From positions 744,001 through 808,000 of the forward strand of contig NZ_KB908215.1 in NCBI RefSeq assembly GCF_000382365.1: a stretch of DNA of 64,000 nucleotides, in the 5' to 3' direction. The notes below the pieces were generated by a model that saw only the letters and a list, made by a program, of their open reading frames with translations, was not told the DNA's origin and ran no database searches. Positions 1 to 64,000 of this stretch are shown here, piece by piece. The position numbers were made by a program, and so were the translations under genes. Positions within the stretch are counted from its first letter, which is position 1; each line of letters opens with the position of its first letter. This stretch comes from Pannonibacter phragmitetus DSM 14782 (lineage in GTDB: Bacteria > Pseudomonadota > Alphaproteobacteria > Rhizobiales > Stappiaceae).

Positions 1-2
1 CG

Positions 3-269
3 GCCATGCCCAACAGCATCGAAATGTCGCTGCTCTTTGCCATCGGTGCCATTTCCTTTGTCTCGCACGGGTTGATCGTGAAGGCATTGGCGCTGGCGCC
101 AGCGTCGGTCATTGCCCCGTTCAACTATCTGGAAATCGTCAGCGCCACCCTGTTCGGCTTTCTGGTCTTCGGCGATTTTCCCGATCTGATGACCTGGGCC
201 GGCATCGCGCTGATCGTTGCCAGCGGCATCTACATTGCCCACCGGGAACGCATCCGCCACGAAGGCTGA
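3..269 (+). CDS. EamA/DMT-family transporter, C-terminal part (5' end outside window)
   Basis: The reading frame is already open at the window edge, so only the last 88 or so residues are visible. They form about three hydrophobic helices with the Pro/Asn spacing (ASVIAPFNYLE) and the small-residue-rich last helix (WAGIALIVASGIYIAHRE) typical of the second EamA repeat in drug/metabolite exporters of the inner membrane. The protein ends in a short basic cytoplasmic tail. The substrate cannot be told from the C-terminus. It is followed by about 270 bp of non-coding DNA that contains a decayed repeat. Confidence 0.75.
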   Translation, partial: AMPNSIEMSLLFAIGAISFVSHGLIVKALALAPASVIAPFNYLEIVSATLFGFLVFGDFPDLMTWAGIALIVASGIYIAHRERIRHEG

Positions 270-334
270 GCAAGACTCGCTGCACAGAACTGCAATGGGG
301 CTGCAACAATAATACCCAGACTCTGCAATGTGTG

Positions 335-416
335 CGCATGACGCCTTGAAATTGCCCAAGCGCCGCCGGGTCTTGAACAAGTCCCGGAGAGTCAGGCTCA
401 TAGAGAGCTTGTATGA
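335..416 (+). repeat. Decayed copy of the 107/108-bp intergenic repeat
   Basis: From the motif ACGCCTTGAAATTGC onward this stretch follows the order of the better copies at 30600-30706 and 57343-57450: CGCCTTGAAA, GCTCAAGCGCCG-like, then a partly paired CTC..GAG segment ending in a GTAT motif. The terminal hairpin is badly degraded here and the first third is absent. Homology is by eye only. Confidence 0.45.
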
Positions 417-536
417 ATGAAAAATTGCAACATCAAACTGATACACATCAGCTCATGATTTTGAGGCTTCCTATCTATTTTATGCCGCAGGTAACTTTGA
501 AAATAAAAGACCTGCAGCAATCAAAGGGAGATTAAA

Positions 537-800
537 ATGGGTAAAATCAGCGAGACAGCTGGAGAAACCGCAAAGGGCATCATCGGCGGCGGCATCGAAG
601 GTGCTCTCCAGGGCGGTCAAAAGGTCGGAGAAAAGATCAACGAAGCCACCGAGGCCTATCAAGGTATGCGGGAAGCGCAGGAGCAGCAGGCCCATGCGGA
701 GCACGAGGCCCGTCAACAGGCGCGCGTGGTCGAAGAAAAGCGCCGCAATCCTGGACGCAGCGTTGCGGACATCCGCAACGAGGTCGAGCGCGACGGCTGA
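537..800 (+). CDS. Small glycine-rich/charged protein of unknown function (87 aa)
   Basis: A good ribosome binding site (AAAGGGAG) precedes the ATG. Residues 10-35 form a glycine-rich amphipathic stretch (GIIGGGIEGALQGGQKVG), and the rest is a highly charged Glu/Gln/Arg helix ending in ARVVEEKRRNPGRSV. There is no signal peptide and no Cys. The upstream 130 bp is AT-rich compared with the flanks and contains a CTGAT-N4-ATCAG palindrome (438-451) and an interrupted GCAGGT/ACCTGC inverted repeat, so the gene probably has its own promoter. I do not recognise a family. A stress-induced or membrane-associated small protein is possible but unproven. Confidence 0.6.
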   Translation: MGKISETAGETAKGIIGGGIEGALQGGQKVGEKINEATEAYQGMREAQEQQAHAEHEARQQARVVEEKRRNPGRSVADIRNEVERDG

Positions 801-1581
801 GCCGATGGAACGGCACCGGCAATCAGGCTGCATCTGCAACGAATGCCAGGGAAGAAGCAACGTCCTGCTGTTCCTGCAACGCGATGACGCTTGCCCCTTG
901 AACCGGGAAGCTCCCGGCAAACGGTACAAGCATCTGGCTTCAGCCAACGCGTGCCGGTGCGGGGGGATACGGCGGCGATGGATGGGTTGAACGGTACGAC
1001 GAGCTCTTTGCCTTGATCCCGTCACCTCATGACTGGGTCAATATCTGGCAAGAGCCGGCCAAGACATTCATTCAGCGGCCCAAAGGAATTGGGCCCCAGC
1101 CGGGTCGGGGCATGCCAGCGCTACCAGCGTCCCGAAATGGCGATCACTTATCAGCCTCCCATCCGCCAGATGGGGGGCTACCTTGTGTTTCAGCCCCGCA
1201 TGATCAGAGCAAGGCACGGGACGGAGTACCTCTTTACCAGAGAGAAGATGACTGTCTGAAGCTACCTTGCAAGCAATGCACTCCAGCACCAGCCGTTCGC
1301 CCCTGCCCACAGCCAACGCGCGCAGCTGAACGCCTTCCATTGCAATTGCCGCTTTATTCGCCCTGTCAGGGCTGATACTAGATCGGCCATGACAGTCATT
1401 CTTCCTGCCGGATGCCTTTCCGGCCCCGCGATCTCACGAATTAGCTGCCCGGCCTTCGGCTGACGCGATGGCGCGCCGAGGGACCGGGATCCCTTCGTGA
1501 CGGGAAGCGGCAATGTCCGCCTCCCCTGACAGTTTGCAAGGCGCCCGCCTTGCCCTTCCTGATTTTTGCGGATTGCATGCA
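801..1581. other. Long intergenic stretch with no supported gene
   Basis: About 780 bp between the small protein and ileS. Open frames exist on both strands but none has a convincing ribosome binding site, domain or codon pattern. In many Rhizobiales ribF lies near this position upstream of ileS; no trace of it is seen here. The last 200 bp contains short GC-rich inverted repeats (for example around 1410-1500) that may belong to the ileS leader. I see no tRNA or recognisable leader element. Confidence 0.4.
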
Positions 1582-4560
1582 ATGACCGAAACGACTGCCC
1601 GTGACTATTCCACGACGCTGAACCTGCCCGAGACCGATTTCCCGATGCGCGCCGGCCTGCCGCAGAAGGAGCCGGAAATCATCGCGCGCTGGAAGGCGAT
1701 GGACCTTTACAAGCGCCTGCGCACCGCCTCTGCCGGCCGCCGCAAGTTCCTGCTGCATGATGGCCCTCCCTATGCCAACGGCAACATCCACATCGGCCAC
1801 GCGCTGAACAAGACGCTGAAGGACATCGTCACCCGCTCCATGCAGATGATGGGTTTTGACAGCAACTATGTTCCGGGCTGGGACTGCCACGGCCTGCCGA
1901 TCGAGTGGAAGATCGAGGAAGAGAACTACCGCTCCAAGGGCAAGCAGAAGCCGGACCTGAAGAGTTCCGCCGCGATGATCGCCTTCCGCCAGGAATGCCG
2001 CAGCTATGCGGAGCACTGGGTCGGCATCCAGCGCGAGGAATTCCGCCGCCTCGGCCTCGAGGGCGACTGGGAGAACCCGTATCTGACCATGAATTTCGAA
2101 GCCGAAGCGGTGATCGCTTCCGAGCTGATGAAATTCGCCACATCCGGCCAGCTTTACCGCGGCTCCAAGCCGGTGATGTGGTCCGTGGTGGAAAACACCG
2201 CGCTGGCCGAAGCCGAGATCGAGTATCACGACTACCAGTCCGACATGATCTGGGTGAAGTTCCCGGTGATCGAGGCTGGCAGCCTGGATGAAGCTGCCGC
2301 CGAGGACCTGCTGGACGCCGCCGTTGTCATCTGGACGACGACCCCCTGGACCATCCCCGGCAACCGCGCCATCTCCTACTCCTCGGCCATCTCCTATGGC
2401 CTTTATGAGGTGACGCAGGACGGCCTTGCGGATGACAACTGGGTGCAGAAGGGCGACAAGCTGATCCTTGCGGACAAGCTGGCTGCCGACGTCTTCAAGA
2501 ACGCCCGCATCACCGACTTCACGCTTGTCCGGCCGGTCACCGCCGATGAACTGGCTTCCATGACCTGCGCCCATCCCTACCGGGATCTGGAGCTTGGCGG
2601 CTACCAGTTCGACGTGCCGATGCTGGATGGCGATCATGTCACCGATGATGCCGGTACGGGTTTCGTTCACACCGCACCCAGCCACGGTGCCGATGACTTC
2701 GAGATCTGGATCGCCAAGCGCGCCGAACTGGAAGAGCGCGGCATCGAGACGGCCATCCCCTTCACCGTTGCCGATGACGGCTTCTACACCAAGGATGCGC
2801 CGGGCTTTGAGGGCCAGCAGGTTATCACTCACAAGGGTGAAAAGGGCACAGCCAACAAGGCCAATATCGAGAAGCTGAAGGAAGCGGGCGCGCTGATCGG
2901 CCTTGGCCGCCTCAAGCATCAGTATCCGCATTCCTGGCGCTCGAAGAAGCCGGTGATCTTCCGCAACACGCCGCAGTGGTTCGTCTACATGGACCGCACG
3001 CTGGAAGGCCCGGGCGACACCCTGCGCAGCCGCGCGCTGAAGGCCATCGACGACACCCGCTTCGTGCCCGCAACCGGCCAGAACCGCCTGCGTTCCATGA
3101 TCGCGGGCCGCCCGGACTGGGTGCTCTCGCGCCAGCGCGCCTGGGGCGTGCCGATCACCGTGTTCATCCACAAGGACACGGCGGAAGTGCTGAAGGACGA
3201 AGCCGTCAACGCCCGCATCTTCGAAGCCTTCAAGGCGGAAGGTGCGGATGTGTGGTTCGCAGAAGGCGCCAAGGAGCGGTTCCTGGGTGCTGACTACAAA
3301 GCCGATGAGTGGGTCAAGGTCGACGACATCCTCGATGTCTGGTTCGACAGCGGCTCCACCCATGCCTTCTGCCTGGAAAAGCGCCCCGACCTCAGCCCGA
3401 AGCGCAAGGTTGATGGCGGCGAAGATTATGTTCTCTATCTCGAGGGCTCGGACCAGCACCGCGGCTGGTTCCATTCCTCCCTGCTGGAAAGCTGCGGCAC
3501 CCGTGGCCACGCACCTTATGACGCGGTGCTGACCCACGGCTTCACCATGGCCGAGGACGGGCGCAAGATGTCCAAGTCCCTGGGCAATCAGGTGTTCCCG
3601 CAGGACGTGATCAAGCAGTATGGCGCCGATATCCTGCGCCTGTGGGTGGCCTCCGGCGACTATGCCGAAGACCAGCGCATCGGGCCGGAGATCCTCAAGA
3701 CCTCGGTGGACAGCTACCGCAAGCTGCGCAACACCCTGCGCTGGATGCTGGGCACCCTGGCCCATGCCACCGGCGAGGAAATCGCGCTCAAGGACATGCC
3801 GGAGCTGGAGCAGCTGATGCTGCACCGCCTCGCCGAGCTGGATGCCCTCGTGCGCAAGGGCTACGAGGACTTCGACTACAAGAAGGTCTTCCACCACCTC
3901 TTCACCTTCATGACGGTGGAGCTGTCGGCCTTCTATTTCGACGTGCGCAAGGACACGCTCTACTGCGACCCGGCCTCTTCGGTACGCCGCAAGGCTGCCC
4001 TGCAGGTGGTGGAGCAGCTGTTCACCTGCCTCGTCACCTGGATGGCACCGATGCTGCCCTTCACCATGGAGGAAAGCTGGCTGGCCCGTCATCCGGGTGA
4101 GGACAACTCTGTGCATCTGCAGCAGTTCCCCGCCGTTCCGGCAGACTGGCGCAATGAGGCGCTGGCGGCCAAGTGGGAAAAGATCCGCGAAGTCCGCCGC
4201 GTGGTCACCGGCGCTCTCGAAATCGAGCGCCGCGAAAAGCGCATCGGCTCGTCGCTGGAAGCTCACCCGGTGGTGCATGTCACCGACGCAGAGCTGATGG
4301 CTGCCCTTGCCGGCACCGACATGGCGGATGTCTGCATCACCAGCCAGCTCACGCTCACCGGCGAGGCAGCACCGGAAGGCGCCTTCACGCTGGATGACGT
4401 GAAGGGCGTGGCCGTGGTGCCGGGCCTTGCTCAGGGCACGAAATGCGCCCGCTCGTGGAAGATCCTTCCCGAGGTGGGGTCTGACCCGGACTATCCGGAC
4501 GTGACCCTGCGCGATGCCGCGGCCCTGCGTGAATGGGACGCAGCCCACACGGCAGCCTGA
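1582..4560 (+). CDS. ileS: Isoleucyl-tRNA synthetase
   Basis: Class I aminoacyl-tRNA synthetase charging tRNA-Ile in the cytoplasm. The 992-residue product has the HIGH signature at residues 70-73 inside [14 protein letters not shown], the CP1 editing domain in the first half, and KMSKS at 662-666 ([12 protein letters not shown]), followed by the anticodon-binding domain. The open frame extends upstream to 1513, but the conserved family start ([22 protein letters not shown]) supports the ATG at 1582. The C-terminus retains only the first Cys of the usual zinc knuckle (KCARSWKI), so the zinc finger is degenerate; I believe this is common in alphaproteobacteria. lspA follows after 35 bp, probably in the same operon. 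Confidence 0.98.
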
Positions 4561-4595
4561 CGGTTGCTTCAGTTGGAAACGGTGAAGGACGAAGC

Positions 4596-5153
4596 ATGAG
4601 TAAGGTGGCTCCCCCGTCAGGTTTTACCCGCAGATGGCTGTGGGGGCCGCTCAGCCGGATGGTGGCGGTGATTGCCGCCATCATCTTTGCCGCCGATCAG
4701 GCGAGCAAACTCTGGCTGCTGTTCGTCTACGACCTGCCCCGGCAGGGCAACATCGACCTGTTGCCCTTTCTGGAGCTCGTCACCGTCTGGAACCGTGGCA
4801 TTTCCTATGGGCTCTTGCAGCAGGAGACGGATCTGGGCCGCTGGGCTCTGGCCATCTTCACCGTTCTGGCAGCCATCGCGCTGTGGGTCTGGGCGGTACG
4901 CAGCACCAGCAAGTTTGCCGGAGTGAGCCTGGCGCTGATCATCGGCGGCGCCCTTGGCAATGGGGTTGACCGTTTCGCCTATGGCGCGGTCTACGACTTT
5001 CTCCACATCCACTTCGGCAGCTTCTCGTGGTATGTCTTCAACATTGCGGATGCTGCAATCGTTGCCGGAGTGGCTGCTCTCCTGTATGACGGTTGGCGAG
5101 GAAGCCCCAATAAAGCCTCAAAGGGCGGTTCTAAAGGCCGTAAAGCGGGATAA
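4596..5153 (+). CDS. lspA: Lipoprotein signal peptidase (signal peptidase II)
   Basis: Inner-membrane aspartic protease that cleaves the signal peptide of diacylglyceryl-prolipoproteins. The 185-residue product has four hydrophobic helices and both catalytic-Asp boxes: GNGVDRFAYGAVYDF and the FNIADAAIVAG motif. The ATG at 4596 is preceded by a GAAGGAC ribosome binding site and gives a normal family length. It follows ileS closely, the classical ileS-lspA arrangement. The next gene encodes a lipoprotein, a plausible substrate. The C-terminal tail is Lys/Gly-rich. Confidence 0.97.
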   Translation: MSKVAPPSGFTRRWLWGPLSRMVAVIAAIIFAADQASKLWLLFVYDLPRQGNIDLLPFLELVTVWNRGISYGLLQQETDLGRWALAIFTVLAAIALWVWAVRSTSKFAGVSLALIIGGALGNGVDRFAYGAVYDFLHIHFGSFSWYVFNIADAAIVAGVAALLYDGWRGSPNKASKGGSKGRKAG

Positions 5154-5230
5154 TTGGGACAGCGAGTGCGAGCGGGCAGGCCTGAAGCCGCCCTTGCAGC
5201 CTTGCGCTCACAGGAAACGGGATAGGTTAC

Positions 5231-5965
5231 GTGCGGTTCAAGTTTTCTCTGGCAAGTTCCCGGACCGTAAGCCTCGGCGGGCTGCGTGGTGTCGTATCTG
5301 CTGTCATGCTCGGCGCTCTGGCGGCTGGCTGCGTGACGAACTCCTATGGCGAGCAGGAAGCCGTCGACAAGGTCGCCGTCCGCAAGATCATGGAAGGCAT
5401 TGGCGCGGTTGACCCGCAGGCCAAGCCGATCGAATACAAGCCGCGCGCTCCGCTGGCCATGCCGGCCAAGCTGGACCAGCTGCCGCAGCCTGAAAAGCCG
5501 GTGACGGAAACAGCCGCCAACTGGCCGACGGCTGAAGACAAGTCGCTTCAGGATGTGCGCGCTGTCTATGCACAGCCCGGACGCGGCAGCGATGGCGAAT
5601 TGCTGACCCCCGAACAGATGCGCGGCGTGCAGATTACCGGCGCACAGCGCCAGGCCAAGACCGCAGCCGATGTGCGCGATGGCGAGATCATGGACGGCGC
5701 CCGCATGACGCCGGCTGAAATGAAGAAGCAGAGCCAGGGCCCGCTGACGCGTGTCGACACGTCGGATCTGTTTGGTCCCGATGGCAAGCCGGTCCGCCGC
5801 TATCTGGTGGAGCCGCCGATCGCCTATTCGACGCCTGCCGGCAACGCACCGCTGGCGATGCCGAACGACCGCCAGCAGATTCAGGACCGCAAGCAGCTGG
5901 AAATGGATGGCGGCCGCATCAAGCCGAATTGCACCCCCACTGCAACGGAAACCTGCGTCTACTGA
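5231..5965 (+). CDS. Predicted lipoprotein, Pro/Lys-rich, unknown function
   Basis: Begins with GTG after an AGGAAAC ribosome binding site. Residues 1-33 form a lipoprotein signal peptide with lipobox LAAGC (Cys34). The mature part is about 210 residues, rich in Pro, Lys and Asp, with no further Cys until the C-terminus, which has two (PNCTPTATETCVY) that may form a disulfide. No enzymatic domain is recognisable. It sits 77 bp after lspA and before the M16 peptidases, so it may be co-transcribed with lspA. A strong hairpin follows at 5991-6018. Envelope location is inferred from the lipobox. Confidence 0.85.
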   Translation: MRFKFSLASSRTVSLGGLRGVVSAVMLGALAAGCVTNSYGEQEAVDKVAVRKIMEGIGAVDPQAKPIEYKPRAPLAMPAKLDQLPQPEKPVTETAANWPTAEDKSLQDVRAVYAQPGRGSDGELLTPEQMRGVQITGAQRQAKTAADVRDGEIMDGARMTPAEMKKQSQGPLTRVDTSDLFGPDGKPVRRYLVEPPIAYSTPAGNAPLAMPNDRQQIQDRKQLEMDGGRIKPNCTPTATETCVY

Positions 5966-5990
5966 CGACGGTTCTCATGCATTGTCTTCA

Positions 5991-6018
5991 ACGGCGGCCA
6001 CGGGCCGCCGTTTCTGTT
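5991..6018 (+). terminator. Rho-independent terminator after the lipoprotein gene
   Basis: Perfect 9-bp stem ACGGCGGCC/GGCCGCCGT with a 3-nt loop, followed by a T-rich run (TTCTGTTT). Confidence 0.8.
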
Positions 6019-6145
6019 TGGCCCTTTCCCTACATGACGAAAATTTAAGGCACCGGAGCCACGCCAGCGCCTATATTGCAGGCGACGCATTCCTCTGCCG
6101 GCGCGACCGGATTCGCGCCCTGTTCCATTCCGGGAGATCCCCAAG

Positions 6146-7558
6146 ATGACACTTCCCGCTGCGAGACGGCGCGGCCTTCTCTTTGCCACGGCGCTGTCCT
6201 GCCTTGTTTTGGGCTCCGGCCTGTCGCTTGCCCAGACTGCGGCCGAAGCGCCGCCGGTCATTGCGCCGAACCTGTCCAGCTTCACGCTGGACAACGGTCT
6301 TGAAGTGGTGGTGATCCCCGATCACCGCGCCCCCGTGGTCACCCATATGATCTGGTACAAGACGGGCGCCGCCGATGAGCCGGCCGGCCAGTCCGGTGTT
6401 GCCCACTTCCTTGAGCACCTGATGTTCAAGGGAACGAAGGACAATCCGGACGGCATCTTTTCCCAGATCGTCTCCGATATCGGCGGCCAGGAAAATGCCT
6501 TCACCAGCAACGACTACACCGCCTATTTCCAGCGCGTGGCCAAGGAGCACCTGCCGCGCATGATGGAACTGGAAGCGGACCGGATGCAGAATCTCGTCCT
6601 CACCGACGAAGTGATCAAGCCGGAGCAGCAGGTGGTGCTGGAAGAGCGGCGCATGCGCGTCGATGCCGATCCCTCCTCGCGTCTGCAGGAGACGCTTTCC
6701 GCCATCACCTATGTGAACCATCCTTACGGATCGCCGGTGATCGGCTGGCAGAGCGAGATCGAGGCGCTGAATCACGACGCCATCATCTCCTTCTATGACC
6801 GCTTCTACACGCCCAACAATGCCGTTCTGGTGGTGGCGGGCGATGTGGAAGAGGCCGATGTACGCAAGCTGGCCGAGGAAACCTATGGCAAGCTGCCCCG
6901 CCGGGCCGAGCCGGGTCCGCGCATCCGCCCTGCCGAACCTCCGCTGAACGGCAAGCGCAGCGTGCATCTGGAGGACGAGCGCGTCCGTCAGCCGTCCGTC
7001 TCCGAAAGCTGGCTGGTCCCAAGCCAGGCGACCGGCAAGGACCGCGAACCGGAAGCCTTTGAGCTGCTGGCCCAGATTCTCACCGGCGGCCCGTCCAGCC
7101 GCCTCTACAAGGAAGCGGTTCTGGAGAAACAGGTGGCCATCGGCGTCGGCGCCTATTATCTCGACACCTCGCTCGATACGACCCGCTTCATCGTCTATGG
7201 CTCCCCGCGCGGCGATGGCACGCTCACGGGGCTGCAGGACATCTTCGAGCGCACGATCCGGGACATTGCCGAGAATGGCGTCACGGAGGCGGAACTGGCG
7301 CGGGCCAAACACTCGCTCACGTCCTCCGCGATTTATGCGCAGGACAGTCAGGTCACCCTCGCCCGCCTCTTCGGCGCCGCGCTGACCAGCGGCCAGACCA
7401 TCGAGGATGTGCAGACCTGGCCCGCCCAGATCGAAGCGGTCACTCCGGCTGATATCCAGAAGGTGGCGCAGGATTATCTGCTGAAGGATCCGGTCACCGG
7501 CTATCTCACCGCCCCCGGCCAGTCGCCGGATGCCGCCGTCAGCGACCAGAAGTCCTGA
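6146..7558 (+). CDS. M16-family zinc metallopeptidase, catalytic subunit (periplasmic)
   Basis: 470 residues with an N-terminal signal peptide (residues 1-30, cleavage near LSLAQT). The inverted zinc motif HxxEH is intact at residues 87-91 (HFLEH), and the downstream acidic ligand region (ELEADRM) is present. The second half carries the inactive M16_C domain. Family members hydrolyse peptides or process exported proteins, often as a two-subunit enzyme related to mitochondrial processing peptidase. The next gene, 29 bp away, encodes the matching non-catalytic partner, so the two probably form a heterodimer. The ATG at 6146 is preceded by GGGAGA. Confidence 0.93.
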   Translation: MTLPAARRRGLLFATALSCLVLGSGLSLAQTAAEAPPVIAPNLSSFTLDNGLEVVVIPDHRAPVVTHMIWYKTGAADEPAGQSGVAHFLEHLMFKGTKDNPDGIFSQIVSDIGGQENAFTSNDYTAYFQRVAKEHLPRMMELEADRMQNLVLTDEVIKPEQQVVLEERRMRVDADPSSRLQETLSAITYVNHPYGSPVIGWQSEIEALNHDAIISFYDRFYTPNNAVLVVAGDVEEADVRKLAEETYGKLPRRAEPGPRIRPAEPPLNGKRSVHLEDERVRQPSVSESWLVPSQATGKDREPEAFELLAQILTGGPSSRLYKEAVLEKQVAIGVGAYYLDTSLDTTRFIVYGSPRGDGTLTGLQDIFERTIRDIAENGVTEAELARAKHSLTSSAIYAQDSQVTLARLFGAALTSGQTIEDVQTWPAQIEAVTPADIQKVAQDYLLKDPVTGYLTAPGQSPDAAVSDQKS

Positions 7559-7587
7559 ACCAGCCCGTTAGACGAGGAAACACGCGC

Positions 7588-8925
7588 ATGACGCAGTTTT
7601 TTGCTCCTGCCCGTTTTGCACGGGCCCATTTCACCCGGGCTGTTGCAGGCATTGGCCTGCTGATGCTTGGCGCCCTGCCCGCCGGCGCCACGACCATCGA
7701 GAAGGTGGTCAGCCCCGGCGGCATCGAGGCCTGGCTGGTGCAGGATGAGACCCTGCCGATGATCTCCATGAACTTTGCCTTCGACGGGGGTTCTGCCCAG
7801 GACCCGGACGGCAAGGAAGGGCTGACCAATCTTCTGGCCAGCACCATGGATGAAGGCGCGGGCGATCTGGACAGCGAAGCCTTTCAGGGCAAGCTGGAAG
7901 AACTCGCAGTGTCCATCCGCTTCAACGCGGGCAAGGACCAGCTGTTCGGCACCCTGCGCACGCTGACGGGCACGCGGGACGAAGCCTTCGATCTGCTGCG
8001 CCTTGCCATCAACGAGCCGCGCTTTGACGAAAAGCCGGTGGAGCGGGTGAAGTCGCAGATCCTGGCGGGCCTGCGCCAGCAGCAGGAAGATCCTGACGCC
8101 ATCGCCTCGGAGGCCTTCCGCAATGCTGCCTTTGGCGGCCACCCCTATGGCAAGCCCGGCGACGGCACGGTGGAGACGGTCGAAAAGCTTAACCCCGCTG
8201 ACCTGAAGGACCTGCACGGCCGGCTTCTCTCCCGCCACAAGCTCGCCATCGGCGTTGTCGGTGCCATTGATGCAAAGACGCTGGCACCGCTCTTGGACGA
8301 GGTTTTCGGCAAGCTTCCGGAAAAGCACAAGCTGCCTGAAGTTGCGGATGTTGAGCCGAAGACAGGCGAGCGCATCTCCCGCACTCTGGTCGTGCCGCAG
8401 ACCACGATCCTCATCGGCCTGCCGGGCCTGAAGCGGGACGATCCGGACTATCAGGCAGCCTTCGTGATGAATCACATTCTGGGCGGTGGCACCTTCACGT
8501 CCTGGCTGTTCGAGGAAGTGCGCGAGAAGCGCGGCCTGTCCTATGGTGTCGGCTCTGATCTGGCTCCGGACGACCATTCCGCCCTTCTGGTTGCATCTGC
8601 TGCAACACGGGCTGACCGGGCGGACGAGACCATCAGCATCATTGAGGAGCAGTTCAAGCGCATGGCGGAACAGGGGCCCACACAGGAAGAGCTGGACAAG
8701 GCCAAGAGCTTCCTCACCGGCTCCTACGCCCTGCGCTTCGACACTTCGGGCAAGATCGCAGCCCAGCTGGTTGCCCTGAAGCTCGCAGACCTCGGCATCG
8801 ACTATTTCGACCGCCGCAATGCGGAGATCGAGGCCGTCACTCTCGAGGACGTCCAGCGCATCGCCAAACGCCTTCTGGAAGGCAAGACACCGCTGATCGT
8901 CACGGTTGGGCCGCAGGCGAGCTGA
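7588..8925 (+). CDS. M16-family peptidase-like subunit lacking the zinc motif
   Basis: 445 residues with a signal peptide (cleavage near PAGATT). It is homologous along its length to the preceding M16 peptidase, but the position of HFLEH reads NLLAS (in KEGLTNLLASTMDEG), so no zinc can be bound. It keeps the C-terminal Arg/Tyr motif (EVREKRGLSYGVGS) that M16 partner subunits contribute to the active chamber. This matches the catalytic/non-catalytic pairs described for Sphingomonas-type and other bacterial M16B proteases. It is co-transcribed with the upstream gene and ends just before a terminator. Confidence 0.92.
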   Translation: MTQFFAPARFARAHFTRAVAGIGLLMLGALPAGATTIEKVVSPGGIEAWLVQDETLPMISMNFAFDGGSAQDPDGKEGLTNLLASTMDEGAGDLDSEAFQGKLEELAVSIRFNAGKDQLFGTLRTLTGTRDEAFDLLRLAINEPRFDEKPVERVKSQILAGLRQQQEDPDAIASEAFRNAAFGGHPYGKPGDGTVETVEKLNPADLKDLHGRLLSRHKLAIGVVGAIDAKTLAPLLDEVFGKLPEKHKLPEVADVEPKTGERISRTLVVPQTTILIGLPGLKRDDPDYQAAFVMNHILGGGTFTSWLFEEVREKRGLSYGVGSDLAPDDHSALLVASAATRADRADETISIIEEQFKRMAEQGPTQEELDKAKSFLTGSYALRFDTSGKIAAQLVALKLADLGIDYFDRRNAEIEAVTLEDVQRIAKRLLEGKTPLIVTVGPQAS

Positions 8926-8950
8926 CTTTCAGCGATGGATGAACGTATGC

Positions 8951-8988
8951 CCAAGGGGCGGCCATCTGGCTGCCCCTTGGTGTTTTCT
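8951..8988 (+). terminator. Rho-independent terminator after the M16 gene pair
   Basis: Stem CCAAGGGGC/GCCCCTTGG (9 bp, extended inward by GGCC/GGCT), followed by TGTTTTCT. Confidence 0.8.
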
Positions 8989-9126
8989 CGGGGGAATACC
9001 AGAAACCTTCAGCAAGCCCCACTTGCTCAAGTCTCCAGGCCTTCGTCATACAGCACCTCGTGCATACGGGCAGACCTTCAACTCGCAAGCCAAAACCGCA
9101 GAGTACAAGCAGAAAGGCAAGGGAGT

Positions 9127-9156
9127 GGATGCCATGATCAAGTCATGGCATGACGG
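9127..9156 (+). repeat. 30-bp palindromic REP-like element (first arm of an inverted pair)
   Basis: Contains ATGCCATGA-TCAAG-TCATGGCAT (9-bp perfect arms, loop TCAAG) followed by GACGG. The same element in opposite orientation occurs at 9252-9281, and another pair is at 63295-63431. Confidence 0.85.
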
Positions 9157-9251
9157 AGTGAATATAAAACTTCTGGAATTATTATTTCATAATAATCGAA
9201 AATAAGCCCCCCCCCTGCAAGCAATCAACTCGCTCAAAACTCAAAAATATT

Positions 9252-9281
9252 CGTCATGCCATGACTTGATCATGGCATCCA
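9252..9281 (-). repeat. 30-bp palindromic REP-like element (second arm of the inverted pair)
   Basis: Reverse complement of the element at 9127-9156 with identical stem and loop. The 95 bp between them is AT-rich, has a run of nine C, and no gene. Together they resemble a REPIN (two inverted REPs). Confidence 0.85.
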
Positions 9282-9351
9282 CGCCGTGCCCAATCCACGC
9301 GGATTGCCCCTCAAGTCAACGGCACAGTCCCCGTCGAACAAACTCGCAGCC

Positions 9352-9642
9352 TCATGCATTCAGGAACCGGCCAAGATCATACCATTCGGGATTTGTGGCT
9401 TCGATCAGTTCGACTTTCCAGGCTCGCGGCCAGCTCTTGATCGCCTTTTCGCGGGCAATCGCTTCCTCCGCCGTTCCATGCGGCTCATACCAGACGAGAC
9501 GCTGAACCGAGTACCGGGCCGTGAAGCGGGAACCGGTTCCACTCTGATGCTCATGCAGTCTCCGGATCAGATCGTTGGTCACGCCGGTATAAACCGTCCC
9601 ATTCTTGCGGCCGGCGAGGATGTAGACCCAGAAGCAGCGCAT
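9352..9642 (-). CDS. GIY-YIG nuclease-superfamily protein (stand-alone domain)
   Basis: About 96 residues comprising just a GIY-YIG domain: WVYILAGRKNGTVYTGVT carries the two strands of the motif (here VYI and VYTG), followed by the conserved Arg/His helix (RRLHEHQSG), the FTARY segment and the Glu/Lys helix (EEAIAREKAIKSW). Such short proteins (YhbQ/UPF0213-like) are common and mostly of unknown function; a few cut branched or single-stranded DNA. The frame is open 33 bp further upstream, but MRCFWVYIL is the usual family start. It lies between the palindromic pair and a toxin-antitoxin module, in an accessory-looking island. Confidence 0.88.
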   Translation of the reverse strand: MRCFWVYILAGRKNGTVYTGVTNDLIRRLHEHQSGTGSRFTARYSVQRLVWYEPHGTAEEAIAREKAIKSWPRAWKVELIEATNPEWYDLGRFLNA

Positions 9643-9806
9643 GATCTCCGGAACACTCCCAATGCGCAATTGCAATCAAAAAGAGCATGTCATCCAGACC
9701 GCACCAGTTCAAGCAGAAGGGCATGGCCGCCTCCCCCAACCAGATATATTGAAAACACCCATTTTAGCTAATATAGTGATTTTCATATCCAGCATGGAGA
9801 CCAAGC

Positions 9807-10049
9807 ATGCGCATCTTCAGCGCCACGGAACTGGCCAACAAGACCGGAGACGTTCTTGCTGCAGCGGCGCAGGAGCCTGTTGCCATTCAGCGGCATGGCA
9901 AACCGCGTTTCGTCATGCTGTCAGCAGAAGAATACGAACGCTTGACGTCGCCGCACGGCACGCGCCGGGCCGTTCACGTGTCTTCGCTGTCCGACAGCGA
10001 AGCCAGCGAACTGCTCACAGCCCTTGCGGACAGCATGAAGGATGACTGA
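9807..10049 (+). CDS. Phd/YefM-family antitoxin
   Basis: 80 residues. The N-terminus has the Phd/YefM fold signature (FSATELANKTGDVLAAAAQEPVAIQRHGKPRFVMLSAEEYERL), which binds the module's own promoter. The acidic C-terminal tail (residues 55-80) would wrap the toxin. The downstream PemK-like gene starts inside the end of this gene (8-bp overlap), the usual translational coupling of antitoxin and toxin. The upstream 80 bp is AT-rich with a likely promoter (TATATTGAAAAC and ATATAGTGAT segments). Autorepression by the complex is expected from the family, not shown here. Confidence 0.88.
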   Translation: MRIFSATELANKTGDVLAAAAQEPVAIQRHGKPRFVMLSAEEYERLTSPHGTRRAVHVSSLSDSEASELLTALADSMKDD

Positions 10050-10473
10050 GCGCCCTGCTCCTCCGCTGCCCGAGCCCGGAGATCTTTGGGACTACCCCTA
10101 TCTCTGGGCATGGCAGGCAGAACGGGGCGAGGAAGAGGGGCGGAAAAGCCGCCCTTGCGCTGTTGCGCTGGCTTTGCGCAAGCACCACGGCCAGACGGAA
10201 GTGATCCTGCTACCGGTCACTTCGCAGCAGCCACCAGCGGAACGCTCATGTGTCGAGGTTCCCGAAATTGAGCGCAAGCGCGCCGGTCTGGACGAACAGA
10301 TACGGCTCTGGGTGATCTGCGACGAGTTTAACGCCGATCTGCCCGAGCACTCCTACTACTTCGAACCACGCGCCCGGCTTGGCGCCTTCAGCCGTAGCTT
10401 CACCAAAATCCTGCAAAGTGCGCTGGCAGCAGCAATCCGGGGCCGGCGGGCAAGAACCATCAACCGCCGCTAA
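10042..10473 (+). CDS. PemK/MazF-like toxin, divergent
   Basis: 143 residues. The N-terminal region keeps the pattern of the PemK/MazF barrel: PEPGDLWDYPYLW, then GRKSRPCAVALAL (the conserved Arg-Pro step), then the Val/Leu strand EVILLPVTS. The middle part (LWVICDEFN) corresponds to the strand bearing the catalytic Arg/Thr region but is atypical. MazF/PemK toxins are ribosome-independent mRNA endoribonucleases. Pairing with a Phd antitoxin by an 8-bp overlap supports the assignment. Divergence from classical PemK leaves cleavage specificity and activity open. A terminator-like hairpin follows at 10493-10518. Confidence 0.75.
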   Translation: MTERPAPPLPEPGDLWDYPYLWAWQAERGEEEGRKSRPCAVALALRKHHGQTEVILLPVTSQQPPAERSCVEVPEIERKRAGLDEQIRLWVICDEFNADLPEHSYYFEPRARLGAFSRSFTKILQSALAAAIRGRRARTINRR

Positions 10474-10490
10474 TCGCCGTTCCTGCAATA

Positions 10491-10519
10491 AAAAAGGCGG
10501 CCCGCAGACCGCCCTTTCT
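10491..10519 (-). terminator. Terminator of the aminotransferase gene (possibly bidirectional)
   Basis: On the minus strand AAAGGGCGG pairs with CCGCCTTT around a short GC-rich loop (one bulge), followed by TTTTTTATTG. It lies between convergent genes. Confidence 0.7.
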
Positions 10520-10541
10520 TCCAATACAATGGCCTGAGCCC

Positions 10542-11753
10542 TCAAGCTTCCGAAATCAGCTTGCCGAGGCGGGAGATGCCTTCCTCGATCATCGCCTCGT
10601 TGGCGCAGGAGAAGCTGAGGCGCAGGGTGTTGGCGCCGGAGCCATCGGCAAAGAAGGCTTTGCCGGGCACGAAGGCGACCTTGACCGTTTCCAGCGAACG
10701 GGCGAGCAGGCCCGCGCCGTCCAGCCCCTCGGGCAAGGTGACCCAGACAAACATGCCGCCATCCGGGCGTGACCAGCTGCACCCCTGCGGCATGTGACGG
10801 CTGAGCGCATCCAGCATGCAGTCTCGGCGGGCCTGATAGGCCTTGCGGATCGTGGCCACCTGCGTGTCGAAGTAACGCTCAGCCACATCGGCCAGAACCA
10901 TCTGGTTGATGGTGGAGGTGTTGAGGTCCGCCGCCTGCTTCATCAGCACCAGACGGCTGATGACGGGGGCGGCCGCGCAGATCCAGCCCACGCGCAGGCC
11001 GGGGGACAGCGTCTTGGAGAAGCTGCCGCAATAGAGGGTGCGCGCGGCATCGATATGACCGCAGCGGGCAATGTCCAGCGCCAGCATCGGCGGCACCGGC
11101 TCGCCGTCATAGCGCAGCGATTGGTAGGCGGCGTCCTCGATCACCGGAATGTCCAGCTCACCTGCCAGATCCAGGATGCGCTCGCGCGTCTGCCGGTCCA
11201 GCGTCTCGCCCGTGGGGTTGGCGAAATCAGCGGAAGCATAAGCGAATTTCACCGCGCCGCCCCGCTCCTGCGCCGCCTTGACGAAGTCCTCCGCCGGGCG
11301 GTTGCCGAGCGGGATCAGGCGGTCATAATGCGGTTCGTAGGCGTTGAAGGCCTGCAGTGCGCCCAGATAGGTCGGCCAGTTGACCAGCGCTGTGTCACCC
11401 GGCGAAAGCAGCAGCTTGCCGAGATAATCCAGCCCCTGCTGGGAGCCGGAGGTGATGATGATGTTTTCCACCTGGCAGGTGATGCCGAGGCTAGCCATGT
11501 AGCCCACCAGCCACTTGCGCAGGGCCAGATTGCCCTCGCTGACCGAATATTGCAGCGCCGTGTTTGCGCCTTCGCTGGTCAGCACACGGGCATAGCTTTC
11601 AGCAAATACGTCCTTGGGGAAGAGAGCCGGGTCAGGAATGCCGCCTGCGAAGGAAATGATGTCGGGGCGGTCAAGCAGTTTCAAAAGTTCACGGATTTCC
11701 GAAGCGCGCATCCGTTTCGAGCGCGTCGCGAACACATGTTCCCAGTCCAGCAT
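10542..11753 (-). CDS. PLP-dependent class I/II aminotransferase (2-aminoadipate/LysN-like)
   Basis: 403 residues, fold-type I. Visible marks are the N-terminal SFAGGIPDPALFPKD segment, the cofactor-phosphate region TSGSQQGLDYLGKL, the Asn/Asp/Tyr cofactor contacts (SADFANPTGETL, VIEDAAYQSLRYDG) and the Schiff-base Lys in YCGSFSKTLSPGLRVGW. The sequence resembles the catalytic half of MocR regulators and 2-aminoadipate/aromatic aminotransferases but has no HTH domain, so it is a free enzyme. The frame extends to 11819, but the ATG at 11753 has a GGGAAGAGA ribosome binding site. Amino donor and acceptor are not predictable. Confidence 0.92.
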   Translation of the reverse strand: MLDWEHVFATRSKRMRASEIRELLKLLDRPDIISFAGGIPDPALFPKDVFAESYARVLTSEGANTALQYSVSEGNLALRKWLVGYMASLGITCQVENIIITSGSQQGLDYLGKLLLSPGDTALVNWPTYLGALQAFNAYEPHYDRLIPLGNRPAEDFVKAAQERGGAVKFAYASADFANPTGETLDRQTRERILDLAGELDIPVIEDAAYQSLRYDGEPVPPMLALDIARCGHIDAARTLYCGSFSKTLSPGLRVGWICAAAPVISRLVLMKQAADLNTSTINQMVLADVAERYFDTQVATIRKAYQARRDCMLDALSRHMPQGCSWSRPDGGMFVWVTLPEGLDGAGLLARSLETVKVAFVPGKAFFADGSGANTLRLSFSCANEAMIEEGISRLGKLISEA

Positions 11754-11982
11754 GGGGGTCTCTTCCCGGCGTTCTGCGGGCCTTGGAATCCGGCCCGTCT
11801 GATTCAGAGACAGAACCACAGGTGTTCAAAAACGTCAATATTGCTTACCTATAAGCAGCAAAAATTCTTCTCATGTCCCGCTGACGCAATTTTGTTGATA
11901 CGGTGCCTGTTCGAGACACCGCTGGCATCATGGCAGCGGAACCCCTATCTCTCTGCCCATGCCAACCCGCAAGGACCGAGCC

Positions 11983-12540
11983 ATGAGCCGCATAGACGAC
12001 AGCCGCCCCTTCATCCCCCTGCGCATTGCGGTGCTGACCGTTTCGGACACGCGGCAGCTGGAGGATGACCGCTCGGGCACGGTGCTGGCGGAGCGGATTG
12101 CGGGCGCTGGCCACACACTGGCGGACCGGCGCATCGTCCCCGATGACGCGGAACAGATCCGGGAGGCCGTGCGCGGCTGGATTTCGGACAGCACCGTGGA
12201 TGTGGTGATCACCACCGGCGGCACAGGCTTCACCGGGCGTGACGTGACGCCGGAGGCCCTTGAGCCCCTGTTCGAGAAGCGGATGGAGGGCTTTTCCTAT
12301 GTCTTCCACCGCATCTCCTATGAGAAGATCGGCACCTCGACCGTGCAGTCACGGGCGACGGCGGGCGTTGCGGGCGCGACCTATATCTTCGTTCTGCCGG
12401 GCTCACCGGGCGCCTGCAAGGATGCCTGGGACGGCATTCTCAAGTGGCAGCTCGACTACCGCCACATGCCCTGCAACTTCGTGGAGATCATGCCGCGCCT
12501 CGATGAGCATCTGAAGCGCGGCATGCTGCAGCAGGCCTGA
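11983..12540 (+). CDS. moaB: Molybdenum cofactor biosynthesis protein B
   Basis: 185-residue MoaB/MogA-fold protein that acts on molybdopterin (adenylyl transfer step in molybdenum cofactor synthesis; in species with MogA its role is less clear). Visible motifs: VLTVSDTR at the start of the fold, DVVITTGGTGFTGRDVTPEA for pterin binding, and FVLPGSPGACKDAWD near the C-terminus. The ATG at 11983 follows AAGGACCG; an earlier ATG at 11959 is less likely. It converges with the monooxygenase gene with only 13 bp between stops. Confidence 0.95.
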   Translation: MSRIDDSRPFIPLRIAVLTVSDTRQLEDDRSGTVLAERIAGAGHTLADRRIVPDDAEQIREAVRGWISDSTVDVVITTGGTGFTGRDVTPEALEPLFEKRMEGFSYVFHRISYEKIGTSTVQSRATAGVAGATYIFVLPGSPGACKDAWDGILKWQLDYRHMPCNFVEIMPRLDEHLKRGMLQQA

Positions 12541-12553
12541 CGGCGCCTCAAGC

Positions 12554-14023
12554 TTACAGACTGTAGGCCGGAACGGTGGCCAAATGGCTGCGATAGGCAT
12601 CAGCGTCCGGTGGCAGAAATGTTTCCGCCAGCGGGTTGGCCCGCCTGCGCTGCACTGCCCCCATGTCCGCCAGCAGATCATCGAGATGGCGGAAGTGATA
12701 AGGCGCAGAGCATAGACCGCCATAGCCTTTTGCCGCAGGGCGCACGGTTCTGCGCCATTCCAGATGCCGGTCTATCCAGCCGTTCATCTCACTGCCTGAG
12801 GGCTGATGAGCCAGCTTGCCATCGGCGTAGCGCACCAGCCAGCGGGCCACCATATCGCTGGTCAGAACTGTGGCGAAGGAAGAGTTGAAACCGGCAAAGC
12901 CCAGATCAGGCACATCCGGGTTCACCGCCAGCCGGTACAGCCTGTACTGCCCGTCCGGCTCCACCAGCTTCTGCCGCACCTCTTGCGGCAGGAAGGGCAC
13001 GCCCATCTTCCAGCCAACGGCCAGAAGGGCAACATCCGCCGGCAACCGGTCTCCTGTCGACAGGATCACCGTTCCCGGCTCATATCCCGCAATCGTGCCC
13101 TGAATGGCCTTGATCCGCCCGTCCTTCAGCATCGGGTAGAAGCCTTCCGTTGCCAGAGACAGGCCGCAGGCAATGCCGTTCTCGATCGGCTGCTTTGGCC
13201 GCATGCCGAGCTTCTTCAGCCCGAACTGCAGGGTCAGCAGGCTTTCCAGCGCCCGCCAGTTGGCCCAGACCAGCGGCTTCGTCAGCGCATGGCGCAGCTT
13301 TTCGCCCCAGGACATTTCCCAGCCGGGGAACATGCCCTCCGAAGCGCGGCAATAGAGGATGCGCTTGAAGTTGATCAGCCCGGCAAAGTGATAGGGCACC
13401 CGCCAGACCGGCTCCAGATAGACGATGGTGACCGATGCCGCCCCCTGCTGCACAGCATTGACCGCGACGTCGGTTGCCGACTTTGAGAAGCCGAGGATCA
13501 CCACCTTGCGGCCTTTCACCAATGCCGGGTCGGTGTACTCGCTGGAGTGCAGGATCTGCCCGCCGCCTGCCCTGAATTCATCCATGCCCGGATGGACCAG
13601 CTCGTTGCGGTCGCTGAAGACGCCGCTGGCGATGGTGACGAAATCAAAGCCGGTGCGGCCCTCCGCTGTTTCTACCCACCAGCCGCCGCCATCCCGCCGG
13701 GACAGACCGGTGACGCTGGTGTTGAACCGGATCAGCGGCAGCAGCGCCTTCTCTCTGGCATAGCTGTCCAGATAGGCATGGACCTGCGCCCCGGATGGCC
13801 ACTCCGGATAGGCCTCCGGCATGGCAGCATCGGTGTAGCGGTAAAGATCCTTCGGGCTCTGGGTGCGGATGCCCGGATAGGAACGGTGCGGCGCCCAGAC
13901 GCCGCCAAGCTCGTGGCTGCGCTCCAGCACTGTCACCGCATGCCCCTGCTCCTGAAAGGCATGCGCGGCGGCAAGCCCGCTCACGCCCGCGCCAATGACG
14001 CAGACCTGTTTGCGTTTGGTCAT
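12554..14023 (-). CDS. Flavin-containing monooxygenase-like NAD(P)/FAD oxidoreductase
   Basis: 489 residues. FAD-binding Rossmann motif GAGVSGLAAAHAF at the N-terminus with the Glu that binds ribose (TVLERS) and LGGVW. A second dinucleotide fold follows (KVVILGFSKSATDVAV), with the middle glycine of GxGxxG replaced by Ser. The FMO/BVMO-type linker appears as GQILHSSEYTDP. Family members oxygenate amines, sulfides or ketones using NADPH. It lies 83 bp downstream of a cupin gene on the same strand, with an AraC regulator facing them, which suggests a small catabolic or detoxification unit. Substrate unknown. Confidence 0.88.
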   Translation of the reverse strand: MTKRKQVCVIGAGVSGLAAAHAFQEQGHAVTVLERSHELGGVWAPHRSYPGIRTQSPKDLYRYTDAAMPEAYPEWPSGAQVHAYLDSYAREKALLPLIRFNTSVTGLSRRDGGGWWVETAEGRTGFDFVTIASGVFSDRNELVHPGMDEFRAGGGQILHSSEYTDPALVKGRKVVILGFSKSATDVAVNAVQQGAASVTIVYLEPVWRVPYHFAGLINFKRILYCRASEGMFPGWEMSWGEKLRHALTKPLVWANWRALESLLTLQFGLKKLGMRPKQPIENGIACGLSLATEGFYPMLKDGRIKAIQGTIAGYEPGTVILSTGDRLPADVALLAVGWKMGVPFLPQEVRQKLVEPDGQYRLYRLAVNPDVPDLGFAGFNSSFATVLTSDMVARWLVRYADGKLAHQPSGSEMNGWIDRHLEWRRTVRPAAKGYGGLCSAPYHFRHLDDLLADMGAVQRRRANPLAETFLPPDADAYRSHLATVPAYSL

Positions 14024-14106
14024 GATCGAAATCTCCTGTCCCGCACGGCGGGCCGGACTGCTCCGGCCGCACCGGACGCCTGATTTTTCCCGTTGGCCGG
14101 GGGCCG

Positions 14107-14607
14107 TCAGATCTTCAGGGTCAGCGGATCGAAGGTCATTTCATCCGGGCGCAGGAAGTGAACCTCTCTCAGGGCTGAGCGGCGCACCACTTCAGCCGGA
14201 TCACCCACATTGTGCAGATTGTCGAAGAGCTCGCGCAGGCGCCGGGCAGGCGACACCCAGAAGATGGCGCGGGTGGGCTTGTCAGTCAGATTGTAATAGC
14301 CGTGCGGAATGCCCATCGGCATGCGCACCACATCGCCCGCATTGGCAACATGGTGCTCGCCGCCCAGATAAAGATCGAAACGGCCTTCCAGCACATAGAT
14401 GAATTCATCCTGCGTCGGATGGACATGCGGCGGCACGAAGGTGCCGGGTGGGTCCAGCGTTTCAAAGGAGAAACAGGCCTCACCCTCGGATTTCATCCAG
14501 TAGGTATGGCCGAGAATGCTCCACTCCACGTCGTCCAGGCCGTTTCCGGCGCGGGTGATGCCGGGTTCCGTGTTCACCTGAACCATGTTCGCAATGGCGG
14601 TCTTCAT
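14107..14607 (-). CDS. Cupin-domain protein (dioxygenase-like)
   Basis: 166 residues forming one cupin barrel. Motif 1 is seen as PPHVHPTQDEFIYVLEGRFD (two His and one Glu metal ligands) and motif 2 as GDVVRMPMGIPHGYYN (third His). The remainder is a helical C-terminal extension. Similar single cupins act as quercetin dioxygenase-like enzymes or bind small molecules. Gene order (cupin, then monooxygenase; AraC regulator divergent) suggests a shared pathway. The start has the usual MKTAIANMV form. Confidence 0.88.
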   Translation of the reverse strand: MKTAIANMVQVNTEPGITRAGNGLDDVEWSILGHTYWMKSEGEACFSFETLDPPGTFVPPHVHPTQDEFIYVLEGRFDLYLGGEHHVANAGDVVRMPMGIPHGYYNLTDKPTRAIFWVSPARRLRELFDNLHNVGDPAEVVRRSALREVHFLRPDEMTFDPLTLKI

Positions 14608-14891
14608 GCTGGTTCTCTCCGTCCTGGCCCGTTGCGGGCGCGCAGTTCTCCTCAGGGCCGGGCGGCACTTGTAACGGGGTCCTGCCCCGTGCCTGTCTCC
14701 GGCCTGCCCCTACGAGACGCGCTTCTGCCCCCTCCCGTCTATCCGCTGGGCGAAAGGCTCCATGCGCTGCGCGAAAAACCGCCGTTTACCACTTTCCTTC
14801 GCCGGCTCTCCGGTGTTAGCATTTGTACTGACTGGTCCAGCAATGAGCGAAAAAAGCCGAGGGGACGGGCCAGAGAACGCTGGTGCAAGCC

Positions 14892-15914
14892 ATGCAGATG
14901 CAAGCGATCCAGATGCCACTCTCCGGCCACGCCCGGGTGGCGACGCAGGACGTGGATCAGGCGGCGGAGGAGGTCGGGCGGATTTTCTGCTCCCATCACC
15001 TGCGTCCGCGCGATCATGGCCGTGACTTCTTCGCCTGCCACAACAGCCGCGCCTTTTCCGGCGGCTCCATCAACTATGTTGCCTATGGCGGCGAGGTGGA
15101 GATTGATCCGGGCTGCCTGGAGCGGTTCTTTCTGGTGCAGATCCCGCTGACCAGTGGCGCGGAAGTGCGCATCGGCAGCCAGACGGTCACAACCGGGGCC
15201 GCACGCGCTGCCTCCGTTCTCTCCCCCACCCGGCCCAGTCTGATGCGCTGGAAGGCCAGCTGCGGGCAGGTGATCCTGAAGCTGGAGCGGCAGGCGGTGG
15301 AGGACATATTCGCCGCGCTGACGGAGAGTGAGGCGCAGGAAATCGTCTTTGATCCGCAGCTGCGGCTCGACAGCGAGCCGGGGCGGACGCTGGGGGCGCA
15401 AATCCTTGCGCTGGCCCGGCTGGCTGACCAGATCCCCCGCGGTGATCCGGCAGGAGCAGACGCGCTGAACCGGCTGGGCTGGTCCACCACCCATGCGCTG
15501 CTGTGGACCCATGCAGGCACGGCACGGGACAGGCTTTGCGCCACGCCTCAGGACATCGCGGGCGCCGGGCACAAGGTCGCCCGGGCGCTCGACTACATCG
15601 ATGCCCATCTGGCAGATCCTATTGACTTCTCTGAGCTTGCCAGCGCCTGCGGCTACAGCCTGCGCGCCTTGCAGCTCGCCTTTCAGGCCGAGCGGGGCCA
15701 GACGATATCGCAGGCGCTTCAGGAGCGGCGGCTCAGCATGCTGCGCCAGCACCTGATGGCCGCGCGCGGCCGCAGGGATGGAACGGCCAATATCACCACG
15801 CTGATGCAGGCCTGCGGGCTGCAGCATGCCGGACGGGCCGCTGGTGCCTACCGGGACCTGTTCGGCGAGACACCCGCTGAAACCCTGCGGGCACTGCGCA
15901 AAAGCACCAGTTGA
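14892..15914 (+). CDS. AraC-family transcriptional regulator
   Basis: 340 residues. The N-terminal two thirds match the AraC-binding-like (AraC_binding_2) domain with FSGGSINYVAYGGEVEID. The C-terminal third is the double HTH of AraC/XylS (DFSELASACGYSLRALQLAFQAERGQTISQALQERRLSMLRQ, then ITTLMQACGLQHAGRAAGAYRDLFGETPAETLR). Several in-frame starts lie close together (GTG 14883, ATG 14892, ATG 14898), so the start is uncertain by a few residues. It is divergent from the cupin-monooxygenase pair across 284 bp, the typical position for their activator; this is inference. Confidence 0.9.
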   Translation: MQMQAIQMPLSGHARVATQDVDQAAEEVGRIFCSHHLRPRDHGRDFFACHNSRAFSGGSINYVAYGGEVEIDPGCLERFFLVQIPLTSGAEVRIGSQTVTTGAARAASVLSPTRPSLMRWKASCGQVILKLERQAVEDIFAALTESEAQEIVFDPQLRLDSEPGRTLGAQILALARLADQIPRGDPAGADALNRLGWSTTHALLWTHAGTARDRLCATPQDIAGAGHKVARALDYIDAHLADPIDFSELASACGYSLRALQLAFQAERGQTISQALQERRLSMLRQHLMAARGRRDGTANITTLMQACGLQHAGRAAGAYRDLFGETPAETLRALRKSTS

Positions 15915-15959
15915 AAAGCTGCGCCAGCAGCGAGAAACGCGTGCCAGGGAGCGCCGCCG

Positions 15960-16733
15960 TCACTCCCCGGTGCCGGCTGTTTCGTCCTGTGTCTCATCAG
16001 GGGCTTCGTCCCACATGCGGCCCAGATCCTCGGCATATTCGGTGCAGACGACAATCGCCTTGTCGCCCGGGTAGTAAAAGGCATTGGCCTCACCGCAGTC
16101 CTCGATCCGCACCTGCACCGTCACCGGCAGGCTGAACAGTGCGTTGAGATCCTTGATTTCCGACGCAACCAGCGAGCGGGCCGGCTCGCCGCCCTTTCCG
16201 GGCACGAGCACCAGCTTGCCTTTCTTCCCGGATTTCTTCTCGATGGCATCAAGCGCCTTGCCCCAGGAGGAAGCCATCAGCTCCCATTCATCGGGACAGT
16301 CCTCCATCCGCTCCTCGGGCAGTTCCAGCTCCCGTGCCACTTCGGCGCGCTCATCCGGATTGGCGCCGTAGAAATGGCAGACAAGCATGTAGTAGCGCTG
16401 AAGGTCCGTTCCGTGCTGGCCGTGATAGACCGGCCCATCGCCTTCCCGCTCCGCCTCGTCATGGGCCAGACTGTAGGCATAGGCCGTATCATAGACGATC
16501 GTGACCGCCGCATCCTCTTCCCACAGCTGATGGATCAGCAGCGTGGCCAGAGCGTCCGCCGCATCTTCCTCGCGTCCCAGAACCGGCAGCTTCAGCACAT
16601 CCACAAGGGCATGGCCGAACTCGTGATAAAGCGTTGAAATGATGTTGGACTGGATGAAGCTGTCGCGCGCCTCATCTCCGCGTGCTGCAGCCAAGCCGAG
16701 AGCAAAGGCGAGCGCAAATGCAATGAGCCTCAT
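15960..16733 (-). CDS. DUF4344 putative metallopeptidase, secreted
   Basis: 257 residues with a short signal peptide (MRLIAFALAFALGLAAARG). The zinc-protease motif HEFGH is present at about residues 37-41 (TLYHEFGHALVD), followed by GREEDAADALATLL, which supplies the third ligand in this family. Two Cys pairs (VCHFYG.. / EDCPDEW and EDCGEANAFY..IVVCTEY) suggest disulfides in the periplasm. It matches the DUF4344 family of predicted peptidases with unknown substrate. It stands 121 bp from the glycosyltransferase upstream on the same strand; a functional link is not evident. Confidence 0.85.
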   Translation of the reverse strand: MRLIAFALAFALGLAAARGDEARDSFIQSNIISTLYHEFGHALVDVLKLPVLGREEDAADALATLLIHQLWEEDAAVTIVYDTAYAYSLAHDEAEREGDGPVYHGQHGTDLQRYYMLVCHFYGANPDERAEVARELELPEERMEDCPDEWELMASSWGKALDAIEKKSGKKGKLVLVPGKGGEPARSLVASEIKDLNALFSLPVTVQVRIEDCGEANAFYYPGDKAIVVCTEYAEDLGRMWDEAPDETQDETAGTGE

Positions 16734-16854
16734 TCGAGCATAGAACTCCGGCGTTGAGCTGGTGCCACATTCCCGTCAATCACATATCCGCTTCCCGGCA
16801 GGGCCACAGCAGCCTGACGGCACCGGGCACCTCGGGCGCGCAGAAACTTCCCGG

Positions 16855-17541
16855 TCAGCCGTGCAGACGCGCCGCCAGTGCAGGCGGCACGCGCAGCGCG
16901 GCAACGGCCATGCGGGCAGCAGAGCGGCGAAGTCCCATCCGCGTCTCCCCGCCAGGCATCCCGGCAATCGCGCTGCTGCGCAGCAGACGGATGCGGCTGC
17001 GGCCAATGCGGCGGACCAGATCGAAATCCGCCATCCCGGCCAGATCCCGATGGCCGCCCAGTTCCTCGTAGAACCTGCGTGAAATCAGCAGCCCCTGATC
17101 CGCGTTCGGCATCGCCAGCATCCGGCTGCGGAGCATCGCGCCGAACTCGGACAGACGCGCCCCGAAGCCGAAGGCATCCAGCTTCAGCCGGAAAGCAGCC
17201 GCGCAGCGGTTCGCCTGACCGGAGCGCTCCACCCGCTCGATGAACGTCTGTACATCCTGATGCCAGCCGTGTTCCAGCACGGTGGAGGCATTGAGAAACA
17301 GCAGCCAGGGCGATTTGCGCGCCAGCGCCGCTCCGTGCGCGAAACGTGCGCCCTCCCCCTTCGCCAGCACCTCGAACTCGCAACCGGCCGCATCCGCCAC
17401 CTGGTGCGTGGCATCGGACGAGCCGCCATCCACAACCAGAACCTCGCGCACGAGGCCATCCGCCGCGCCCGGCACAAGGGCCGTCAGCGCATGCGCCAGC
17501 TGGGCTTCATTGTCATGTGTGGCAAGGACAACACTGATCAT
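16855..17541 (-). CDS. Glycosyltransferase family 2
   Basis: 228 residues with the GT-A fold: ISVVLATHDNEAQL at the start, EVLVVDGGSSDATHQVADAAG (nucleotide-sugar site), and GARFAHGAALARKSPWLLFLNASTVLEHGW, in which the usual DXD is replaced by NAS. The C-terminal part is Arg/Ala-rich. The open frame begins at 17649 but MISVVLATHD (17541) is the family start. It is divergent from the radical SAM gene. The missing Asp in the DXD position means metal use or even activity is uncertain. Confidence 0.85.
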   Translation of the reverse strand: MISVVLATHDNEAQLAHALTALVPGAADGLVREVLVVDGGSSDATHQVADAAGCEFEVLAKGEGARFAHGAALARKSPWLLFLNASTVLEHGWHQDVQTFIERVERSGQANRCAAAFRLKLDAFGFGARLSEFGAMLRSRMLAMPNADQGLLISRRFYEELGGHRDLAGMADFDLVRRIGRSRIRLLRSSAIAGMPGGETRMGLRRSAARMAVAALRVPPALAARLHG

Positions 17542-17647
17542 GAAACGGGTTGTAGCGCCTTTTCGGGGGTCTGGCGAGAGAGGCCTTGCCCGGCTTGCAT
17601 TTTCAGCTAATGTTCTAGTTATGTTCTCATTGGAGAGTCGCTGAAGC

Positions 17648-18772
17648 ATGGCGCGGATTGATCAGACGGAACAGGACACCCGGGAAGCTGCCATGGCCGC
17701 ATTGCGCCTCGATGAGGATCTGCGGCGCGGCCGCGGGGCTGCGCTCAACATGCCCGGCCGCTTCGAGCGCCAGCAGCGCGAAGGCTTTGATGACGGCTGG
17801 GAGACGCCGGACGATCTGCCGCCGCTGAAGACCACGGTGCAGGAAGAGAAGGCCCGCACCATCATCACGCGCAATTCCTCGCCCGACATTTCCTTCGACC
17901 GCTCGATCAACCCCTACCGGGGCTGCGAGCATGGCTGCATCTACTGCTTTGCCCGGCCCAGTCACGCCTTCATGGGCCTTTCCCCCGGCCTTGACTTCGA
18001 GACACGGCTCTTTGCGAAGCCCAATGCTGCGGAACTGCTGGAGCGGGAACTGGCACGGCCCGGCTATCAGGTGCGCACCATCGCCATCGGCACCAACACG
18101 GACCCCTACCAGCCCATCGAGCGGCGCTACAAGCTGATGCGGGAGATCCTGACGGTTCTGGAGACCTACAATCACCCGGTCGCCATCGTCACCAAGTCGG
18201 CGCTGGTGCTGCGCGATGCGGACATCCTGTCGCGCATGGCGGAGAAGGGGCTGGCCAAGGTGGCGCTGTCCATCACCTCGCTCGACAAGGACCTGGTGCG
18301 CACGCTGGAGCCCCGCGCCAGCGCCCCGCACCGGCGTCTTGCGGCGCTGATGGGCCTGTCGGAAGCCGGCATTCCCGCTTCCGTGATGATGGCGCCAGTG
18401 ATCCCGGCCCTTACGGACAGCGAGATCGAGGCACTGCTGGAAGCCGCCGCAGAGCATGGCGCCACCGAGGCCGGTTACATTCTGCTGCGCCTGCCGCTGG
18501 AAGTATCCGAGCTGTTCCGCGACTGGCTGCTGCGCAACCGGCCGGACCGCTACCGCCATGTGATGAACATCCTGCGGTCGATGCGCGGCGGCAAGGACTA
18601 TGACGCCGAATGGGGACAGCGGATGCGCGGGCTCGGCCCCTATGCCCAGCAGATCGGCCAGCGCTTCAGCCTCGCCTGCAAGCGGCTGGGGCTGAACCAG
18701 CGGCGCAAGAAGCTGAACACGGAGCTTTTCACCCCGCCGCAGGTAGGCGGCGTGCAGCTCTCCCTGTTCTGA
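17648..18772 (+). CDS. PA0069-family radical SAM protein
   Basis: 374 residues related to spore photoproduct lyase. The 4Fe-4S cluster Cys triad is C93, C97 and C100 (RGCEHGCIYC), in the family-typical INPYRGCEHGCIYCFARPSH context. It continues with GLDFE, the GTNTDPYQPIE segment and the IVTKS strand of the SAM barrel. The protein ends in VGGVQLSLF; QLSLF fits the beta sliding-clamp-binding consensus QL(S/D)LF. No substrate is established for this family. It is followed by rnhB, 60 bp away on the same strand, supporting a DNA-repair context. Confidence 0.93.
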   Translation: MARIDQTEQDTREAAMAALRLDEDLRRGRGAALNMPGRFERQQREGFDDGWETPDDLPPLKTTVQEEKARTIITRNSSPDISFDRSINPYRGCEHGCIYCFARPSHAFMGLSPGLDFETRLFAKPNAAELLERELARPGYQVRTIAIGTNTDPYQPIERRYKLMREILTVLETYNHPVAIVTKSALVLRDADILSRMAEKGLAKVALSITSLDKDLVRTLEPRASAPHRRLAALMGLSEAGIPASVMMAPVIPALTDSEIEALLEAAAEHGATEAGYILLRLPLEVSELFRDWLLRNRPDRYRHVMNILRSMRGGKDYDAEWGQRMRGLGPYAQQIGQRFSLACKRLGLNQRRKKLNTELFTPPQVGGVQLSLF

Positions 18773-18832
18773 TCTGCTACGGGACAGGTCCTTGCTCTTG
18801 CATTGCCGCCGGGAATCATCACGATCCGCTTC

Positions 18833-19483
18833 ATGAGCAAGGCCCCCTCCCTTTTTGATCTGCGATTCGGCGACACGCTGGACGCCGCACTTGAAGCCGG
18901 ACATGCCGCAGGCCTCGGCGGCGCACTTTGCGGCGTGGACGAAGCCGGGCGCGGACCGTGGGCCGGACCGGTCGTCACCGCTGCCGTGATCCTCGACTAC
19001 TCAAACCTTCCGGTGGGGCTCAACGATTCCAAGAAGCTCACCGAGAGCCGGCGCAATGCCCTCTATGACGAGATCTGTTCCACGGCTTTCGTCAGCGTTG
19101 CCAGCAGTTCGGCCGCCACAATCGACCGGATGAACATCCGTGCCGCAACGCTGGACGCCATGCGCCGGGCCGTGGCGGGCCTCTCCCGGAAAGCTGGCTA
19201 TGTCCTGGTGGATGGCCGCGATGTGCCGCCGGGGCTCGGGGTGGACGGGCAGCCGCTGATCAAGGGCGACGGGCGGTGCCTTGCCATTGCTGCGGCGTCC
19301 ATCGTCGCCAAGGTCACCCGTGACCGGATGATGGAACGGGCGGACGGGCTTTTTCCCGGCTATGGCTTTGCCGTGCACAAGGGCTATGGCGTGCCTGCCC
19401 ATGCCGCCGCCCTGACGGCGCTCGGCCCCTGCCCCCTGCACCGCATGTCATTCCGGCCCGTGGCTGCAGCCGTGCGGGACTGA
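18833..19483 (+). CDS. rnhB: Ribonuclease HII
   Basis: Endonuclease that nicks the RNA strand of RNA/DNA hybrids and at single ribonucleotides. 216 residues. Active-site motif [16 protein letters not shown] (Asp-Glu pair), [12 protein letters not shown], the third Asp in GYVLVDG, and the fourth acidic region in [15 protein letters not shown]. The [24 protein letters not shown] tail is typical. The ATG at 18833 gives the normal length; the frame is open from 18803. Downstream a hairpin separates it from the convergent atp operon. Confidence 0.97.
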
Positions 19484-19497
19484 GCTTCACCTTACCC

Positions 19498-19527
19498 AAC
19501 AAAAAAGCGGCCCGCAGGGGCCGCTTT
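19498..19527 (-). terminator. Terminator of the F0 operon (bidirectional with rnhB)
   Basis: 10-bp stem AAAGCGGCCC/GGGCCGCTTT with a 4-nt loop. On the minus strand it is followed by TTTTTTGTTGGG, a good U-tract for the atp transcript. The plus-strand tract is weak. Confidence 0.85.
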
Positions 19528-19552
19528 CATGAGATCAGTGATCCGGCAGGCT

Positions 19553-20032
19553 TCAGTTGAGGCCAGCCTTGACCTGCTCGATGCTCTTGGCCGTCAGGCC
19601 CTCGGCAACGGAACCCGTCACCTTGGCCACCAGCATGCTTTCAGCAGCGGCGACCGCCAGATCAGCAGCCTTTGCCTTCACTTCCGCGATGGCATGGGCT
19701 TCGGCCTGGGCAATCTTGTCTTCGGCAGACTTGGTGCGCCGGGCAATCAGCTCTTCCAGAGACCGGGTGGTCTCCAGCGTCAGCTGCTCTGCCTCTGCAC
19801 GGGCCTCAGCCACGATTGCTTCAGCTTCCGCTTCCGCTTCATGACGGCGGCGCTGATAGTCGGCGAGAAGCGCCTGGGCTTCTTCACGAAGCTTGCGGGC
19901 CTCTTCCAGATCCGTGCGGATCTTGGTTGCGCGGCTGTCAAGCGCTGCCGTGATCTTGGCCGGAATACCGAGCCAGGCGATCAGGACAAAGAACAGGATC
20001 AGGCCGACCAGTGCCCAGAATGATGCATCCAT
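19553..20032 (-). CDS. atpF: ATP synthase F0 subunit b
   Basis: 159 residues: one N-terminal membrane helix (FWALVGLILFFVLIAWLGIP) and a long Ala/Glu/Lys-rich coiled coil that forms the peripheral stalk linking F0 to F1. Last gene of the minus-strand order atpI-atpB-atpE-atpF'-atpF. The start at 20032 is 11 bp after the atpF' stop. The F1 genes are not in the window, as usual where the two sectors are encoded in separate operons. Confidence 0.96.
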   Translation of the reverse strand: MDASFWALVGLILFFVLIAWLGIPAKITAALDSRATKIRTDLEEARKLREEAQALLADYQRRRHEAEAEAEAIVAEARAEAEQLTLETTRSLEELIARRTKSAEDKIAQAEAHAIAEVKAKAADLAVAAAESMLVAKVTGSVAEGLTAKSIEQVKAGLN

Positions 20033-20043
20033 GACCGGTCTCC

Positions 20044-20601
20044 TTACTTCGCCGCAGACTGAACGGCAGCGTCTGCTTCAGCCTTGGCCGGAGCCACGCC
20101 GATCAGAGCTTCCACCAGGGCGGAAGATGTCTCGCTGGCGATTTCACCAACCTGGGCCAGAGCCTTGTCCTTGATGGACGAGATATGCGCATCGGCCTCT
20201 GCCAGCTTGGCCGCAAGGCCCTGCTCGGCGGTGGCGCGGCGTGCATCCGTCTCAGCCTTGAGCTTTTCACGGGTGTCCTGTGCAATGCCGCGTGCACGGG
20301 CACGGGCTTCGGACAGGGCCTGCTCGTAAGCGGCAATGGCTTCGTCGGTCTCCCGCTTCAGGCGCTCGGCTTCCGACAGGTCGCCCGCGATGCGGTCATG
20401 ACGGTCCTCGAGAATGCCAGCGATACGCGGCAGAGCCACGTTCTTCATGATCCAGTAGAAGACCAGGAAGGTGACGAACAGCCAGAACAGCTGCGAGACA
20501 AAATGGGTCGGGTCGAACGGCGGGAAACCTGCCCCGTGTTCTGATGCCGGAACGTCCAGGATAACCTGCCCGTCCACAGTAGTATGGGTTTCGCCTGCCA
20601 T
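20044..20601 (-). CDS. atpF': ATP synthase F0 subunit b'
   Basis: 185 residues. A hydrophilic N-terminus, one membrane helix (FVSQLFWLFVTFLVFYWIM) and a coiled-coil stalk beginning LPRIAGILEDRHDRIAGDL. The b' paralogue pairs with b in the heterodimeric peripheral stalk of phototrophs and alphaproteobacteria. The start MAGETHTT is near the rhizobial consensus. It is co-transcribed with atpE and atpF. Confidence 0.95.
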   Translation of the reverse strand: MAGETHTTVDGQVILDVPASEHGAGFPPFDPTHFVSQLFWLFVTFLVFYWIMKNVALPRIAGILEDRHDRIAGDLSEAERLKRETDEAIAAYEQALSEARARARGIAQDTREKLKAETDARRATAEQGLAAKLAEADAHISSIKDKALAQVGEIASETSSALVEALIGVAPAKAEADAAVQSAAK

Positions 20602-20680
20602 TATCGCCTCCGGATACCGGGAAGGCGGCGCAGGTGCGCCGCCCCCGGTCTCATTCGTTCCAATACGCCGTTAGGGACGA

Positions 20681-20908
20681 TTAGACGGCGAACAGGAGCA
20701 GAAGGGCGATCAGCAGCGAGAAGATGCCCAGAGCTTCGGTCACGGCGAAGCCGAACACCAGACGGCCGAACTGGCCATCAGCAGCGGACGGGTTGCGCAG
20801 GGCGCCCGACAGGAAGTTGGAGAAGATGTTACCCAGAGCCAGGGCGACGAGGCCCATGCCGAGAGCGGCGATACCAGCGCCAATGAACTTTGCTGCTTCT
20901 GCTTCCAT
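20681..20908 (-). CDS. atpE: ATP synthase F0 subunit c
   Basis: 75-residue hairpin of two membrane helices forming the rotor ring. Helix 1 has the small-residue run [20 protein letters not shown], and helix 2 carries the ion-binding carboxylate in [15 protein letters not shown] (Glu). No sodium-binding Gln/Ser signature is apparent, so it is presumably proton-driven. The frame extends upstream, but ATG 20908 ([12 protein letters not shown]) is the family start. Confidence 0.96.
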
Positions 20909-20977
20909 GACACGTGCTCCTAATTGACGTTTGTCAGCGTTGTCAGGCGGCCTTTGCGGCCACATGAGTTGGTGAGT

Positions 20978-21727
20978 TTAGTGAGACGGATGAAGGGCGT
21001 CGTTGAGGTACATGCAGGTCAGCAGCGTGAACACATACGCCTGCAGGAACGCAACGAGGAACTCCAGTGCCGTCAGCGCCACCGTCATCCCGAGCGGGAG
21101 GACGGCCCCGAACATGCCAGCTGCACCCATGGCGCTCATGCTGACAACGAACCCGGCGAACACCTTGAGGGTGATATGGCCCGCCAGCATGTTCGCGAAA
21201 AGACGAACCGAGAGGCTGATCGGGCGGGAGAGGAACGAGATCACTTCGATCGGCGCAACAAGCGGCACCAGAGCGCCCGGCACACCGGCCGGAACGAAGA
21301 GGTGCAGGAAGTGCAGGCCGTGACGGGCGAAGCCGTAGATCGTGACCGTCAGGATCACGAGCAGCGCCAGGGCGAAGGTCACGATGATCTGGCTGGTGAT
21401 CGTGTAGAAATACGGGAACATGCCGAGCAGGTTCGCGACCAGCACGAACATGAACAGCGAGAACACCAGCGGGAAGAAGCGCATGCCTTCCGTCCCGGCG
21501 CCATTGCGCAGCATCCCGGCCACAAACTCGTAGCTCAGCTCTGCCATGGACTGCCAGCGGGACGGGATCAGGCCGCGGCTGGAAGACGAGAAAATCAGGA
21601 ACGCCGCAGCGGTAATGACCGTCACCACCATAAACAGGGCGGAATTGGTGAAGGACAGATCGATACCGCCGACCTCAATCGGGACGAGCGTCTTGATATG
21701 AAACTGATGGATCGGATCGTTCGCCAC
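20978..21727 (-). CDS. atpB: ATP synthase F0 subunit a
   Basis: 249 residues with six hydrophobic segments. The essential Arg lies in [16 protein letters not shown], and the C-terminal helix contains [16 protein letters not shown] with the Gln/Glu residues lining the proton half-channel. The N-terminus [14 protein letters not shown] is typical of alphaproteobacteria. It lies 76 bp downstream of atpI in the F0 operon. Confidence 0.96.
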
Positions 21728-21803
21728 CGGTCAACCTTCGTTCTATCGTTCACAAAGCGCTGTTTGCGCGGGCTCTTAGTCGTCGCACCGCCGTCACGTC
21801 AAG

Positions 21804-22232
21804 TCACTTTCGGGGAGAATCCTGCGAAGACTCGTCAGAATCTTCATCTTTTCCACCCGGTGTGACCGGCTTGCGCCAGGCTTCCCCCTGCTCAGGCACC
21901 ACTCCGGCCGACCTGAGCACATTGAGAATCCCCGCACCGAACCCCAGCAGAATGAAAACGACAAGCCCGATGGGCATCGTTCCCAGCCACTGATCCAGGA
22001 GCAAGCCAATCATGCCACCCGCCACGATCCCGGCAATGAACTCCGAAGAGAGCTTCATCGCCTGTGCCATGCCGGCCGTCGAACTGCGGTTCGCCTTTGC
22101 CTCTGCGCGTATTTCGCTTTGGCGGCGCTCTTCCAGCAGCTGATTGAGCTTCTCCCGTCGAGACGACAGGTCAGCTTCGGAAATTTCAGAGGATCCTTCT
22201 TTGGCATCCCCTTGTTGCGGCGAACGGTCCAT
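21804..22232 (-). CDS. atpI: AtpI/Ncp1-type F0 assembly protein
   Basis: 142 residues: a charged N-terminal helix (SSRREKLNQLLEERRQSE), two membrane helices (FIAGIVAGGMIGLLLDQWL and GLVVFILLGFGAGILNVL) and an acidic tail. AtpI helps assemble the c-ring and may carry Mg2+. It is the first gene of the F0 operon. About 200 bp separates it from the smc stop, enough for a promoter, though none is obvious by eye. Confidence 0.92.
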   Translation of the reverse strand: MDRSPQQGDAKEGSSEISEADLSSRREKLNQLLEERRQSEIRAEAKANRSSTAGMAQAMKLSSEFIAGIVAGGMIGLLLDQWLGTMPIGLVVFILLGFGAGILNVLRSAGVVPEQGEAWRKPVTPGGKDEDSDESSQDSPRK

Positions 22233-22438
22233 AGGTCCCTCACATCCAACAAAGGAAACGCCGACCCTCCGTCGCCCCCTTAAGCCGGGCGCACAATAGT
22301 CGGCACCACCTGCCCTGTCAAGAACATGGGTTAGGAATTCAACTTATTGAAACGATTGATTTTTCTGCTTCCGCGAACAAGTTCCAGCGCGACTTTTCCG
22401 CGCCATTCGCCCTTGCCTTGCCACAGTTCGGTGCTGCG

Positions 22439-25400
22439 TCATACCGCGTCGCGGAATCGCTCTGCCGTTTCAAGGTCCACGGACACCAGCTGCGACACAC
22501 CGCGCTCGGCCATGGTGACACCGAAAAGCCGGTTCATCCGCGCCATGGTGATCGGGTTGTGGGTGATCACTACAAAGCGTGTTTCCGTGCGCCTCGCCAT
22601 TTCTTCCAGGAGATCGCAGTAGCGCTCCACGTTGGCATCGTCCAGCGGCGCATCCACTTCGTCGAGCACGCAGATCGGCGCCGGATTGGTGAGAAACACG
22701 GCAAAAATCAACGCCATGGCCGTCAGCGCCTGCTCCCCGCCGGACAGCAGCGTCATGGTCTGCGGCTTCTTGCCCGGCGGGCGGGCGACGATTTCAAGAC
22801 CGGCATCCAGCGGATCGTCGCTGTCCACCAGCTGCAGTTCCGCCGTGCCGCCACCAAAGAGATGGGTGAACAGCCGCTGGAAATGGCCGTTGACGATCTC
22901 GAAAGAGGCCAGCAGGCGCTCGCGCGCTTCGCGGTTGAGGTTGGAAATGCCGGTCCGCAGGCGCTTGATCGCCTCGATCAGATCATCACGCTCGCGCGCA
23001 AGTGTCTCGCGCTGCGTGTCGATTTCCGCCAGCTCGTCATCGGCGCGCAGGTTCACCCCGCCCAGCCGCTCGCGCTCGGCCTTGAGCCGTTCGAGCTTGC
23101 GCTCCATGCTTTCCGGGTCCGGCAGCGGTGCGCCTTCGGTGAAGCCCGCCAGTTCCGGCAGCTGGATCAGCGGCACATCCAGCGCCTCGGAGATGCGGCC
23201 GATGACCGTCTCCACACGCTCGCGGGCAGCAGCCACACGCTCTTCGGCGCGCACATGGCCTTCGCGGGCGCGGAACAGCACTTCCTGCGCCTCCCGCGCC
23301 ATGCGGTCCACGTCCGACAGGGAAGCCTCGGCCTTCACAAGTGTGTCATCCGCCTCCTGCTTGGCGGCTTCCGCCTTGGCAATGGCGCTGAAGAGGTCGC
23401 GGCGGCGGATCTCGATGTCCTCCGGCGCCTCGATCAGCTCCTGCCGCTCATCCTCCGCCTCGCCCATGCGGGCGCGCAGGGTTTCGATCTGGGAGGCCGC
23501 ATTGGCGGCGCGGCTGCGCCAGCTTTCATGCTCGCGGGCAATCGCCTCCAGCCGCCGGTCGCGCATCTGCTTTTCACGGGCAATGCCATCGGCCATCACC
23601 CGCGCTTCGGAGAGGGCGCTGCGGGCTGCGGCCAGCTGGGTGTGAAGCTGATGGATTTCCTCCGTCAGCCCGCCCGAATCGGGCAGCTCCTCCAGCCGTT
23701 CAGCCGCTTCCTCGACTCGTTCGGCAGCTTCTTCGGCCTCGGCAGACAGACGCCGGGCCAGATCCTCTGCCCCTTGCAGGCGCAGCGCCAGCTGGGAGAG
23801 CACCCGCTCTGCCGCCATCAAGGCCTCACGAGCCTCGCTCAGGGCTTTCTGATGATCGCGCAGCTGCTGGCGTGCCGCCTGCTCCCGGTCTGCTGCCTGC
23901 TGCACGCGGGAAGAAGCCGCCTCCAGCGCCTCGCGGGCAGTCTCCACCCGTTCTCCGGCAATGTCGATTTCACCGGCCAGCGCCGCCAGACGGTTGCGCT
24001 GCGCCAGCCTCTGGGCAGCGGGCGTCGGGGCGTCAGCGGCAACGGTGAATCCATCCCAGCGCCAAAGGTGCCCCTCGCGGGAGACAAGCCTCTGGCCAGG
24101 TTTCAGCAGCGCCTGAAGACGCGGGCCATCTTCAGCCGGAACCACACCGATCTGCGCCAGACGGCGGCGCAACTCGGCGGGAGCCTCCACGTCTGACGCC
24201 AGCGGGCTTGCGCCGGGTGGCAGGGGAGAATCACCAGCCGCCGCACTTTCCGCCGTTCCGGACCAGCGCACGGGCGCGCCCTCGTCCAGCGAGGCTTCCA
24301 GATCATCACCCAGTGCTGCACCCAGCGCCGTTTCCAGGCCAGGCTTCACGGTCATGCGGTCCACCACGGGCGCATGCGCCCCGGCGGCCACCATGTTGAG
24401 CACGCTTTCCAGCGTGCGCGCTTCGGTCTCCAGCCGCTGCAACACACGCTCGGCCTCGGCCAGCGGCGCACGGGCGCCCTGCTCTGCCTCGCGGGCGTTG
24501 CGGGTGTCCTGCTCCGCCGTCTCCAGCCGCTCCTCGGCCTCCAGAACGGCGGCTTCGCACAGCTCCACCTCTTCGGCGCGCCCGGCAACGCCGTCGGCGG
24601 CATCCATCTCTGCCCGCAGCGCCTCATACATGCGCGAAGCGTCCGCGGACTGGGAGCGCAAGCGCTCAGCCTTGCCCCGCGCTTCATCCAGCGTGCGCTG
24701 CATCTGCTGGCGCTGCGCTGTCACCCGCGCTTCGGCAGCGGTCTTCTCGTTCAGAACCTCTTCGAGATCGCGCACCTTGCTGCCCGCGTCCTCGACGCGC
24801 TCTGCAGCCAGTTCGGCGCGTTCGGCGGCGGTTTCGCCCTCTTCCAGCAGTTCGGCCCGCTCTTCGGTCAGCCGTTCCAGAACCTCGCTGTTTTCCTCGA
24901 TCATCCGCTCTTCGCGGGCAAGGTCCTCTGCCAGCTGAACAAGGCGGCGGTTGAGGTCCACCAGCTTTTCGCGCACGCGCCGGTCTTCGGCATCCAGCTC
25001 GTTGCGGGCGATGACAAGCCGCTGCAAGGCAGCCCCGGCGCGCGCCGCAGCATCGCGGATCTCCGGCAGGCGGTGGGCCGCAATGGCCTGGGTCTTGGCG
25101 GCCTCTGTCTGCGCTTCCGCTGCAGCCACCACCTCGGCACGCGAGGCGGTGAACATGCGGTCCGCCTCTTCCAGACCTTCACGGGCCTCATTCAGGCGCA
25201 AGTAAAGGATCGCAGCTTCCGCTGAGCGGATTTCGGCAGACAGATTGCGGTAGCGAGAGGCCTGCCGGGACTGGCGGCGCAGGCTGTCGAGCTGGCCGTC
25301 GATCTGCACCAGCACGTCTTCCAGACGTTCGAGATTCTGCTCCGCTGCCCGCAGGCGGATCTCCGCCTCGTTGCGGCGGCTGTGCAGACCCGAGATGCCG

Positions 25401-25903
25401 GCCGCCTCTTCCAGGATCTGGCGGCGGGAGGTGGGCTTGGCGGAGATCAGCTCGCCGATCTGCCCCTGCCGCACCATGGCGGGCGAGCGGGCGCCGGTGG
25501 AGGCATCGGCAAACAGCAGCTGCACGTCACGGGCACGCACATCGCGCGAGTTGATGCGGTAGACGGACCCTGCCTCACGCTCGATGCGGCGGCTCACTTC
25601 CAGCATGTCGCTGTCGTTGAAGCCGGTGGGCGCCTTGCGGTCGGCATTGTCGAGGAACAGCGTCACTTCCGCCGTATTGCGGGCCGGACGGTTGAGGCTT
25701 CCGGAGAAGATCACATCGTCCATGCCGGAGGCGCGCATGTTCTTGTAGGAGTTTTCCCCCATCACCCAGCGCAGCGCCTCGACAAGATTGGACTTGCCGC
25801 AGCCATTGGGGCCGACAACGCCGGTCAGCCCGTCGCCGATGACGAATTCCATCGGCTCGACGAAGGATTTGAACCCGGCCACGCGCAGCTTGTTGAACTT
25901 CAC
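22439..25903 (-). CDS. smc: Chromosome segregation SMC protein
   Basis: 1154 residues, a full-length SMC ATPase that with ScpA/ScpB organises and segregates the nucleoid. The Walker A motif is at residues 31-39 (GPNGCGKSN). Two long coiled-coil arms rich in Glu/Ala/Arg flank a hinge at about residues 500-620. The ABC signature LSGGEQ is at 1053-1058 and Walker B/D-loop DEVDAPLDD begins near 1081. The Q-loop region VRQGQIGELISAKP is also visible. It is in the conserved order dciA - DsbA-like - smc. The 640 bp upstream contains a palindromic repeat pair. Confidence 0.98.
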   Translation of the reverse strand: MKFNKLRVAGFKSFVEPMEFVIGDGLTGVVGPNGCGKSNLVEALRWVMGENSYKNMRASGMDDVIFSGSLNRPARNTAEVTLFLDNADRKAPTGFNDSDMLEVSRRIEREAGSVYRINSRDVRARDVQLLFADASTGARSPAMVRQGQIGELISAKPTSRRQILEEAAGISGLHSRRNEAEIRLRAAEQNLERLEDVLVQIDGQLDSLRRQSRQASRYRNLSAEIRSAEAAILYLRLNEAREGLEEADRMFTASRAEVVAAAEAQTEAAKTQAIAAHRLPEIRDAAARAGAALQRLVIARNELDAEDRRVREKLVDLNRRLVQLAEDLAREERMIEENSEVLERLTEERAELLEEGETAAERAELAAERVEDAGSKVRDLEEVLNEKTAAEARVTAQRQQMQRTLDEARGKAERLRSQSADASRMYEALRAEMDAADGVAGRAEEVELCEAAVLEAEERLETAEQDTRNAREAEQGARAPLAEAERVLQRLETEARTLESVLNMVAAGAHAPVVDRMTVKPGLETALGAALGDDLEASLDEGAPVRWSGTAESAAAGDSPLPPGASPLASDVEAPAELRRRLAQIGVVPAEDGPRLQALLKPGQRLVSREGHLWRWDGFTVAADAPTPAAQRLAQRNRLAALAGEIDIAGERVETAREALEAASSRVQQAADREQAARQQLRDHQKALSEAREALMAAERVLSQLALRLQGAEDLARRLSAEAEEAAERVEEAAERLEELPDSGGLTEEIHQLHTQLAAARSALSEARVMADGIAREKQMRDRRLEAIAREHESWRSRAANAASQIETLRARMGEAEDERQELIEAPEDIEIRRRDLFSAIAKAEAAKQEADDTLVKAEASLSDVDRMAREAQEVLFRAREGHVRAEERVAAARERVETVIGRISEALDVPLIQLPELAGFTEGAPLPDPESMERKLERLKAERERLGGVNLRADDELAEIDTQRETLARERDDLIEAIKRLRTGISNLNREARERLLASFEIVNGHFQRLFTHLFGGGTAELQLVDSDDPLDAGLEIVARPPGKKPQTMTLLSGGEQALTAMALIFAVFLTNPAPICVLDEVDAPLDDANVERYCDLLEEMARRTETRFVVITHNPITMARMNRLFGVTMAERGVSQLVSVDLETAERFRDAV

Positions 25904-25968
25904 GCCGCGCCTCCAACGGTGAGGAGGAGGGAACGGGCCGGCACGCCCGAAATCTGGCCGCAGCGCCC

Positions 25969-26016
25969 CTCTCCCCCCTTGAGGGGGAGATGTCTGCGAC
26001 AGCAGACAGAGGGGGG
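25969..26016 (+). repeat. GC-rich palindromic intergenic element (inverted pair, left copy)
   Basis: Constant flank CTCCCCCCTTGAGGGGGAGA, then a variable hairpin TGTCTGC-GACA-GCAGACA, then GAGGGGGGT. The right copy has the same flanks but a different hairpin. Confidence 0.85.
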
Positions 26017-26067
26017 TGAAAGCCTCTCCGCACGCCGCAAGTGTCCGGAGTTAACGAGGGGCTGCAT

Positions 26068-26115
26068 ACCCCCCTCTGCCCCCTGACGGGGGCATCTCCC
26101 CCTCAAGGGGGGAGA
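26068..26115 (-). repeat. GC-rich palindromic intergenic element (inverted pair, right copy)
   Basis: Inverted relative to 25969-26016. Read on the minus strand it has the same CTCCCCCCTTGAGGGGGAGA flank, hairpin TGCCCCC-GTCA-GGGGGCA, then GAGGGGGGT. Confidence 0.85.
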
Positions 26116-26462
26116 GGATCTGAGCCTGCCGAAAGGTTCAGGAGAAACGTTGTTCCGGAAGGGAGAGACAGCCGCAAAGCCGTGGTCACGCAACATCACC
26201 GCCACCGCCAGGGCACGGCTCTCCCGCACCGGCCAAACGGCCGGGCAGGCAGAAGCCATTACCCTGTCGAGCATTTCTGTCACGCGCATGCGCCCCCGGA
26301 AAGATGCCGCCCGACCCAGAAGGCCGGATCGCTGCAGGACACGGCTCCCCAGCCATGCCCTTTGGCGCAGACTCCGGCTGACGAGGGGGGCTCTTGTCAA
26401 GGAAAAGCCGCTCCTGCCCGCGCAGATCTAACCGCCAACTGCGGGAATAGCGGGGAAAACGG

Positions 26463-26499
26463 CAATAAAACACCCCGCCGCAGACCGGCTGCGGCGGGG
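26463..26499 (-). terminator. Terminator of the DsbA-like gene
   Basis: 11-bp perfect stem CCCCGCCGCAG/CTGCGGCGGGG with a 5-nt loop; on the minus strand it is followed by TGTTTTATTGCC. Confidence 0.8.
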
Positions 26500-26540
26500 C
26501 GGAAGCTAAACTGGAGCCTTGCTCAACTGGCCCCTTGGGC

Positions 26541-27182
26541 TCAGAGGTGCTTTTCGATGACCTTGGAGAACTCGTCGAAGGAGGAAGCGCCGACAATACG
26601 CTCGCCGTTGACGAAGAAGGTCGGGGTCGAATTGACACCGAATTCCTTGGAGGCCCGCTCCTGTACGGCAGTGATGCCATCGAGAAGCTGCTGGTTGCCG
26701 AGGCATGCCTCGAAGCTTTCCTGCGTGAAGCCGAGCTGCTTGGAGAAGTTCAGCATCGCGTTATAGGGGTCCTGCGTGAAGGCCCAGCTGCGCTGATCTG
26801 CAAACATGGCCGAGAGGACGTCGAAATACTTGTCCTGCGGCGCGCAGCGGGCCAGCATGAAGCCGCCGGAAGCGACGGGATCCAGCGGGAACTCGCGCAT
26901 GATGATCTTGGCCTTGCCCGTGTCGATATACTGCTTCTTCAGCTCGGGCAGGGTGTTCTTGTGGAAGTTGGCGCAATGGCCACAGGTCAGGGACGCGTAT
27001 TCGATGATGGTCACCGGCGCATCTTCGTTGCCGAGCACCATGTCACCGAGGGGGCCCGGCTCCATCAGCTTCGCAACATCTGCCGATTGGGCAAAGGCCG
27101 GGACGGAGGTTGCCAGGGCGGCGGCAAAAGTGGTTGCGGCGGCGCTGGCCAGAAGCTGTCTGCGGGTAAGGTTCACGATCAT
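26541..27182 (-). CDS. DsbA-family thiol:disulfide oxidoreductase, exported
   Basis: 213 residues. The N-terminus is a signal peptide with a twin Arg (NLTRRQLLASAAA..), suggesting Tat or Sec export, cleaved near AFAQS. The thioredoxin-fold active site is C67-GHC-70 (LTCGHCANFHK) and the cis-Pro loop is STPTFFVNG. Family members oxidise or isomerise disulfides in the periplasm. The dciA - DsbA-like - smc order is, as I recall, widely conserved in Rhizobiales. It is 176 bp downstream of dciA and has its own terminator. Confidence 0.93.
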   Translation of the reverse strand: MIVNLTRRQLLASAAATTFAAALATSVPAFAQSADVAKLMEPGPLGDMVLGNEDAPVTIIEYASLTCGHCANFHKNTLPELKKQYIDTGKAKIIMREFPLDPVASGGFMLARCAPQDKYFDVLSAMFADQRSWAFTQDPYNAMLNFSKQLGFTQESFEACLGNQQLLDGITAVQERASKEFGVNSTPTFFVNGERIVGASSFDEFSKVIEKHL

Positions 27183-27358
27183 ATCCTGCCTGATACTGTT
27201 TGGCGGTCGCAGTCATGTGCCCGCTTGCAAGGGACACGTCAACCGGACAGTGCAATTGTGGCAGCAGTGGGAAACACACGTGTCCGTGATATCGAAAGCC
27301 TGCCGCAGCGGCAGAAAACCGCATGGCAAGCGGTGTTTTGTCCTGTTGAAGGCTCTGC

Positions 27359-27916
27359 TCAGCTGCCGGAGGAGCGGGCGATGACCTGCTTGCCAAGGGT
27401 CTCCAGCGCCTGGCGCAGGCCCTTGTGCTCCAGCCCGTCAAGCTTGGCATCCAGCTTCTTCTGTTCGTCATCCGTCAGGGCGCGCAGGGCGGGCCGCTGC
27501 TTCTTCACCGGCACTGTCACCGGCTTCTGGACGATGCGGATGCGGCCGATTGCAGCCCAGCCGAAATAGGCGTTGATGCGCTCCAGAACGATGGGCATGT
27601 CATGGGTCAGCATCAGGGCCGTTGCACCATCGGTGTTGACCACGAGCGTTGCGGGCTCCGGCACGCCCGAGCCATCCCGGTCCGGCGTGCGCGGCCAGAT
27701 CAGCCGTTCGGGCCGCACCCTTTCACCGTAGCGGTCGCCCACGATATCCGGCCAGCTGGCAACCAGATCGGCCGAGGCAAAGCCACGCTTGCGGAAGACG
27801 GGCTCCATCGCCTTGCCGATCAGATCGGCAAGCGGGCGCGACTGCACCCGTCCCTGTCTGCCTGATCCGCCCAAGCTGCTCATCGGTCTGCCCAATTCCC
27901 TCTGCGGCCGGCGCAT
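27359..27916 (-). CDS. dciA: DciA (DUF721) replicative helicase loader
   Basis: 185 residues. The DUF721 domain is recognised by PLADLIGKAMEPVFRKRGFASADLVASWPDIVGDRYGERVRPERLIWP, a central strand segment LVVNTDGATALMLTHDMPIVLERINAYFGWAAIGRIRI, and a charged C-terminal tail (LTDDEQKKLDAKLDG). DciA loads or assists DnaB in the many bacteria lacking DnaC/DnaI. Start is 27916 or the ATG at 27883. It is divergent from mutY, so a shared promoter region of 160 bp lies between them. Confidence 0.88.
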   Translation of the reverse strand: MRRPQRELGRPMSSLGGSGRQGRVQSRPLADLIGKAMEPVFRKRGFASADLVASWPDIVGDRYGERVRPERLIWPRTPDRDGSGVPEPATLVVNTDGATALMLTHDMPIVLERINAYFGWAAIGRIRIVQKPVTVPVKKQRPALRALTDDEQKKLDAKLDGLEHKGLRQALETLGKQVIARSSGS

Positions 27917-28075
27917 TGCGCCCGCATGTGCCTGTCAAACTCCTCCTTGCAGTTTGCGCCGAAATCAAGACCAGCCTCTTAACGCCAGAATGGCGGGGCA
28001 TTTTCACCCGCTTTTCCCCAGCTGCCGCACATGGCAAGCCTTGATTTACCGCCGCTCCCGGCCAAGCTTTGCGCC

Positions 28076-29173
28076 ATGGACGCATCATCTCCGCCCCTTC
28101 TGCAGGATCAGGCCGCCGCTCAGCGCGCGCAAGAGCTTCTGGCCTGGTACGACCGCCACGCCCGTGCCCTGCCCTGGCGCGTGCCCCCGCATGAGCGGGC
28201 GGTGGGCGTTGTCCCCGATCCCTACAGGGTGTGGCTGTCGGAGATCATGCTGCAGCAGACCACCGTTGCAGCCGTGAAGGACTATTTCCTCGCCTTCACC
28301 GCCAAGTGGCCGAAGGTCACGGATCTGGCAAACGCCGAGACCGATGACGTGATGAAGGCCTGGGCCGGGCTCGGCTATTATTCCCGCGCCCGCAACCTCA
28401 AGGCATGCGCGGAAAAGGTGGCCTTTGAGCTTGGCGGCCGTTTTCCCGAGACGGAGGAAGGCCTCAAGGCCCTGCCTGGCATCGGGCCCTATACGGCGGC
28501 GGCCATCGCCGCCATTGCCTTTGACCAGCGCGCTGCCGTGGTGGACGGCAATGTGGAGCGGGTGTTGTCGCGGCTGCATCTGATCGAAGAGCCGCTGCCG
28601 GGCGCAAAGCCCGCCATCCGTGCGGCGATGGATGCGCTGACCCCTGAAAAAAGGCCGGGCGACTTTGCGCAGGCCGTGATGGATCTGGGGGCCACCATCT
28701 GCACCCCGCGCCGCCCCGCCTGTGCCCTGTGCCCCTGGAGTGCGGCTTGCGTAGGCCGCCGTCAGGGCATCGCCGATACCTTGCCCCGCAAGGCCGCAAA
28801 GGCAGAGAAGCCAGCCCGGCGGGGCGCGGCCTTTGTCATGCTGCGGGATGGTGATGGCGCGCTGGCCCTGCGCAAGCGCCCGCCCAAGGGTCTTCTTGGC
28901 GGCATGGCCGAAGTGCCCGGCACTGTCTGGAGCACGGATTTTGCCGAAGAGACGGCGCTTTCCTCCGCCCCCCTCAAGGCCCGCTGGCACAAGCATCTGG
29001 GCGTTGCCACCCACACCTTCACCCACTTCCATCTGGAGGTGACTGTCTACAGCACCACATTGCCTGCCGGCACGCCCCTGCCCGAAGGCTGCTGGTGGTC
29101 AGAACCGGGCGATGTGGAGGGCGAAGCCCTGCCGACCGTGATGCGCAAGATCATCTCGCACGCCCGCCGGTGA
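28076..29173 (+). CDS. mutY: A/G-specific adenine DNA glycosylase
   Basis: Removes adenine mispaired with 8-oxoguanine. 365 residues (an in-frame start at 28031 would add 15). Visible features are PYRVWLSEIMLQQTTV, the helix-hairpin-helix LPGIGPYTAAAIAAIAF with the catalytic Asp in AAVVDGNVERVLSRL, and the iron-sulfur motif C-x6-C-x2-C-x5-C (CTPRRPACALCPWSAAC). The C-terminal NUDIX-like domain that reads 8-oxoG follows (RKRPPKGLLGGMAEVPG, HTFTHFHLEVTVY). It is divergent from dciA. Confidence 0.97.
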   Translation: MDASSPPLLQDQAAAQRAQELLAWYDRHARALPWRVPPHERAVGVVPDPYRVWLSEIMLQQTTVAAVKDYFLAFTAKWPKVTDLANAETDDVMKAWAGLGYYSRARNLKACAEKVAFELGGRFPETEEGLKALPGIGPYTAAAIAAIAFDQRAAVVDGNVERVLSRLHLIEEPLPGAKPAIRAAMDALTPEKRPGDFAQAVMDLGATICTPRRPACALCPWSAACVGRRQGIADTLPRKAAKAEKPARRGAAFVMLRDGDGALALRKRPPKGLLGGMAEVPGTVWSTDFAEETALSSAPLKARWHKHLGVATHTFTHFHLEVTVYSTTLPAGTPLPEGCWWSEPGDVEGEALPTVMRKIISHARR

Positions 29174-29292
29174 GGCCCAGCGGACGCGGCTATTTTCCCT
29201 TATCGATCAAGCCTTTGCGATTCCCCTTGCTTTTTCCATGCCGTCAGGATTGATCGCGCACCATTTCGCGTCGATCAGAAAGTCATCGGCAC

Positions 29293-29838
29293 ATGTTCAA
29301 GCATACTGTGAAGGACGTTTTCACCCCTGCCGAATGCGCAGAGATCATAGCCCTCGCCGAGAATGCGGAGATGACGGACGGGGGCTTGGTCGGCGGTGTA
29401 CAGCACACCATCCGCCGCGCACGCATCTCCTGGCTCGATGATCAAGGCAGCGCCGCCTTTGTCATGGACCGCATTCTTGCTACGGTCGCGGCCGCCAACC
29501 GCGAGGCCTTTCAGTTCGACATCACCGATTTCAAGGAGCGGCTGCAGGTCGCCGCTTACGACGAGACGGATGAAGGCCATTACGACTGGCATTCTGACAT
29601 CGGCGACGGCCCCATCGCCCGCCAGCGCAAGCTCACCATCGTTGTTCAGCTGACACCGCCCGCGCTCTTTGACGGCGGCAGCCTCGACATCAACATCGGC
29701 AGCGCCGAATGGTCAGCACCCCGGGATCAGGGCTCGGCCACTCTTTTCGCCAGTTTCATGCTGCACCGGGTCGCGCCCGTCACGCGCGGGCGGCGCTACT
29801 CGCTGACATGCTGGTGCCATGGGCCATCCTTCCGCTGA
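29293..29838 (+). CDS. 2-oxoglutarate/Fe(II)-dependent oxygenase (prolyl 4-hydroxylase-like)
   Basis: 181 residues forming a double-stranded beta helix. The iron triad is H100, D102 (HYDWHSDIGDG) and H158 (FMLHRVAPVTRGRRYSLTCW), with an Arg about 9-10 residues later for the 2-oxoglutarate carboxylate. It resembles the PKHD/P4Hc group, which hydroxylates proteins or small molecules. It stands alone before bfr; iron dependence gives only a loose link to its neighbour. The target is unknown. Confidence 0.88.
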   Translation: MFKHTVKDVFTPAECAEIIALAENAEMTDGGLVGGVQHTIRRARISWLDDQGSAAFVMDRILATVAAANREAFQFDITDFKERLQVAAYDETDEGHYDWHSDIGDGPIARQRKLTIVVQLTPPALFDGGSLDINIGSAEWSAPRDQGSATLFASFMLHRVAPVTRGRRYSLTCWCHGPSFR

Positions 29839-29903
29839 CGCAACGTCATGCCGCAACACAGAAAAAACTGCATTTTCACCGCTGCGGGGGCTGGACACAA
29901 AAC

Positions 29904-29918
29904 GTAGAACCATTCTAA
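29904..29918 (+). promoter_or_regulatory. Irr/ICE-like palindrome upstream of bfr
   Basis: TAGAA-CCA-TTCTA, a perfect 5-bp inverted repeat with 3-nt spacer, 43 bp before the bfr start. It matches the core of the iron-control element bound by Irr in alphaproteobacteria, and bfr is a known type of Irr target. Confidence 0.65.
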
Positions 29919-29960
29919 TGTAGCTCCAGTTCAACCCCGCTGAATGAAGTGAGTCTCATC

Positions 29961-30449
29961 ATGAAGGGCAATCCCAAGGTCATCGACTGCCTCAACGAGG
30001 CCCTGTTCCTCGAACTGGGCGCCATCAACCAGTATTGGCTGCATTACCGCCTGCTGGATGACTGGGGCTATACGCGCCTCGCCAAGAAGGAGCGCGCCGA
30101 GTCGATCGAAGAGATGCAGCATGCGGACAAGATCACGTCGCGCATCATCTTCCTTGAAGGCCACCCCAACATGCAGAAGCTGGCTCCCCTGCGGATTGGC
30201 CAGACCATCAAGGAAGTGCTCGAGTGTGACCTTGCCGGCGAATACGACGCCCGCACCTCCTACGCCAAGTCCCGCGAGATCTGCCGCGAGGAAGGCGACA
30301 TCGTTTCCATGCAGCTGTTCGAAGAGCTGCTGAAGGACGAGGAAGGCCACATCGACTTCCTCGAAACCCAGCTCGAACTGCTCGGCCGCATCGGCGAAGA
30401 GCGCTACGGCATGCTGCAGGCAGAACCGGCCAACGAAGTCGGCGAATAA
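29961..30449 (+). CDS. bfr: Bacterioferritin
   Basis: Iron-storage 24-mer subunit with haem between dimers. 162 residues. The ferroxidase ligands fall at the canonical positions E18, E51 and H54, and the haem ligand Met is M52 ([14 protein letters not shown]); the second half supplies the Glu/His pair in [13 protein letters not shown]. The frame opens at GTG 29949, but ATG 29961 ([15 protein letters not shown]) is the family start. It has an Irr-like box upstream and a strong terminator downstream, so it is monocistronic. Confidence 0.97.
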
Positions 30450-30485
30450 GTATCAGGCCCCAAAGATCATTCAGAGCTCCCAGGA

Positions 30486-30517
30486 AGCGCGCTGGCCCCG
30501 GCCGGCGCGCTTTTTTT
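30486..30517 (+). terminator. Rho-independent terminator of bfr
   Basis: Stem AGCGCGCTGG pairing with CCGGCGCGCT (one G-U pair), very short GC loop, followed by seven T. Confidence 0.85.
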
Positions 30518-30564
30518 GTTTGGTGCAATTCTTTTTCCAGAAAGCCAGCCGCCCCCGCCGCGCC

Positions 30565-30596
30565 GTCCCGGACGCAGCGAAGCGAAGATCCGGGAC
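30565..30596 (+). repeat. Palindromic element GTCCCGGA/TCCGGGAC
   Basis: 8-bp perfect arms separated by 16 nt (CGCAGCGAAGCGAAGA). Elements of this form are common between genes in Rhizobiales, from memory. First part of a repeat mosaic that continues to 30755. Confidence 0.6.
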
Positions 30597-30599
30597 CCG

Positions 30600-30706
30600 T
30601 CATACCAAGGCGCTGAGATGCTGACGCATCACGCCTTGAAAATGCTCAAGCGCCGCAAGGGCTTAACCAGCTCTCGATGAGTCGAGCTCATCGAGAGCTG
30701 GTATCA
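30600..30706 (+). repeat. RIME-like 107-bp structured intergenic repeat, copy 2
   Basis: Outer ends ATACCA/TGGTAT are complementary. Inside are a nested stem (CAAGGCG/CGCCTTG around GATGC-TGAC-GCATC) and a perfect 15-bp hairpin CCAGCTCTCGATGAG-TCGAG-CTCATCGAGAGCTGG (shown here in parts). A near-identical copy is at 57343-57450. Size and architecture recall the Rhizobium RIME elements. It lies between the convergent bfr and EAL genes. Confidence 0.85.
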
Positions 30707-30734
30707 GGCGGTCACGGCCTCGAAACCCTGACAG

Positions 30735-30755
30735 GTCCCGGCACAAGGCCGGGAC
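30735..30755 (+). repeat. Short palindromic element GTCCCGGC-ACAAG-GCCGGGAC
   Basis: 8-bp perfect arms with a 5-nt loop ACAAG, similar to the TCAAG loop of the other palindromic elements in the window. Confidence 0.6.
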
Positions 30756-30791
30756 GGCGCGGGTGGATGCTCAGAGGAAACAACTCGAGCC

Positions 30792-30894
30792 GCTTGCGTG
30801 GCAGCATCATCAGCTTGCGCGCTTACGCGGCGCCATCTCAGCTTGCGCGCTTACGCGGCAGCATCTCAGCTGGCGCGCTTGCGCGGCGCGGGTG
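30792..30894 (+). repeat. 28-bp tandem repeat over the 3' end of the EAL gene (about 3.7 units)
   Basis: Full units at 30811-30838, 30839-30866 and 30867-30894 plus a partial unit at 30792-30810; core CTTGCGCGCTTACGCGGC. The unit at 30867-30894 codes for the last residues of the EAL protein (PRKRAS), and the stop codon is shared with the boundary of the next unit. Confidence 0.85.
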
Positions 30895-32464
30895 CAGGCA
30901 TGCCCTGGAGAACTTCGGCGCGGACGGGGCGCGGCGGGGAGAAGAGATGCCCCTGCGCCATGGAGACATCAAAGTCCAGAAGCTCCAGCACCTGCGATTC
31001 CGTCTCCACATGCGAGGCAATCAGCGTCATGCCGTAGCGGTGCAGCAGATTGCCGAAATCGCCCGGATGGATATGCCCGTGATCGGAGCTGCGGCGGCCG
31101 ATGAGATAATCCGCATGCAGCTTGGCATAGCGGAACCCGCGCTCGGCCAGTGACTTGAAGTCCATCTTCAGGTCATGGATCTGGTCGACGGAGAAATGGA
31201 AGCCGATCTCGGCCAGCGCGCCGAGGCTTTCCATCTCCACAACGCCCATCTGCGCCACATCATCCTGCGTGAACTCGAGGATCAGCAGGTCGCTGAAACT
31301 CTTGTTGTTGCGCACGAACTCCAGGAAGCCGGGGAAGAACGTCTCGTCCGCCAGCGAAATGGAGGAAACATTACAGAACAGGGCTGCATCGCGGTTGCGC
31401 GTCGTCAGGCGGCGGATCACCTGCACGGAGCGGAACAGCAGCAGATTGTCGATGCGCGGGATCAGGCCCGAGCGGATCGCCTCCGGCAGGAAGACGGCCG
31501 GCTCCAGAACCTGATCGTTGCCGTCTCTCAGGCGCGTGAAGGCTTCATAATATTTCACCCGGCGCTGCGGCAGGGTGACGATCGGCTGCAGGAACAGATC
31601 CACGCGGTTGGCATTCAGCGCCGAGCGGATCATTTCGCGCATGGCCGGATCGGCCTTTTGCGAAACCGGGGCCTGCGGCTGGAATGCCGGACGCTGCGGT
31701 TCCGGCTCGTTGCGGAAGCCGGGCTGCTCGAAACCGCCGAAGACAGGCTCGATCCGCCCGCCGGGCATGTGCTCGGGCTGGTGCTGATGCGGCTGATGCG
31801 GCGCGTGCTGCGGCTCCGGCTGGCGCTGCGGCTCGGAAGCGTGATGCCCCTGATGCTGCGGCTGATACGCCGGCTGCTGCTGCGCGGCATAGGCCTGCGG
31901 CTGCTGCGGCGCGTCCTGATAATAAGGCTGCTGGGCGTAGGCCGGCTGCTGATACTGGGGCTGCTGGGGCGCAGCCAGCTGCGGCTGCATGTGCTGCGGC
32001 GCCTGCTCATAAGGCTGGCCATGATAGGCAAGGCCCTGCACGGGAGCCGGGCCGCCAATGGCGCGCTGGTCCTCGATGCGGGTTTCCATGTCGGACATGG
32101 CTTCCGCCATCTGCTTGACCAGCGTGCCCAGCACCTCGATCTCGGCAAACAGCGGGTCGATTTCCTCACGGGTGCGGCGCGGAATGGTGTGCTCGACACC
32201 CGTCAGGCGGCCTTCGAGGTTGTTGACGTCCTCATCCAGCTCCAGAAGCCGGTCTTCCAGACGCTCGACAACGTCGCTGACCTCGCCCCGGTCACGCCCG
32301 CGGCCCAGCACCATCTGCACCACGATCATGGTGCACATCAGCGCAAGCGACAGCGACAGCGCTTCCCCCGGCGGACGGCCAAACTGATAAACGAGCACAG
32401 CGGCAGCCGACAGGGCAATCACGCCCATGCAGATCAGAATGATGATGGTCGCTAAACGCCCCAT
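30866..32464 (-). CDS. Membrane-anchored degenerate EAL-domain protein (TipF-like)
   Basis: 532 residues: two membrane helices (LATIIILICMGVIALSAAAVLVYQF; LSLSLALMCTMIVVQMVL), a coiled coil (about residues 60-140), a long Gln/Pro/His-rich low-complexity linker (about 140-275) and a C-terminal EAL domain. The EAL signature reads EAF (KYYEAFTRLRDG) and the metal-binding DDFGTG loop reads DQIHDL, so cyclic-di-GMP hydrolysis is unlikely. Architecture matches Caulobacter TipF, a c-di-GMP-binding flagellar assembly factor. The frame is open to 32578, but MGRLATIIIL (32464) starts at the membrane helix. Three phased TTAA sites lie upstream. Confidence 0.85.
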   Translation of the reverse strand: MGRLATIIILICMGVIALSAAAVLVYQFGRPPGEALSLSLALMCTMIVVQMVLGRGRDRGEVSDVVERLEDRLLELDEDVNNLEGRLTGVEHTIPRRTREEIDPLFAEIEVLGTLVKQMAEAMSDMETRIEDQRAIGGPAPVQGLAYHGQPYEQAPQHMQPQLAAPQQPQYQQPAYAQQPYYQDAPQQPQAYAAQQQPAYQPQHQGHHASEPQRQPEPQHAPHQPHQHQPEHMPGGRIEPVFGGFEQPGFRNEPEPQRPAFQPQAPVSQKADPAMREMIRSALNANRVDLFLQPIVTLPQRRVKYYEAFTRLRDGNDQVLEPAVFLPEAIRSGLIPRIDNLLLFRSVQVIRRLTTRNRDAALFCNVSSISLADETFFPGFLEFVRNNKSFSDLLILEFTQDDVAQMGVVEMESLGALAEIGFHFSVDQIHDLKMDFKSLAERGFRYAKLHADYLIGRRSSDHGHIHPGDFGNLLHRYGMTLIASHVETESQVLELLDFDVSMAQGHLFSPPRPVRAEVLQGMPAPAPRKRAS

Positions 32465-32577
32465 GCCTTTGGCCGCACTACCCCGAATCAATACTCTGTT
32501 AACGATTTTGCCCGAAAGCCGCTGCAGTTCCGACTCTCGAAGCCAGCCTTTACGGGGAAAACTTTGCCTAGTTCTCA

Positions 32578-32601
32578 TTAAAGCGCATTAATAATGGTTA
32601 A
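32578..32601 (-). promoter_or_regulatory. Three TTAA half-sites at 10-bp spacing (CtrA-like) upstream of the EAL gene
   Basis: TTAA at 32578, 32588 and 32598, each separated by 6 nt. On the minus strand the first reads TTAACCAT, the CtrA half-site. The canonical full CtrA site has 7 nt between half-sites, so this is tentative. Confidence 0.4.
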
Positions 32602-32744
32602 CAGTGCGGCGCTGAGGCCTTCTTGCAACGCAACAACGGCCAGCCGCAAAAAACCTTGCAATTCGCTGTGAGAGCCATAGCCTTATCCCTAGGGGCTGAA
32701 ACGGGAGGCCCGCTATCTCTTGAACAAACGGGGAGATTGGCGGA

Positions 32745-33392
32745 GTGGAAGGACAGTTGGCCAGTGAACGGGAGCCGGACGTGCGCCTTCCCCGCGCAGG
32801 CAGTCCCGCTCTGCCCGCATCCGGCACCGGCAACACCCCGCAGGCAGCCGTCAACCGCGACCTCGTCCGCCTCGCCCTGCACAAGATCACCGGCAGTCCG
32901 GAGTTTTCGGCATCCCTGCAACTGCGCCAGTTCCTGACCTTCGTGGTGGAGGCCTCCATCGCCGATCCGCCGGTGCCCCTGAAAGGCTACACCATCGCCA
33001 CGCAGGCGCTGGGACGTGACGACAGTTTCAACCCTGCGACAGACCCCATCGTCCGGGTGGAAGCGGCGAGACTGCGCAAACGCCTTGAGGATTATTATGC
33101 GGGCACCGGACACGGCGATCCGGTGCGCATCATCATCCCCAGGGGCAGTTACCAGCCCGGCTTTCACCTCATGCCAGCGCCAGAGGCGAGTGGAGCCCCG
33201 CAAGCCGGGCCGGAGACAAGCCCAGAACCGCCCCTCCCGGATGATCCGGCACTGACGCCTCCGGCGTCTTCCAGAGGGGTGATGGAAACGGCGCAGATAC
33301 GCAGCTTTCCTGTCATTCTGCTGCGCCCGGCGGTGTTCTTTCCGCTGATGGCGCTTGCCTTCGCTGCAGGTTACGCCGCCGCACACCTTTAG
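32745..33392 (+). CDS. Orphan N-terminal sensor-like domain with C-terminal membrane anchor
   Basis: 215 residues, GTG start after GGGAG. Residues about 40-140 match a domain normally found at the N-terminus of large adenylate cyclase/TPR or WD-type proteins of Rhizobiales: LQLRQFLTFVVEASI, LKGYTIATQALGRDDSFNPATDPIVRVEAARLRKRLEDYY and RIIIPRGSYQPGF. Here it is not fused to anything; a Pro-rich linker leads to a single C-terminal membrane helix (PAVFFPLMALAFAAGYAAAHL). Function unknown. It is divergent from the EAL gene and precedes the NtrC-like regulator by 242 bp. Confidence 0.75.
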   Translation: MEGQLASEREPDVRLPRAGSPALPASGTGNTPQAAVNRDLVRLALHKITGSPEFSASLQLRQFLTFVVEASIADPPVPLKGYTIATQALGRDDSFNPATDPIVRVEAARLRKRLEDYYAGTGHGDPVRIIIPRGSYQPGFHLMPAPEASGAPQAGPETSPEPPLPDDPALTPPASSRGVMETAQIRSFPVILLRPAVFFPLMALAFAAGYAAAHL

Positions 33393-33634
33393 CCGGTTCC
33401 AGTCATCGAAAGCACCATCATATGGTGTGGCTCTGGCCGGGACGGCGCGGCGCCGGAGAAAATCCCGCAGAGAAATCAACCATGAAATCCTGAGGCCGCA
33501 GCCGATTGGGTGGCTTTGCCGTCACTATTTACGAGGCTGACAACGCTTTGTTTACCACGTTTGCACAACACTCAGCCGACAGTTCAGACAAGACCTGCCT
33601 GAAGAAATCTGACAAGAGCGGGAGTAACCCGGGG

Positions 33635-35065
33635 ATGGGGAGCCTTCCGGACCTCATACGGTCCATTCATGTGCGCGTTCTTGACGCAAGCCCGGCGGAT
33701 GCAACCCGTGCAGCCACGGTCTGTGCGCGGCTGAGCGGTGCTGTTGCCGAACCGCTGGTCTATTCCGATCCGCGCCAGTGCCTTGATGCGCTGAGCGACG
33801 CTTCGGCCGATGTGCTGATCATCGACATCGAGACAGCCGGTGGAGACGAGGCGCTTGCCCGTTTTGCCGTGCGCAGCCCCGGTGCGATCATCATCGCCAC
33901 CAGTTCCCACGGTTCCGTCACGCAGGCCATGAATGCCATGCGCGCCGGAGCGCATGACTTCATCGCCAAGCCCTTCACGCTGGATGCGCTGCTGAGCAAG
34001 GTGCAGGCACAGCTCGACGGCCGCCGCCCGCAGCTTCAGCCCCAGTCCACACGCCGGGACACTCCGGCCATGCGCCAGCTGGATCCTGCTTCCCGCGTGC
34101 CGGTCGGCCGTTTCACCGGCACCTCGCAGCTGATGACGGGCGTCTACAATCAGATCGGCCGTCTTGCGCCCTCTGATGCCCCGGTCTTCATCACCGGTGA
34201 ATCCGGCACGGGCAAAAGCCTGTGCGCGGAGGCGATCCACGTTCTGTCCGGCCGGACTGGCAACCGCTTTGTCGCCATCAACTGCGCCGGGCTTTCGGTG
34301 GAGCGGATCGACACGGAGCTCTTCGGTAACGGCAGCGAGGCCTATCCGGGCGCAACCGCACAGGCGGCCGGCGGCACCCTGTTCCTTGATGAGGTGAACG
34401 AGCTGGACCTGTCGCTTCAGGCCAAGCTTCTGCTGCTGCTTCAGGACAAGGGACTGGCGAAGTCCGAAACGGGCGCGCCGTCCAGCCTGCGCATCATGTG
34501 CTCGTCCAGCCGCGATCCACTGGCGGAAGTCGCCACGGGCCGTCTGCGGGAAGACCTTTATTACCGGCTGAACGTGCTGCCTGTGCATCTGCCGCCCCTG
34601 CGCGAGCGGCGCGAGGACATCCTGCCGCTGGCGCTGGAGTTCCTGACCCGCTTTGCCGGAGAGGACCGCAGATCCTTCCGCGGCTTTGATGCCGACGCGG
34701 AAGCGCGGCTTGAGGCTTATGCCTGGCCCGGCAACGTGCGCCAGCTGGAAAACACCATCCGGCAGATCGTGGTGATGAACAACGGCACGGCGGTCACCTA
34801 TGACATGCTGCCGCATTTCATCCGGGAGGCCTCGGCCCGCGCCCGGCTGGGCAGCGATGAAGCCCGCGAGCGCCGCCGCCCCGCACGCGGTGCCCGGCCG
34901 CTGGCTGCCATAGAGCCCCTTTGGGCGCAGGAGCGGCGGATCATCGAAGATGCGCTGGATGCCTTTGACGGCAATATCGCACTGGCTGCTGCAGCGCTCG
35001 AGATCAGCCCCTCGACCATCTACCGCAAGAAGCAGTCCTGGTCGGAGCGTTCTGCCGCCATGTGA
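33635..35065 (+). CDS. NtrC-family response regulator lacking the GAFTGA loop
   Basis: 476 residues: receiver domain (phosphoacceptor D64 in VLIIDIE, K112 in AKPF), AAA+ domain (Walker A GESGTGKS 188-195, Walker B TLFLDE 248-253, arginine region REDLYYRLNVLPVHLPPLRERREDI) and a Fis-type HTH (NIALAAAALEISPSTIYRKKQSW). Between ELFG and GGTLFLDE the sigma-54-contacting GAFTGA is replaced by EAYPGA within a shortened loop (GNGSEAYPGATAQA). It may therefore regulate sigma-70 promoters, repress, or act by another route. Start chosen at 33635 (GGGAG upstream); the frame opens at 33506. No partner kinase is nearby. Confidence 0.88.
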   Translation: MGSLPDLIRSIHVRVLDASPADATRAATVCARLSGAVAEPLVYSDPRQCLDALSDASADVLIIDIETAGGDEALARFAVRSPGAIIIATSSHGSVTQAMNAMRAGAHDFIAKPFTLDALLSKVQAQLDGRRPQLQPQSTRRDTPAMRQLDPASRVPVGRFTGTSQLMTGVYNQIGRLAPSDAPVFITGESGTGKSLCAEAIHVLSGRTGNRFVAINCAGLSVERIDTELFGNGSEAYPGATAQAAGGTLFLDEVNELDLSLQAKLLLLLQDKGLAKSETGAPSSLRIMCSSSRDPLAEVATGRLREDLYYRLNVLPVHLPPLRERREDILPLALEFLTRFAGEDRRSFRGFDADAEARLEAYAWPGNVRQLENTIRQIVVMNNGTAVTYDMLPHFIREASARARLGSDEARERRRPARGARPLAAIEPLWAQERRIIEDALDAFDGNIALAAAALEISPSTIYRKKQSWSERSAAM

Positions 35066-35110
35066 GCGCAGGCAGAGCGGCGCAAGCCCCCGAAAGTCCG
35101 AAAACCCGAG

Positions 35111-35140
35111 TCCTCCGGCCAATCAGCCGGAGGATTTTTT
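35111..35140 (+). terminator. Rho-independent terminator after the NtrC-like gene
   Basis: Perfect 9-bp stem TCCTCCGGC/GCCGGAGGA, loop CAATCA, followed by TTTTTT. Confidence 0.9.
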
Positions 35141-35154
35141 CGTTTGGTCCGGCA

Positions 35155-35182
35155 TTGACAAGGCCCGCAGGCGCTCCTAAAT
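35155..35182 (+). promoter_or_regulatory. groESL promoter
   Basis: TTGACA (35155-35160), 16 nt, CTAAAT (35177-35182), placed so that transcription would begin at or within the CIRCE operator. Confidence 0.7.
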
Positions 35183-35190
35183 CGGGGCTG

Positions 35191-35217
35191 TTAGCACTCG
35201 CTGTTGAGGAGTGCTAA
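35191..35217 (+). promoter_or_regulatory. CIRCE operator (HrcA binding site)
   Basis: Perfect TTAGCACTC-N9-GAGTGCTAA, the canonical HrcA operator, about 100 bp upstream of groES. It implies heat-shock control of groESL by HrcA. Confidence 0.97.
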
Positions 35218-35313
35218 CAAGACGCGGGGCAACCCGCGATCTCTCGAGCCATCAACATTATGGATTGCGTGCTGCTTCATATGGGGGCACGCCGCATGAG
35301 AGGAAAGAGCCAA

Positions 35314-35601
35314 ATGACGTTTCGTCCGCTGCACGACCGTGTCGTTGTTCGTCGCGTAACCTCCGAAGAGAAGACCGCTGGCGGCATCATCATTCCGGAC
35401 ACCGCCAAGGAAAAGCCGCAGGAAGGCGAAGTCGTCTCCGTCGGCGCTGGCGCCCGCAAGGACAACGGCGAACTGATCCCGGTTGACGTTAAGGCTGGTG
35501 ACCGCGTGCTGTTCGGCAAGTGGTCCGGCACTGAAGTCAAGATCAACGGTGAAGACCTGCTGATCATGAAGGAATCCGACATCATGGGTGTGATCGCCTG
35601 A
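35314..35601 (+). CDS. groES: Co-chaperonin GroES
   Basis: 95-residue lid of the GroEL cage. Typical features are [13 protein letters not shown] at the start, the mobile loop [19 protein letters not shown] that contacts GroEL, and ESDIMGVI at the end. The frame is open from 35260, but ATG 35314 (preceded by AGGAAAGAG) gives the normal length. It is controlled by the upstream CIRCE element and co-transcribed with groEL 56 bp downstream. Confidence 0.98.
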
Positions 35602-35648
35602 TCAGGCGGACCTCCGGATTTCAATGACATCAACCCAAATTAGAGTGA

Positions 35649-37298
<1,650 letters not shown>

Positions 37299-37324
37299 GA
37301 AGTCCAGACGCTTCAGACATACGG

Positions 37325-37352
37325 AAAGGGCGGTCTTCGGGCCGCCCTTTTT
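37325..37352 (+). terminator. Rho-independent terminator of groESL
   Basis: AAAGGGCGG/CCGCCCTTT stem extended by a G-U and a C-G pair, closed by a stable TTCG tetraloop, followed by a short T run. Confidence 0.9.
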
Positions 37353-37438
37353 ACATGGCCGCCCACCAATCACTCTGCGGATTATATTCACATCCCTCCC
37401 CCGCCAGCGTCCTTCAAGGCAGGACAGCTGGTGCCGGG

Positions 37439-38008
37439 ATGGTCATGAATATTCAGGAAATTCTCGCCGAGAGGTCGGTCTGGACCTCGGACTTCATGGA
37501 AGCCACCGCCCATCTTGGGGCGCATGTGGCGGAGCCGTTTCTGACGACGGTCAATCTGGTGACGATCCACCAGATGACGCGGGCGGCGAAGATCGGGCTG
37601 GTGACAGCCTGGCAGGAGGACCCCGGCCTTGCGGAGGATCTGGGGGCGAGCTGGGCGTGGAGCCTGGAGGACCGGCACTATCTGGTGCGCGCCCTGCGGC
37701 TGGAACGCGAGCGGCATCTGGGACTGAATTATTTCCCCTTCGAGGTGGATGGCATCCGCAGCCTCATCGCGGCAGCCGAATCTGCGTCCCACGGGCACCG
37801 GCATGTGCATCCGGTCTTCGTGCTCTACACCAGCTTCACCGGGGCGGAGCACCGGATGAGCGAGGGCTGCCTCTTCATCGATGCACGGCGGATGCAGGAC
37901 TTCCTGTTCAACCGCAACCGCCTGACGCTTCATCCCGCCATCGTGACACTTGAAGAAGCAAAGCATTCCGGCGCCCGGCCCTGGTACGAAATGTTCCCAA
38001 TGAAGTGA
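37439..38008 (+). CDS. Unknown protein, degenerate paralogue of the next gene
   Basis: 189 residues (ATG 37439; 37445 also possible). It aligns along its length with the next protein: NIQEILAERSVWTSDFMEA.., TTVNLVTIH, GASWAWSLEDRHYLVRALRL, FEVDGIRSLIAAAES, HPVFVLYTSF and the C-terminal PWYEMFP. In the paralogue the corresponding segments carry a plausible nuclease-type site (REDAIT, GGDWIW, VQAKKL); here Asp becomes Pro, Asp becomes Ser and QAK becomes RAL, so any such activity would be lost. I recall a similar domain, perhaps DUF6615; this is not verified. Its own promoter probably follows the groEL terminator. Confidence 0.75.
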   Translation: MVMNIQEILAERSVWTSDFMEATAHLGAHVAEPFLTTVNLVTIHQMTRAAKIGLVTAWQEDPGLAEDLGASWAWSLEDRHYLVRALRLERERHLGLNYFPFEVDGIRSLIAAAESASHGHRHVHPVFVLYTSFTGAEHRMSEGCLFIDARRMQDFLFNRNRLTLHPAIVTLEEAKHSGARPWYEMFPMK

Positions 38009-38075
38009 GGCCGGATGCTCACGCGCCCGGCCCTGCCTGCGTCAAGGCAAGAGACACCAGCGCAGGGAGCACCCC

Positions 38076-38624
38076 ATGTCTCTTACCGACGTTCTCAAAG
38101 ATCAGTCCACCTGGACCTACAACATCATGAAAGCCTCGTCCAATCTGGGCGAAGTCATCCGGGAAGACGCGATCACAAGCGTCAATCTGGCCGTCATCAA
38201 CGACCAGTCCACTGCCCAGAATCTCGGGCTCGGCACGACGAGCCTGCAAGGTGCCAAGCTGGAGATCGAATTCGGCGGCGACTGGATCTGGAACTACAAG
38301 GGATCGGTTCTGCTCGTTCAGGCCAAGAAACTCGATGTCGTGAACAAATTCCCCTACTACACGATCGACATCAACCAGATGAACACGCTGATTGCCACCA
38401 CGAAGAACGGTTATTTTGGCACCAGCCCGGCAATACCGTTCTACGTTTTCTACAACAGTTTCGCGGACGAGAACCCGGCCGACTTCGGCTGTACCATGAT
38501 ACATGCGACAACATTGCAATCAATGTTGGTACAGACCGGCCAGATCAATCAAAAGACCGCGCAGGTTTCTCCGTCCCAGATGCAGACTGCCGGCTGGGCA
38601 CCGTGGTGGAAGATCTTTACGTGA
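38076..38624 (+). CDS. Unknown protein with PD-(D/E)xK-like motif pattern (DUF6615-like)
   Basis: 182 residues, AGGGAG ribosome binding site. A conserved helix with E30/D31 (EVIREDAITSVNLAVI) is followed by strand EIEFGGDWIWNY (D69) and strand VLLVQAKKL (Q82-A-K84), the order and spacing seen in Mrr-like PD-(D/E)xK nucleases, where Q can replace the acidic residue. Then come INQMNTLIATT, PFYVFYNSF and PWWKIF. It is a paralogue of the preceding gene, 67 bp away. Base composition is less GC-rich than the neighbours, hinting at acquisition. Activity and role are inference; a stand-alone function in DNA or RNA binding is equally possible. Confidence 0.72.
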   Translation: MSLTDVLKDQSTWTYNIMKASSNLGEVIREDAITSVNLAVINDQSTAQNLGLGTTSLQGAKLEIEFGGDWIWNYKGSVLLVQAKKLDVVNKFPYYTIDINQMNTLIATTKNGYFGTSPAIPFYVFYNSFADENPADFGCTMIHATTLQSMLVQTGQINQKTAQVSPSQMQTAGWAPWWKIFT

Positions 38625-38687
38625 TCTGAGATGCCAGATGAAGTCTGGCCCGGTTTTCTCGCCGGGCCAGACTGGTCATAGATTTTC

Positions 38688-39392
38688 TCAGTCCCGCGCC
38701 GGGATATTGACCGCCTTCTGGCTGGCCGGGCGGGCCATGCAGGCCTCGAACCAGCGCAGCACGTTCTTGCGGGTGGCAAGGTCCACATGCTCTGCCGCTT
38801 CATAGAAGCCGGAGATGGTGCGCAACCAGGGCCATGAGGCCATGTCGGCGATGGTATAGTCCGCGCCCATGATGAAATCGCGGCCCTCAAGGCGCTGGTC
38901 GAGCACGCCGAGCAAGCGTTTCACCTCATCGCGGTAACGCTCGAACGGACGGCGGTCCTCATATTCCCGGCCTGCGAACTTATTGAAGAAGCCGAGCTGG
39001 CCAGCCATGGGGCCAAGGCCGCCCATCTGCCACATCAGCCACTGGATGGTCTCGTATTTCGCCGCCGGATCCTTCGGCAGGAACTTGCCCGTCTTTTCCG
39101 CCAGATAGATGAGAATGGCGCCCGATTCCCAGATGCCGAAGGGCTTTCCATCCGGGCCATCGGGATCGAGCAGCGCCGGGATCTTGTTGTTCGGATTGAG
39201 CGACAGGAACTCGGGCGTCATCTGATCGGCGGAGCCGAAATCAACCAGATGCGGCTCATAGGCAAGACCTGCCTCTTCCAGAAAGGCGCTGACCTTGATG
39301 CCATTCGGCGTCGGCAGGGAGTAGAGCTGAATACGGTCAGGATGCTGGGCCGGCCACTTCCGGGTGATCGGAAAATCCGCAAGGCTTGTCAT
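38688..39392 (-). CDS. Glutathione S-transferase (Nu/YfcG-Ure2p-like)
   Basis: 234 residues: N-terminal thioredoxin-like GST domain (IQLYSLPTPNGIKVSAFLEEAGL, NPNNKIPALLDPDG, IWESGAILIYLAEKTG, where Glu-Ser binds the glutathione gamma-glutamyl group) and a C-terminal helical domain (WLMWQMGGLGPMAGQLGFF, DYTIADMASWPWL). The TPNGIKV and QMGGLGPM motifs point to the YfcG/YghU group, which has disulfide-bond reductase activity with glutathione. Monocistronic; converges with the unknown gene at 38076. Confidence 0.92.
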   Translation of the reverse strand: MTSLADFPITRKWPAQHPDRIQLYSLPTPNGIKVSAFLEEAGLAYEPHLVDFGSADQMTPEFLSLNPNNKIPALLDPDGPDGKPFGIWESGAILIYLAEKTGKFLPKDPAAKYETIQWLMWQMGGLGPMAGQLGFFNKFAGREYEDRRPFERYRDEVKRLLGVLDQRLEGRDFIMGADYTIADMASWPWLRTISGFYEAAEHVDLATRKNVLRWFEACMARPASQKAVNIPARD

Positions 39393-39565
39393 GTTCTGGC
39401 TTTCGCACTTGTGCCATAAGGCGGGAGAAGAGATAAGGCACGAGGCAGGGCGCCCCGCGTCCCTAACTTAAGCATATTGCCTGCCCTGCCAAGACCGTGC
39501 CTTGTCAGATTTCCCCAAGCCTGCGGCGGCAGCCGTTCTGCCGCCCGTCACGAGAGGCCCATGCC

Positions 39566-39772
39566 ATGATGGATGAAGACCGCGTCGTGAACCTTGAAAT
39601 CGGCCTTGCCCACGCCATCCGCACCATTGACGATCTCAATGCTGTGGTCATCGAGCAGGGCAGGCAGATCGAGCGGCTGACGCGCAAGCTGCGGGAGATG
39701 ACCGACCAGATCGACGAGTTGATCGAGACGGGCGTTTCTGCCCATCCCGTCACCCGGCCGCCGCATTATTGA
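39566..39772 (+). CDS. slyX: SlyX-family protein
   Basis: 68 residues of short coiled coil: VNLEIGLAHAIRTIDDLNAVVIEQGRQIERLTRKLREMTDQI, ending in the family-typical Pro-Pro-His-Tyr (RPPHY). SlyX is widespread but its function is unknown. ATG 39566 follows CGAGAGGCCC. The stop is 10 bp from the convergent unknown gene's stop. Confidence 0.85.
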   Translation: MMDEDRVVNLEIGLAHAIRTIDDLNAVVIEQGRQIERLTRKLREMTDQIDELIETGVSAHPVTRPPHY

Positions 39773-39782
39773 CTGCGAAAGC

Positions 39783-40784
39783 TCAATTATTCACGAAGCC
39801 ATCGATCATCGAGACGATGGATTGGCTTTGTGCGGTGCCGGCATTGGCATTCGGGTTCGTTACCGGGAACAGATTGAAGAAATCACGCGCATAATACTCG
39901 TTGCCGCTGGCAATCTGCGGGCCGGTAATGTCGTAGTTGTTCGTCGCAAAGGACGCATTCTGCTGGTACTGGCCAAGCCAGTCATACTTGTTCCAGATCG
40001 TGGCACCCGGTACAGGGGCTCCCAGTGACGCAAAATTCTGTGCGGCGTACCAGTTGGCCAATGCACCCGGCGTGATCAGCGTGTGTCCTGTATGCACCTG
40101 ATTGCGCGCCGTAGGCACCAGCGCAATGCTGGCGGCATAGGCCGCTCCCGTGCCCTGCGCCGTGACAACCTGATTGGGCTGTATCCGGAAATCCATCAGG
40201 CAAAGCGGCCGGAGGCGTTTGTTGACATTGGATGGGAAGAAGGAACTTTCCCAGCCCGCGTGCTTGCGGGCCCAGAAGGTCCCCGTCAGCGCTCCGGCGT
40301 TTACATAATAGAGGCCAGTTGGGCCCGTTGCCTGCGAACGGGCGTTCATGTCCACCAGATCGTCAGTCGTGATCGCCTGCGCATTTGCAATCATGGCGGC
40401 AATCGACGCCTGGAAATCAACGAGATTAACGCCGAGACGGACGAAGACGTAATACTTGCTCTTGTAGACCGGCCCCTGAACCTGCTGAAGACTGGACGAA
40501 AGTGCCGTACGCGGATTGGTGATCTGATTGATCATCCCCGCCACCGCAAAATAGACGCGCGTGCGGGCGGTAGTCGCCAGAAAGCCAGCGCGATGAAGCG
40601 GCCTGAACCTCGTCGTATCATCAGATCCCGCCAGACCATAATAGACGCTGGGAAGCTGATTACCCTGCATGACAAGGTGATCCTGGTAGTTGCCAGAATC
40701 AGCCCTCGGATCGAAACGCATCGTCCCGAAACCCGCATTATTGGCATTGATCATCTGCAGGGTAGCATCGTTTTGTGCCGGCAT
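39783..40784 (-). CDS. Unknown 333-residue protein
   Basis: GAGGA ribosome binding site 7 bp before ATG 40784. There is no signal peptide, membrane segment or known motif. The sequence is rich in Asn, Gln, Tyr, Phe and Trp with few charges (for example GLYYVNAGALTGTFWARK and NNYDITGPQIASGNEYY), giving the look of a beta-rich, secreted or structural protein, though no export signal is visible. The long frame extending to 41447 is only the shadow of the YoaK gene. Composition is less GC-rich than flanking housekeeping genes. I do not recognise a family. It lies 89 bp downstream of the YoaK-type gene and may share its transcript. Confidence 0.7.
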   Translation of the reverse strand: MPAQNDATLQMINANNAGFGTMRFDPRADSGNYQDHLVMQGNQLPSVYYGLAGSDDTTRFRPLHRAGFLATTARTRVYFAVAGMINQITNPRTALSSSLQQVQGPVYKSKYYVFVRLGVNLVDFQASIAAMIANAQAITTDDLVDMNARSQATGPTGLYYVNAGALTGTFWARKHAGWESSFFPSNVNKRLRPLCLMDFRIQPNQVVTAQGTGAAYAASIALVPTARNQVHTGHTLITPGALANWYAAQNFASLGAPVPGATIWNKYDWLGQYQQNASFATNNYDITGPQIASGNEYYARDFFNLFPVTNPNANAGTAQSQSIVSMIDGFVNN

Positions 40785-40873
40785 GGGCAGGTCCTCATGA
40801 CTGCGGGAGGCCGCGCCTCCCGATATGGACAGGGTCATGAGTGGGGACGCGCCCGCCAGAAAGCTGTGACGGA

Positions 40874-41605
40874 TCAGCCTTGCCCGGAGGATACAGGCCG
40901 CTGTGCCGCCGCCATGGTCAGCAGAATGCCGGCCGGCAGAAGCAGCGCATAGAAGCCGGCCTGCATCATCCCGAAGCCCGCCATCAGGCCCCCGCCGACG
41001 AAGGCCAGGATCACCTGCGCATGCTGGATGGCACGCGCCCGTGCATCCGCCACCTCCCCGGGTGAAGCCGGTTCCGTGGCCAGCCAGCCGGAGACCAGTC
41101 CGGCAATCAGGCGCATCGTGTTGCCGGTCATGAAGGTTGTCGGCGCGTGATAGTTCAGCAGCTCGCTCATGATCACGTTCTGCAGCGACATGGCGAGGGT
41201 CGAGATCATCACGGCGGCAATTGTCGCCAGCGCCAGAGGGTGCTCCAGCGGACCGGCCAGCACGGTGACCAGCAGGAACACGGCCAGCAGCGCAGCTTCC
41301 AGTACCAGCAATGGCGCCAGCCGCAGGTGCCCTGCCGCCTTCAGGCGGACGATCAGCTGGTACCAGCCAAGCGTTGCGGCAAAGAAGGTGGCAAGCACCA
41401 CCAGCTTCAGCTTGGCATCCTCCGGCAGGGTAAATATCTCCGTGCACAGCACGACAAGCGTGCCCGTGACAAAGGCTGTGAAGGTGTGGAACAGGCCAAG
41501 GACGCAGATCACATCGACATAGCAGGCACAGAAAGCCAGCATTATCGCGGTCAACGGCCGGGCCGGATCAAACAGCCCCAGGCGGCTTGCTCTCTCTTCC
41601 GTCAT
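40874..41605 (-). CDS. YoaK/DUF1275-family membrane protein
   Basis: 243 residues with about six hydrophobic helices. Family marks are ACYVDVICVLGLFHTFTAFVTGTLVVL near the N-terminus and the conserved NVIMSELLNYHAPTTFMTGNTMRLIAGL in the middle. DUF1275 proteins are common inner-membrane proteins without established function. ATG 41605 (MTEERASRLGLF) was preferred over the longer frame to 41710. It may be transcribed together with the following unknown gene. Confidence 0.88.
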   Translation of the reverse strand: MTEERASRLGLFDPARPLTAIMLAFCACYVDVICVLGLFHTFTAFVTGTLVVLCTEIFTLPEDAKLKLVVLATFFAATLGWYQLIVRLKAAGHLRLAPLLVLEAALLAVFLLVTVLAGPLEHPLALATIAAVMISTLAMSLQNVIMSELLNYHAPTTFMTGNTMRLIAGLVSGWLATEPASPGEVADARARAIQHAQVILAFVGGGLMAGFGMMQAGFYALLLPAGILLTMAAAQRPVSSGQG

Positions 41606-41768
41606 CTGCCCCTTTCCCGTTGTTCCCCGGCCGCTTGTGCATCCCGGGAGGCGCTGAACACCTATTCCACTAGCACCCTGCCCGCATCCCGTTAAGGAGG
41701 TGTTGACCACCGCACGCGTGGCTCGAACTGACCACCGGCAAACAGTTGCAGCCGGACGTTACAGGTGA

Positions 41769-41797
41769 TTGACCCCATGCACGGTCCGTGGCATAAA
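41769..41797 (+). promoter_or_regulatory. Candidate promoter of the structured leader
   Basis: TTGACC (41769-41774), 17 nt, CATAAA (41792-41797). It would start a transcript at about 41804, just before the structured region. Confidence 0.5.
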
Positions 41798-41819
41798 CCG
41801 CCCATCATCAAGAGAAGGG

Positions 41820-41956
41820 CTGGCGCCCTCGCCAACCTGCCCGGCCGGGCAAGGTGGTCCCCGCAAAGGGATGTGGCCATGGGAAAACCCAGGGCAACCA
41901 AGCGGTCAGAATGTCAATGCGCCAGTCCTCCTCGGGCAACCGAAGGAGGATTTTTT
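41820..41956 (+). ncRNA. Candidate structured RNA leader (riboswitch-like) with terminator overlapping the ribosome binding site
   Basis: A 7-bp closing stem CTGGCGC (41820-41826)/GCGCCAG (41919-41925) encloses at least three local hairpins: ACCTGCCCGGCCGGGCAAGGT (two arms, 41835-41855), TCCC..GGGA around CGCAAA (41858-41871), and TGGG-AAAA-CCCA (41880-41891). It is followed directly by a terminator, TCCTCCT-CGG with GCAA tetraloop and CCG-A-AGGAGGA (41926-41950, one bulged A), then six T. The 3' arm contains GGAGGA, the Shine-Dalgarno of the gene starting at 41958. The CGCAAAG..GGCC layout slightly recalls c-di-GMP-I aptamers, but the fit is poor. It may instead be a free sRNA. Confidence 0.5.
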
Positions 41957-41957
41957 A

Positions 41958-42269
41958 ATGTCGAGAAGAGAGAGTAACGCCGTGAACGCATCCGTCCAGA
42001 TTGTCCTGGCCGGGGCACAGCTGAAGGACCTGGCCGCACCTGCCGCCCGTTCTTCCCTGACCGCCTCGGAATTTTATGTCCTGCAGCGCCTGCGTCAGTT
42101 GAAACTGACCGCCGCGCTCCGCCGTACACATGCGCCGCTGACCTCAGAGATGCGCAAGACAAGGGTGGAAGGGCTGATCGCACTGTGGAAAACAGGTTGT
42201 TCCAAAGCGGTCGACGAGAGCCTTTACGCCGATCTCGAGCGTCGCGCCCGGCAGACCCTTCCCGGCTGA
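41958..42269 (+). CDS. Small unknown protein (103 aa) under the structured leader
   Basis: ATG 7 bp after GGAGGA. Basic, mostly helical sequence (ASVQIVLAGAQLKDLAAPAARSSLTASEFYVLQRLRQLKLTAALRR.. and KAVDESLYADLERRARQTLPG) with a single Cys, no signal peptide and no membrane segment. No recognisable family. Its ribosome binding site is buried in a terminator hairpin, so expression should need opening of that hairpin or read-through control. It is isolated between YoaK and the convergent thioesterase gene. Confidence 0.55.
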   Translation: MSRRESNAVNASVQIVLAGAQLKDLAAPAARSSLTASEFYVLQRLRQLKLTAALRRTHAPLTSEMRKTRVEGLIALWKTGCSKAVDESLYADLERRARQTLPG

Positions 42270-42473
42270 CCCGCCGCGGAAACCTCTCCCGAACCACGCT
42301 ATTCTCACGTGCCTTGGCTGAAAAGCCTTGCGCTCCGTGCTGTTCCGCCTGCCCCAGGCAGGCCGCAAGCCGGTCAGGTCCGCCTGACCGGCTTCTTCCT
42401 TCTATTCGTCATGGCAAGACGAAAGTGGGGAGGAGTTCCCCTCTCAATGAGCCGGGTTCACCGGAGGGTGACC

Positions 42474-42890
42474 TCAGCACTCCGCCGGAACCGGACGCGG
42501 ACGGCCATCCTCGTCCACGGCGACGAAGGTAAACATCGCTTCGGTCACCTTTTCCCGCTGGCCATAACGGTGGCGCAGGGCCCAGGCTTCCATGTTGATT
42601 TCCATGGAGGACCGGCCGATCCGGCCAACGCGGGTGTAGATGCACAGCACATCACCCACATGCACGGGGCGGATGAATTTCATCCGGTCGATGGCAATGG
42701 TCACCACGCGGCCGCTGGCGCGCTGGCCGGCGGCAATGCCGCCTGCAAGATCCATCTGCGACAGCACCCAGCCGCCGAAGATATCGCCCGAAGCGTTGGT
42801 ATCGGCCGGCATGGCCATGGTGCGAAGGGTCAGGTCACCGGTTGGCTGTTCGGTTTCTGCGTCCGAAGTGGCTGTCACATGGCTCTCCAT
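42474..42890 (-). CDS. Acyl-CoA thioesterase (YciA-like hotdog protein)
   Basis: 138 residues, single hotdog domain. The catalytic segment is NASGDIFGGWVLSQMDLAGGIAA, followed by VVTIAIDRMKFIRPVHVGDVLCIYTRVGRIGRSS, as in YciA and acyl-CoA thioester hydrolases acting on short to long acyl-CoA in the cytoplasm. The C-terminus GRPRPVP is also typical. It is 21 bp downstream of the Crp/Fnr regulator gene on the same strand, so probably co-transcribed. Confidence 0.92.
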   Translation of the reverse strand: MESHVTATSDAETEQPTGDLTLRTMAMPADTNASGDIFGGWVLSQMDLAGGIAAGQRASGRVVTIAIDRMKFIRPVHVGDVLCIYTRVGRIGRSSMEINMEAWALRHRYGQREKVTEAMFTFVAVDEDGRPRPVPAEC

Positions 42891-42911
42891 GAAAGACGGT
42901 GGGGAGGAAAA

Positions 42912-43601
42912 TCAGAGGGTTGCGGCCTGCTTGAGCACTTCCGGGCGCTCAAGGCAATAATAGCCGGAAATGCGGCTGATCGTGCCGAGCCGCTTCCAGT
43001 CGTTCAGCACGCGGCTGACATTCTCACGCGCAGCGCCTGCCATATTGGCAATCTCGGACTGGCTGAGCTTGTAGTGAATGAGAATGCGGCCGTTATCCAG
43101 CGGCTTGCCGAAAGTCTCCGCCAGCTGCATCAGCGTCTGGGCCACACGGCCCGGCAGCGGCAGGAAGGAACGGGCGGCCAGAACATCGTTGGACTGGCGC
43201 AGCCGCTTGCCGACGATGGCCAGCATGTGCCGGTAGAGCTGCGGATTCTCATCGGCAAAGCGCTCGAAGGCTGACTTGTCGATAAAGGCGAGCCGTGCCG
43301 CCTTCAGCGCCGTCACGGTGGCCGAGCGCGGCCGCCCGTCGAGCAGCGCAAGTTCACCCACCAGATCCCCCGGCCCGAGCACGGCCAGAAGCTGCTCATC
43401 CCCTTCGACGGACAGAATGGAGACCTTGAGGGAGCCTTCCAGAATGGCATAGCAGCCATTGCCCGGATCGCCTGTTTCGAAAAGGATCGCCCCCTGGTTC
43501 ACCTTCATCGGGCGCGCCAGACGGGTGAGCCCATCCGCCAGTTCTGACGGCAACCCCTCGAGAGTGAAGCTGTTGTCGAGAAAGCCCTTTAGATCCGACA
43601 C
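42912..43601 (-). CDS. Crp/Fnr-family transcriptional regulator
   Basis: 229 residues from GTG 43601 (VSDLKGFLDNSF..); the frame is open to 43766 without support. An N-terminal cyclic-nucleotide-type beta roll (LFETGDPGNGCYAILEGSLKVSI, GPGDLVGELALLDGRPRSATVTAL, where GELALLDGRPRSATV resembles the phosphate-binding cassette) leads through a dimer helix to a C-terminal winged HTH (SQSEIANMAGAARENVSRVLNDW). There are no N-terminal Cys for an iron-sulfur cluster, so it is not an oxygen-sensing Fnr; cNMP or another ligand is more likely. Target genes unknown. Confidence 0.9.
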   Translation of the reverse strand: MSDLKGFLDNSFTLEGLPSELADGLTRLARPMKVNQGAILFETGDPGNGCYAILEGSLKVSILSVEGDEQLLAVLGPGDLVGELALLDGRPRSATVTALKAARLAFIDKSAFERFADENPQLYRHMLAIVGKRLRQSNDVLAARSFLPLPGRVAQTLMQLAETFGKPLDNGRILIHYKLSQSEIANMAGAARENVSRVLNDWKRLGTISRISGYYCLERPEVLKQAATL

Positions 43602-43832
43602 GAGACACGCCCCTTGCTCATGACAGACCTGCAGCTTTGCGCCGCCCGCCTGCCCTGTAAAAATTCCCTGCCCTGCCTCTGGCAATCTCGCAAAAACAAC
43701 CCACATCCACAATAGCAGACAGCGAGAGCTGTTTGCCTCCTCCCGAAGAACGGCTCCAGCCCCCACTGGAGCCGTTTCCGTTTGCGGAAGGCAGATTGAG
43801 GACTGGCAAGAGAAGACCGGCTGGTACGCCCC

Positions 43833-44630
43833 TCAGTAAAGGAAGATGTCCTTCTCTGCCAGCGTGTTGAAGAACTTGAGGCTTTTGAGCACGGCAAAAT
43901 GCCGCTCGCGCCGTGCAAGCTCCACCTTTGGCAGTTGCCGCCGCAGACGGTCATCAATGATCGAGGGCCGCGCCACAACGAAGGCCATTTCGGGAAGTCC
44001 GTCGAAGTGATGCCTCAGCGCCTCCTGCAGTTCCGCCTCGGTTGGCGGGTCCGGCAGCATGGGGCCGCTGGCCAGCAGCGGAAAGCCAAGCTTCAACGCA
44101 AAGCGGCTGAAACGGCGCAGCGCCCGCCCTTCCCCTTGCGGGTAGATGAGAAGCGGACGGGTGGCTAGGCCCTCAGCCTCCACCGCCCCCGCCAGCAGCC
44201 GAACCAGAGCCCGGTGGCGCATCAGGCCATCCGGCAGGGTGATGAATTGCGGCTCAGCGCCGAAATGCTCCATGAAGCTGCGGAGCTGGGCGGCCATCTC
44301 CTCAAGGATGATTTCGTCGGGCAGCAGCCCGAAGCCTGCGCGGCGGGCGAACCAGCCGGGGCTACGGAACGATGGCCCCAGCTCCTGCCGCCACCGCGGG
44401 CTCATCGGCTCACCGAAAGGGCCCGTGAGTGTCAATGTCAGGCCAACGAGCGCGTGGCTCGCGGCACCCTCCACCACTTCGCGCAAGGGCGCATATTCAC
44501 GCCGCCAGAGCTCGGAGAAAGCAAGACACCCCACGGCACTCAGACGGCCCTGCACCAAAAGCTCGCGGATCGCCCGGTCCGTGCCGAACGCGAAGCCATA
44601 ATCGACTGCCGCCAGGGTGATCCTTTTCAT
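43833..44630 (-). CDS. ChbG/HpnK (YdjC)-like carbohydrate deacetylase homologue, metal site degenerate
   Basis: 265 residues. The fold is recognised from TLAAVDYGFAFGTDRAIRELLVQGRLSAVGCLAFSELW and VGLTLTLTGPFGEPMSP. In active family members these read ADDYG and GLHLTLT, and later HxH supplies ligands; here the first Asp is Val, the His is Thr, and the later motif is FITLPDGLMRH. HpnK and ChbG deacetylate acetylated sugars (hopanoid-linked, chitooligosaccharide). It is the third gene of a minus-strand run after two glycosyltransferases, suggesting cell-envelope glycolipid metabolism, probably with altered or lost catalysis. Confidence 0.78.
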   Translation of the reverse strand: MKRITLAAVDYGFAFGTDRAIRELLVQGRLSAVGCLAFSELWRREYAPLREVVEGAASHALVGLTLTLTGPFGEPMSPRWRQELGPSFRSPGWFARRAGFGLLPDEIILEEMAAQLRSFMEHFGAEPQFITLPDGLMRHRALVRLLAGAVEAEGLATRPLLIYPQGEGRALRRFSRFALKLGFPLLASGPMLPDPPTEAELQEALRHHFDGLPEMAFVVARPSIIDDRLRRQLPKVELARRERHFAVLKSLKFFNTLAEKDIFLY

Positions 44631-44740
44631 TCCGCCCCCTACCCGCAATTTATCGCGGGGCACCATGCCTCTTTGCTAACCGCAAAAAGGCTTGGAATAC
44701 AATCGGAAACAGAATTCAGGCACGCCTTCGCGGCATCAGC

Positions 44741-46273
44741 CTATTGCGCGCCCATCCACAGCACGGGGTCAATCGGCTCCAGCGGCGAGCCTTCCGGCTG
44801 ATCGATGACATAGACCAGTAGATCTTCCAGCGGCACGCCCTCAACCTTGCGCGTGAGGGTTGCCACCAGCTCCACCCGGCCAAAGGTCTCCGACACGCGC
44901 TCCGCCGCATCGCGCCGCGCTTCGGTGACATAGAGCCCCGGCACGGAGAACAGCTCCGCCCCCGGCTGCGGCATCATCACATAGCGGATGCGGTCGTTGA
45001 GCTGGATGACCGGAATCTCCCCCCGGAAGGCAAAGGCCATCTGGCCATTGAGGCCATAGCCCATGGTGGCGATGTAGCCTGCCCCTTGCGCATCGGCGAT
45101 CTGGCGCAGTTCATCATGGATCTGCTGCCAGCCGCGCATCTGGAACGTGGGGTCCTTGCGGGCGAACTTGCCGGTGAAGGGCGACACCGCATGCACCTGT
45201 ACCGCAGCACCAAGCCCAAGCCCCAGCACGACCGCCACCGCGGCAAGCCCGCGCCAGAAGCGTGCTGTGCTTGCAGCCACAAACACAGCGGCCATGATGC
45301 AGAAAGCCGGGAACACGGGCGCTGGCCAGTTGCCCTGAACGCGCGAATGCAGCGCATGGACGAGCAGATAGGCAAGGAACGGCAGCGTGGTCAGCACGAT
45401 CAGCCCTGCGCCTGTCTCGCCCTTGCCCATGCGCCGGATCAGTTGCCACAGCCCGGCCAGCGCCGGAATGGCCACCAGCGGATTGAGCAGGCCGAGGAAG
45501 GCGCCGATGAACTCGATGATGAACTTTTCCGTCCAGTCACCGCGCCCGGCGCGGCCGAACTGCTTGTAGAACGAGGCCCAGTCATGGTCCGCATTCCACA
45601 TCAGCACCGGAGATAGCAGCGCAAGGGCGATCAGGCCGCCCACCCACAGCTGCCAGGACAGGAACCAGCGGCGGTTGGCGGGCATCAGCAGCCACAGCAC
45701 GATCCCGGCGCCAAGGAACAGAACGGAATATTTGGAGACGAGCCCAAAACCTGCGAACAGCCCCACTGCCAGCCACCAGCTGGGTTTTCCTGAAGCGGTG
45801 AGTTCCGCCAGAGCCCAGAGCGTCAGGCCCCAGAAGAACACGGAAGGCGCATCAGGCGTCGCCAGCACAGCGCCGACGCCGACGAGCAGCGTCGCGTTGA
45901 GGAACAGCACGGACAGCCCGGCCACGCGCGGGCCGAACAGCAGGAAGGCCGTGCGCCACAGCGCCAGCGACCCAATGGCCGCCGACAGGATGCTGACGAG
46001 CCGCAGCCCCAGCGCCGTGTCACCGGCCATCTGCTGACCCAGCCAGATCCACCAGGCCACCATCGGCGGGTGGTCGTAATAGCCGAAAGCCGGATAGAGG
46101 CCCCAGAGCCGGTAATAGCCCTCGTCCTCGACGATATAGGCGCTGGCGCCCGTCCACAGGCGCAGTGCCGTCAGCGCCAGCACCAGAAGGACAAGCAGTT
46201 TCGGCTGCAGCCAAAGCGGCAGGTCTGCCACGCTTTCGCGGCCTGTTCCCAATGCGCCCGTCTGTCCAGCCAT
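44741..46273 (-). CDS. Glycosyltransferase family 39 (ArnT/PMT-like) membrane protein
   Basis: 510 residues with about eleven membrane helices. The first periplasmic loop carries the acidic catalytic motif (ASAYIVEDEGYYRLWGLYPAFGYYDHPPMVAWWIWL), typical of GT39/ArnT enzymes that transfer a sugar from a polyprenyl-phosphate donor on the periplasmic side. The C-terminal soluble part (about residues 380-510) ends in a mixed beta region. It begins 13 bp after the GT2-GtrA gene, which probably makes or flips the lipid-linked sugar, so the pair may decorate lipid A or another envelope glycan. Confidence 0.92.
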   Translation of the reverse strand: MAGQTGALGTGRESVADLPLWLQPKLLVLLVLALTALRLWTGASAYIVEDEGYYRLWGLYPAFGYYDHPPMVAWWIWLGQQMAGDTALGLRLVSILSAAIGSLALWRTAFLLFGPRVAGLSVLFLNATLLVGVGAVLATPDAPSVFFWGLTLWALAELTASGKPSWWLAVGLFAGFGLVSKYSVLFLGAGIVLWLLMPANRRWFLSWQLWVGGLIALALLSPVLMWNADHDWASFYKQFGRAGRGDWTEKFIIEFIGAFLGLLNPLVAIPALAGLWQLIRRMGKGETGAGLIVLTTLPFLAYLLVHALHSRVQGNWPAPVFPAFCIMAAVFVAASTARFWRGLAAVAVVLGLGLGAAVQVHAVSPFTGKFARKDPTFQMRGWQQIHDELRQIADAQGAGYIATMGYGLNGQMAFAFRGEIPVIQLNDRIRYVMMPQPGAELFSVPGLYVTEARRDAAERVSETFGRVELVATLTRKVEGVPLEDLLVYVIDQPEGSPLEPIDPVLWMGAQ

Positions 46274-46286
46274 GATCAGGTCACCC

Positions 46287-47438
46287 TCAGGACTTGCGCC
46301 AGGTCAGCACGGAGGAGGCAGCGTAATTCCACACTGCACCCATCACCGCCCCGGCAGCGCCAGCAATCCACCACACCGGCTCGTTTTCATAGATCAGGTT
46401 GGCAACGCCCACATTGGCCAGCACGCCGACACTGCACACCGCATAGAAGGTGACGAGGCCGCGCAGCATGGCAAAGCCGGTCAGGCGCCGGTCGCGGTAG
46501 GTCAGCTGGTTGTTGAGGAGGAAGTTGGTGGTCATGGCGACGAAGGTCGCGGCAATCTGCGCCTGGTTGAAGTCTAGCTCCAGCGCCAGCAGCGACGCGC
46601 GCAGCGCCACCAGATGCACCAGCACGCCGCTGGCGCCCACAAGGCTGAACATGAGGAAGCGGACGGAGACCATGTCGCCGAGATACTTCGAGACCAGAAG
46701 GCCCAGATAATCCAGCGTCACCAGCGTATCGAGCTTGCTTTCCCCCTCCTGCCGCTCGCGGAAGACAAAGGGCAGCTCGCGGATGCGCAGGCGCCCCTCG
46801 CCGCTTGCCACGATATCCAGCAGGATCTTGAAGCCTTGAGCCGAGAGGCGCGGGGCAAGTTCATCGACCACTTCCCGCCGCAGCATGAAGAAGCCGCTCA
46901 TCGGGTCGGAGAGCGTCACCTTCAGCAGCTTGCGCGCCAGCGCGTTGGCGAAGTTGGAGCCCGCCTTGCGGATCGCGGACAGGCCCTCGCCGATATCGCC
47001 GCCTTCGACCTTGCGGCTGGCGACCGCCAGATCCACCTCGCCGGAGCGCAGCGCCGCCAGCATGCGCGGCAGCAGCGTCTCGTCATGCTGCATGTCCGCA
47101 TCCATCACCGCCACAAAGGGGGCAGACGACGCCAGCATGCCTTCGACGCAAGCGCCCGAAAGCCCGCGGCGTCCTACCCGGCGGATGACGCGGATGCGCG
47201 GATCTTCGGCGGCAATGGCGCGGGCTGCGGCGGCGGTGCCATCCGGTGAGTTGTCATCGACGAAGATGACTTCCCAGGCCACGCCTTCCAGCGCCTTGCG
47301 CAGCGCCGCAATCACCAGCGGCACGTTGCCCCGCTCATTATAGGTCGGCAGAACCACCGTGAGTTCCGGCGCAGCGCCATGTTGCGCCTCTGTCCGGTTC
47401 AGGCTCACATCCATGCGGAAAATCCGTTCTTCAATCAT
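46287..47438 (-). CDS. GT2 polyprenyl-phosphate sugar transferase fused to a GtrA membrane domain
   Basis: 383 residues. The N-terminal GT-A domain is DPM1-like: LTVVLPTYNERGNVPLVI, WEVIFVDDNSPDGTA, FVAVMDADMQHDETLLPRML (DAD is the metal-binding DXD), LAVASRKVEGG. The C-terminal 120 residues form four helices of a GtrA domain (RFLMFSLVGASGVLVHLVAL, FVAMTTNFLLNNQLTY, FYAVCSVGVLANVGVANLIY, MGAVWNYAASSVLTWR), which helps translocate the polyprenyl-linked sugar. It is the first gene of a three-gene operon and divergent from the globin gene. Confidence 0.93.
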   Translation of the reverse strand: MIEERIFRMDVSLNRTEAQHGAAPELTVVLPTYNERGNVPLVIAALRKALEGVAWEVIFVDDNSPDGTAAAARAIAAEDPRIRVIRRVGRRGLSGACVEGMLASSAPFVAVMDADMQHDETLLPRMLAALRSGEVDLAVASRKVEGGDIGEGLSAIRKAGSNFANALARKLLKVTLSDPMSGFFMLRREVVDELAPRLSAQGFKILLDIVASGEGRLRIRELPFVFRERQEGESKLDTLVTLDYLGLLVSKYLGDMVSVRFLMFSLVGASGVLVHLVALRASLLALELDFNQAQIAATFVAMTTNFLLNNQLTYRDRRLTGFAMLRGLVTFYAVCSVGVLANVGVANLIYENEPVWWIAGAAGAVMGAVWNYAASSVLTWRKS

Positions 47439-47614
47439 CTTGCGGCGGCCATCTGCCTGCCGGTCTGTTTGGCCGGGAACATAGCCAAAAGGCCGCCATT
47501 TGCAAGCGAGGCGCGGTTGACGCCAGCCTGCGGCCCCTTGCCGCCCGCGCAGCTTTTACCGTGCCTTTGTAAAGGGTCGCCGCTAGACTGGCGGCCTGAT
47601 CAGGAAAGCAGGCC

Positions 47615-48064
47615 ATGACCTCTGTCGATATCCGCCCCGCCGTCACCCGCGTGCCCATGCATGAAAGCATCACCCGCGAGGAGATCAACACGCTGGTGGA
47701 CAGCTTCTATGATGCCGTGCGCACCGACGAACGCCTCGGCCCCATTTTCGAGGCCCGCATGGCTGGGCACTGGGACGCGCATCTAGAACGGATGAAGGGC
47801 TTCTGGGGCTCCGTGCTGCTGAAAACCGGTGAGTACAAGGGCCGGCCGGTGCCTACCCACCTGCCCATGCGCCAGGAGGTGGAAAGCGATGATTTCCGCC
47901 GCTGGCTCGCCCTCTTCCGCCAGACCGCCCGCCACGTCTTTGCCAACCCGGAAGCTGCCGCCATCGTCATCCGCCAGGCAGAACGCATCGCCACCAGCCT
48001 CTGGCTCGCCATGCTCGGCACCCCCTTCGACCGCCCGCCGGGATTTCTGTTCGGGGAGGAATAG
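47615..48064 (+). CDS. Group III truncated haemoglobin
   Basis: 149 residues with a 2-on-2 globin pattern: ITREEINTLVDSFYDAVRTDERLGPIFEARM, WDAHLERMKGFWGSVLLKTGEYKGRPVPTHLPM (CD/E region), and the F-helix with proximal His in WLALFRQTARHVFANPEAA. Group III proteins (Campylobacter Ctb-like) bind oxygen and NO tightly and are linked to nitrosative stress or oxygen handling; this role is not proven here. Monocistronic and divergent from the glycosyltransferase operon. Confidence 0.9.
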   Translation: MTSVDIRPAVTRVPMHESITREEINTLVDSFYDAVRTDERLGPIFEARMAGHWDAHLERMKGFWGSVLLKTGEYKGRPVPTHLPMRQEVESDDFRRWLALFRQTARHVFANPEAAAIVIRQAERIATSLWLAMLGTPFDRPPGFLFGEE

Positions 48065-48193
48065 GGGGAAGGCGCGCTCTTTTGAGCACAGCGCCCCTTT
48101 TCCACCTTGAGCTACGATATGCAGGCTTCGTGGATGAAGCCAGAGACAGATGGGGAAGGTCTGAAGTCTCGTTACTCCGGCACGGCGTTTCAG

Positions 48194-48233
48194 CCCCCCT
48201 CCCCCTGGTGGGGAGGGGCAAGGGGGTGGGGGG
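48194..48233 (+). repeat. C/G-rich intergenic element (inverted pair, left copy)
   Basis: CCCCCTCCCCCT followed by GGTGGGGAGGGG, then CAAGGGGGTGGGG; palindromic core CCCTCCCC/GGGGAGGG. The right copy is inverted at 48342-48384. Confidence 0.8.
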
Positions 48234-48341
48234 AAAGACCTTTCCGTCTGGCAAAGTCTCCATTGATTACAGACAGCTTCTCTTCTCCTCTCCAGCCTCT
48301 TCAGGAAAAGCTAATTTTTTCAAAATCTTGCGGACTCAGAG

Positions 48342-48384
48342 CCCCCCACCCCTTACCCCTCCCCACGAGGGGGAGGGGGGCGGA
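48342..48384 (-). repeat. C/G-rich intergenic element (inverted pair, right copy)
   Basis: Read on the minus strand it repeats CCCCCTCCCCCT, CGTGGGGAGGGG and TAAGGGGTGGGG of the left copy with few differences. Confidence 0.8.
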
Positions 48385-48705
48385 GAGACCCTGTCACAGA
48401 GCAGATGCATCACTGCGGGCGATGTCCGAACCTGATATGTGAATCCGGTAGCCTTAAGGGGGAGGGAAACTGAACCGCCGTGCTGTGCAGGGCAAACAGC
48501 CTTTTTCCCCTGCCACCCATTTCAAACGCCGCCCACCACAGGAAGAGGGCATGCAGGCTGAAAACAGGCACTCCCCCTTCCCCGCCCAATGCCTTGCCCG
48601 GCGGGCTGGTTTCGTCTAGGAAACAGCCAGACGTTTCAGGGGCATGAAAGCCGCTGGACATGACCGCAAGCCTGTTGCACAGCATCCCGGAAAGCAGCCT
48701 GTTCC

Positions 48706-50241
48706 ATGTCAAATCCGAAGACCCAGAAACTGAAGGCGCGGCTGCCGCGCGGCTTTGTTGACCGTTCGGCAGCGGATATCCGCGCCACGGAAGAAATGGT
48801 CGCGAAGATCAAGGCGGTTTACGAGCTTTACGGGTTTGATCCGGTCGAGACGCCGATGTTCGAATACACCGACTGCCTCGGCAAGTTCCTGCCCGATACG
48901 GACCGGCCGAATGCGGGCGTCTTCTCCGTGCAGGATGATGACGAACAGTGGCTGAGCCTGCGTTATGACCTGACGGCCCCGCTCGCCCGCCATGTTGCCG
49001 AGCACATCAACGAGATCCAGCTGCCGTTCCGCAGCTACCGGGCGGGCTGGGTGTTCCGCAACGAAAAGCCCGGCCCTGGCCGCTTCCGCCAGTTCATGCA
49101 GTTCGACGCCGACAGCGTCGGCGCGCCGGGCGTCGGGGCTGACGCGGAAATGTGCATGATGTTCGCCGACACGCTGGAGGCCCTGGGGCTGAAGGGCCAG
49201 TATGTGGTGCGCGTCAACAACCGCAAGGTTCTGGACGGCGTGCTGGAAGCCATCGGCCTTGGCGGCGAGGCGGACGGCGAACAGCGCCTGACCGTGCTGC
49301 GCGCCATGGACAAGTTCGACAAGTTCGACAGCGAAGGTGTGCGCCTGCTGCTGGGCGCCGGGCGCAAGGACGAGAGCGGCGACTTCACCAAGGGCGCCGG
49401 GCTTGCGGACGCTGCCATCGCCGCCATCATCGAAATTCTGGAAGGCGGTTCGCTGGAAGCCCTGCTGGCTGATGGCGAGGACCTCGCCTTCAAGACCCCG
49501 GCTCTGGCGGCCCTACCCTTCAATGCCGCGCTGCACGATGGCTTCTCGGAGCTGCGCGCCATCTCCGGCCTCGTCCGCGCTGCGGGCTATGGTGCCGAGC
49601 GCATCAAGATCGACACCTCCGTTGTGCGCGGCCTCGAATATTACACCGGCCCTGTCTATGAGGCCGAGCTGCTGTTCCCCGTCACCAATGAAAAGGGTGA
49701 GGTGGTGCAGTTCGGCTCCGTTGGCGGCGGCGGGCGCTATGACGGGCTGGTGAAGCGCTTCACGGGCCGTGATGTTCCGGCCACGGGCTTTTCCATCGGC
49801 GTGTCGCGCCTGATGAGCGCGCTGAAGAACCTCGGCAAGCTGCAGGGCAGCGAGACGCTGCCGCCGGTTCTCGTCACCGTCATGGACGGCGATGCAGACG
49901 CCATGGCCAGCTATCAGGCCATGACCCAGCAGCTGCGGCAGGCCGGCATCCGCGCCGAGATGTATCAGGGCAACTGGAAGAAATTCGGCAACCAGCTGAA
50001 ATATGCCGACAAGCGCGGCTGCCCCCTCGCCATCATTCAAGGTTCCGATGAGCGAGCCAACGGCGAAATTCAGATCAAGGACTTGATCGAGGGCAAGCGT
50101 CTTTCAGGTGAAATAACCGACAATGTAACATGGCGCGAAAGCCGCCCGGCACAGGTGACTGTGGCCGCAGGCGAGCTGGTGAAAACCGTGAAGCGCATGC
50201 TGGCCGGGCAGGCCGAAGACCGCGCCCGTGCGGCAAGCTGA
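48706..50241 (+). CDS. hisS: Histidyl-tRNA synthetase (alphaproteobacterial type)
   Basis: 511-residue class II synthetase. Motif 2 region [28 protein letters not shown], the HisA-type box [16 protein letters not shown], glycine-rich motif 3 [17 protein letters not shown] and FSIGVSRLM, then the anticodon-binding domain ([19 protein letters not shown]..). It is longer than the E. coli enzyme (424 residues) and has the diverged motif 2 that in alphaproteobacteria has co-evolved with a tRNA-His lacking the extra G-1, as known from the literature. It heads an operon with hisZ and hisG, whose product HisZ is a HisRS paralogue. Confidence 0.96.
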
Positions 50242-50251
50242 GGACAGGACG

Positions 50252-51421
50252 ATGACGGGAAGCACCGCAGCAAACGGATCAGGGGCTGATGCCGGCACCG
50301 CAAGGCTGGCCGCAACCGCACTGGCGCGGCTGCAGGCCGCCGGGCATACGCGCATCGACCCGCCGATCCTGCAGCCTGCGGACACGTTTCTGGATCTGGT
50401 GGGCGAGGACATCCGCCGCCGCCTGTTCCTGACAAACGGTGCCGATGGGCCGGAGCTGTGCCTGCGCCCGGACTTCACCATTCCCGTCTGCCGCCAGCAC
50501 CTCGAAAGCGAACCGGCCAACCGGCGCGATGACTATTGCTACGCGGGCCCCGTGTTCCGCCAGCGCCCCGGCGGCATTGGCGAGATCCCGCAGGTGGGCG
50601 CCGAAAGCCTTGGCCGTAGCGACCGGGAACAGGCGGATGCTGCCATGCTGGCGCTGGCGACCGGCGTGCTGGCCGATCTTGGCATCAGCGATCCGGTGAT
50701 CCGCATCGGCGACGAAACGCTCTTCACCGCCGTTCTTGCCGGGCTGAACCTGCCCGTGGTGTGGCAGCGCCGCCTGCGCGGCCTGTTCGGCGAGACGGCC
50801 CGGCTGGACGCGGCCATCGCCCGCATGGGTGGCGAAGCCGTGCAGGATGACAGCGCCACCCGCCTCGGCTTCCTCGCCGCGCTCGACGGCGCCAACCATG
50901 AAGCCGCGCAGCAGGTGGTCACCGATCTTCTGTCCATCGCGGGCATCACCGCCGTGGCCGGGCGCAGTGCCAGCGAAATTGCCGAACGCTTTCTGGAGCA
51001 GGCCGCCCTTGCCAACGGCTCGGGCGCCAATGCGGGCGCGGCGGCCACCTTGCGCGAATATCTCTCCATCAAGGGCCAGCCGGATGTGGCGCTTGGCGAG
51101 CTGAAGGCCTTCGCCAGCCGTCATGGACTGGATCTTTCCGGCCCGCTTGCCGCCTTCGAGGCCCGGCTTACGGCCATCAATGCACACGGCCTTGCCGCCT
51201 CGCGCATGCAGTTTGCCGCCGACTTCGGCCGCCGCCTCGACTATTACACCGGCTTCGTTTTCGAGATGACCGCCGCAGGCCATGACCTGCCGGGGCAGAT
51301 CGTCGGCGGCGGGCGCTATGACAAGCTTCTGCGGCTGCTGGGCGCCCCGCACGAGGTGCCTGCAGTCGGCTTTTCGCTGTGGCTCGACCGGCTGCAGACC
51401 GTTCTGGAGGCACGCGCATGA
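50252..51421 (+). CDS. hisZ: ATP phosphoribosyltransferase regulatory subunit
   Basis: 389-residue HisRS-like protein without aminoacylation activity, which in other bacteria activates and confers histidine feedback on short HisG. HisRS fold traces: LCLRPDFTIPVCRQHL, YCYAGPVFRQRPGGIGEIPQVGAESLG, FGRRLDYYTGFVFEM and QIVGGGRYDKLLRLLG. It lacks the anticodon-binding domain. ATG 50252 is preceded by GAGGACAGG and lies 10 bp after hisS. The stop overlaps the hisG start by 4 bp (ATGA), giving translational coupling. Confidence 0.94.
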   Translation: MTGSTAANGSGADAGTARLAATALARLQAAGHTRIDPPILQPADTFLDLVGEDIRRRLFLTNGADGPELCLRPDFTIPVCRQHLESEPANRRDDYCYAGPVFRQRPGGIGEIPQVGAESLGRSDREQADAAMLALATGVLADLGISDPVIRIGDETLFTAVLAGLNLPVVWQRRLRGLFGETARLDAAIARMGGEAVQDDSATRLGFLAALDGANHEAAQQVVTDLLSIAGITAVAGRSASEIAERFLEQAALANGSGANAGAAATLREYLSIKGQPDVALGELKAFASRHGLDLSGPLAAFEARLTAINAHGLAASRMQFAADFGRRLDYYTGFVFEMTAAGHDLPGQIVGGGRYDKLLRLLGAPHEVPAVGFSLWLDRLQTVLEARA

Positions 51422-52386
51422 CCCGTCTGATCATCGGCATTCCTTCCAAGGGCCGCCTGCAGGAAAAGACCTCCGAGTTCTTCGCAGCCAGCGGGCTGCG
51501 GATCGTCCAGCCGGGCGGCGACCGCAACTACCGGGGTGCCATCAAGGGGCTGGAGGATGCGGAAATCGCCTTCCTCTCCGCCTCCGAGATTGCGCGCGAA
51601 CTGGCGGAAGGCACCATCCACTTCGGCATTACCGGGCTGGATCTGGTGCATGAGAGCATCGCCGCGCCGGAACGCCTCGTGCATGTCGTCACTCCGCTCG
51701 GCTTCGGCCCGGCGGATGTTGTCGCCGCCGTGCCCAAGGCCTGGATCGACGTGGAGACCATGGCCGACCTTGGCGACGTTGCGTCCGACTTCCGCGCCCG
51801 CCATGGCCGCAGCCTGCGGGTGGCGACCAAATACGTGAACCTGACCCGCGCCTTCTTCGCTCGTCAGGGCATCGCCGATTACCGCATCGTTGAAAGCGCC
51901 GGCGCCACGGAAGGCGCTCCTGCGGCCGGCTCTGCGGAACTCATTGTCGACATCACCACCACCGGCTCGACGCTGGAAGCCAACGCGCTGAAGATCCTGA
52001 AGGACGGCGTCATCCTGAAGAGCCAGGCGCATCTTGTCGCCTCGCTGAAGGCGGACTGGAGCGAAACGGCACTGGGCGCGGCACGCACCATTCTGGACCG
52101 GGTGGCGGCAGAAGAAACCGCAAGGGGCCTGCGCATTGTCCGTGCGCTCGTCACCGATCCGCGTGGCGCGGTAAAGGCCGTGCTGCCGCTGGGGGCTGAA
52201 CTTGCCTTCGGTCATCCGGCCGACGAAACGGTTCTCGCCCTGCTCTGCCCCAAGGATCAGGTGGCCGACTGTGCCCAGAAGCTGATCGAGCATGGCGCCC
52301 AGACGGTCAGCGTCGAGACGCCGGACTACATCTTCCGCAGCACCAACCGCCTGTTCGATCCGCTGGCGGAGAAGGTGCGGCGCTGA
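51418..52386 (+). CDS. hisG: ATP phosphoribosyltransferase, catalytic subunit
   Basis: First enzyme of histidine synthesis (PRPP + ATP). 322 residues. Catalytic core: IGIPSKGRLQEKTSEFF, GAIKGLEDAEIAFLSASEIARELAEGTIHFGITGLDLV, and the PRPP-binding loop AELIVDITTTGSTLEANAL. After the core (about residue 215) another 100 residues follow (VRALVTDPRGAVKAVLPLGAELAFGHPADETVLALLCPKDQ), longer than the roughly 210-230-residue short form that usually depends on HisZ, yet hisZ is adjacent and overlapping. Whether this tail is a regulatory ACT-like domain is unclear. Confidence 0.94.
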   Translation: MTRLIIGIPSKGRLQEKTSEFFAASGLRIVQPGGDRNYRGAIKGLEDAEIAFLSASEIARELAEGTIHFGITGLDLVHESIAAPERLVHVVTPLGFGPADVVAAVPKAWIDVETMADLGDVASDFRARHGRSLRVATKYVNLTRAFFARQGIADYRIVESAGATEGAPAAGSAELIVDITTTGSTLEANALKILKDGVILKSQAHLVASLKADWSETALGAARTILDRVAAEETARGLRIVRALVTDPRGAVKAVLPLGAELAFGHPADETVLALLCPKDQVADCAQKLIEHGAQTVSVETPDYIFRSTNRLFDPLAEKVRR

Positions 52387-52429
52387 AAAAAATGGCCGCC
52401 TTGCGGGCTAGAAAACGCAAGGCGGCCAG
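52386..52429 (-). terminator. Terminator between hisG and tag (best on minus strand)
   Basis: 13-bp perfect stem TGGCCGCCTTGCG/CGCAAGGCGGCCA with a 10-nt loop; on the minus strand seven T follow. It may also stop hisSZG transcription, though the plus-strand T tract is poor. Confidence 0.85.
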
Positions 52430-52535
52430 TTTCATCGGGGGAAGACCGGTGCGCCGCGCGGGGGGCTGCGGCACCGGCAACCGTTTCTGCAACAGCTTCA
52501 CGGTATGAGATGTACGCGGAAGGCTGCCCGGTGGA

Positions 52536-53174
52536 TCAGACCGGCACGGCAACCGGCCGCACGAACGTAGCCCGGTATTCTTCAAGCGGCGCCCGGCGGC
52601 AGCAGCCTTCAAGGTGGTCATTCACCAGTCCCATCGCCTGCATGAAGGCATAGACGGTGGTTGGCCCCACGAAACTCCAGCCGCGCTTCTTGAGGTCCTT
52701 GGACAGGGCCACACTTTCCGCTGACTGGGTGATTTGCGACAGGGTGGCACGGTCGCAGCGCAAGGGACGCGCCTCCGGCTTCGGCTCGAAACGCCAGAAA
52801 TAGGCGGCAAGCGACCCGAACTCGGCTTTCAACTCTATGGCGCGCCGGGCGTTGTTGATGGTGGAGACGATCTTACCACGGTGGCGCACGATCCCGGTGT
52901 CGGCAAGGCAGCGGGCAATGTCCTCATCCCCGAACCCGGCGACCTTGTTGAAATCAAACCCGGCAAAAGCCGCGCGGAAGCCTTCACGCTTGCGCAGGAT
53001 CGTCAGCCAGGACAGGCCGGACTGGAAGCCTTCGAGGCAGATCTTCTCGAACAGGCGGTGATCGTCCCTGACGGGCCAGCCCCATTCCTCATCGTGATAG
53101 ATGCGGTAATCCTCGAGCCCCCCATACCATTTGCAGCGGTGCTGGCCATCGGCGCCCTCAATCAATCCATCCAT
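52536..53174 (-). CDS. tag: DNA-3-methyladenine glycosylase I
   Basis: 212 residues; excises 3-methyladenine from alkylated DNA. N-terminal zinc ligands in RCKWYGGLEDYRIYHDEEWG (Cys, His) and C-terminal ones in LVNDHLEGCCRR (His, Cys). Core segments: DDHRLFEKICLEGFQSGLSWLTILRKREGFRAAF and the Tag-specific SKDLKKRGWSFVGPTTVYAFMQAMG. ATG 53174 is preceded by GGAGG; the GTG at 53189 is less likely. Monocistronic with its own terminator. Confidence 0.95.
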   Translation of the reverse strand: MDGLIEGADGQHRCKWYGGLEDYRIYHDEEWGWPVRDDHRLFEKICLEGFQSGLSWLTILRKREGFRAAFAGFDFNKVAGFGDEDIARCLADTGIVRHRGKIVSTINNARRAIELKAEFGSLAAYFWRFEPKPEARPLRCDRATLSQITQSAESVALSKDLKKRGWSFVGPTTVYAFMQAMGLVNDHLEGCCRRAPLEEYRATFVRPVAVPV

Positions 53175-53241
53175 CACCGCCTCCGGCACAGGTATTTGTT
53201 CTTTTTTTGTTCTATATTCTTTTCATCCATGCCGCAAACGA

Positions 53242-53268
53242 AAAAAGCCGGCGCGAAGGCCGGCTTTT
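53242..53268 (-). terminator. Rho-independent terminator of cheZ
   Basis: 10-bp stem AAAAGCCGGC/GCCGGCTTTT with a 6-nt loop; on the minus strand it ends in six T. Confidence 0.85.
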
Positions 53269-53290
53269 CCCAAAATGAAAGAGGTTTGCC

Positions 53291-54025
53291 TCAGGCAAAG
53301 AGCGCGTCGATGTCGTCCTGCGAGGCAACGTTGGAGTCGGTCTTGAGCGACGGGCCGTTGAGCAGGGCTGCATCGCCCTCGGCCTGCGCACGCATCTTGA
53401 CCTCAAGATCGTTGAAGCTCTCGATACCGCCCCAGATGTTCATCATGTCGATGATGCGCTCTTCAATGAAGCGCAGGGTATTGATCACCTTGGTGATGCG
53501 CTGGCCGGTCAGATCCTGGAAGTTACAGGCTTCAAAAATCAGGATGACCTTTTCCTGGATATCCTGAGCCATTTCACGGTCATGGCCGCTCACGCGGGCA
53601 GACAGCGTATTGGCGGTCTCGTCAATGAATTCGGCGGCGGACAGAATGCTGTCGGTCGCCCCTTCCGTACCTTCGACAACAGCATCCAGCTCGTTGGAAA
53701 CGCGCGCCATCTCCTCACCTTCCGACCCGGTGGTGTGGTGAAGGGCTGCGATTTCCTTCTTCGTGGCGTTGATGGCCTCGTAGATCGCGTCAAGTTCTGC
53801 CTTCAGCTTGGCAGCTTCATTGAGTTCCTTGCGGAACTCCTTCAGCACCTGATCGCTGATGGACTTGCTGTCGGCGGGCTCGTTGCCCTGCACAAGCGAC
53901 TTGAGCGCCCGGATCTCCGCCATCAGTTCCTGATGACGGTACTCCTCCAGTCTTTCTGGCTGCGCTGCAGCCGTCGCATCACGGAAAAGACTTTCAACCC
54001 GGAATGCACGTTTTGCCGCCGCCAT
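53291..54025 (-). CDS. cheZ: CheZ-family protein phosphatase
   Basis: 244 residues, mostly helical. The phosphatase helix carries IFEACNFQDLTGQRITKVI, matching the CheZ active-site Asp and Gln (D..TGQ) that dephosphorylate CheY-P. The C-terminus SQDDIDALFA is the type of acidic-hydrophobic tail that docks to CheY. Alphaproteobacterial CheZ-like proteins can also act on other receiver domains (for example in cell-cycle signalling), so the target is not certain. ATG 54025 has an AGGAG ribosome binding site. No other chemotaxis gene lies in the window. Confidence 0.88.
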   Translation of the reverse strand: MAAAKRAFRVESLFRDATAAAQPERLEEYRHQELMAEIRALKSLVQGNEPADSKSISDQVLKEFRKELNEAAKLKAELDAIYEAINATKKEIAALHHTTGSEGEEMARVSNELDAVVEGTEGATDSILSAAEFIDETANTLSARVSGHDREMAQDIQEKVILIFEACNFQDLTGQRITKVINTLRFIEERIIDMMNIWGGIESFNDLEVKMRAQAEGDAALLNGPSLKTDSNVASQDDIDALFA

Positions 54026-54245
54026 AACTGCTCCTGCTATCACGCAAATACTATAGGAGATTGCCCATCCTTAGGGTGATTTATAACCGCCGATGTTTAA
54101 GGAAATGTTCCCGGGTTACGTTGAAACGCGCAGATGATACGGATTCAGGCTATTGATGCGATTTTGGTTTTCAAGCTGCAGCGCAAGCGATTAAAGTCCG
54201 CGGGCGTGGATGGTTAACGCCGCGTGAGGAAGGTCCCGCAGCCCG

Positions 54246-54983
54246 GTGAAGCAGTTTCAGATGCCGCGCATTTCCATCACATGCCTTGCCCTTCTGCTTG
54301 CCGGCAGCCTCGCCGGCAAGGCTGTGGCGCAGCCGGATACCTTCACGACGGAGGAACTCGTGACCGGCTTCAACGCGACCGTCTTCGGCCTCGAGTACCG
54401 CACCTGGAGCTGGCAGCCCTATCTGGTGAAGAAATTCGCCAAGCCCGTCCGTTTCCGCATCTTCAGCCTGTCGCACAAGGACCGCCGGGCCGAAGTCGAG
54501 GCCTTCATTGCCGAAATGGACCGCAAGATCGCAGGCGTTTCGATCCAGGTGGCCAGCGCCACGGAAGAGCCGAACTTTGACGTCTACATCGTTGACCGGC
54601 ACCAGTATGAGGACGTGGTGCGCCAGTCGGTCTACAAGGACATGACCGCCGATGCGCCGGGCCGCTGCCTTGTGCGGGTGGAGTCCGGGCGGCGGGGCAT
54701 CAAGAACTCCCGTGCCGTCATTGTCTCCGATGAAGGCGATTTTCTGTTCCGCCGCTGTCTGGTGGAGGAACTGCTGCAGGGGCTCGGCCCCATGAATGAT
54801 GATGACCGCCTTGTACATTCGGTCTTCAACGACGGCTCGCGCCATAACCGCTTCACCGTTTTCGACCAGCTTATCCTGAACATGCTCTATGACCCGCGCA
54901 TCAAGCCCGGCATGTCCCCTTCCGAGGCAGAAAAGGTGCTGCCGGTGGTCGTGCGGGATGCCCGGCGGCGGATCCAGCCCTGA
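54246..54983 (+). CDS. DUF2927-domain secreted protein
   Basis: 245 residues (GTG 54246 after GGAAGG; ATG 54261 is an alternative). Signal peptide ending near AGKAVAQP. The DUF2927 pattern is clear: ELVTGFNATVFGLEYRTWSWQPYLVKKFAKPVRFRIF, RCLVRV.. and the C-terminal CLVEELLQGLGPMNDDDRLVHSVFNDGSRHNRFTVFDQLILNMLYDPRIKPGMS. This resembles a zinc-metallopeptidase-like scaffold without the usual zinc motif, and its function is unknown. It stands divergently from cheZ. Two TTAA motifs occur 30-60 bp upstream (54190, 54212). Confidence 0.85.
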   Translation: MKQFQMPRISITCLALLLAGSLAGKAVAQPDTFTTEELVTGFNATVFGLEYRTWSWQPYLVKKFAKPVRFRIFSLSHKDRRAEVEAFIAEMDRKIAGVSIQVASATEEPNFDVYIVDRHQYEDVVRQSVYKDMTADAPGRCLVRVESGRRGIKNSRAVIVSDEGDFLFRRCLVEELLQGLGPMNDDDRLVHSVFNDGSRHNRFTVFDQLILNMLYDPRIKPGMSPSEAEKVLPVVVRDARRRIQP

Positions 54984-55166
54984 GCCACCGGGCCCGCATC
55001 CGGCGGGTAAGCAGCCGTTCACCATATCCGCAAACCGTTCCTTTACCGTGATTCCAGATAGCCGGACTGGCTAGCGCGCCGTTCATCCTTTCCACGCGGT
55101 CAGATACCTAAAATTTGAACGAATGCCGGTCTCCGGCCGAAGGCTATCTGTTTGCGAGTAACGCCA

Positions 55167-55910
55167 ATGAAGCGGATCCTGATCCTGACTGCCATGGGGC
55201 TTATCAACGGCCTTATGCTGATGCCTGCCGTCTGCGGCAGTGCCATGGCCCAGAGCACGCACAGCGCCACCCCGCCGCCCGTGGTGCTCAGCCCGGATCT
55301 GGCAGAGCCCTGGCTGCTGCAGCTGCGCCCCCATGGCATCCAGCCGCCAAGGCCGCAGCCGCCGCAGCAGAGCTGGTTCTCCTTCGGTCAAAGAGCTGCC
55401 CCTGCCCCCGTGCAGCTGGCCCACGCCGAGCCAGCCCGCAAGGCACCGCAGGCCACCCGCCAGATCGACCCGAAATTCCTGCCTGCGGTGGTGGACTACA
55501 AAGGCCCCCACAAGCCGGGCACGATCGTGGTGGATACCAACACCCGGTATCTCTATCTGGTGCAGAATGACGGCACCGCGCGCCGCTATGGCATCGGCGT
55601 CGGCAAGCCGGGCTTTGAATGGGCCGGCACCCACAAGGTCACCCGCAAGGCGGAGTGGCCGGACTGGCGCCCGCCGGCCTCCATGCGCAAGCGCCGCCCG
55701 GAACTGCCCACCTTCATGGCAGGCGGGCCAAACAACCCGCTGGGCGCCCGGGCACTCTATCTCGGCTCGTCGCTTTACCGCATTCATGGCTCGAACGAGC
55801 CCTGGAGCATCGGCCATGCGGTGTCTTCCGGCTGCATCCGCATGCGCAACGAGGACGTGACCGATCTTTACGAGCGTGTCGGCGTCGGTGCGACGGTGAT
55901 CGTCATCTGA
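55167..55910 (+). CDS. L,D-transpeptidase (YkuD family)
   Basis: 247 residues with signal peptide (cleavage near GSAMAQS), a Pro/Gln-rich spacer (about residues 45-90) and a C-terminal YkuD domain. The catalytic motif is YRIHGSNEPWSIGHAVSSGCIRMRNEDV, with His, Ser, Cys and Arg in the expected arrangement (HGxx..SxGCIRM). Such enzymes form 3-3 peptidoglycan cross-links or attach proteins to peptidoglycan in the periplasm. Short-form enzymes of this type are numerous in Rhizobiales, so a specific role cannot be assigned. An in-frame start at 55152 is possible. Confidence 0.92.
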   Translation: MKRILILTAMGLINGLMLMPAVCGSAMAQSTHSATPPPVVLSPDLAEPWLLQLRPHGIQPPRPQPPQQSWFSFGQRAAPAPVQLAHAEPARKAPQATRQIDPKFLPAVVDYKGPHKPGTIVVDTNTRYLYLVQNDGTARRYGIGVGKPGFEWAGTHKVTRKAEWPDWRPPASMRKRRPELPTFMAGGPNNPLGARALYLGSSLYRIHGSNEPWSIGHAVSSGCIRMRNEDVTDLYERVGVGATVIVI

Positions 55911-55968
55911 TCTGGCGGCGCAGCCCCGGCAACGGTGCTGCTGCCGGTTGCGGCGAAAGATCCCGGCC

Positions 55969-57336
55969 ATGTTCCCCTTCTCCAGATCCCGGCACTCTGC
56001 CGCTCCCCATGCGGGCGCGGTCTATCTGCTGGCAGCCGTTGCTGCGGGCATCTCCGGCGGGCTGGCTGGCACGGCCTTTCACCTTGGCGTGGATGCCCTC
56101 TCCAGCCTGTACCGCGATCTGCGCCTTGCGGTGACTGACCCGCTGCTCTCGGCCCTCATGACGGCCGCCATCTCCGCACTTGGCGCACTTCTTGCTGCCC
56201 TGATCGTGCGCCGCATCGCGCCGGAAGCCGCGGGCAGCGGCATCCAGGAAGTGGAAGGTGCCATGGAGGGCCTGCGGCCCATGCGCTGGCTCCGGGTTCT
56301 CGTGGCGAAGTTCACCGGCGGGCTGCTGGCCCTGTCTTCCGGTCTGGTGCTTGGCCGGGAAGGCCCGACGATCCACATGTCGGCTGCCGCCGCCGCAGGC
56401 ATTTCGCAAGGCCTGGGCTTTACCGCAGATGACCGGCGCGGATTGCTCGCCGCAGGCGCGGCGGCTGGTCTTGCTGCGGCCTTTTCGGCCCCGCTCGCAG
56501 CCATTCTCTTCATCGTGGAAGAAACACGCCGCCAGTTCCCCTATGGCTACCGCACCTATATGGGAGTGATCCTCGCCAGCATCGCCAGCGGCCTCACGGT
56601 GGAGGGCCTTCTGGGCACCCGCCCGGCGCTGGAGATCGACACCAGTGCCCTGCCCGTTCTGAGCTTTCCGCTGTTCATCCTGCTCGGCGCGCTGCTGGGG
56701 GCGCTTGGCACAGGCTTCAACAGCGCTGTCCTTGCCAGTCTCGACGCGGTCCAGAAGCTGCCGAAACGGCTCTGGTGGCTGCCGCCTGTTGCTGCGGGCG
56801 GCCTCGCCGGTGCCCTGCTGATTGCCTTTCCCCTTGCAACGGGAGGCGGTGACCAGCTGGTCAGCTTCGTCACGGCCGATCATCTGGGCCTTGGCCTGCT
56901 TCTGCTGCTGACAGCGCTGCGTTTTGCCGGGGCGCTGGTATCCTACAGCATCGGTGTGCCGGGGGGCATCTTCGCGCCGATGCTTTCCATCGCCACCTGT
57001 GCGGGCCTTGCCTTCGGCGTTGTGGCCAGCCAGCTGCTTCCCGGCGCGGACCTTCCGGCACAGGCCTTTGCCATCGCCGCCATGGGCGGTTTCTTTGCCG
57101 CATCGGTAAGGGCGCCGCTCGTCGCGGTCGTGCTGGTGCTGGAACTGACGGGCGCCTATCCGCTGCTGCTGCCGGTGCTCGTCACCTGCGCTGCCGCAAC
57201 GCTGGCCGCTCATGCCCTGAACGGGCGGCCAATCTATGAAATGCTGCTGGAACGTACGCTCCGCCTTGCAGGCGAGACGCCGCCGCCAGCGGAGAAGGAC
57301 CGCACGCCCATCCAGCTCGGCCTTCCGGGAAGCTGA
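55969..57336 (+). CDS. CLC-family chloride/proton antiporter
   Basis: 455 residues, about fourteen hydrophobic segments. Anion-pathway motifs: GSGIQEV, LGREGPTIHMSA (gating Glu in GREGP) and GVPGGIFAPML. The internal proton glutamate is present in LFIVEETRRQF (corresponding to E203 of ClcA), so a H+/Cl- exchanger rather than a channel is expected. No C-terminal CBS domains. ATG 55969 was chosen over 55948. The gene ends 7 bp before a 108-bp repeat that separates it from the convergent glc operon. Confidence 0.93.
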   Translation: MFPFSRSRHSAAPHAGAVYLLAAVAAGISGGLAGTAFHLGVDALSSLYRDLRLAVTDPLLSALMTAAISALGALLAALIVRRIAPEAAGSGIQEVEGAMEGLRPMRWLRVLVAKFTGGLLALSSGLVLGREGPTIHMSAAAAAGISQGLGFTADDRRGLLAAGAAAGLAAAFSAPLAAILFIVEETRRQFPYGYRTYMGVILASIASGLTVEGLLGTRPALEIDTSALPVLSFPLFILLGALLGALGTGFNSAVLASLDAVQKLPKRLWWLPPVAAGGLAGALLIAFPLATGGGDQLVSFVTADHLGLGLLLLLTALRFAGALVSYSIGVPGGIFAPMLSIATCAGLAFGVVASQLLPGADLPAQAFAIAAMGGFFAASVRAPLVAVVLVLELTGAYPLLLPVLVTCAAATLAAHALNGRPIYEMLLERTLRLAGETPPPAEKDRTPIQLGLPGS

Positions 57337-57342
57337 GCCGAC

Positions 57343-57450
57343 TCATACCAAGGCGCTGAGATGCTGACGCATCACGCCTTGAAATTGCTCAGGCGCCGCG
57401 CGGGCTTGACCAACTCTCGATGAGTCAAGCTCATCGAGAGTTGGCATCAG
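57343..57450 (+). repeat. RIME-like 108-bp structured intergenic repeat, copy 3
   Basis: Nearly identical to 30600-30706. The terminal hairpin is CCAACTCTCGATGAG-TCAAG-CTCATCGAGAGTTGG (arms and loop), a compensatory A-T/T-A versus G-C change in the stem. Its last bases contain the glcF stop codon (57447-57449), so it may serve as the 3' end structure for both convergent transcripts. Confidence 0.88.
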
Positions 57451-58778
57451 TACGCGACGGTCAGCCCCTTGCCCTCCAGAGCCTCCGGACAGGGCCCGCC
57501 ATAGGCCCAGTCCAGCAACTCCGCCGTATGCACCACGGGGATATCAATCCCGGTTCCGATTTGCGTCATGCAGCCGATGTTGCCGGTGGCGACCAGATCC
57601 GGCACCGTCTTGCGGATGTTGGCAACCTTTCGGTCCCTGAGGCGCGTGGCAATTTCCGGCTGGAGAATGTTGTAGGTGCCTGCCGAGCCGCAGCACAGAT
57701 GCCCCTCCGGCACATCCTTCACGGTGAAGCCTGCGGCCTTCAGCAGGTCCTTCGGCTGGCGGGTGATCTTCTGCCCGTGCTGCATGGAGCAGGCGGAGTG
57801 ATAGGCAATCGTCAGCCCGCCGGGACGCACCGGCGCGCCAAGATCCAGCCCGGTCAGAAACTCGGTGATGTCCTTGGCCAGACCAGACACCTGCGCCGCC
57901 CGCTCCGCATAGGCCGGATCATTGCGCAGCATGAAGCCATAATCCTTGATCGTCGTGCCGCAGCCGGAAGCGGTGATGAGGATGGCGTCGAGCCCTTCGC
58001 CGTCCGCCTCGCGCATCCACACATCCACATTGCGCCGGGCATTGGCGAGGGCATCCTCCTCCCGGCCCATGTGATGCACCAGCGCACCGCAGCAGCCCTC
58101 GCCCTTGGGCAGCACCACCTCATATCCGGCCCGCGTCAGCAGGCGGATGGTGGCATCGTTGATGGAGGGGGCCAGTACCGGCTGGGCGCAACCGTTGAGC
58201 AGGGCGACCCTGCCCTTCTTCGCCGCCGCCTGCGGCTGGAAGTTGCCCGGCGCCTCATACTGGCCACGTCCTGGCGCCTTGGAAGGAGCAAGCGAAAGCA
58301 TCGCGCCCAGCTTGGCAAAGGGACCGCCCAGCGCCTTGAAGGCTCCCGCCAGCGGCCGGCCCATATAGGCCCCCACCAGCGCCAGCCGGAAGCGGCCGGG
58401 ATAGGGCAGGACAGCGGCCAGCAGCGAGCGGATCAGCCGGTCAGCCAGCGGACGGCGCCAGGTCTGCTCAATATGGGCGCGGGCGTGGTCCACCAGATGC
58501 ATGTAATTCACGCCCGAGGGACAGGTGGTCATGCAGGACAGGCACGACAGGCAGCGGTCCACGTGGCGCACGATCTGTTCATCCGCCGGACGGCCGTTTT
58601 CCAGCATGTCCTTGATCATGTAGATGCGCCCGCGCGGGCTATCCAGCTCATCGCCCAGCAGGGTGAAGGTGGGGCAAGTGGCCGTGCAGAAGCCGCAATG
58701 CACGCATTTGCGCAGAATCTTCTCCGATTCGGCCACATGCGGATCTGCGAGCTGTTCGGCGGTGAAATTGGTCTGCAT
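57447..58778 (-). CDS. glcF: Glycolate oxidase iron-sulfur subunit
   Basis: 443 residues. Two 4Fe-4S motifs near the N-terminus, CVHCGFCTATCP and CLSCLSCMTTCPSG, followed by two CCG-type cysteine-rich domains (about GCCGALVHHMGREEDA and HLCCGSAGTYNIL). GlcF passes electrons from the FAD subunits to the quinone pool at the membrane. Third gene of the glcD-glcE-glcF run, starting 21 bp after glcE. The stop codon lies inside the RIME-like repeat. Confidence 0.95.
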   Translation of the reverse strand: MQTNFTAEQLADPHVAESEKILRKCVHCGFCTATCPTFTLLGDELDSPRGRIYMIKDMLENGRPADEQIVRHVDRCLSCLSCMTTCPSGVNYMHLVDHARAHIEQTWRRPLADRLIRSLLAAVLPYPGRFRLALVGAYMGRPLAGAFKALGGPFAKLGAMLSLAPSKAPGRGQYEAPGNFQPQAAAKKGRVALLNGCAQPVLAPSINDATIRLLTRAGYEVVLPKGEGCCGALVHHMGREEDALANARRNVDVWMREADGEGLDAILITASGCGTTIKDYGFMLRNDPAYAERAAQVSGLAKDITEFLTGLDLGAPVRPGGLTIAYHSACSMQHGQKITRQPKDLLKAAGFTVKDVPEGHLCCGSAGTYNILQPEIATRLRDRKVANIRKTVPDLVATGNIGCMTQIGTGIDIPVVHTAELLDWAYGGPCPEALEGKGLTVAY

Positions 58779-58799
58779 GCATCACCTGAGGGTCAAGGG

Positions 58800-60068
58800 T
58801 CACAGATCCGGCGCGATACGGCCGGGATTGAGAATGCCTTTCGGGTCGAACTGGGCTTTCAGCCGCCGCGACAATGCTGCCAGCGCCGGTTCCTGCGGCT
58901 CGAACACCGGCACGCTGGACCGCGCTCCGGCATCGGCCCGCACCAGCATGGCATGGCCGCCGCCGTGGTCCGCCAGAGCATCACGAATGGGCACGTCATG
59001 CAGATTGCCATCAAGGCACTGCAGCCAGACGAGCCCGCCGCTCCAGTCAAAGAAGGCTTCCACCGGAATGCTCTGCCTCAGGCTGGCGAGATATCTTGCC
59101 CCCGAAGCTGGCGGCAGCGACACGCGCCAGACCGGCAGGCTGCCGCCTGCAAAGGGCTGGCAATCGCGGATCGCGGCCCAGGCGGCACGGGACGCCGTGT
59201 CCTCCAGCCGCTCCACGGCAGCCTCATCCGGCAAGTCCTCAGCCAGCAGGCGGGACAGTGCGGCAAAGCGGTAGTCGACAGAGGGACCGAAGCCCTCCAG
59301 CCGGATCAGCGTCACTGCCTTGTCCCGGTCCTGCCCGGCAAGGCCGAGCCTTGCAAACAGGCCCTCGGGCAGATGCGCCGCCGCCGACACTTCGGCAGGC
59401 ATGCCCATCGCCCGGCAGAGGGCGGCAACCGCCGTGGCATCATCCAGCCCCTCGATCAGCAGGCTGACGCTGGTCTCCGCCCGTGGATTGACCTTGAGCG
59501 TCAGCTCGGTGGACAGCGCCAGCGTGCCCCAGGAGCCGCAGAGCGCACGGGGCAGATCGTAGCCGGTGACGTTCTTCACCACCTTGCCGCCTGCGCGGAA
59601 AATCTCCCCGCGCCCCGAGACGGCTTCCATCCCGAGCACGTGATCACGGGCAGCGCCTGCCTTGATGCGCCGGGGCCCGGAGAGATTGGCAGCCAGCGTT
59701 CCGCCCAGCGTGCCTCTCGCCGCAGCGCCGCCCAGCAGCGGGCCATAGTCCATCGGTTCGAAGGAAAGCTCCTGCCCCGCAGCGGCGACCGCTGCCTCGA
59801 TTTCGGCCAGCGGCGTGCCTGCCAGCGCAGTCAGCACCAGTTCGGCAGGCTCATAGACGAGGATGCCGGAGAGAGCCGACAGGTCCGCCACAAGTCCAGC
59901 CTGAACCGGACGGCCCAGCGCCCGCTTGGAGCCCTGACCGATGATTTCAAGCGGCAGATCCCCGGCAGCCGCGTGGGCCACCAGGTCACGCAATTCTTCA
60001 CCATTGCGGGGCCGCACGGCTTTCAGCGCAGCAGCATCTGGAGCCAAGGTGGTCTGGTCTGGGGTCAT
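58800..60068 (-). CDS. glcE: Glycolate oxidase FAD-binding subunit
   Basis: 422 residues, FAD-binding PCMH fold: LPLEIIGQGSKRALGRP, YEPAELVLTALAGTPLAEIEAAVAAAGQELSFEP, GGAAARGTLGGTLAANLSGPRRIKAGAARDHVLGM, and KNVTGYDLPRALCGSWGTLALSTELTLKV. The C-terminus FDPKGILNPGRIAPDL is typical. ATG 60068 lies 13 bp after glcD; the open frame to 60149 overlaps glcD and is not used. Confidence 0.94.
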   Translation of the reverse strand: MTPDQTTLAPDAAALKAVRPRNGEELRDLVAHAAAGDLPLEIIGQGSKRALGRPVQAGLVADLSALSGILVYEPAELVLTALAGTPLAEIEAAVAAAGQELSFEPMDYGPLLGGAAARGTLGGTLAANLSGPRRIKAGAARDHVLGMEAVSGRGEIFRAGGKVVKNVTGYDLPRALCGSWGTLALSTELTLKVNPRAETSVSLLIEGLDDATAVAALCRAMGMPAEVSAAAHLPEGLFARLGLAGQDRDKAVTLIRLEGFGPSVDYRFAALSRLLAEDLPDEAAVERLEDTASRAAWAAIRDCQPFAGGSLPVWRVSLPPASGARYLASLRQSIPVEAFFDWSGGLVWLQCLDGNLHDVPIRDALADHGGGHAMLVRADAGARSSVPVFEPQEPALAALSRRLKAQFDPKGILNPGRIAPDL

Positions 60069-60081
60069 CTGTTCCACCTGC

Positions 60082-61578
60082 TCAAAAACGCGGAATGTCC
60101 GGGAAAGGCATTTTCCCCTTGTGCACATGCATGCGGCCAAGCTCGGCACAGCGGTGCAGCACGGGGAAGACCTTGCCGGGATTGAGGAGCTGGCGCTCGT
60201 CGAAGGCGCATTTGACCCGCTGCTGCTGCTTCAGGTCATCCTCAGTGAACATCTCCGGCATCAGGTCGCGTTTTTCGATGCCGACGCCATGCTCGCCGGT
60301 CAGCACGCCCCCCACCTCGACGCAAAGCCGCAGGATGTCGGCGCCGAAGGCCTCGGCAGCCTCCAGTTCTCCCGGCAGATTGGCATCATAGAGGATCAGC
60401 GGATGCAGGTTGCCGTCTCCGGCGTGGAAGACGTTGGCGACCCTTAGCCCATGCTTCTCCGACAGCGCCCGCATGCCGGCCAGCACACGCGGCAGCTCGC
60501 GCCGGGGAATGGTGCCGTCCATGCACAGATAGTCGGGCGAAATGCGCCCCACCGCCGGGAAAGCCGCCTTACGCCCGGCCCAGAACACCATCCGCTCTTC
60601 TTCACTGGTTGAAACGCGCAAATAGCCGGAGTTGTTGGCGCGGGCGATTTCCTCGACGCGGGCGAGGAGATAGTCCACCTCCGCTTCCGGCCCGTCCAGC
60701 TCCACGATCAGCAGTGCCTCGGCTTCGCGCGGATAACCGGCATGGACGAAATCCTCCGCCGCCTCAAGTGCCAGCTTGTCCATCATCTCCAGACCGCCGG
60801 GAATGATGCCGGCGGCGATGATATCCGCTACGCAGCGTCCGGCATCTTCGGTGGCAGAGAAACCGACCAGCGCGGCGCGGGCCGTTTCCGGCTTCTGCAG
60901 GATGCGCACGGTAACTTCCGTCACGACGCCAAGCAGCCCTTCGGACCCGGTCATCATGGCCAGAAGATCATAGCCTTCCGCATCCAGATGCTTGCCGCCA
61001 AGCCGGATGACCTCCCCCGTCACCAGCACCATTTCGAGGCCCAGCACGTTGTTGGTGGTGAGGCCATATTTAAGGCTGTGCACGCCGCCGGAGTTTTCCG
61101 CGATATTGCCGCCGATGGAACAGGCGATCTGCGAGGACGGGTCCGGCGCGTAATAGAAGCCCTCGTGCTCCACGGCGCGGGTGATGCCAAGGTTGGTCAC
61201 GCCGGGCTGGACAGTGACGGCACGGTTGGGGAAGTCGATATCGAGGATGCGGTTGAACTTCATCATCGACATGAGCACGCCATCGGCCACCGGCAGTGCG
61301 CCGCCGGAGAGCGAGGTGCCGGCCCCGCGCGGCACCACCTTGACGCCGTTGTCATAGCAGTAGCGCAAAACAGCCGAGACCTGCTCCACCGTTTCCGGCA
61401 GCACGACGATCAGCGGCATCTGGCGGTAGGCGGTCAGCGCATCGGTCTCATAGGGGCGCATGCCGGTGTCATCGGCAATCACACCCTCTCCCGGCACGAT
61501 GGCCTGAAGCGCGGAAACGATCTCCGCCCGGCGCGCCAGAATGGCGCCATCCGGCTGCGGCATGGCAAGTCCGGCCAT
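60082..61578 (-). CDS. glcD: Glycolate oxidase catalytic subunit
   Basis: 498 residues of the FAD-linked oxidase family; oxidises glycolate to glyoxylate. FAD-binding segments VVPRGAGTSLSGGALPV, YYAPDPSSQIACSIGGNIAENSGGVHSLKYG and GSEGLLGVVTEVTVRIL; C-terminal cap with VANVFHAGDGNLHPLILYD, GEHGVGIEKRDLMPEMF and KCAFDERQLLNPGKVFP. ATG 61578 has a GGAGAGGAG ribosome binding site. First gene of glcDEF, divergent from a LysR regulator across 182 bp. Closely related enzymes oxidise D-lactate, so substrate is inferred from the trio of subunits. Confidence 0.94.
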   Translation of the reverse strand: MAGLAMPQPDGAILARRAEIVSALQAIVPGEGVIADDTGMRPYETDALTAYRQMPLIVVLPETVEQVSAVLRYCYDNGVKVVPRGAGTSLSGGALPVADGVLMSMMKFNRILDIDFPNRAVTVQPGVTNLGITRAVEHEGFYYAPDPSSQIACSIGGNIAENSGGVHSLKYGLTTNNVLGLEMVLVTGEVIRLGGKHLDAEGYDLLAMMTGSEGLLGVVTEVTVRILQKPETARAALVGFSATEDAGRCVADIIAAGIIPGGLEMMDKLALEAAEDFVHAGYPREAEALLIVELDGPEAEVDYLLARVEEIARANNSGYLRVSTSEEERMVFWAGRKAAFPAVGRISPDYLCMDGTIPRRELPRVLAGMRALSEKHGLRVANVFHAGDGNLHPLILYDANLPGELEAAEAFGADILRLCVEVGGVLTGEHGVGIEKRDLMPEMFTEDDLKQQQRVKCAFDERQLLNPGKVFPVLHRCAELGRMHVHKGKMPFPDIPRF

Positions 61579-61760
61579 TTTCTCTCCTCTCCGGCAAAAA
61601 TGTGATCCATTCTTGCCCTCCTGCCCGTAAGACAGCAAACGGACCGGCTCCACCGCCCCGGAAATGCCCTCTGTCAGCCTTACGGAAAGGCAGTCTGGCA
61701 AAAAACCGGCGCAAGCGGAATATCCGGTCCCTTACTAGCTCTCTTTCCGGCGGGAATAAA

Positions 61761-62702
61761 ATGAGCAATCTGACCGATATGGAAATCTTCGCCCGGGTCG
61801 TCACAGCCGGCAGCATGTCGGCCGCAGGACGGGAGATGGGGCTTTCCCCCGCCGTCGTGTCGAAACGCATCCGCCGGCTGGAGGACAAGCTCGGCACCCG
61901 CCTTCTGCAACGCACCACCCGGCAGATTGCCCTGACAGAGGCCGGCCATGGCTTCTATGACCGGGTTCTCGCCATTCTTGCCTCAGTCGAGGAAGCCGAG
62001 ACCTTTGTGACACGTGGATCGGCCCAGGCGCGCGGCACGCTGAAGGTCAGCGCGCCCACATCCTTCGGCCGCATGCACGTGGCGCCTTATCTCGCCCGCT
62101 TCCTCGAAGCTAATCCGGACCTTTATGTCAGCCTCGATCTGTCGGACGAGTTCGCCGACATCGTCGGTGACGGCTACGATCTCGCCATCCGCATTGCCGA
62201 ACTGTCCGACTCCAGCCTCGTTGCCCGGCGCCTTGCCCCCGTGCACCGGGTGCTCTGCGCCGCCCCGTCCTATATCGAGCGGCATGGCGAGCCGAAGAGC
62301 ATCGATGATCTCGTCGAGAACCACGTCCGGGTTGCCGCCGCCGCGCAGGATCCCTGGCGGCTGATGGGGCCGCGTGGCCTGGAAATCGTCAAGACGGACG
62401 CCCCCTTGCGCACCAATTCCAGCGAGGTGGTACGCGAAGCAGTACTTTCCGGCGTGGGCATTGCCCTGCGCTCCACATGGGATGTGGGCCCGGAACTGCG
62501 GGACGGCAAACTGAAGATCGTGCTGCCCCAATACCGCGCTTCCAAGGACGTGGGCCTGCATGCGGTCTATCCGACCCGGCGCTTCCTGCCGGCCAAAGTC
62601 AGGGTTTTCATCGACTTTCTGGCCCAGCTCTACGGTCCGCAGCCCTATTGGGACGAGGGCCTGTCCGGCTGGCTCGGCAGCATGGAACGCGCGGCGGGCT
62701 GA
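61761..62702 (+). CDS. LysR-family transcriptional regulator, probably of glcDEF
   Basis: 313 residues. N-terminal winged HTH (MEIFARVVTAGSMSAAGREMGLSPAVVSKRIRRLEDKLGTRLLQRTTRQIALTEAG) and a LysR substrate-binding domain beginning GTLKVSAPTSFGRMHVAPYLARFL. The sequence belongs to the CrgA/DhcR-like group, whose members often control a divergent operon in response to its substrate. Divergent placement from glcDEF suggests that role; E. coli uses the unrelated GntR-type GlcC, so this would be a different solution. ATG 61761 follows a weak GGCGGG site. Confidence 0.9.
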   Translation: MSNLTDMEIFARVVTAGSMSAAGREMGLSPAVVSKRIRRLEDKLGTRLLQRTTRQIALTEAGHGFYDRVLAILASVEEAETFVTRGSAQARGTLKVSAPTSFGRMHVAPYLARFLEANPDLYVSLDLSDEFADIVGDGYDLAIRIAELSDSSLVARRLAPVHRVLCAAPSYIERHGEPKSIDDLVENHVRVAAAAQDPWRLMGPRGLEIVKTDAPLRTNSSEVVREAVLSGVGIALRSTWDVGPELRDGKLKIVLPQYRASKDVGLHAVYPTRRFLPAKVRVFIDFLAQLYGPQPYWDEGLSGWLGSMERAAG

Positions 62703-62811
62703 CGGCGTAGCTCTGCGTATGAGCCACAGTGACGCACCCGCTTGCAGCTTGAAAAGAGTAGAATATCTTCTCTGTGACCGGCTTGGCGGCCGTGACTGAG
62801 GGAGAAACGCG

Positions 62812-63207
62812 ATGAAATATGTAGTGCTTGCTGCAGCCATGCTGGCTGCTGCGGCGACGGGGGCACGTGCCGACGGCGATGCCGCTGCGGGCGAAAAGGT
62901 CTTCAAGAAGTGCATGGCCTGCCATGAAGTTGGCGCGAGTGCCAAGAACAAGGTGGGGCCGGAACTGAACGGCATCGTCGGGCGCCCGGTCGCCGCGATT
63001 GCCGAGTTCAAATACTCGCCTGCCATGACCGAGTTCGGTGCCGGTGGCAAGGTGTGGGACGCGGAAACCCTTCACACCTATCTGGCGGACCCCAAGGGCC
63101 TCGTCCCCAAGACCAAGATGGCTTTTGCCGGTCTGAAGAAGGATCAGGAAGTCCTGGACGTGATCGCCTACATGAACCAGTTCAACGCGGACGGTTCAAC
63201 CAAGTAA
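62812..63207 (+). CDS. Soluble cytochrome c (class I, c2-like)
   Basis: 131 residues with a signal peptide (cleavage after ATGARA). The haem-binding motif is CMACH (FKKCMACHEVG), the central NKVGPELNGIVGRPVA segment is typical of class I cytochromes, and the axial Met is in VPKTKMAFAGLKK. A periplasmic electron carrier between the bc1 complex and oxidases or other reductases. ATG follows GAGGGAGAAACG-like spacing. Monocistronic with a strong terminator. Confidence 0.95.
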   Translation: MKYVVLAAAMLAAAATGARADGDAAAGEKVFKKCMACHEVGASAKNKVGPELNGIVGRPVAAIAEFKYSPAMTEFGAGGKVWDAETLHTYLADPKGLVPKTKMAFAGLKKDQEVLDVIAYMNQFNADGSTK

Positions 63208-63226
63208 TCCGGATTTCCGGACTTGC

Positions 63227-63253
63227 AAGGCCGGGCCCAGCGCCCGGCCTTTT
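63227..63253 (+). terminator. Rho-independent terminator of the cytochrome c gene
   Basis: 10-bp stem AAGGCCGGGC/GCCCGGCCTT with a 5-nt loop, extended by T residues. Confidence 0.9.
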
Positions 63254-63294
63254 GCGTTTCATGAAGATATTTATCATTAAAAATCAAATATTTT

Positions 63295-63324
63295 CGTCAT
63301 GCCATGGCTCGACCATGGCATCCA
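63295..63324 (-). repeat. 30-bp palindromic REP-like element (first of inverted pair)
   Basis: ATGCCATGG-CTCGA-CCATGGCAT; on the minus strand the loop reads TCGAG. Relative to the other copies the innermost stem pair is changed on both sides (A-T to G-C), preserving the hairpin. Confidence 0.85.
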
Positions 63325-63401
63325 CACCGATACGTAACAACAAACTCGGCGCACAATATAACATCTTTACTTTTATTAAACGTAACAATACGCAACGGGA
63401 T

Positions 63402-63431
63402 GGATGCCATGATCAAGTCATGGCATGACGG
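63402..63431 (+). repeat. 30-bp palindromic REP-like element (second of inverted pair)
   Basis: ATGCCATGA-TCAAG-TCATGGCAT followed by GACGG, identical in stem and loop to the element at 9127-9156. The pair here is arranged tail-out compared with the 9.2-kb pair. Confidence 0.85.
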
Positions 63432-63464
63432 CGTTGATGTATTGAGCGCTCTGCTGCTCCCCCC

Positions 63465-64000
63465 TCAATGCGGCTCCCCGGTATCCGTGTGATGCGCCCG
63501 GATGCGGCGGACGGTCCACCAGACAGCGAGCAGCACCAGCGGCACCGACATCCCCGAGACCAGTCCCGGATCGGGCATGGGCACACCCGCTTCCTTCAGG
63601 CCCTTGGCGAGATAGCCCACCAGCCCCACCACATAATAGCTGACGGCAGCCACCGAGAGTCCCTCCACCGTCTGCTGCAGGCGCAATTGCAGGCGGGCGC
63701 GGCGGTTCATGGAATCGAGCAGATCCCGGTTCTGGCGTTCCATGTCCACATCCACCCGCGTGCGCAGCAGCGTCGTGGCGCGGGCAAGCTTGCGCGACAG
63801 GTTGATCTGCCGGTTCTCCACCGACTCGATGGTGCGCATCGCCGGGGCAATGCGGCGTGCAAGAAAGGAGGCCAGCCCGAGATAGCCGGGAACCGGGGCT
63901 TCCTCGATGGTCTCCAGCCGTGCCTTGAGAATGCTGTGATAGGCACGGCTCGCCCCGAAGCGGTAGGCGCTGGCTGCCGCCCCCGCTTCCAGATCAGCCG
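63465..64000 (-). CDS. DUF3422-family membrane protein, C-terminal part (5' end outside window)
   Basis: The frame is open from the window edge; about 178 residues are visible. The pattern is that of DUF3422: LEAGAAASAYRFGASRAYHSILKARL, ARRIAPAMRTIESVENRQINLSRKLARATTLLRTRVD, NRRARLQLRLQQTVEGLSVAAVSYYVVGLVGYLAKGL, then a second membrane helix (GMSVPLVLLAVWWTVRRI). The helical arm followed by two C-terminal membrane helices resembles the overall plan of CorA-like proteins, but the GMN signature is absent and function is unknown. Confidence 0.88.
   Translation of the reverse strand, partial: ADLEAGAAASAYRFGASRAYHSILKARLETIEEAPVPGYLGLASFLARRIAPAMRTIESVENRQINLSRKLARATTLLRTRVDVDMERQNRDLLDSMNRRARLQLRLQQTVEGLSVAAVSYYVVGLVGYLAKGLKEAGVPMPDPGLVSGMSVPLVLLAVWWTVRRIRAHHTDTGEPH

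Follow-up and report, generated by a model that had tools for sequence, protein, structure and literature searches.

A predicted SAM-I/IV riboswitch with an apparent Shine-Dalgarno decoy before the gene of a conserved small protein in Pannonibacter

The gene of a 103-aa protein in the Pannonibacter genome studied here is preceded by a leader that, judged by its class match, is a full-length SAM-I/IV riboswitch (41800-41911), and this riboswitch very probably shuts down a single-gene transcript when S-adenosylmethionine (SAM) is abundant. The case rests on four computed results, namely the match to the riboswitch class, a pair of mutually exclusive helices, the linkage of the riboswitch to the protein, and purifying selection. 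The aptamer class and the dual-purpose hairpin that follows it are known; what is new is the conserved family of target proteins and a P2 strand that seems to mimic a Shine-Dalgarno sequence (SD). By the window we mean the whole stretch of 64,000 nucleotides that was analyzed; positions refer to it, and features lie on the + strand unless otherwise given. The host is a Pannonibacter near P. indicus (97% over the small protein), of a genus placed by NCBI in Stappiaceae, Hyphomicrobiales.

A first-pass annotation of the window had read the leader as riboswitch-like and proposed a cmscan search against Rfam, and both the reading and the search came out positively. At gathering scores, a scan of the whole window returned one match, to RF01725 at 41800-41911 (full model, 1-99; 61.8 bits against a cut-off of 41.1). 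On the short stretch, with matches listed up to E = 1, RF01725 was again the sole match kept, two lower-scoring overlapping matches of the same clan having been dropped. The conserved blocks of the model, CAUCAAGAG, CCAACCUG, CAAGGUGG and GAUG, are matched in the window's aptamer. In the cmscan alignment, helix P1 joins CATC (41806-41809) to GATG (41870-41873), with the fifth P1 pair of the model non-standard here, and helix P2 joins 41814 and 41816-41820 to 41825-41830 in six pairs with one bulged A and without an internal loop. In Weinberg et al. (2010, PMC2864571), the SAM-I/IV P2 is likewise without the internal loop found in SAM-I and SAM-IV. The window's aptamer resembles the variant described there in its full match, its P2 and its possible P3-loop pseudoknot; it differs in its target, which is a small protein of no known family rather than metA, and in its competing strand, which is the P2 5′ strand with its loop. 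The folding energy of the leader was unremarkable (z -1.5; 14 of 200 shuffles equally good), and we regard its structure as being beyond chance because the Rfam cut-off is passed and because the alternative helix described below is reached in 0 of 300 shuffles.

A pseudoknot between the P3 loop and the 3′ tail is a SAM-IV-like feature. In the window's leader, GGCCG in the P3 loop (41843-41847) can pair with CGGTC (41903-41907), with one G-T, and the two may form the 5′ and 3′ parts of such a pseudoknot. The evidence is covariation of one variable pair, the inner one, which is standard in 52 of 69 leaders (a set without L071, which could not be parsed) compared to 31.2 in shuffles, a count that 0 of 500 shuffles reach. 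Among 33 unique arm pairs, it is standard in 20 compared to 13.8 (6 of 500 reach). Leaders of the window's family alone gave no pseudoknot covariation (30 of 36, shuffles 28.3, with 89 of 500 reaching), and the outermost pair gave no signal among the 33 unique arm pairs; the remaining three pairs are nearly invariant, partly because the anchors fix them.

Upstream of the aptamer lies a promoter-like element, TTGACC-N17-CATAAA (41769-41797), with a predicted transcription start near 41804; this promoter candidate had already been picked out in the first pass, and the element is indeed present. Elements of the form TTGNNN, 16-18 nt, NATNNN at most 65 nt upstream occur before 26 of the 36 family leaders, at differing distances, compared to 112 of 1327 background stretches. 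A generic sigma-70 scan of the window did not call the element at 41769-41797 because the rule of the scan requires a T ending the -10. The small gene itself (41958-42269) is followed by a 12-bp intrinsic-terminator-like hairpin (42367-42394), and therefore it is probably transcribed alone; no operon partner was seen among the 29 loci compared. The next long open reading frame (ORF) taken as a gene (42474-42890, - strand) is convergent with the small gene, and a neighbor on the opposite strand, thioesterase-like by eye, lies downstream in 20 of the 29 loci and upstream in one. Elsewhere in the window, two neighboring + strand ORFs (37355-38008 and 38076-38624) seem by eye to encode related proteins.

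Between the aptamer and the small gene, the hairpin TCCTCCTCGG-GCAA-CCGAAGGAGGA (41926-41950) comprises 10 bp with one bulge and a GCAA loop, has a predicted energy of -16.3 kcal/mol, and is followed by six T (41951-41956), so that the whole reads as an intrinsic terminator (41926-41956). Its 3′ arm holds GGAGGA (41945-41950), the SD of the 103-aa ORF that starts with ATG at 41958. These elements agree with the first-pass annotation, and the sequence and predicted fold also bear out its proposal that one hairpin serves as both terminator and SD mask. A dual transcription and translation platform of this kind, in which the 3′ arm of a terminator hairpin contains the SD, is described by Barrick and Breaker (2007, PMC2258182), and the window's hairpin has this layout. 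The window's relatives depart from that platform in that the T run comes and goes while the SD masking stays. All 36 family leaders that were read (of the family's 86) have a hairpin whose 3′ arm carries the SD. By a count made by eye, a run of at least five T closely follows it in 25 of these and is absent in 11; in a second family, f44, the run of five T is absent in 10 of 11 leaders and present in one. Given these absences, termination is not general: SD masking is the constant function, with termination added in many leaders, the window's included. In one genus, g2 (L031, L034, L039, L041, L012, and L019), we read the start as a TTG overlapping the terminator's T run.

CTGGCGC (41820-41826) and GCGCCAG (41919-41925) had been paired in the first pass as a perfect 7-bp stem closing a domain of several hairpins. 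Both sequences are present, and their pairing appears in the ligand-free fold (centroid). The stem is not an aptamer helix, however, and clashes with P2, since 41820-41826 comprises the last base of the P2 5′ strand, the P2 loop and two bases of the P2 3′ strand. A better reading makes it the base of a competing ON-state helix, antiterminator or anti-sequester. At full length this helix spans 15 positions (41812-41826 with 41919-41933), of which 14 are paired, one as G-U, and one is an A-C mismatch; its duplex energy is -25.3 kcal/mol. The last 8 nt of the 3′ arm are the anti-SD arm of the terminator hairpin, and the arm reaches into TCCTCC, otherwise paired with GGAGGA; by computation, the full 15-nt helix and the hairpin at 41926-41950 are mutually exclusive. 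The 5′ arm GAGAAGGG, made up of J1/2, the P2 5′ strand, the P2 loop and two bases beyond, seems, from duplex energies and shuffles, to amount to an SD decoy, the P2 strand apparently imitating the Shine-Dalgarno sequence.

The helix was equaled in 0 of 300 dinucleotide shuffles of the 80 nt downstream. Its p value was at most 0.013 in 10 of 10 leaders tried from the 36 in the window's family, whose arms are nearly identical, and 0.007 in the one leader of family f32. A p value below 0.05 was obtained in just one of seven f44 leaders, in 6 of 14 metA leaders (the pattern had anchored L073 in the wrong place), in two of four other leaders (L080 was unparsed), and in 9 of 16 loci of other alphaproteobacterial families that were chosen after the helix had been defined. 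The 16 came from 28 candidates, of which 10 were missed by the pattern and two, L147 and L149, were omitted as near copies of L146; the helix was not supported in seven of them (L129, L131, L132, L137, L141, L146, and L154). Helix positions 6-13 pair in 47 of 48 small-protein leaders (the anchor missed L061), a count in which the anchor G[CT]CAG[TC]C fixes most of the 3′ letters. Because of this fixing, the only free covariation evidence is a two-sided change from G-C to A-T at one helix position in 5 of the 47 leaders, all from f44, and these five may represent one event. Within the window's family, the arms are nearly invariant, so that constraint is visible and covariation cannot be. Covariation in homologues, which the annotation had set as a check, is thus present over the 69 leaders for the pseudoknot and in the five f44 changes for the helix; it is limited, with none for the pseudoknot pair in the window's family alone. 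The ligand-free equilibrium fold places the short stem and the terminator hairpin side by side, and forcing the full ON helix gave a structure 2.8 kcal/mol worse. The ON state must therefore be kinetic or helped, and reaching it by co-transcriptional folding or with help would be the weakest step of the proposal.

In the mechanism that we propose, the transcript would begin at about 41804, nearly at the first base of the aptamer. Binding of SAM would lock the P2 5′ strand inside the aptamer, and at high SAM TCCTCC would pair with GGAGGA, the intrinsic terminator would close, and the gene would be off; transcripts escaping the terminator would have their ribosome site hidden by the same hairpin. 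At low SAM, J1/2, the P2 5′ strand and the loop (GAGAAGGGCTGGCGC), partly an SD look-alike, would instead pair with GCGCCAGTCCTCCTC, and the paired decoy would block the terminator hairpin and leave the SD free, turning the gene on. We infer the binding of SAM from the class match, and along with it the direction of the switch, the order of folding and the service of the small protein to SAM-short cells. In strand-exchange riboswitches, as covered in a review (PMC10907184), two mutually exclusive helices set the ON or OFF state and the switching sequence lies most commonly in the first helix. The proposed switch shares the pair of helices and differs from that account in that its switching sequence is J1/2 with P2, not P1, and partly SD-like; with P2 in place of the first helix, it would therefore be a variant of strand exchange.

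The small protein, which had been taken for an orphan in the first pass, proved to belong to a conserved family. Of the 87 genomes in the window's family, 86 gave a match to a 45-member profile, where "family" in our counts is a grouping of the genome collection; 35 profile members come from that family and 10 from f44, and 51 of the 86 genomes lie outside the profile. A single-sequence search found the protein in 30 of 61 genomes, counting that of the window. RF01725 occurs in the same 86 of 87 genomes, one (G013) being without both. All 86 have the protein match on the strand of the riboswitch, 35-187 nt downstream of it. Leader and small gene are thus conserved together, which the annotation had named as a point on which its reading would stand or fall. 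In an order-level sample of 297 genomes, 24 carried the protein and 47 carried RF01725; by coordinates compared by eye, the riboswitch adjoins the protein in all 24, including two genomes outside the profile (G152 and G295). Among the 385 genomes of a class-level sample, the protein matched in the window's own genome only.

The 103-aa protein is under purifying selection where tested, with dN/dS of 0.02-0.41 in 30 of 33 pairs (three pairs were not computable). A stop occurs within 28 of the 86 protein matches; in nine of ten that were read, the ORF is intact and the match merely overruns it. In one genome (G018, locus L064), the small gene is broken by an in-frame stop and the riboswitch is retained, and G013, which is without both, belongs to the same genus. 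The conserved core reads roughly L..LW..GC..A[VI]DE.LFAD...R. Searches of the 45 members against Pfam, NCBIfam, PHROGs, PADLOC, and PDB gave no consistent match, only weak scattered hits to one to three members, and such weak matches as that to Cas9 (E 0.05) were put aside as chance. We had taken the motif to be similar to that of the DUF1127 small proteins; this kinship was rejected, as 0 of 45 members match PF06568 at E 1 or better and hhalign gave a probability of 0.6% against one DUF1127 sequence found twice. AlphaFold2 models of four sequences were all helical and too poor for a fold search (mean pLDDT of 47 over the whole protein and 55 over residues 33-103), and no copy of the protein was found in phage and plasmid collections. 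The titles and abstract beginnings that were searched yielded no report tying a SAM-I/IV riboswitch to this protein. That the protein has a role in SAM shortage is our best guess, drawn from the switch alone.

Of the 95 RF01725 copies in the window's family, nine are additional to those before the small gene, and every one of these stands upstream of metA; eight leaders chosen as metA leaders from related families do so too. Of these 17 sister leaders, nine were confirmed as metA leaders by NCBIfam, with scores below the curated cut-offs, and eight by Pfam. This placement fits SAM sensing and repression. The window's genome gave no PF04204 MetA match and has a single match each to SAM-I/IV and SAM-II, with metZ downstream of the SAM-II one. 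SAM-II (SAM_alpha, RF00521) is a SAM-responsive class. The two would be alike as SAM-responsive leaders in the same cell and differ in aptamer class and target.

Among the SAM-I/IV loci elsewhere that were read, some stand before other genes. In other alphaproteobacterial families, seven loci (L127, L128, L131, L132, L136, L139, and L151) combine SAM-I/IV with an apparent SD-holding hairpin before other small genes; the products of these and of L129, L135, and L154 were scanned, and nine of the ten were without a Pfam family at E 0.01, the other being DUF3293. Multiple copies occur in G073 (three; L066) and G655 (four; L128 and L151-L153), some before differing small ORFs, and in these genomes one copy is followed by a protein that by eye is von Willebrand A domain-like. 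L154, on an Aestuarium zhoushanense plasmid (CP021116.1, 66773-66847), is SAM-I/IV-like by sequence identity rather than Rfam score (83% over 75 nt of the window's aptamer) and precedes a protein annotated as hypothetical. At L086, L087, L080, and L150, SAM-I/IV precedes a beta-eliminating-lyase gene, threonine-aldolase-like by eye; the one product of these that was scanned, that of L086, is PF01212.

Three other explanations were weighed. The terminated leader of about 150 nt might itself be the product, a small RNA made at high SAM with the small ORF secondary. A strong terminator does close the window's leader, and the switch design implies that a short RNA is released at high SAM; yet the five-T run is absent in 11 of the 36 family leaders, which keep the hairpin, and in 10 of the 11 f44 leaders, and the ORF is constrained (dN/dS as above) and always adjacent in the family. 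We consider this explanation unlikely, although such an RNA may be an extra product beside the riboswitch. Slightly less probable still is that the aptamer now recognizes a different ligand, for instance SAH or some other derivative of SAM: the match is to the class, and the downstream gene names no ligand, but the model's conserved blocks are present and the sister copies in the family precede metA. A c-di-GMP-I aptamer, to which the first-pass annotation had seen a faint resemblance, by eye, in the rough order of some short motifs, has next to no probability left, because RF01725 stands alone on the stretch up to E = 1, with no c-di-GMP match; the leader belongs to SAM-I/IV instead.

A SAM-I/IV riboswitch controlling a one-gene transcript is thus the reading that we carry forward. 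A riboswitch class of known ligand suggests when the protein is produced, namely when SAM is low, and the function of the protein is therefore directly testable; retention of riboswitch and protein together in nearly the whole family gives a handle on that function. A similar design is found elsewhere in the class ahead of small genes that look different, and the window's locus may be one of several. Tentatively, and with more doubt than confidence, we suggest that the small-protein family, made only at low SAM, regulates how SAM is used or methionine supplied, for instance through binding to a pathway enzyme or a methyltransferase, and that the same decoy-SD design commands several such proteins across Alphaproteobacteria. 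If this is true, these bacteria would possess a hidden SAM-starvation response built of uncharacterized small proteins.
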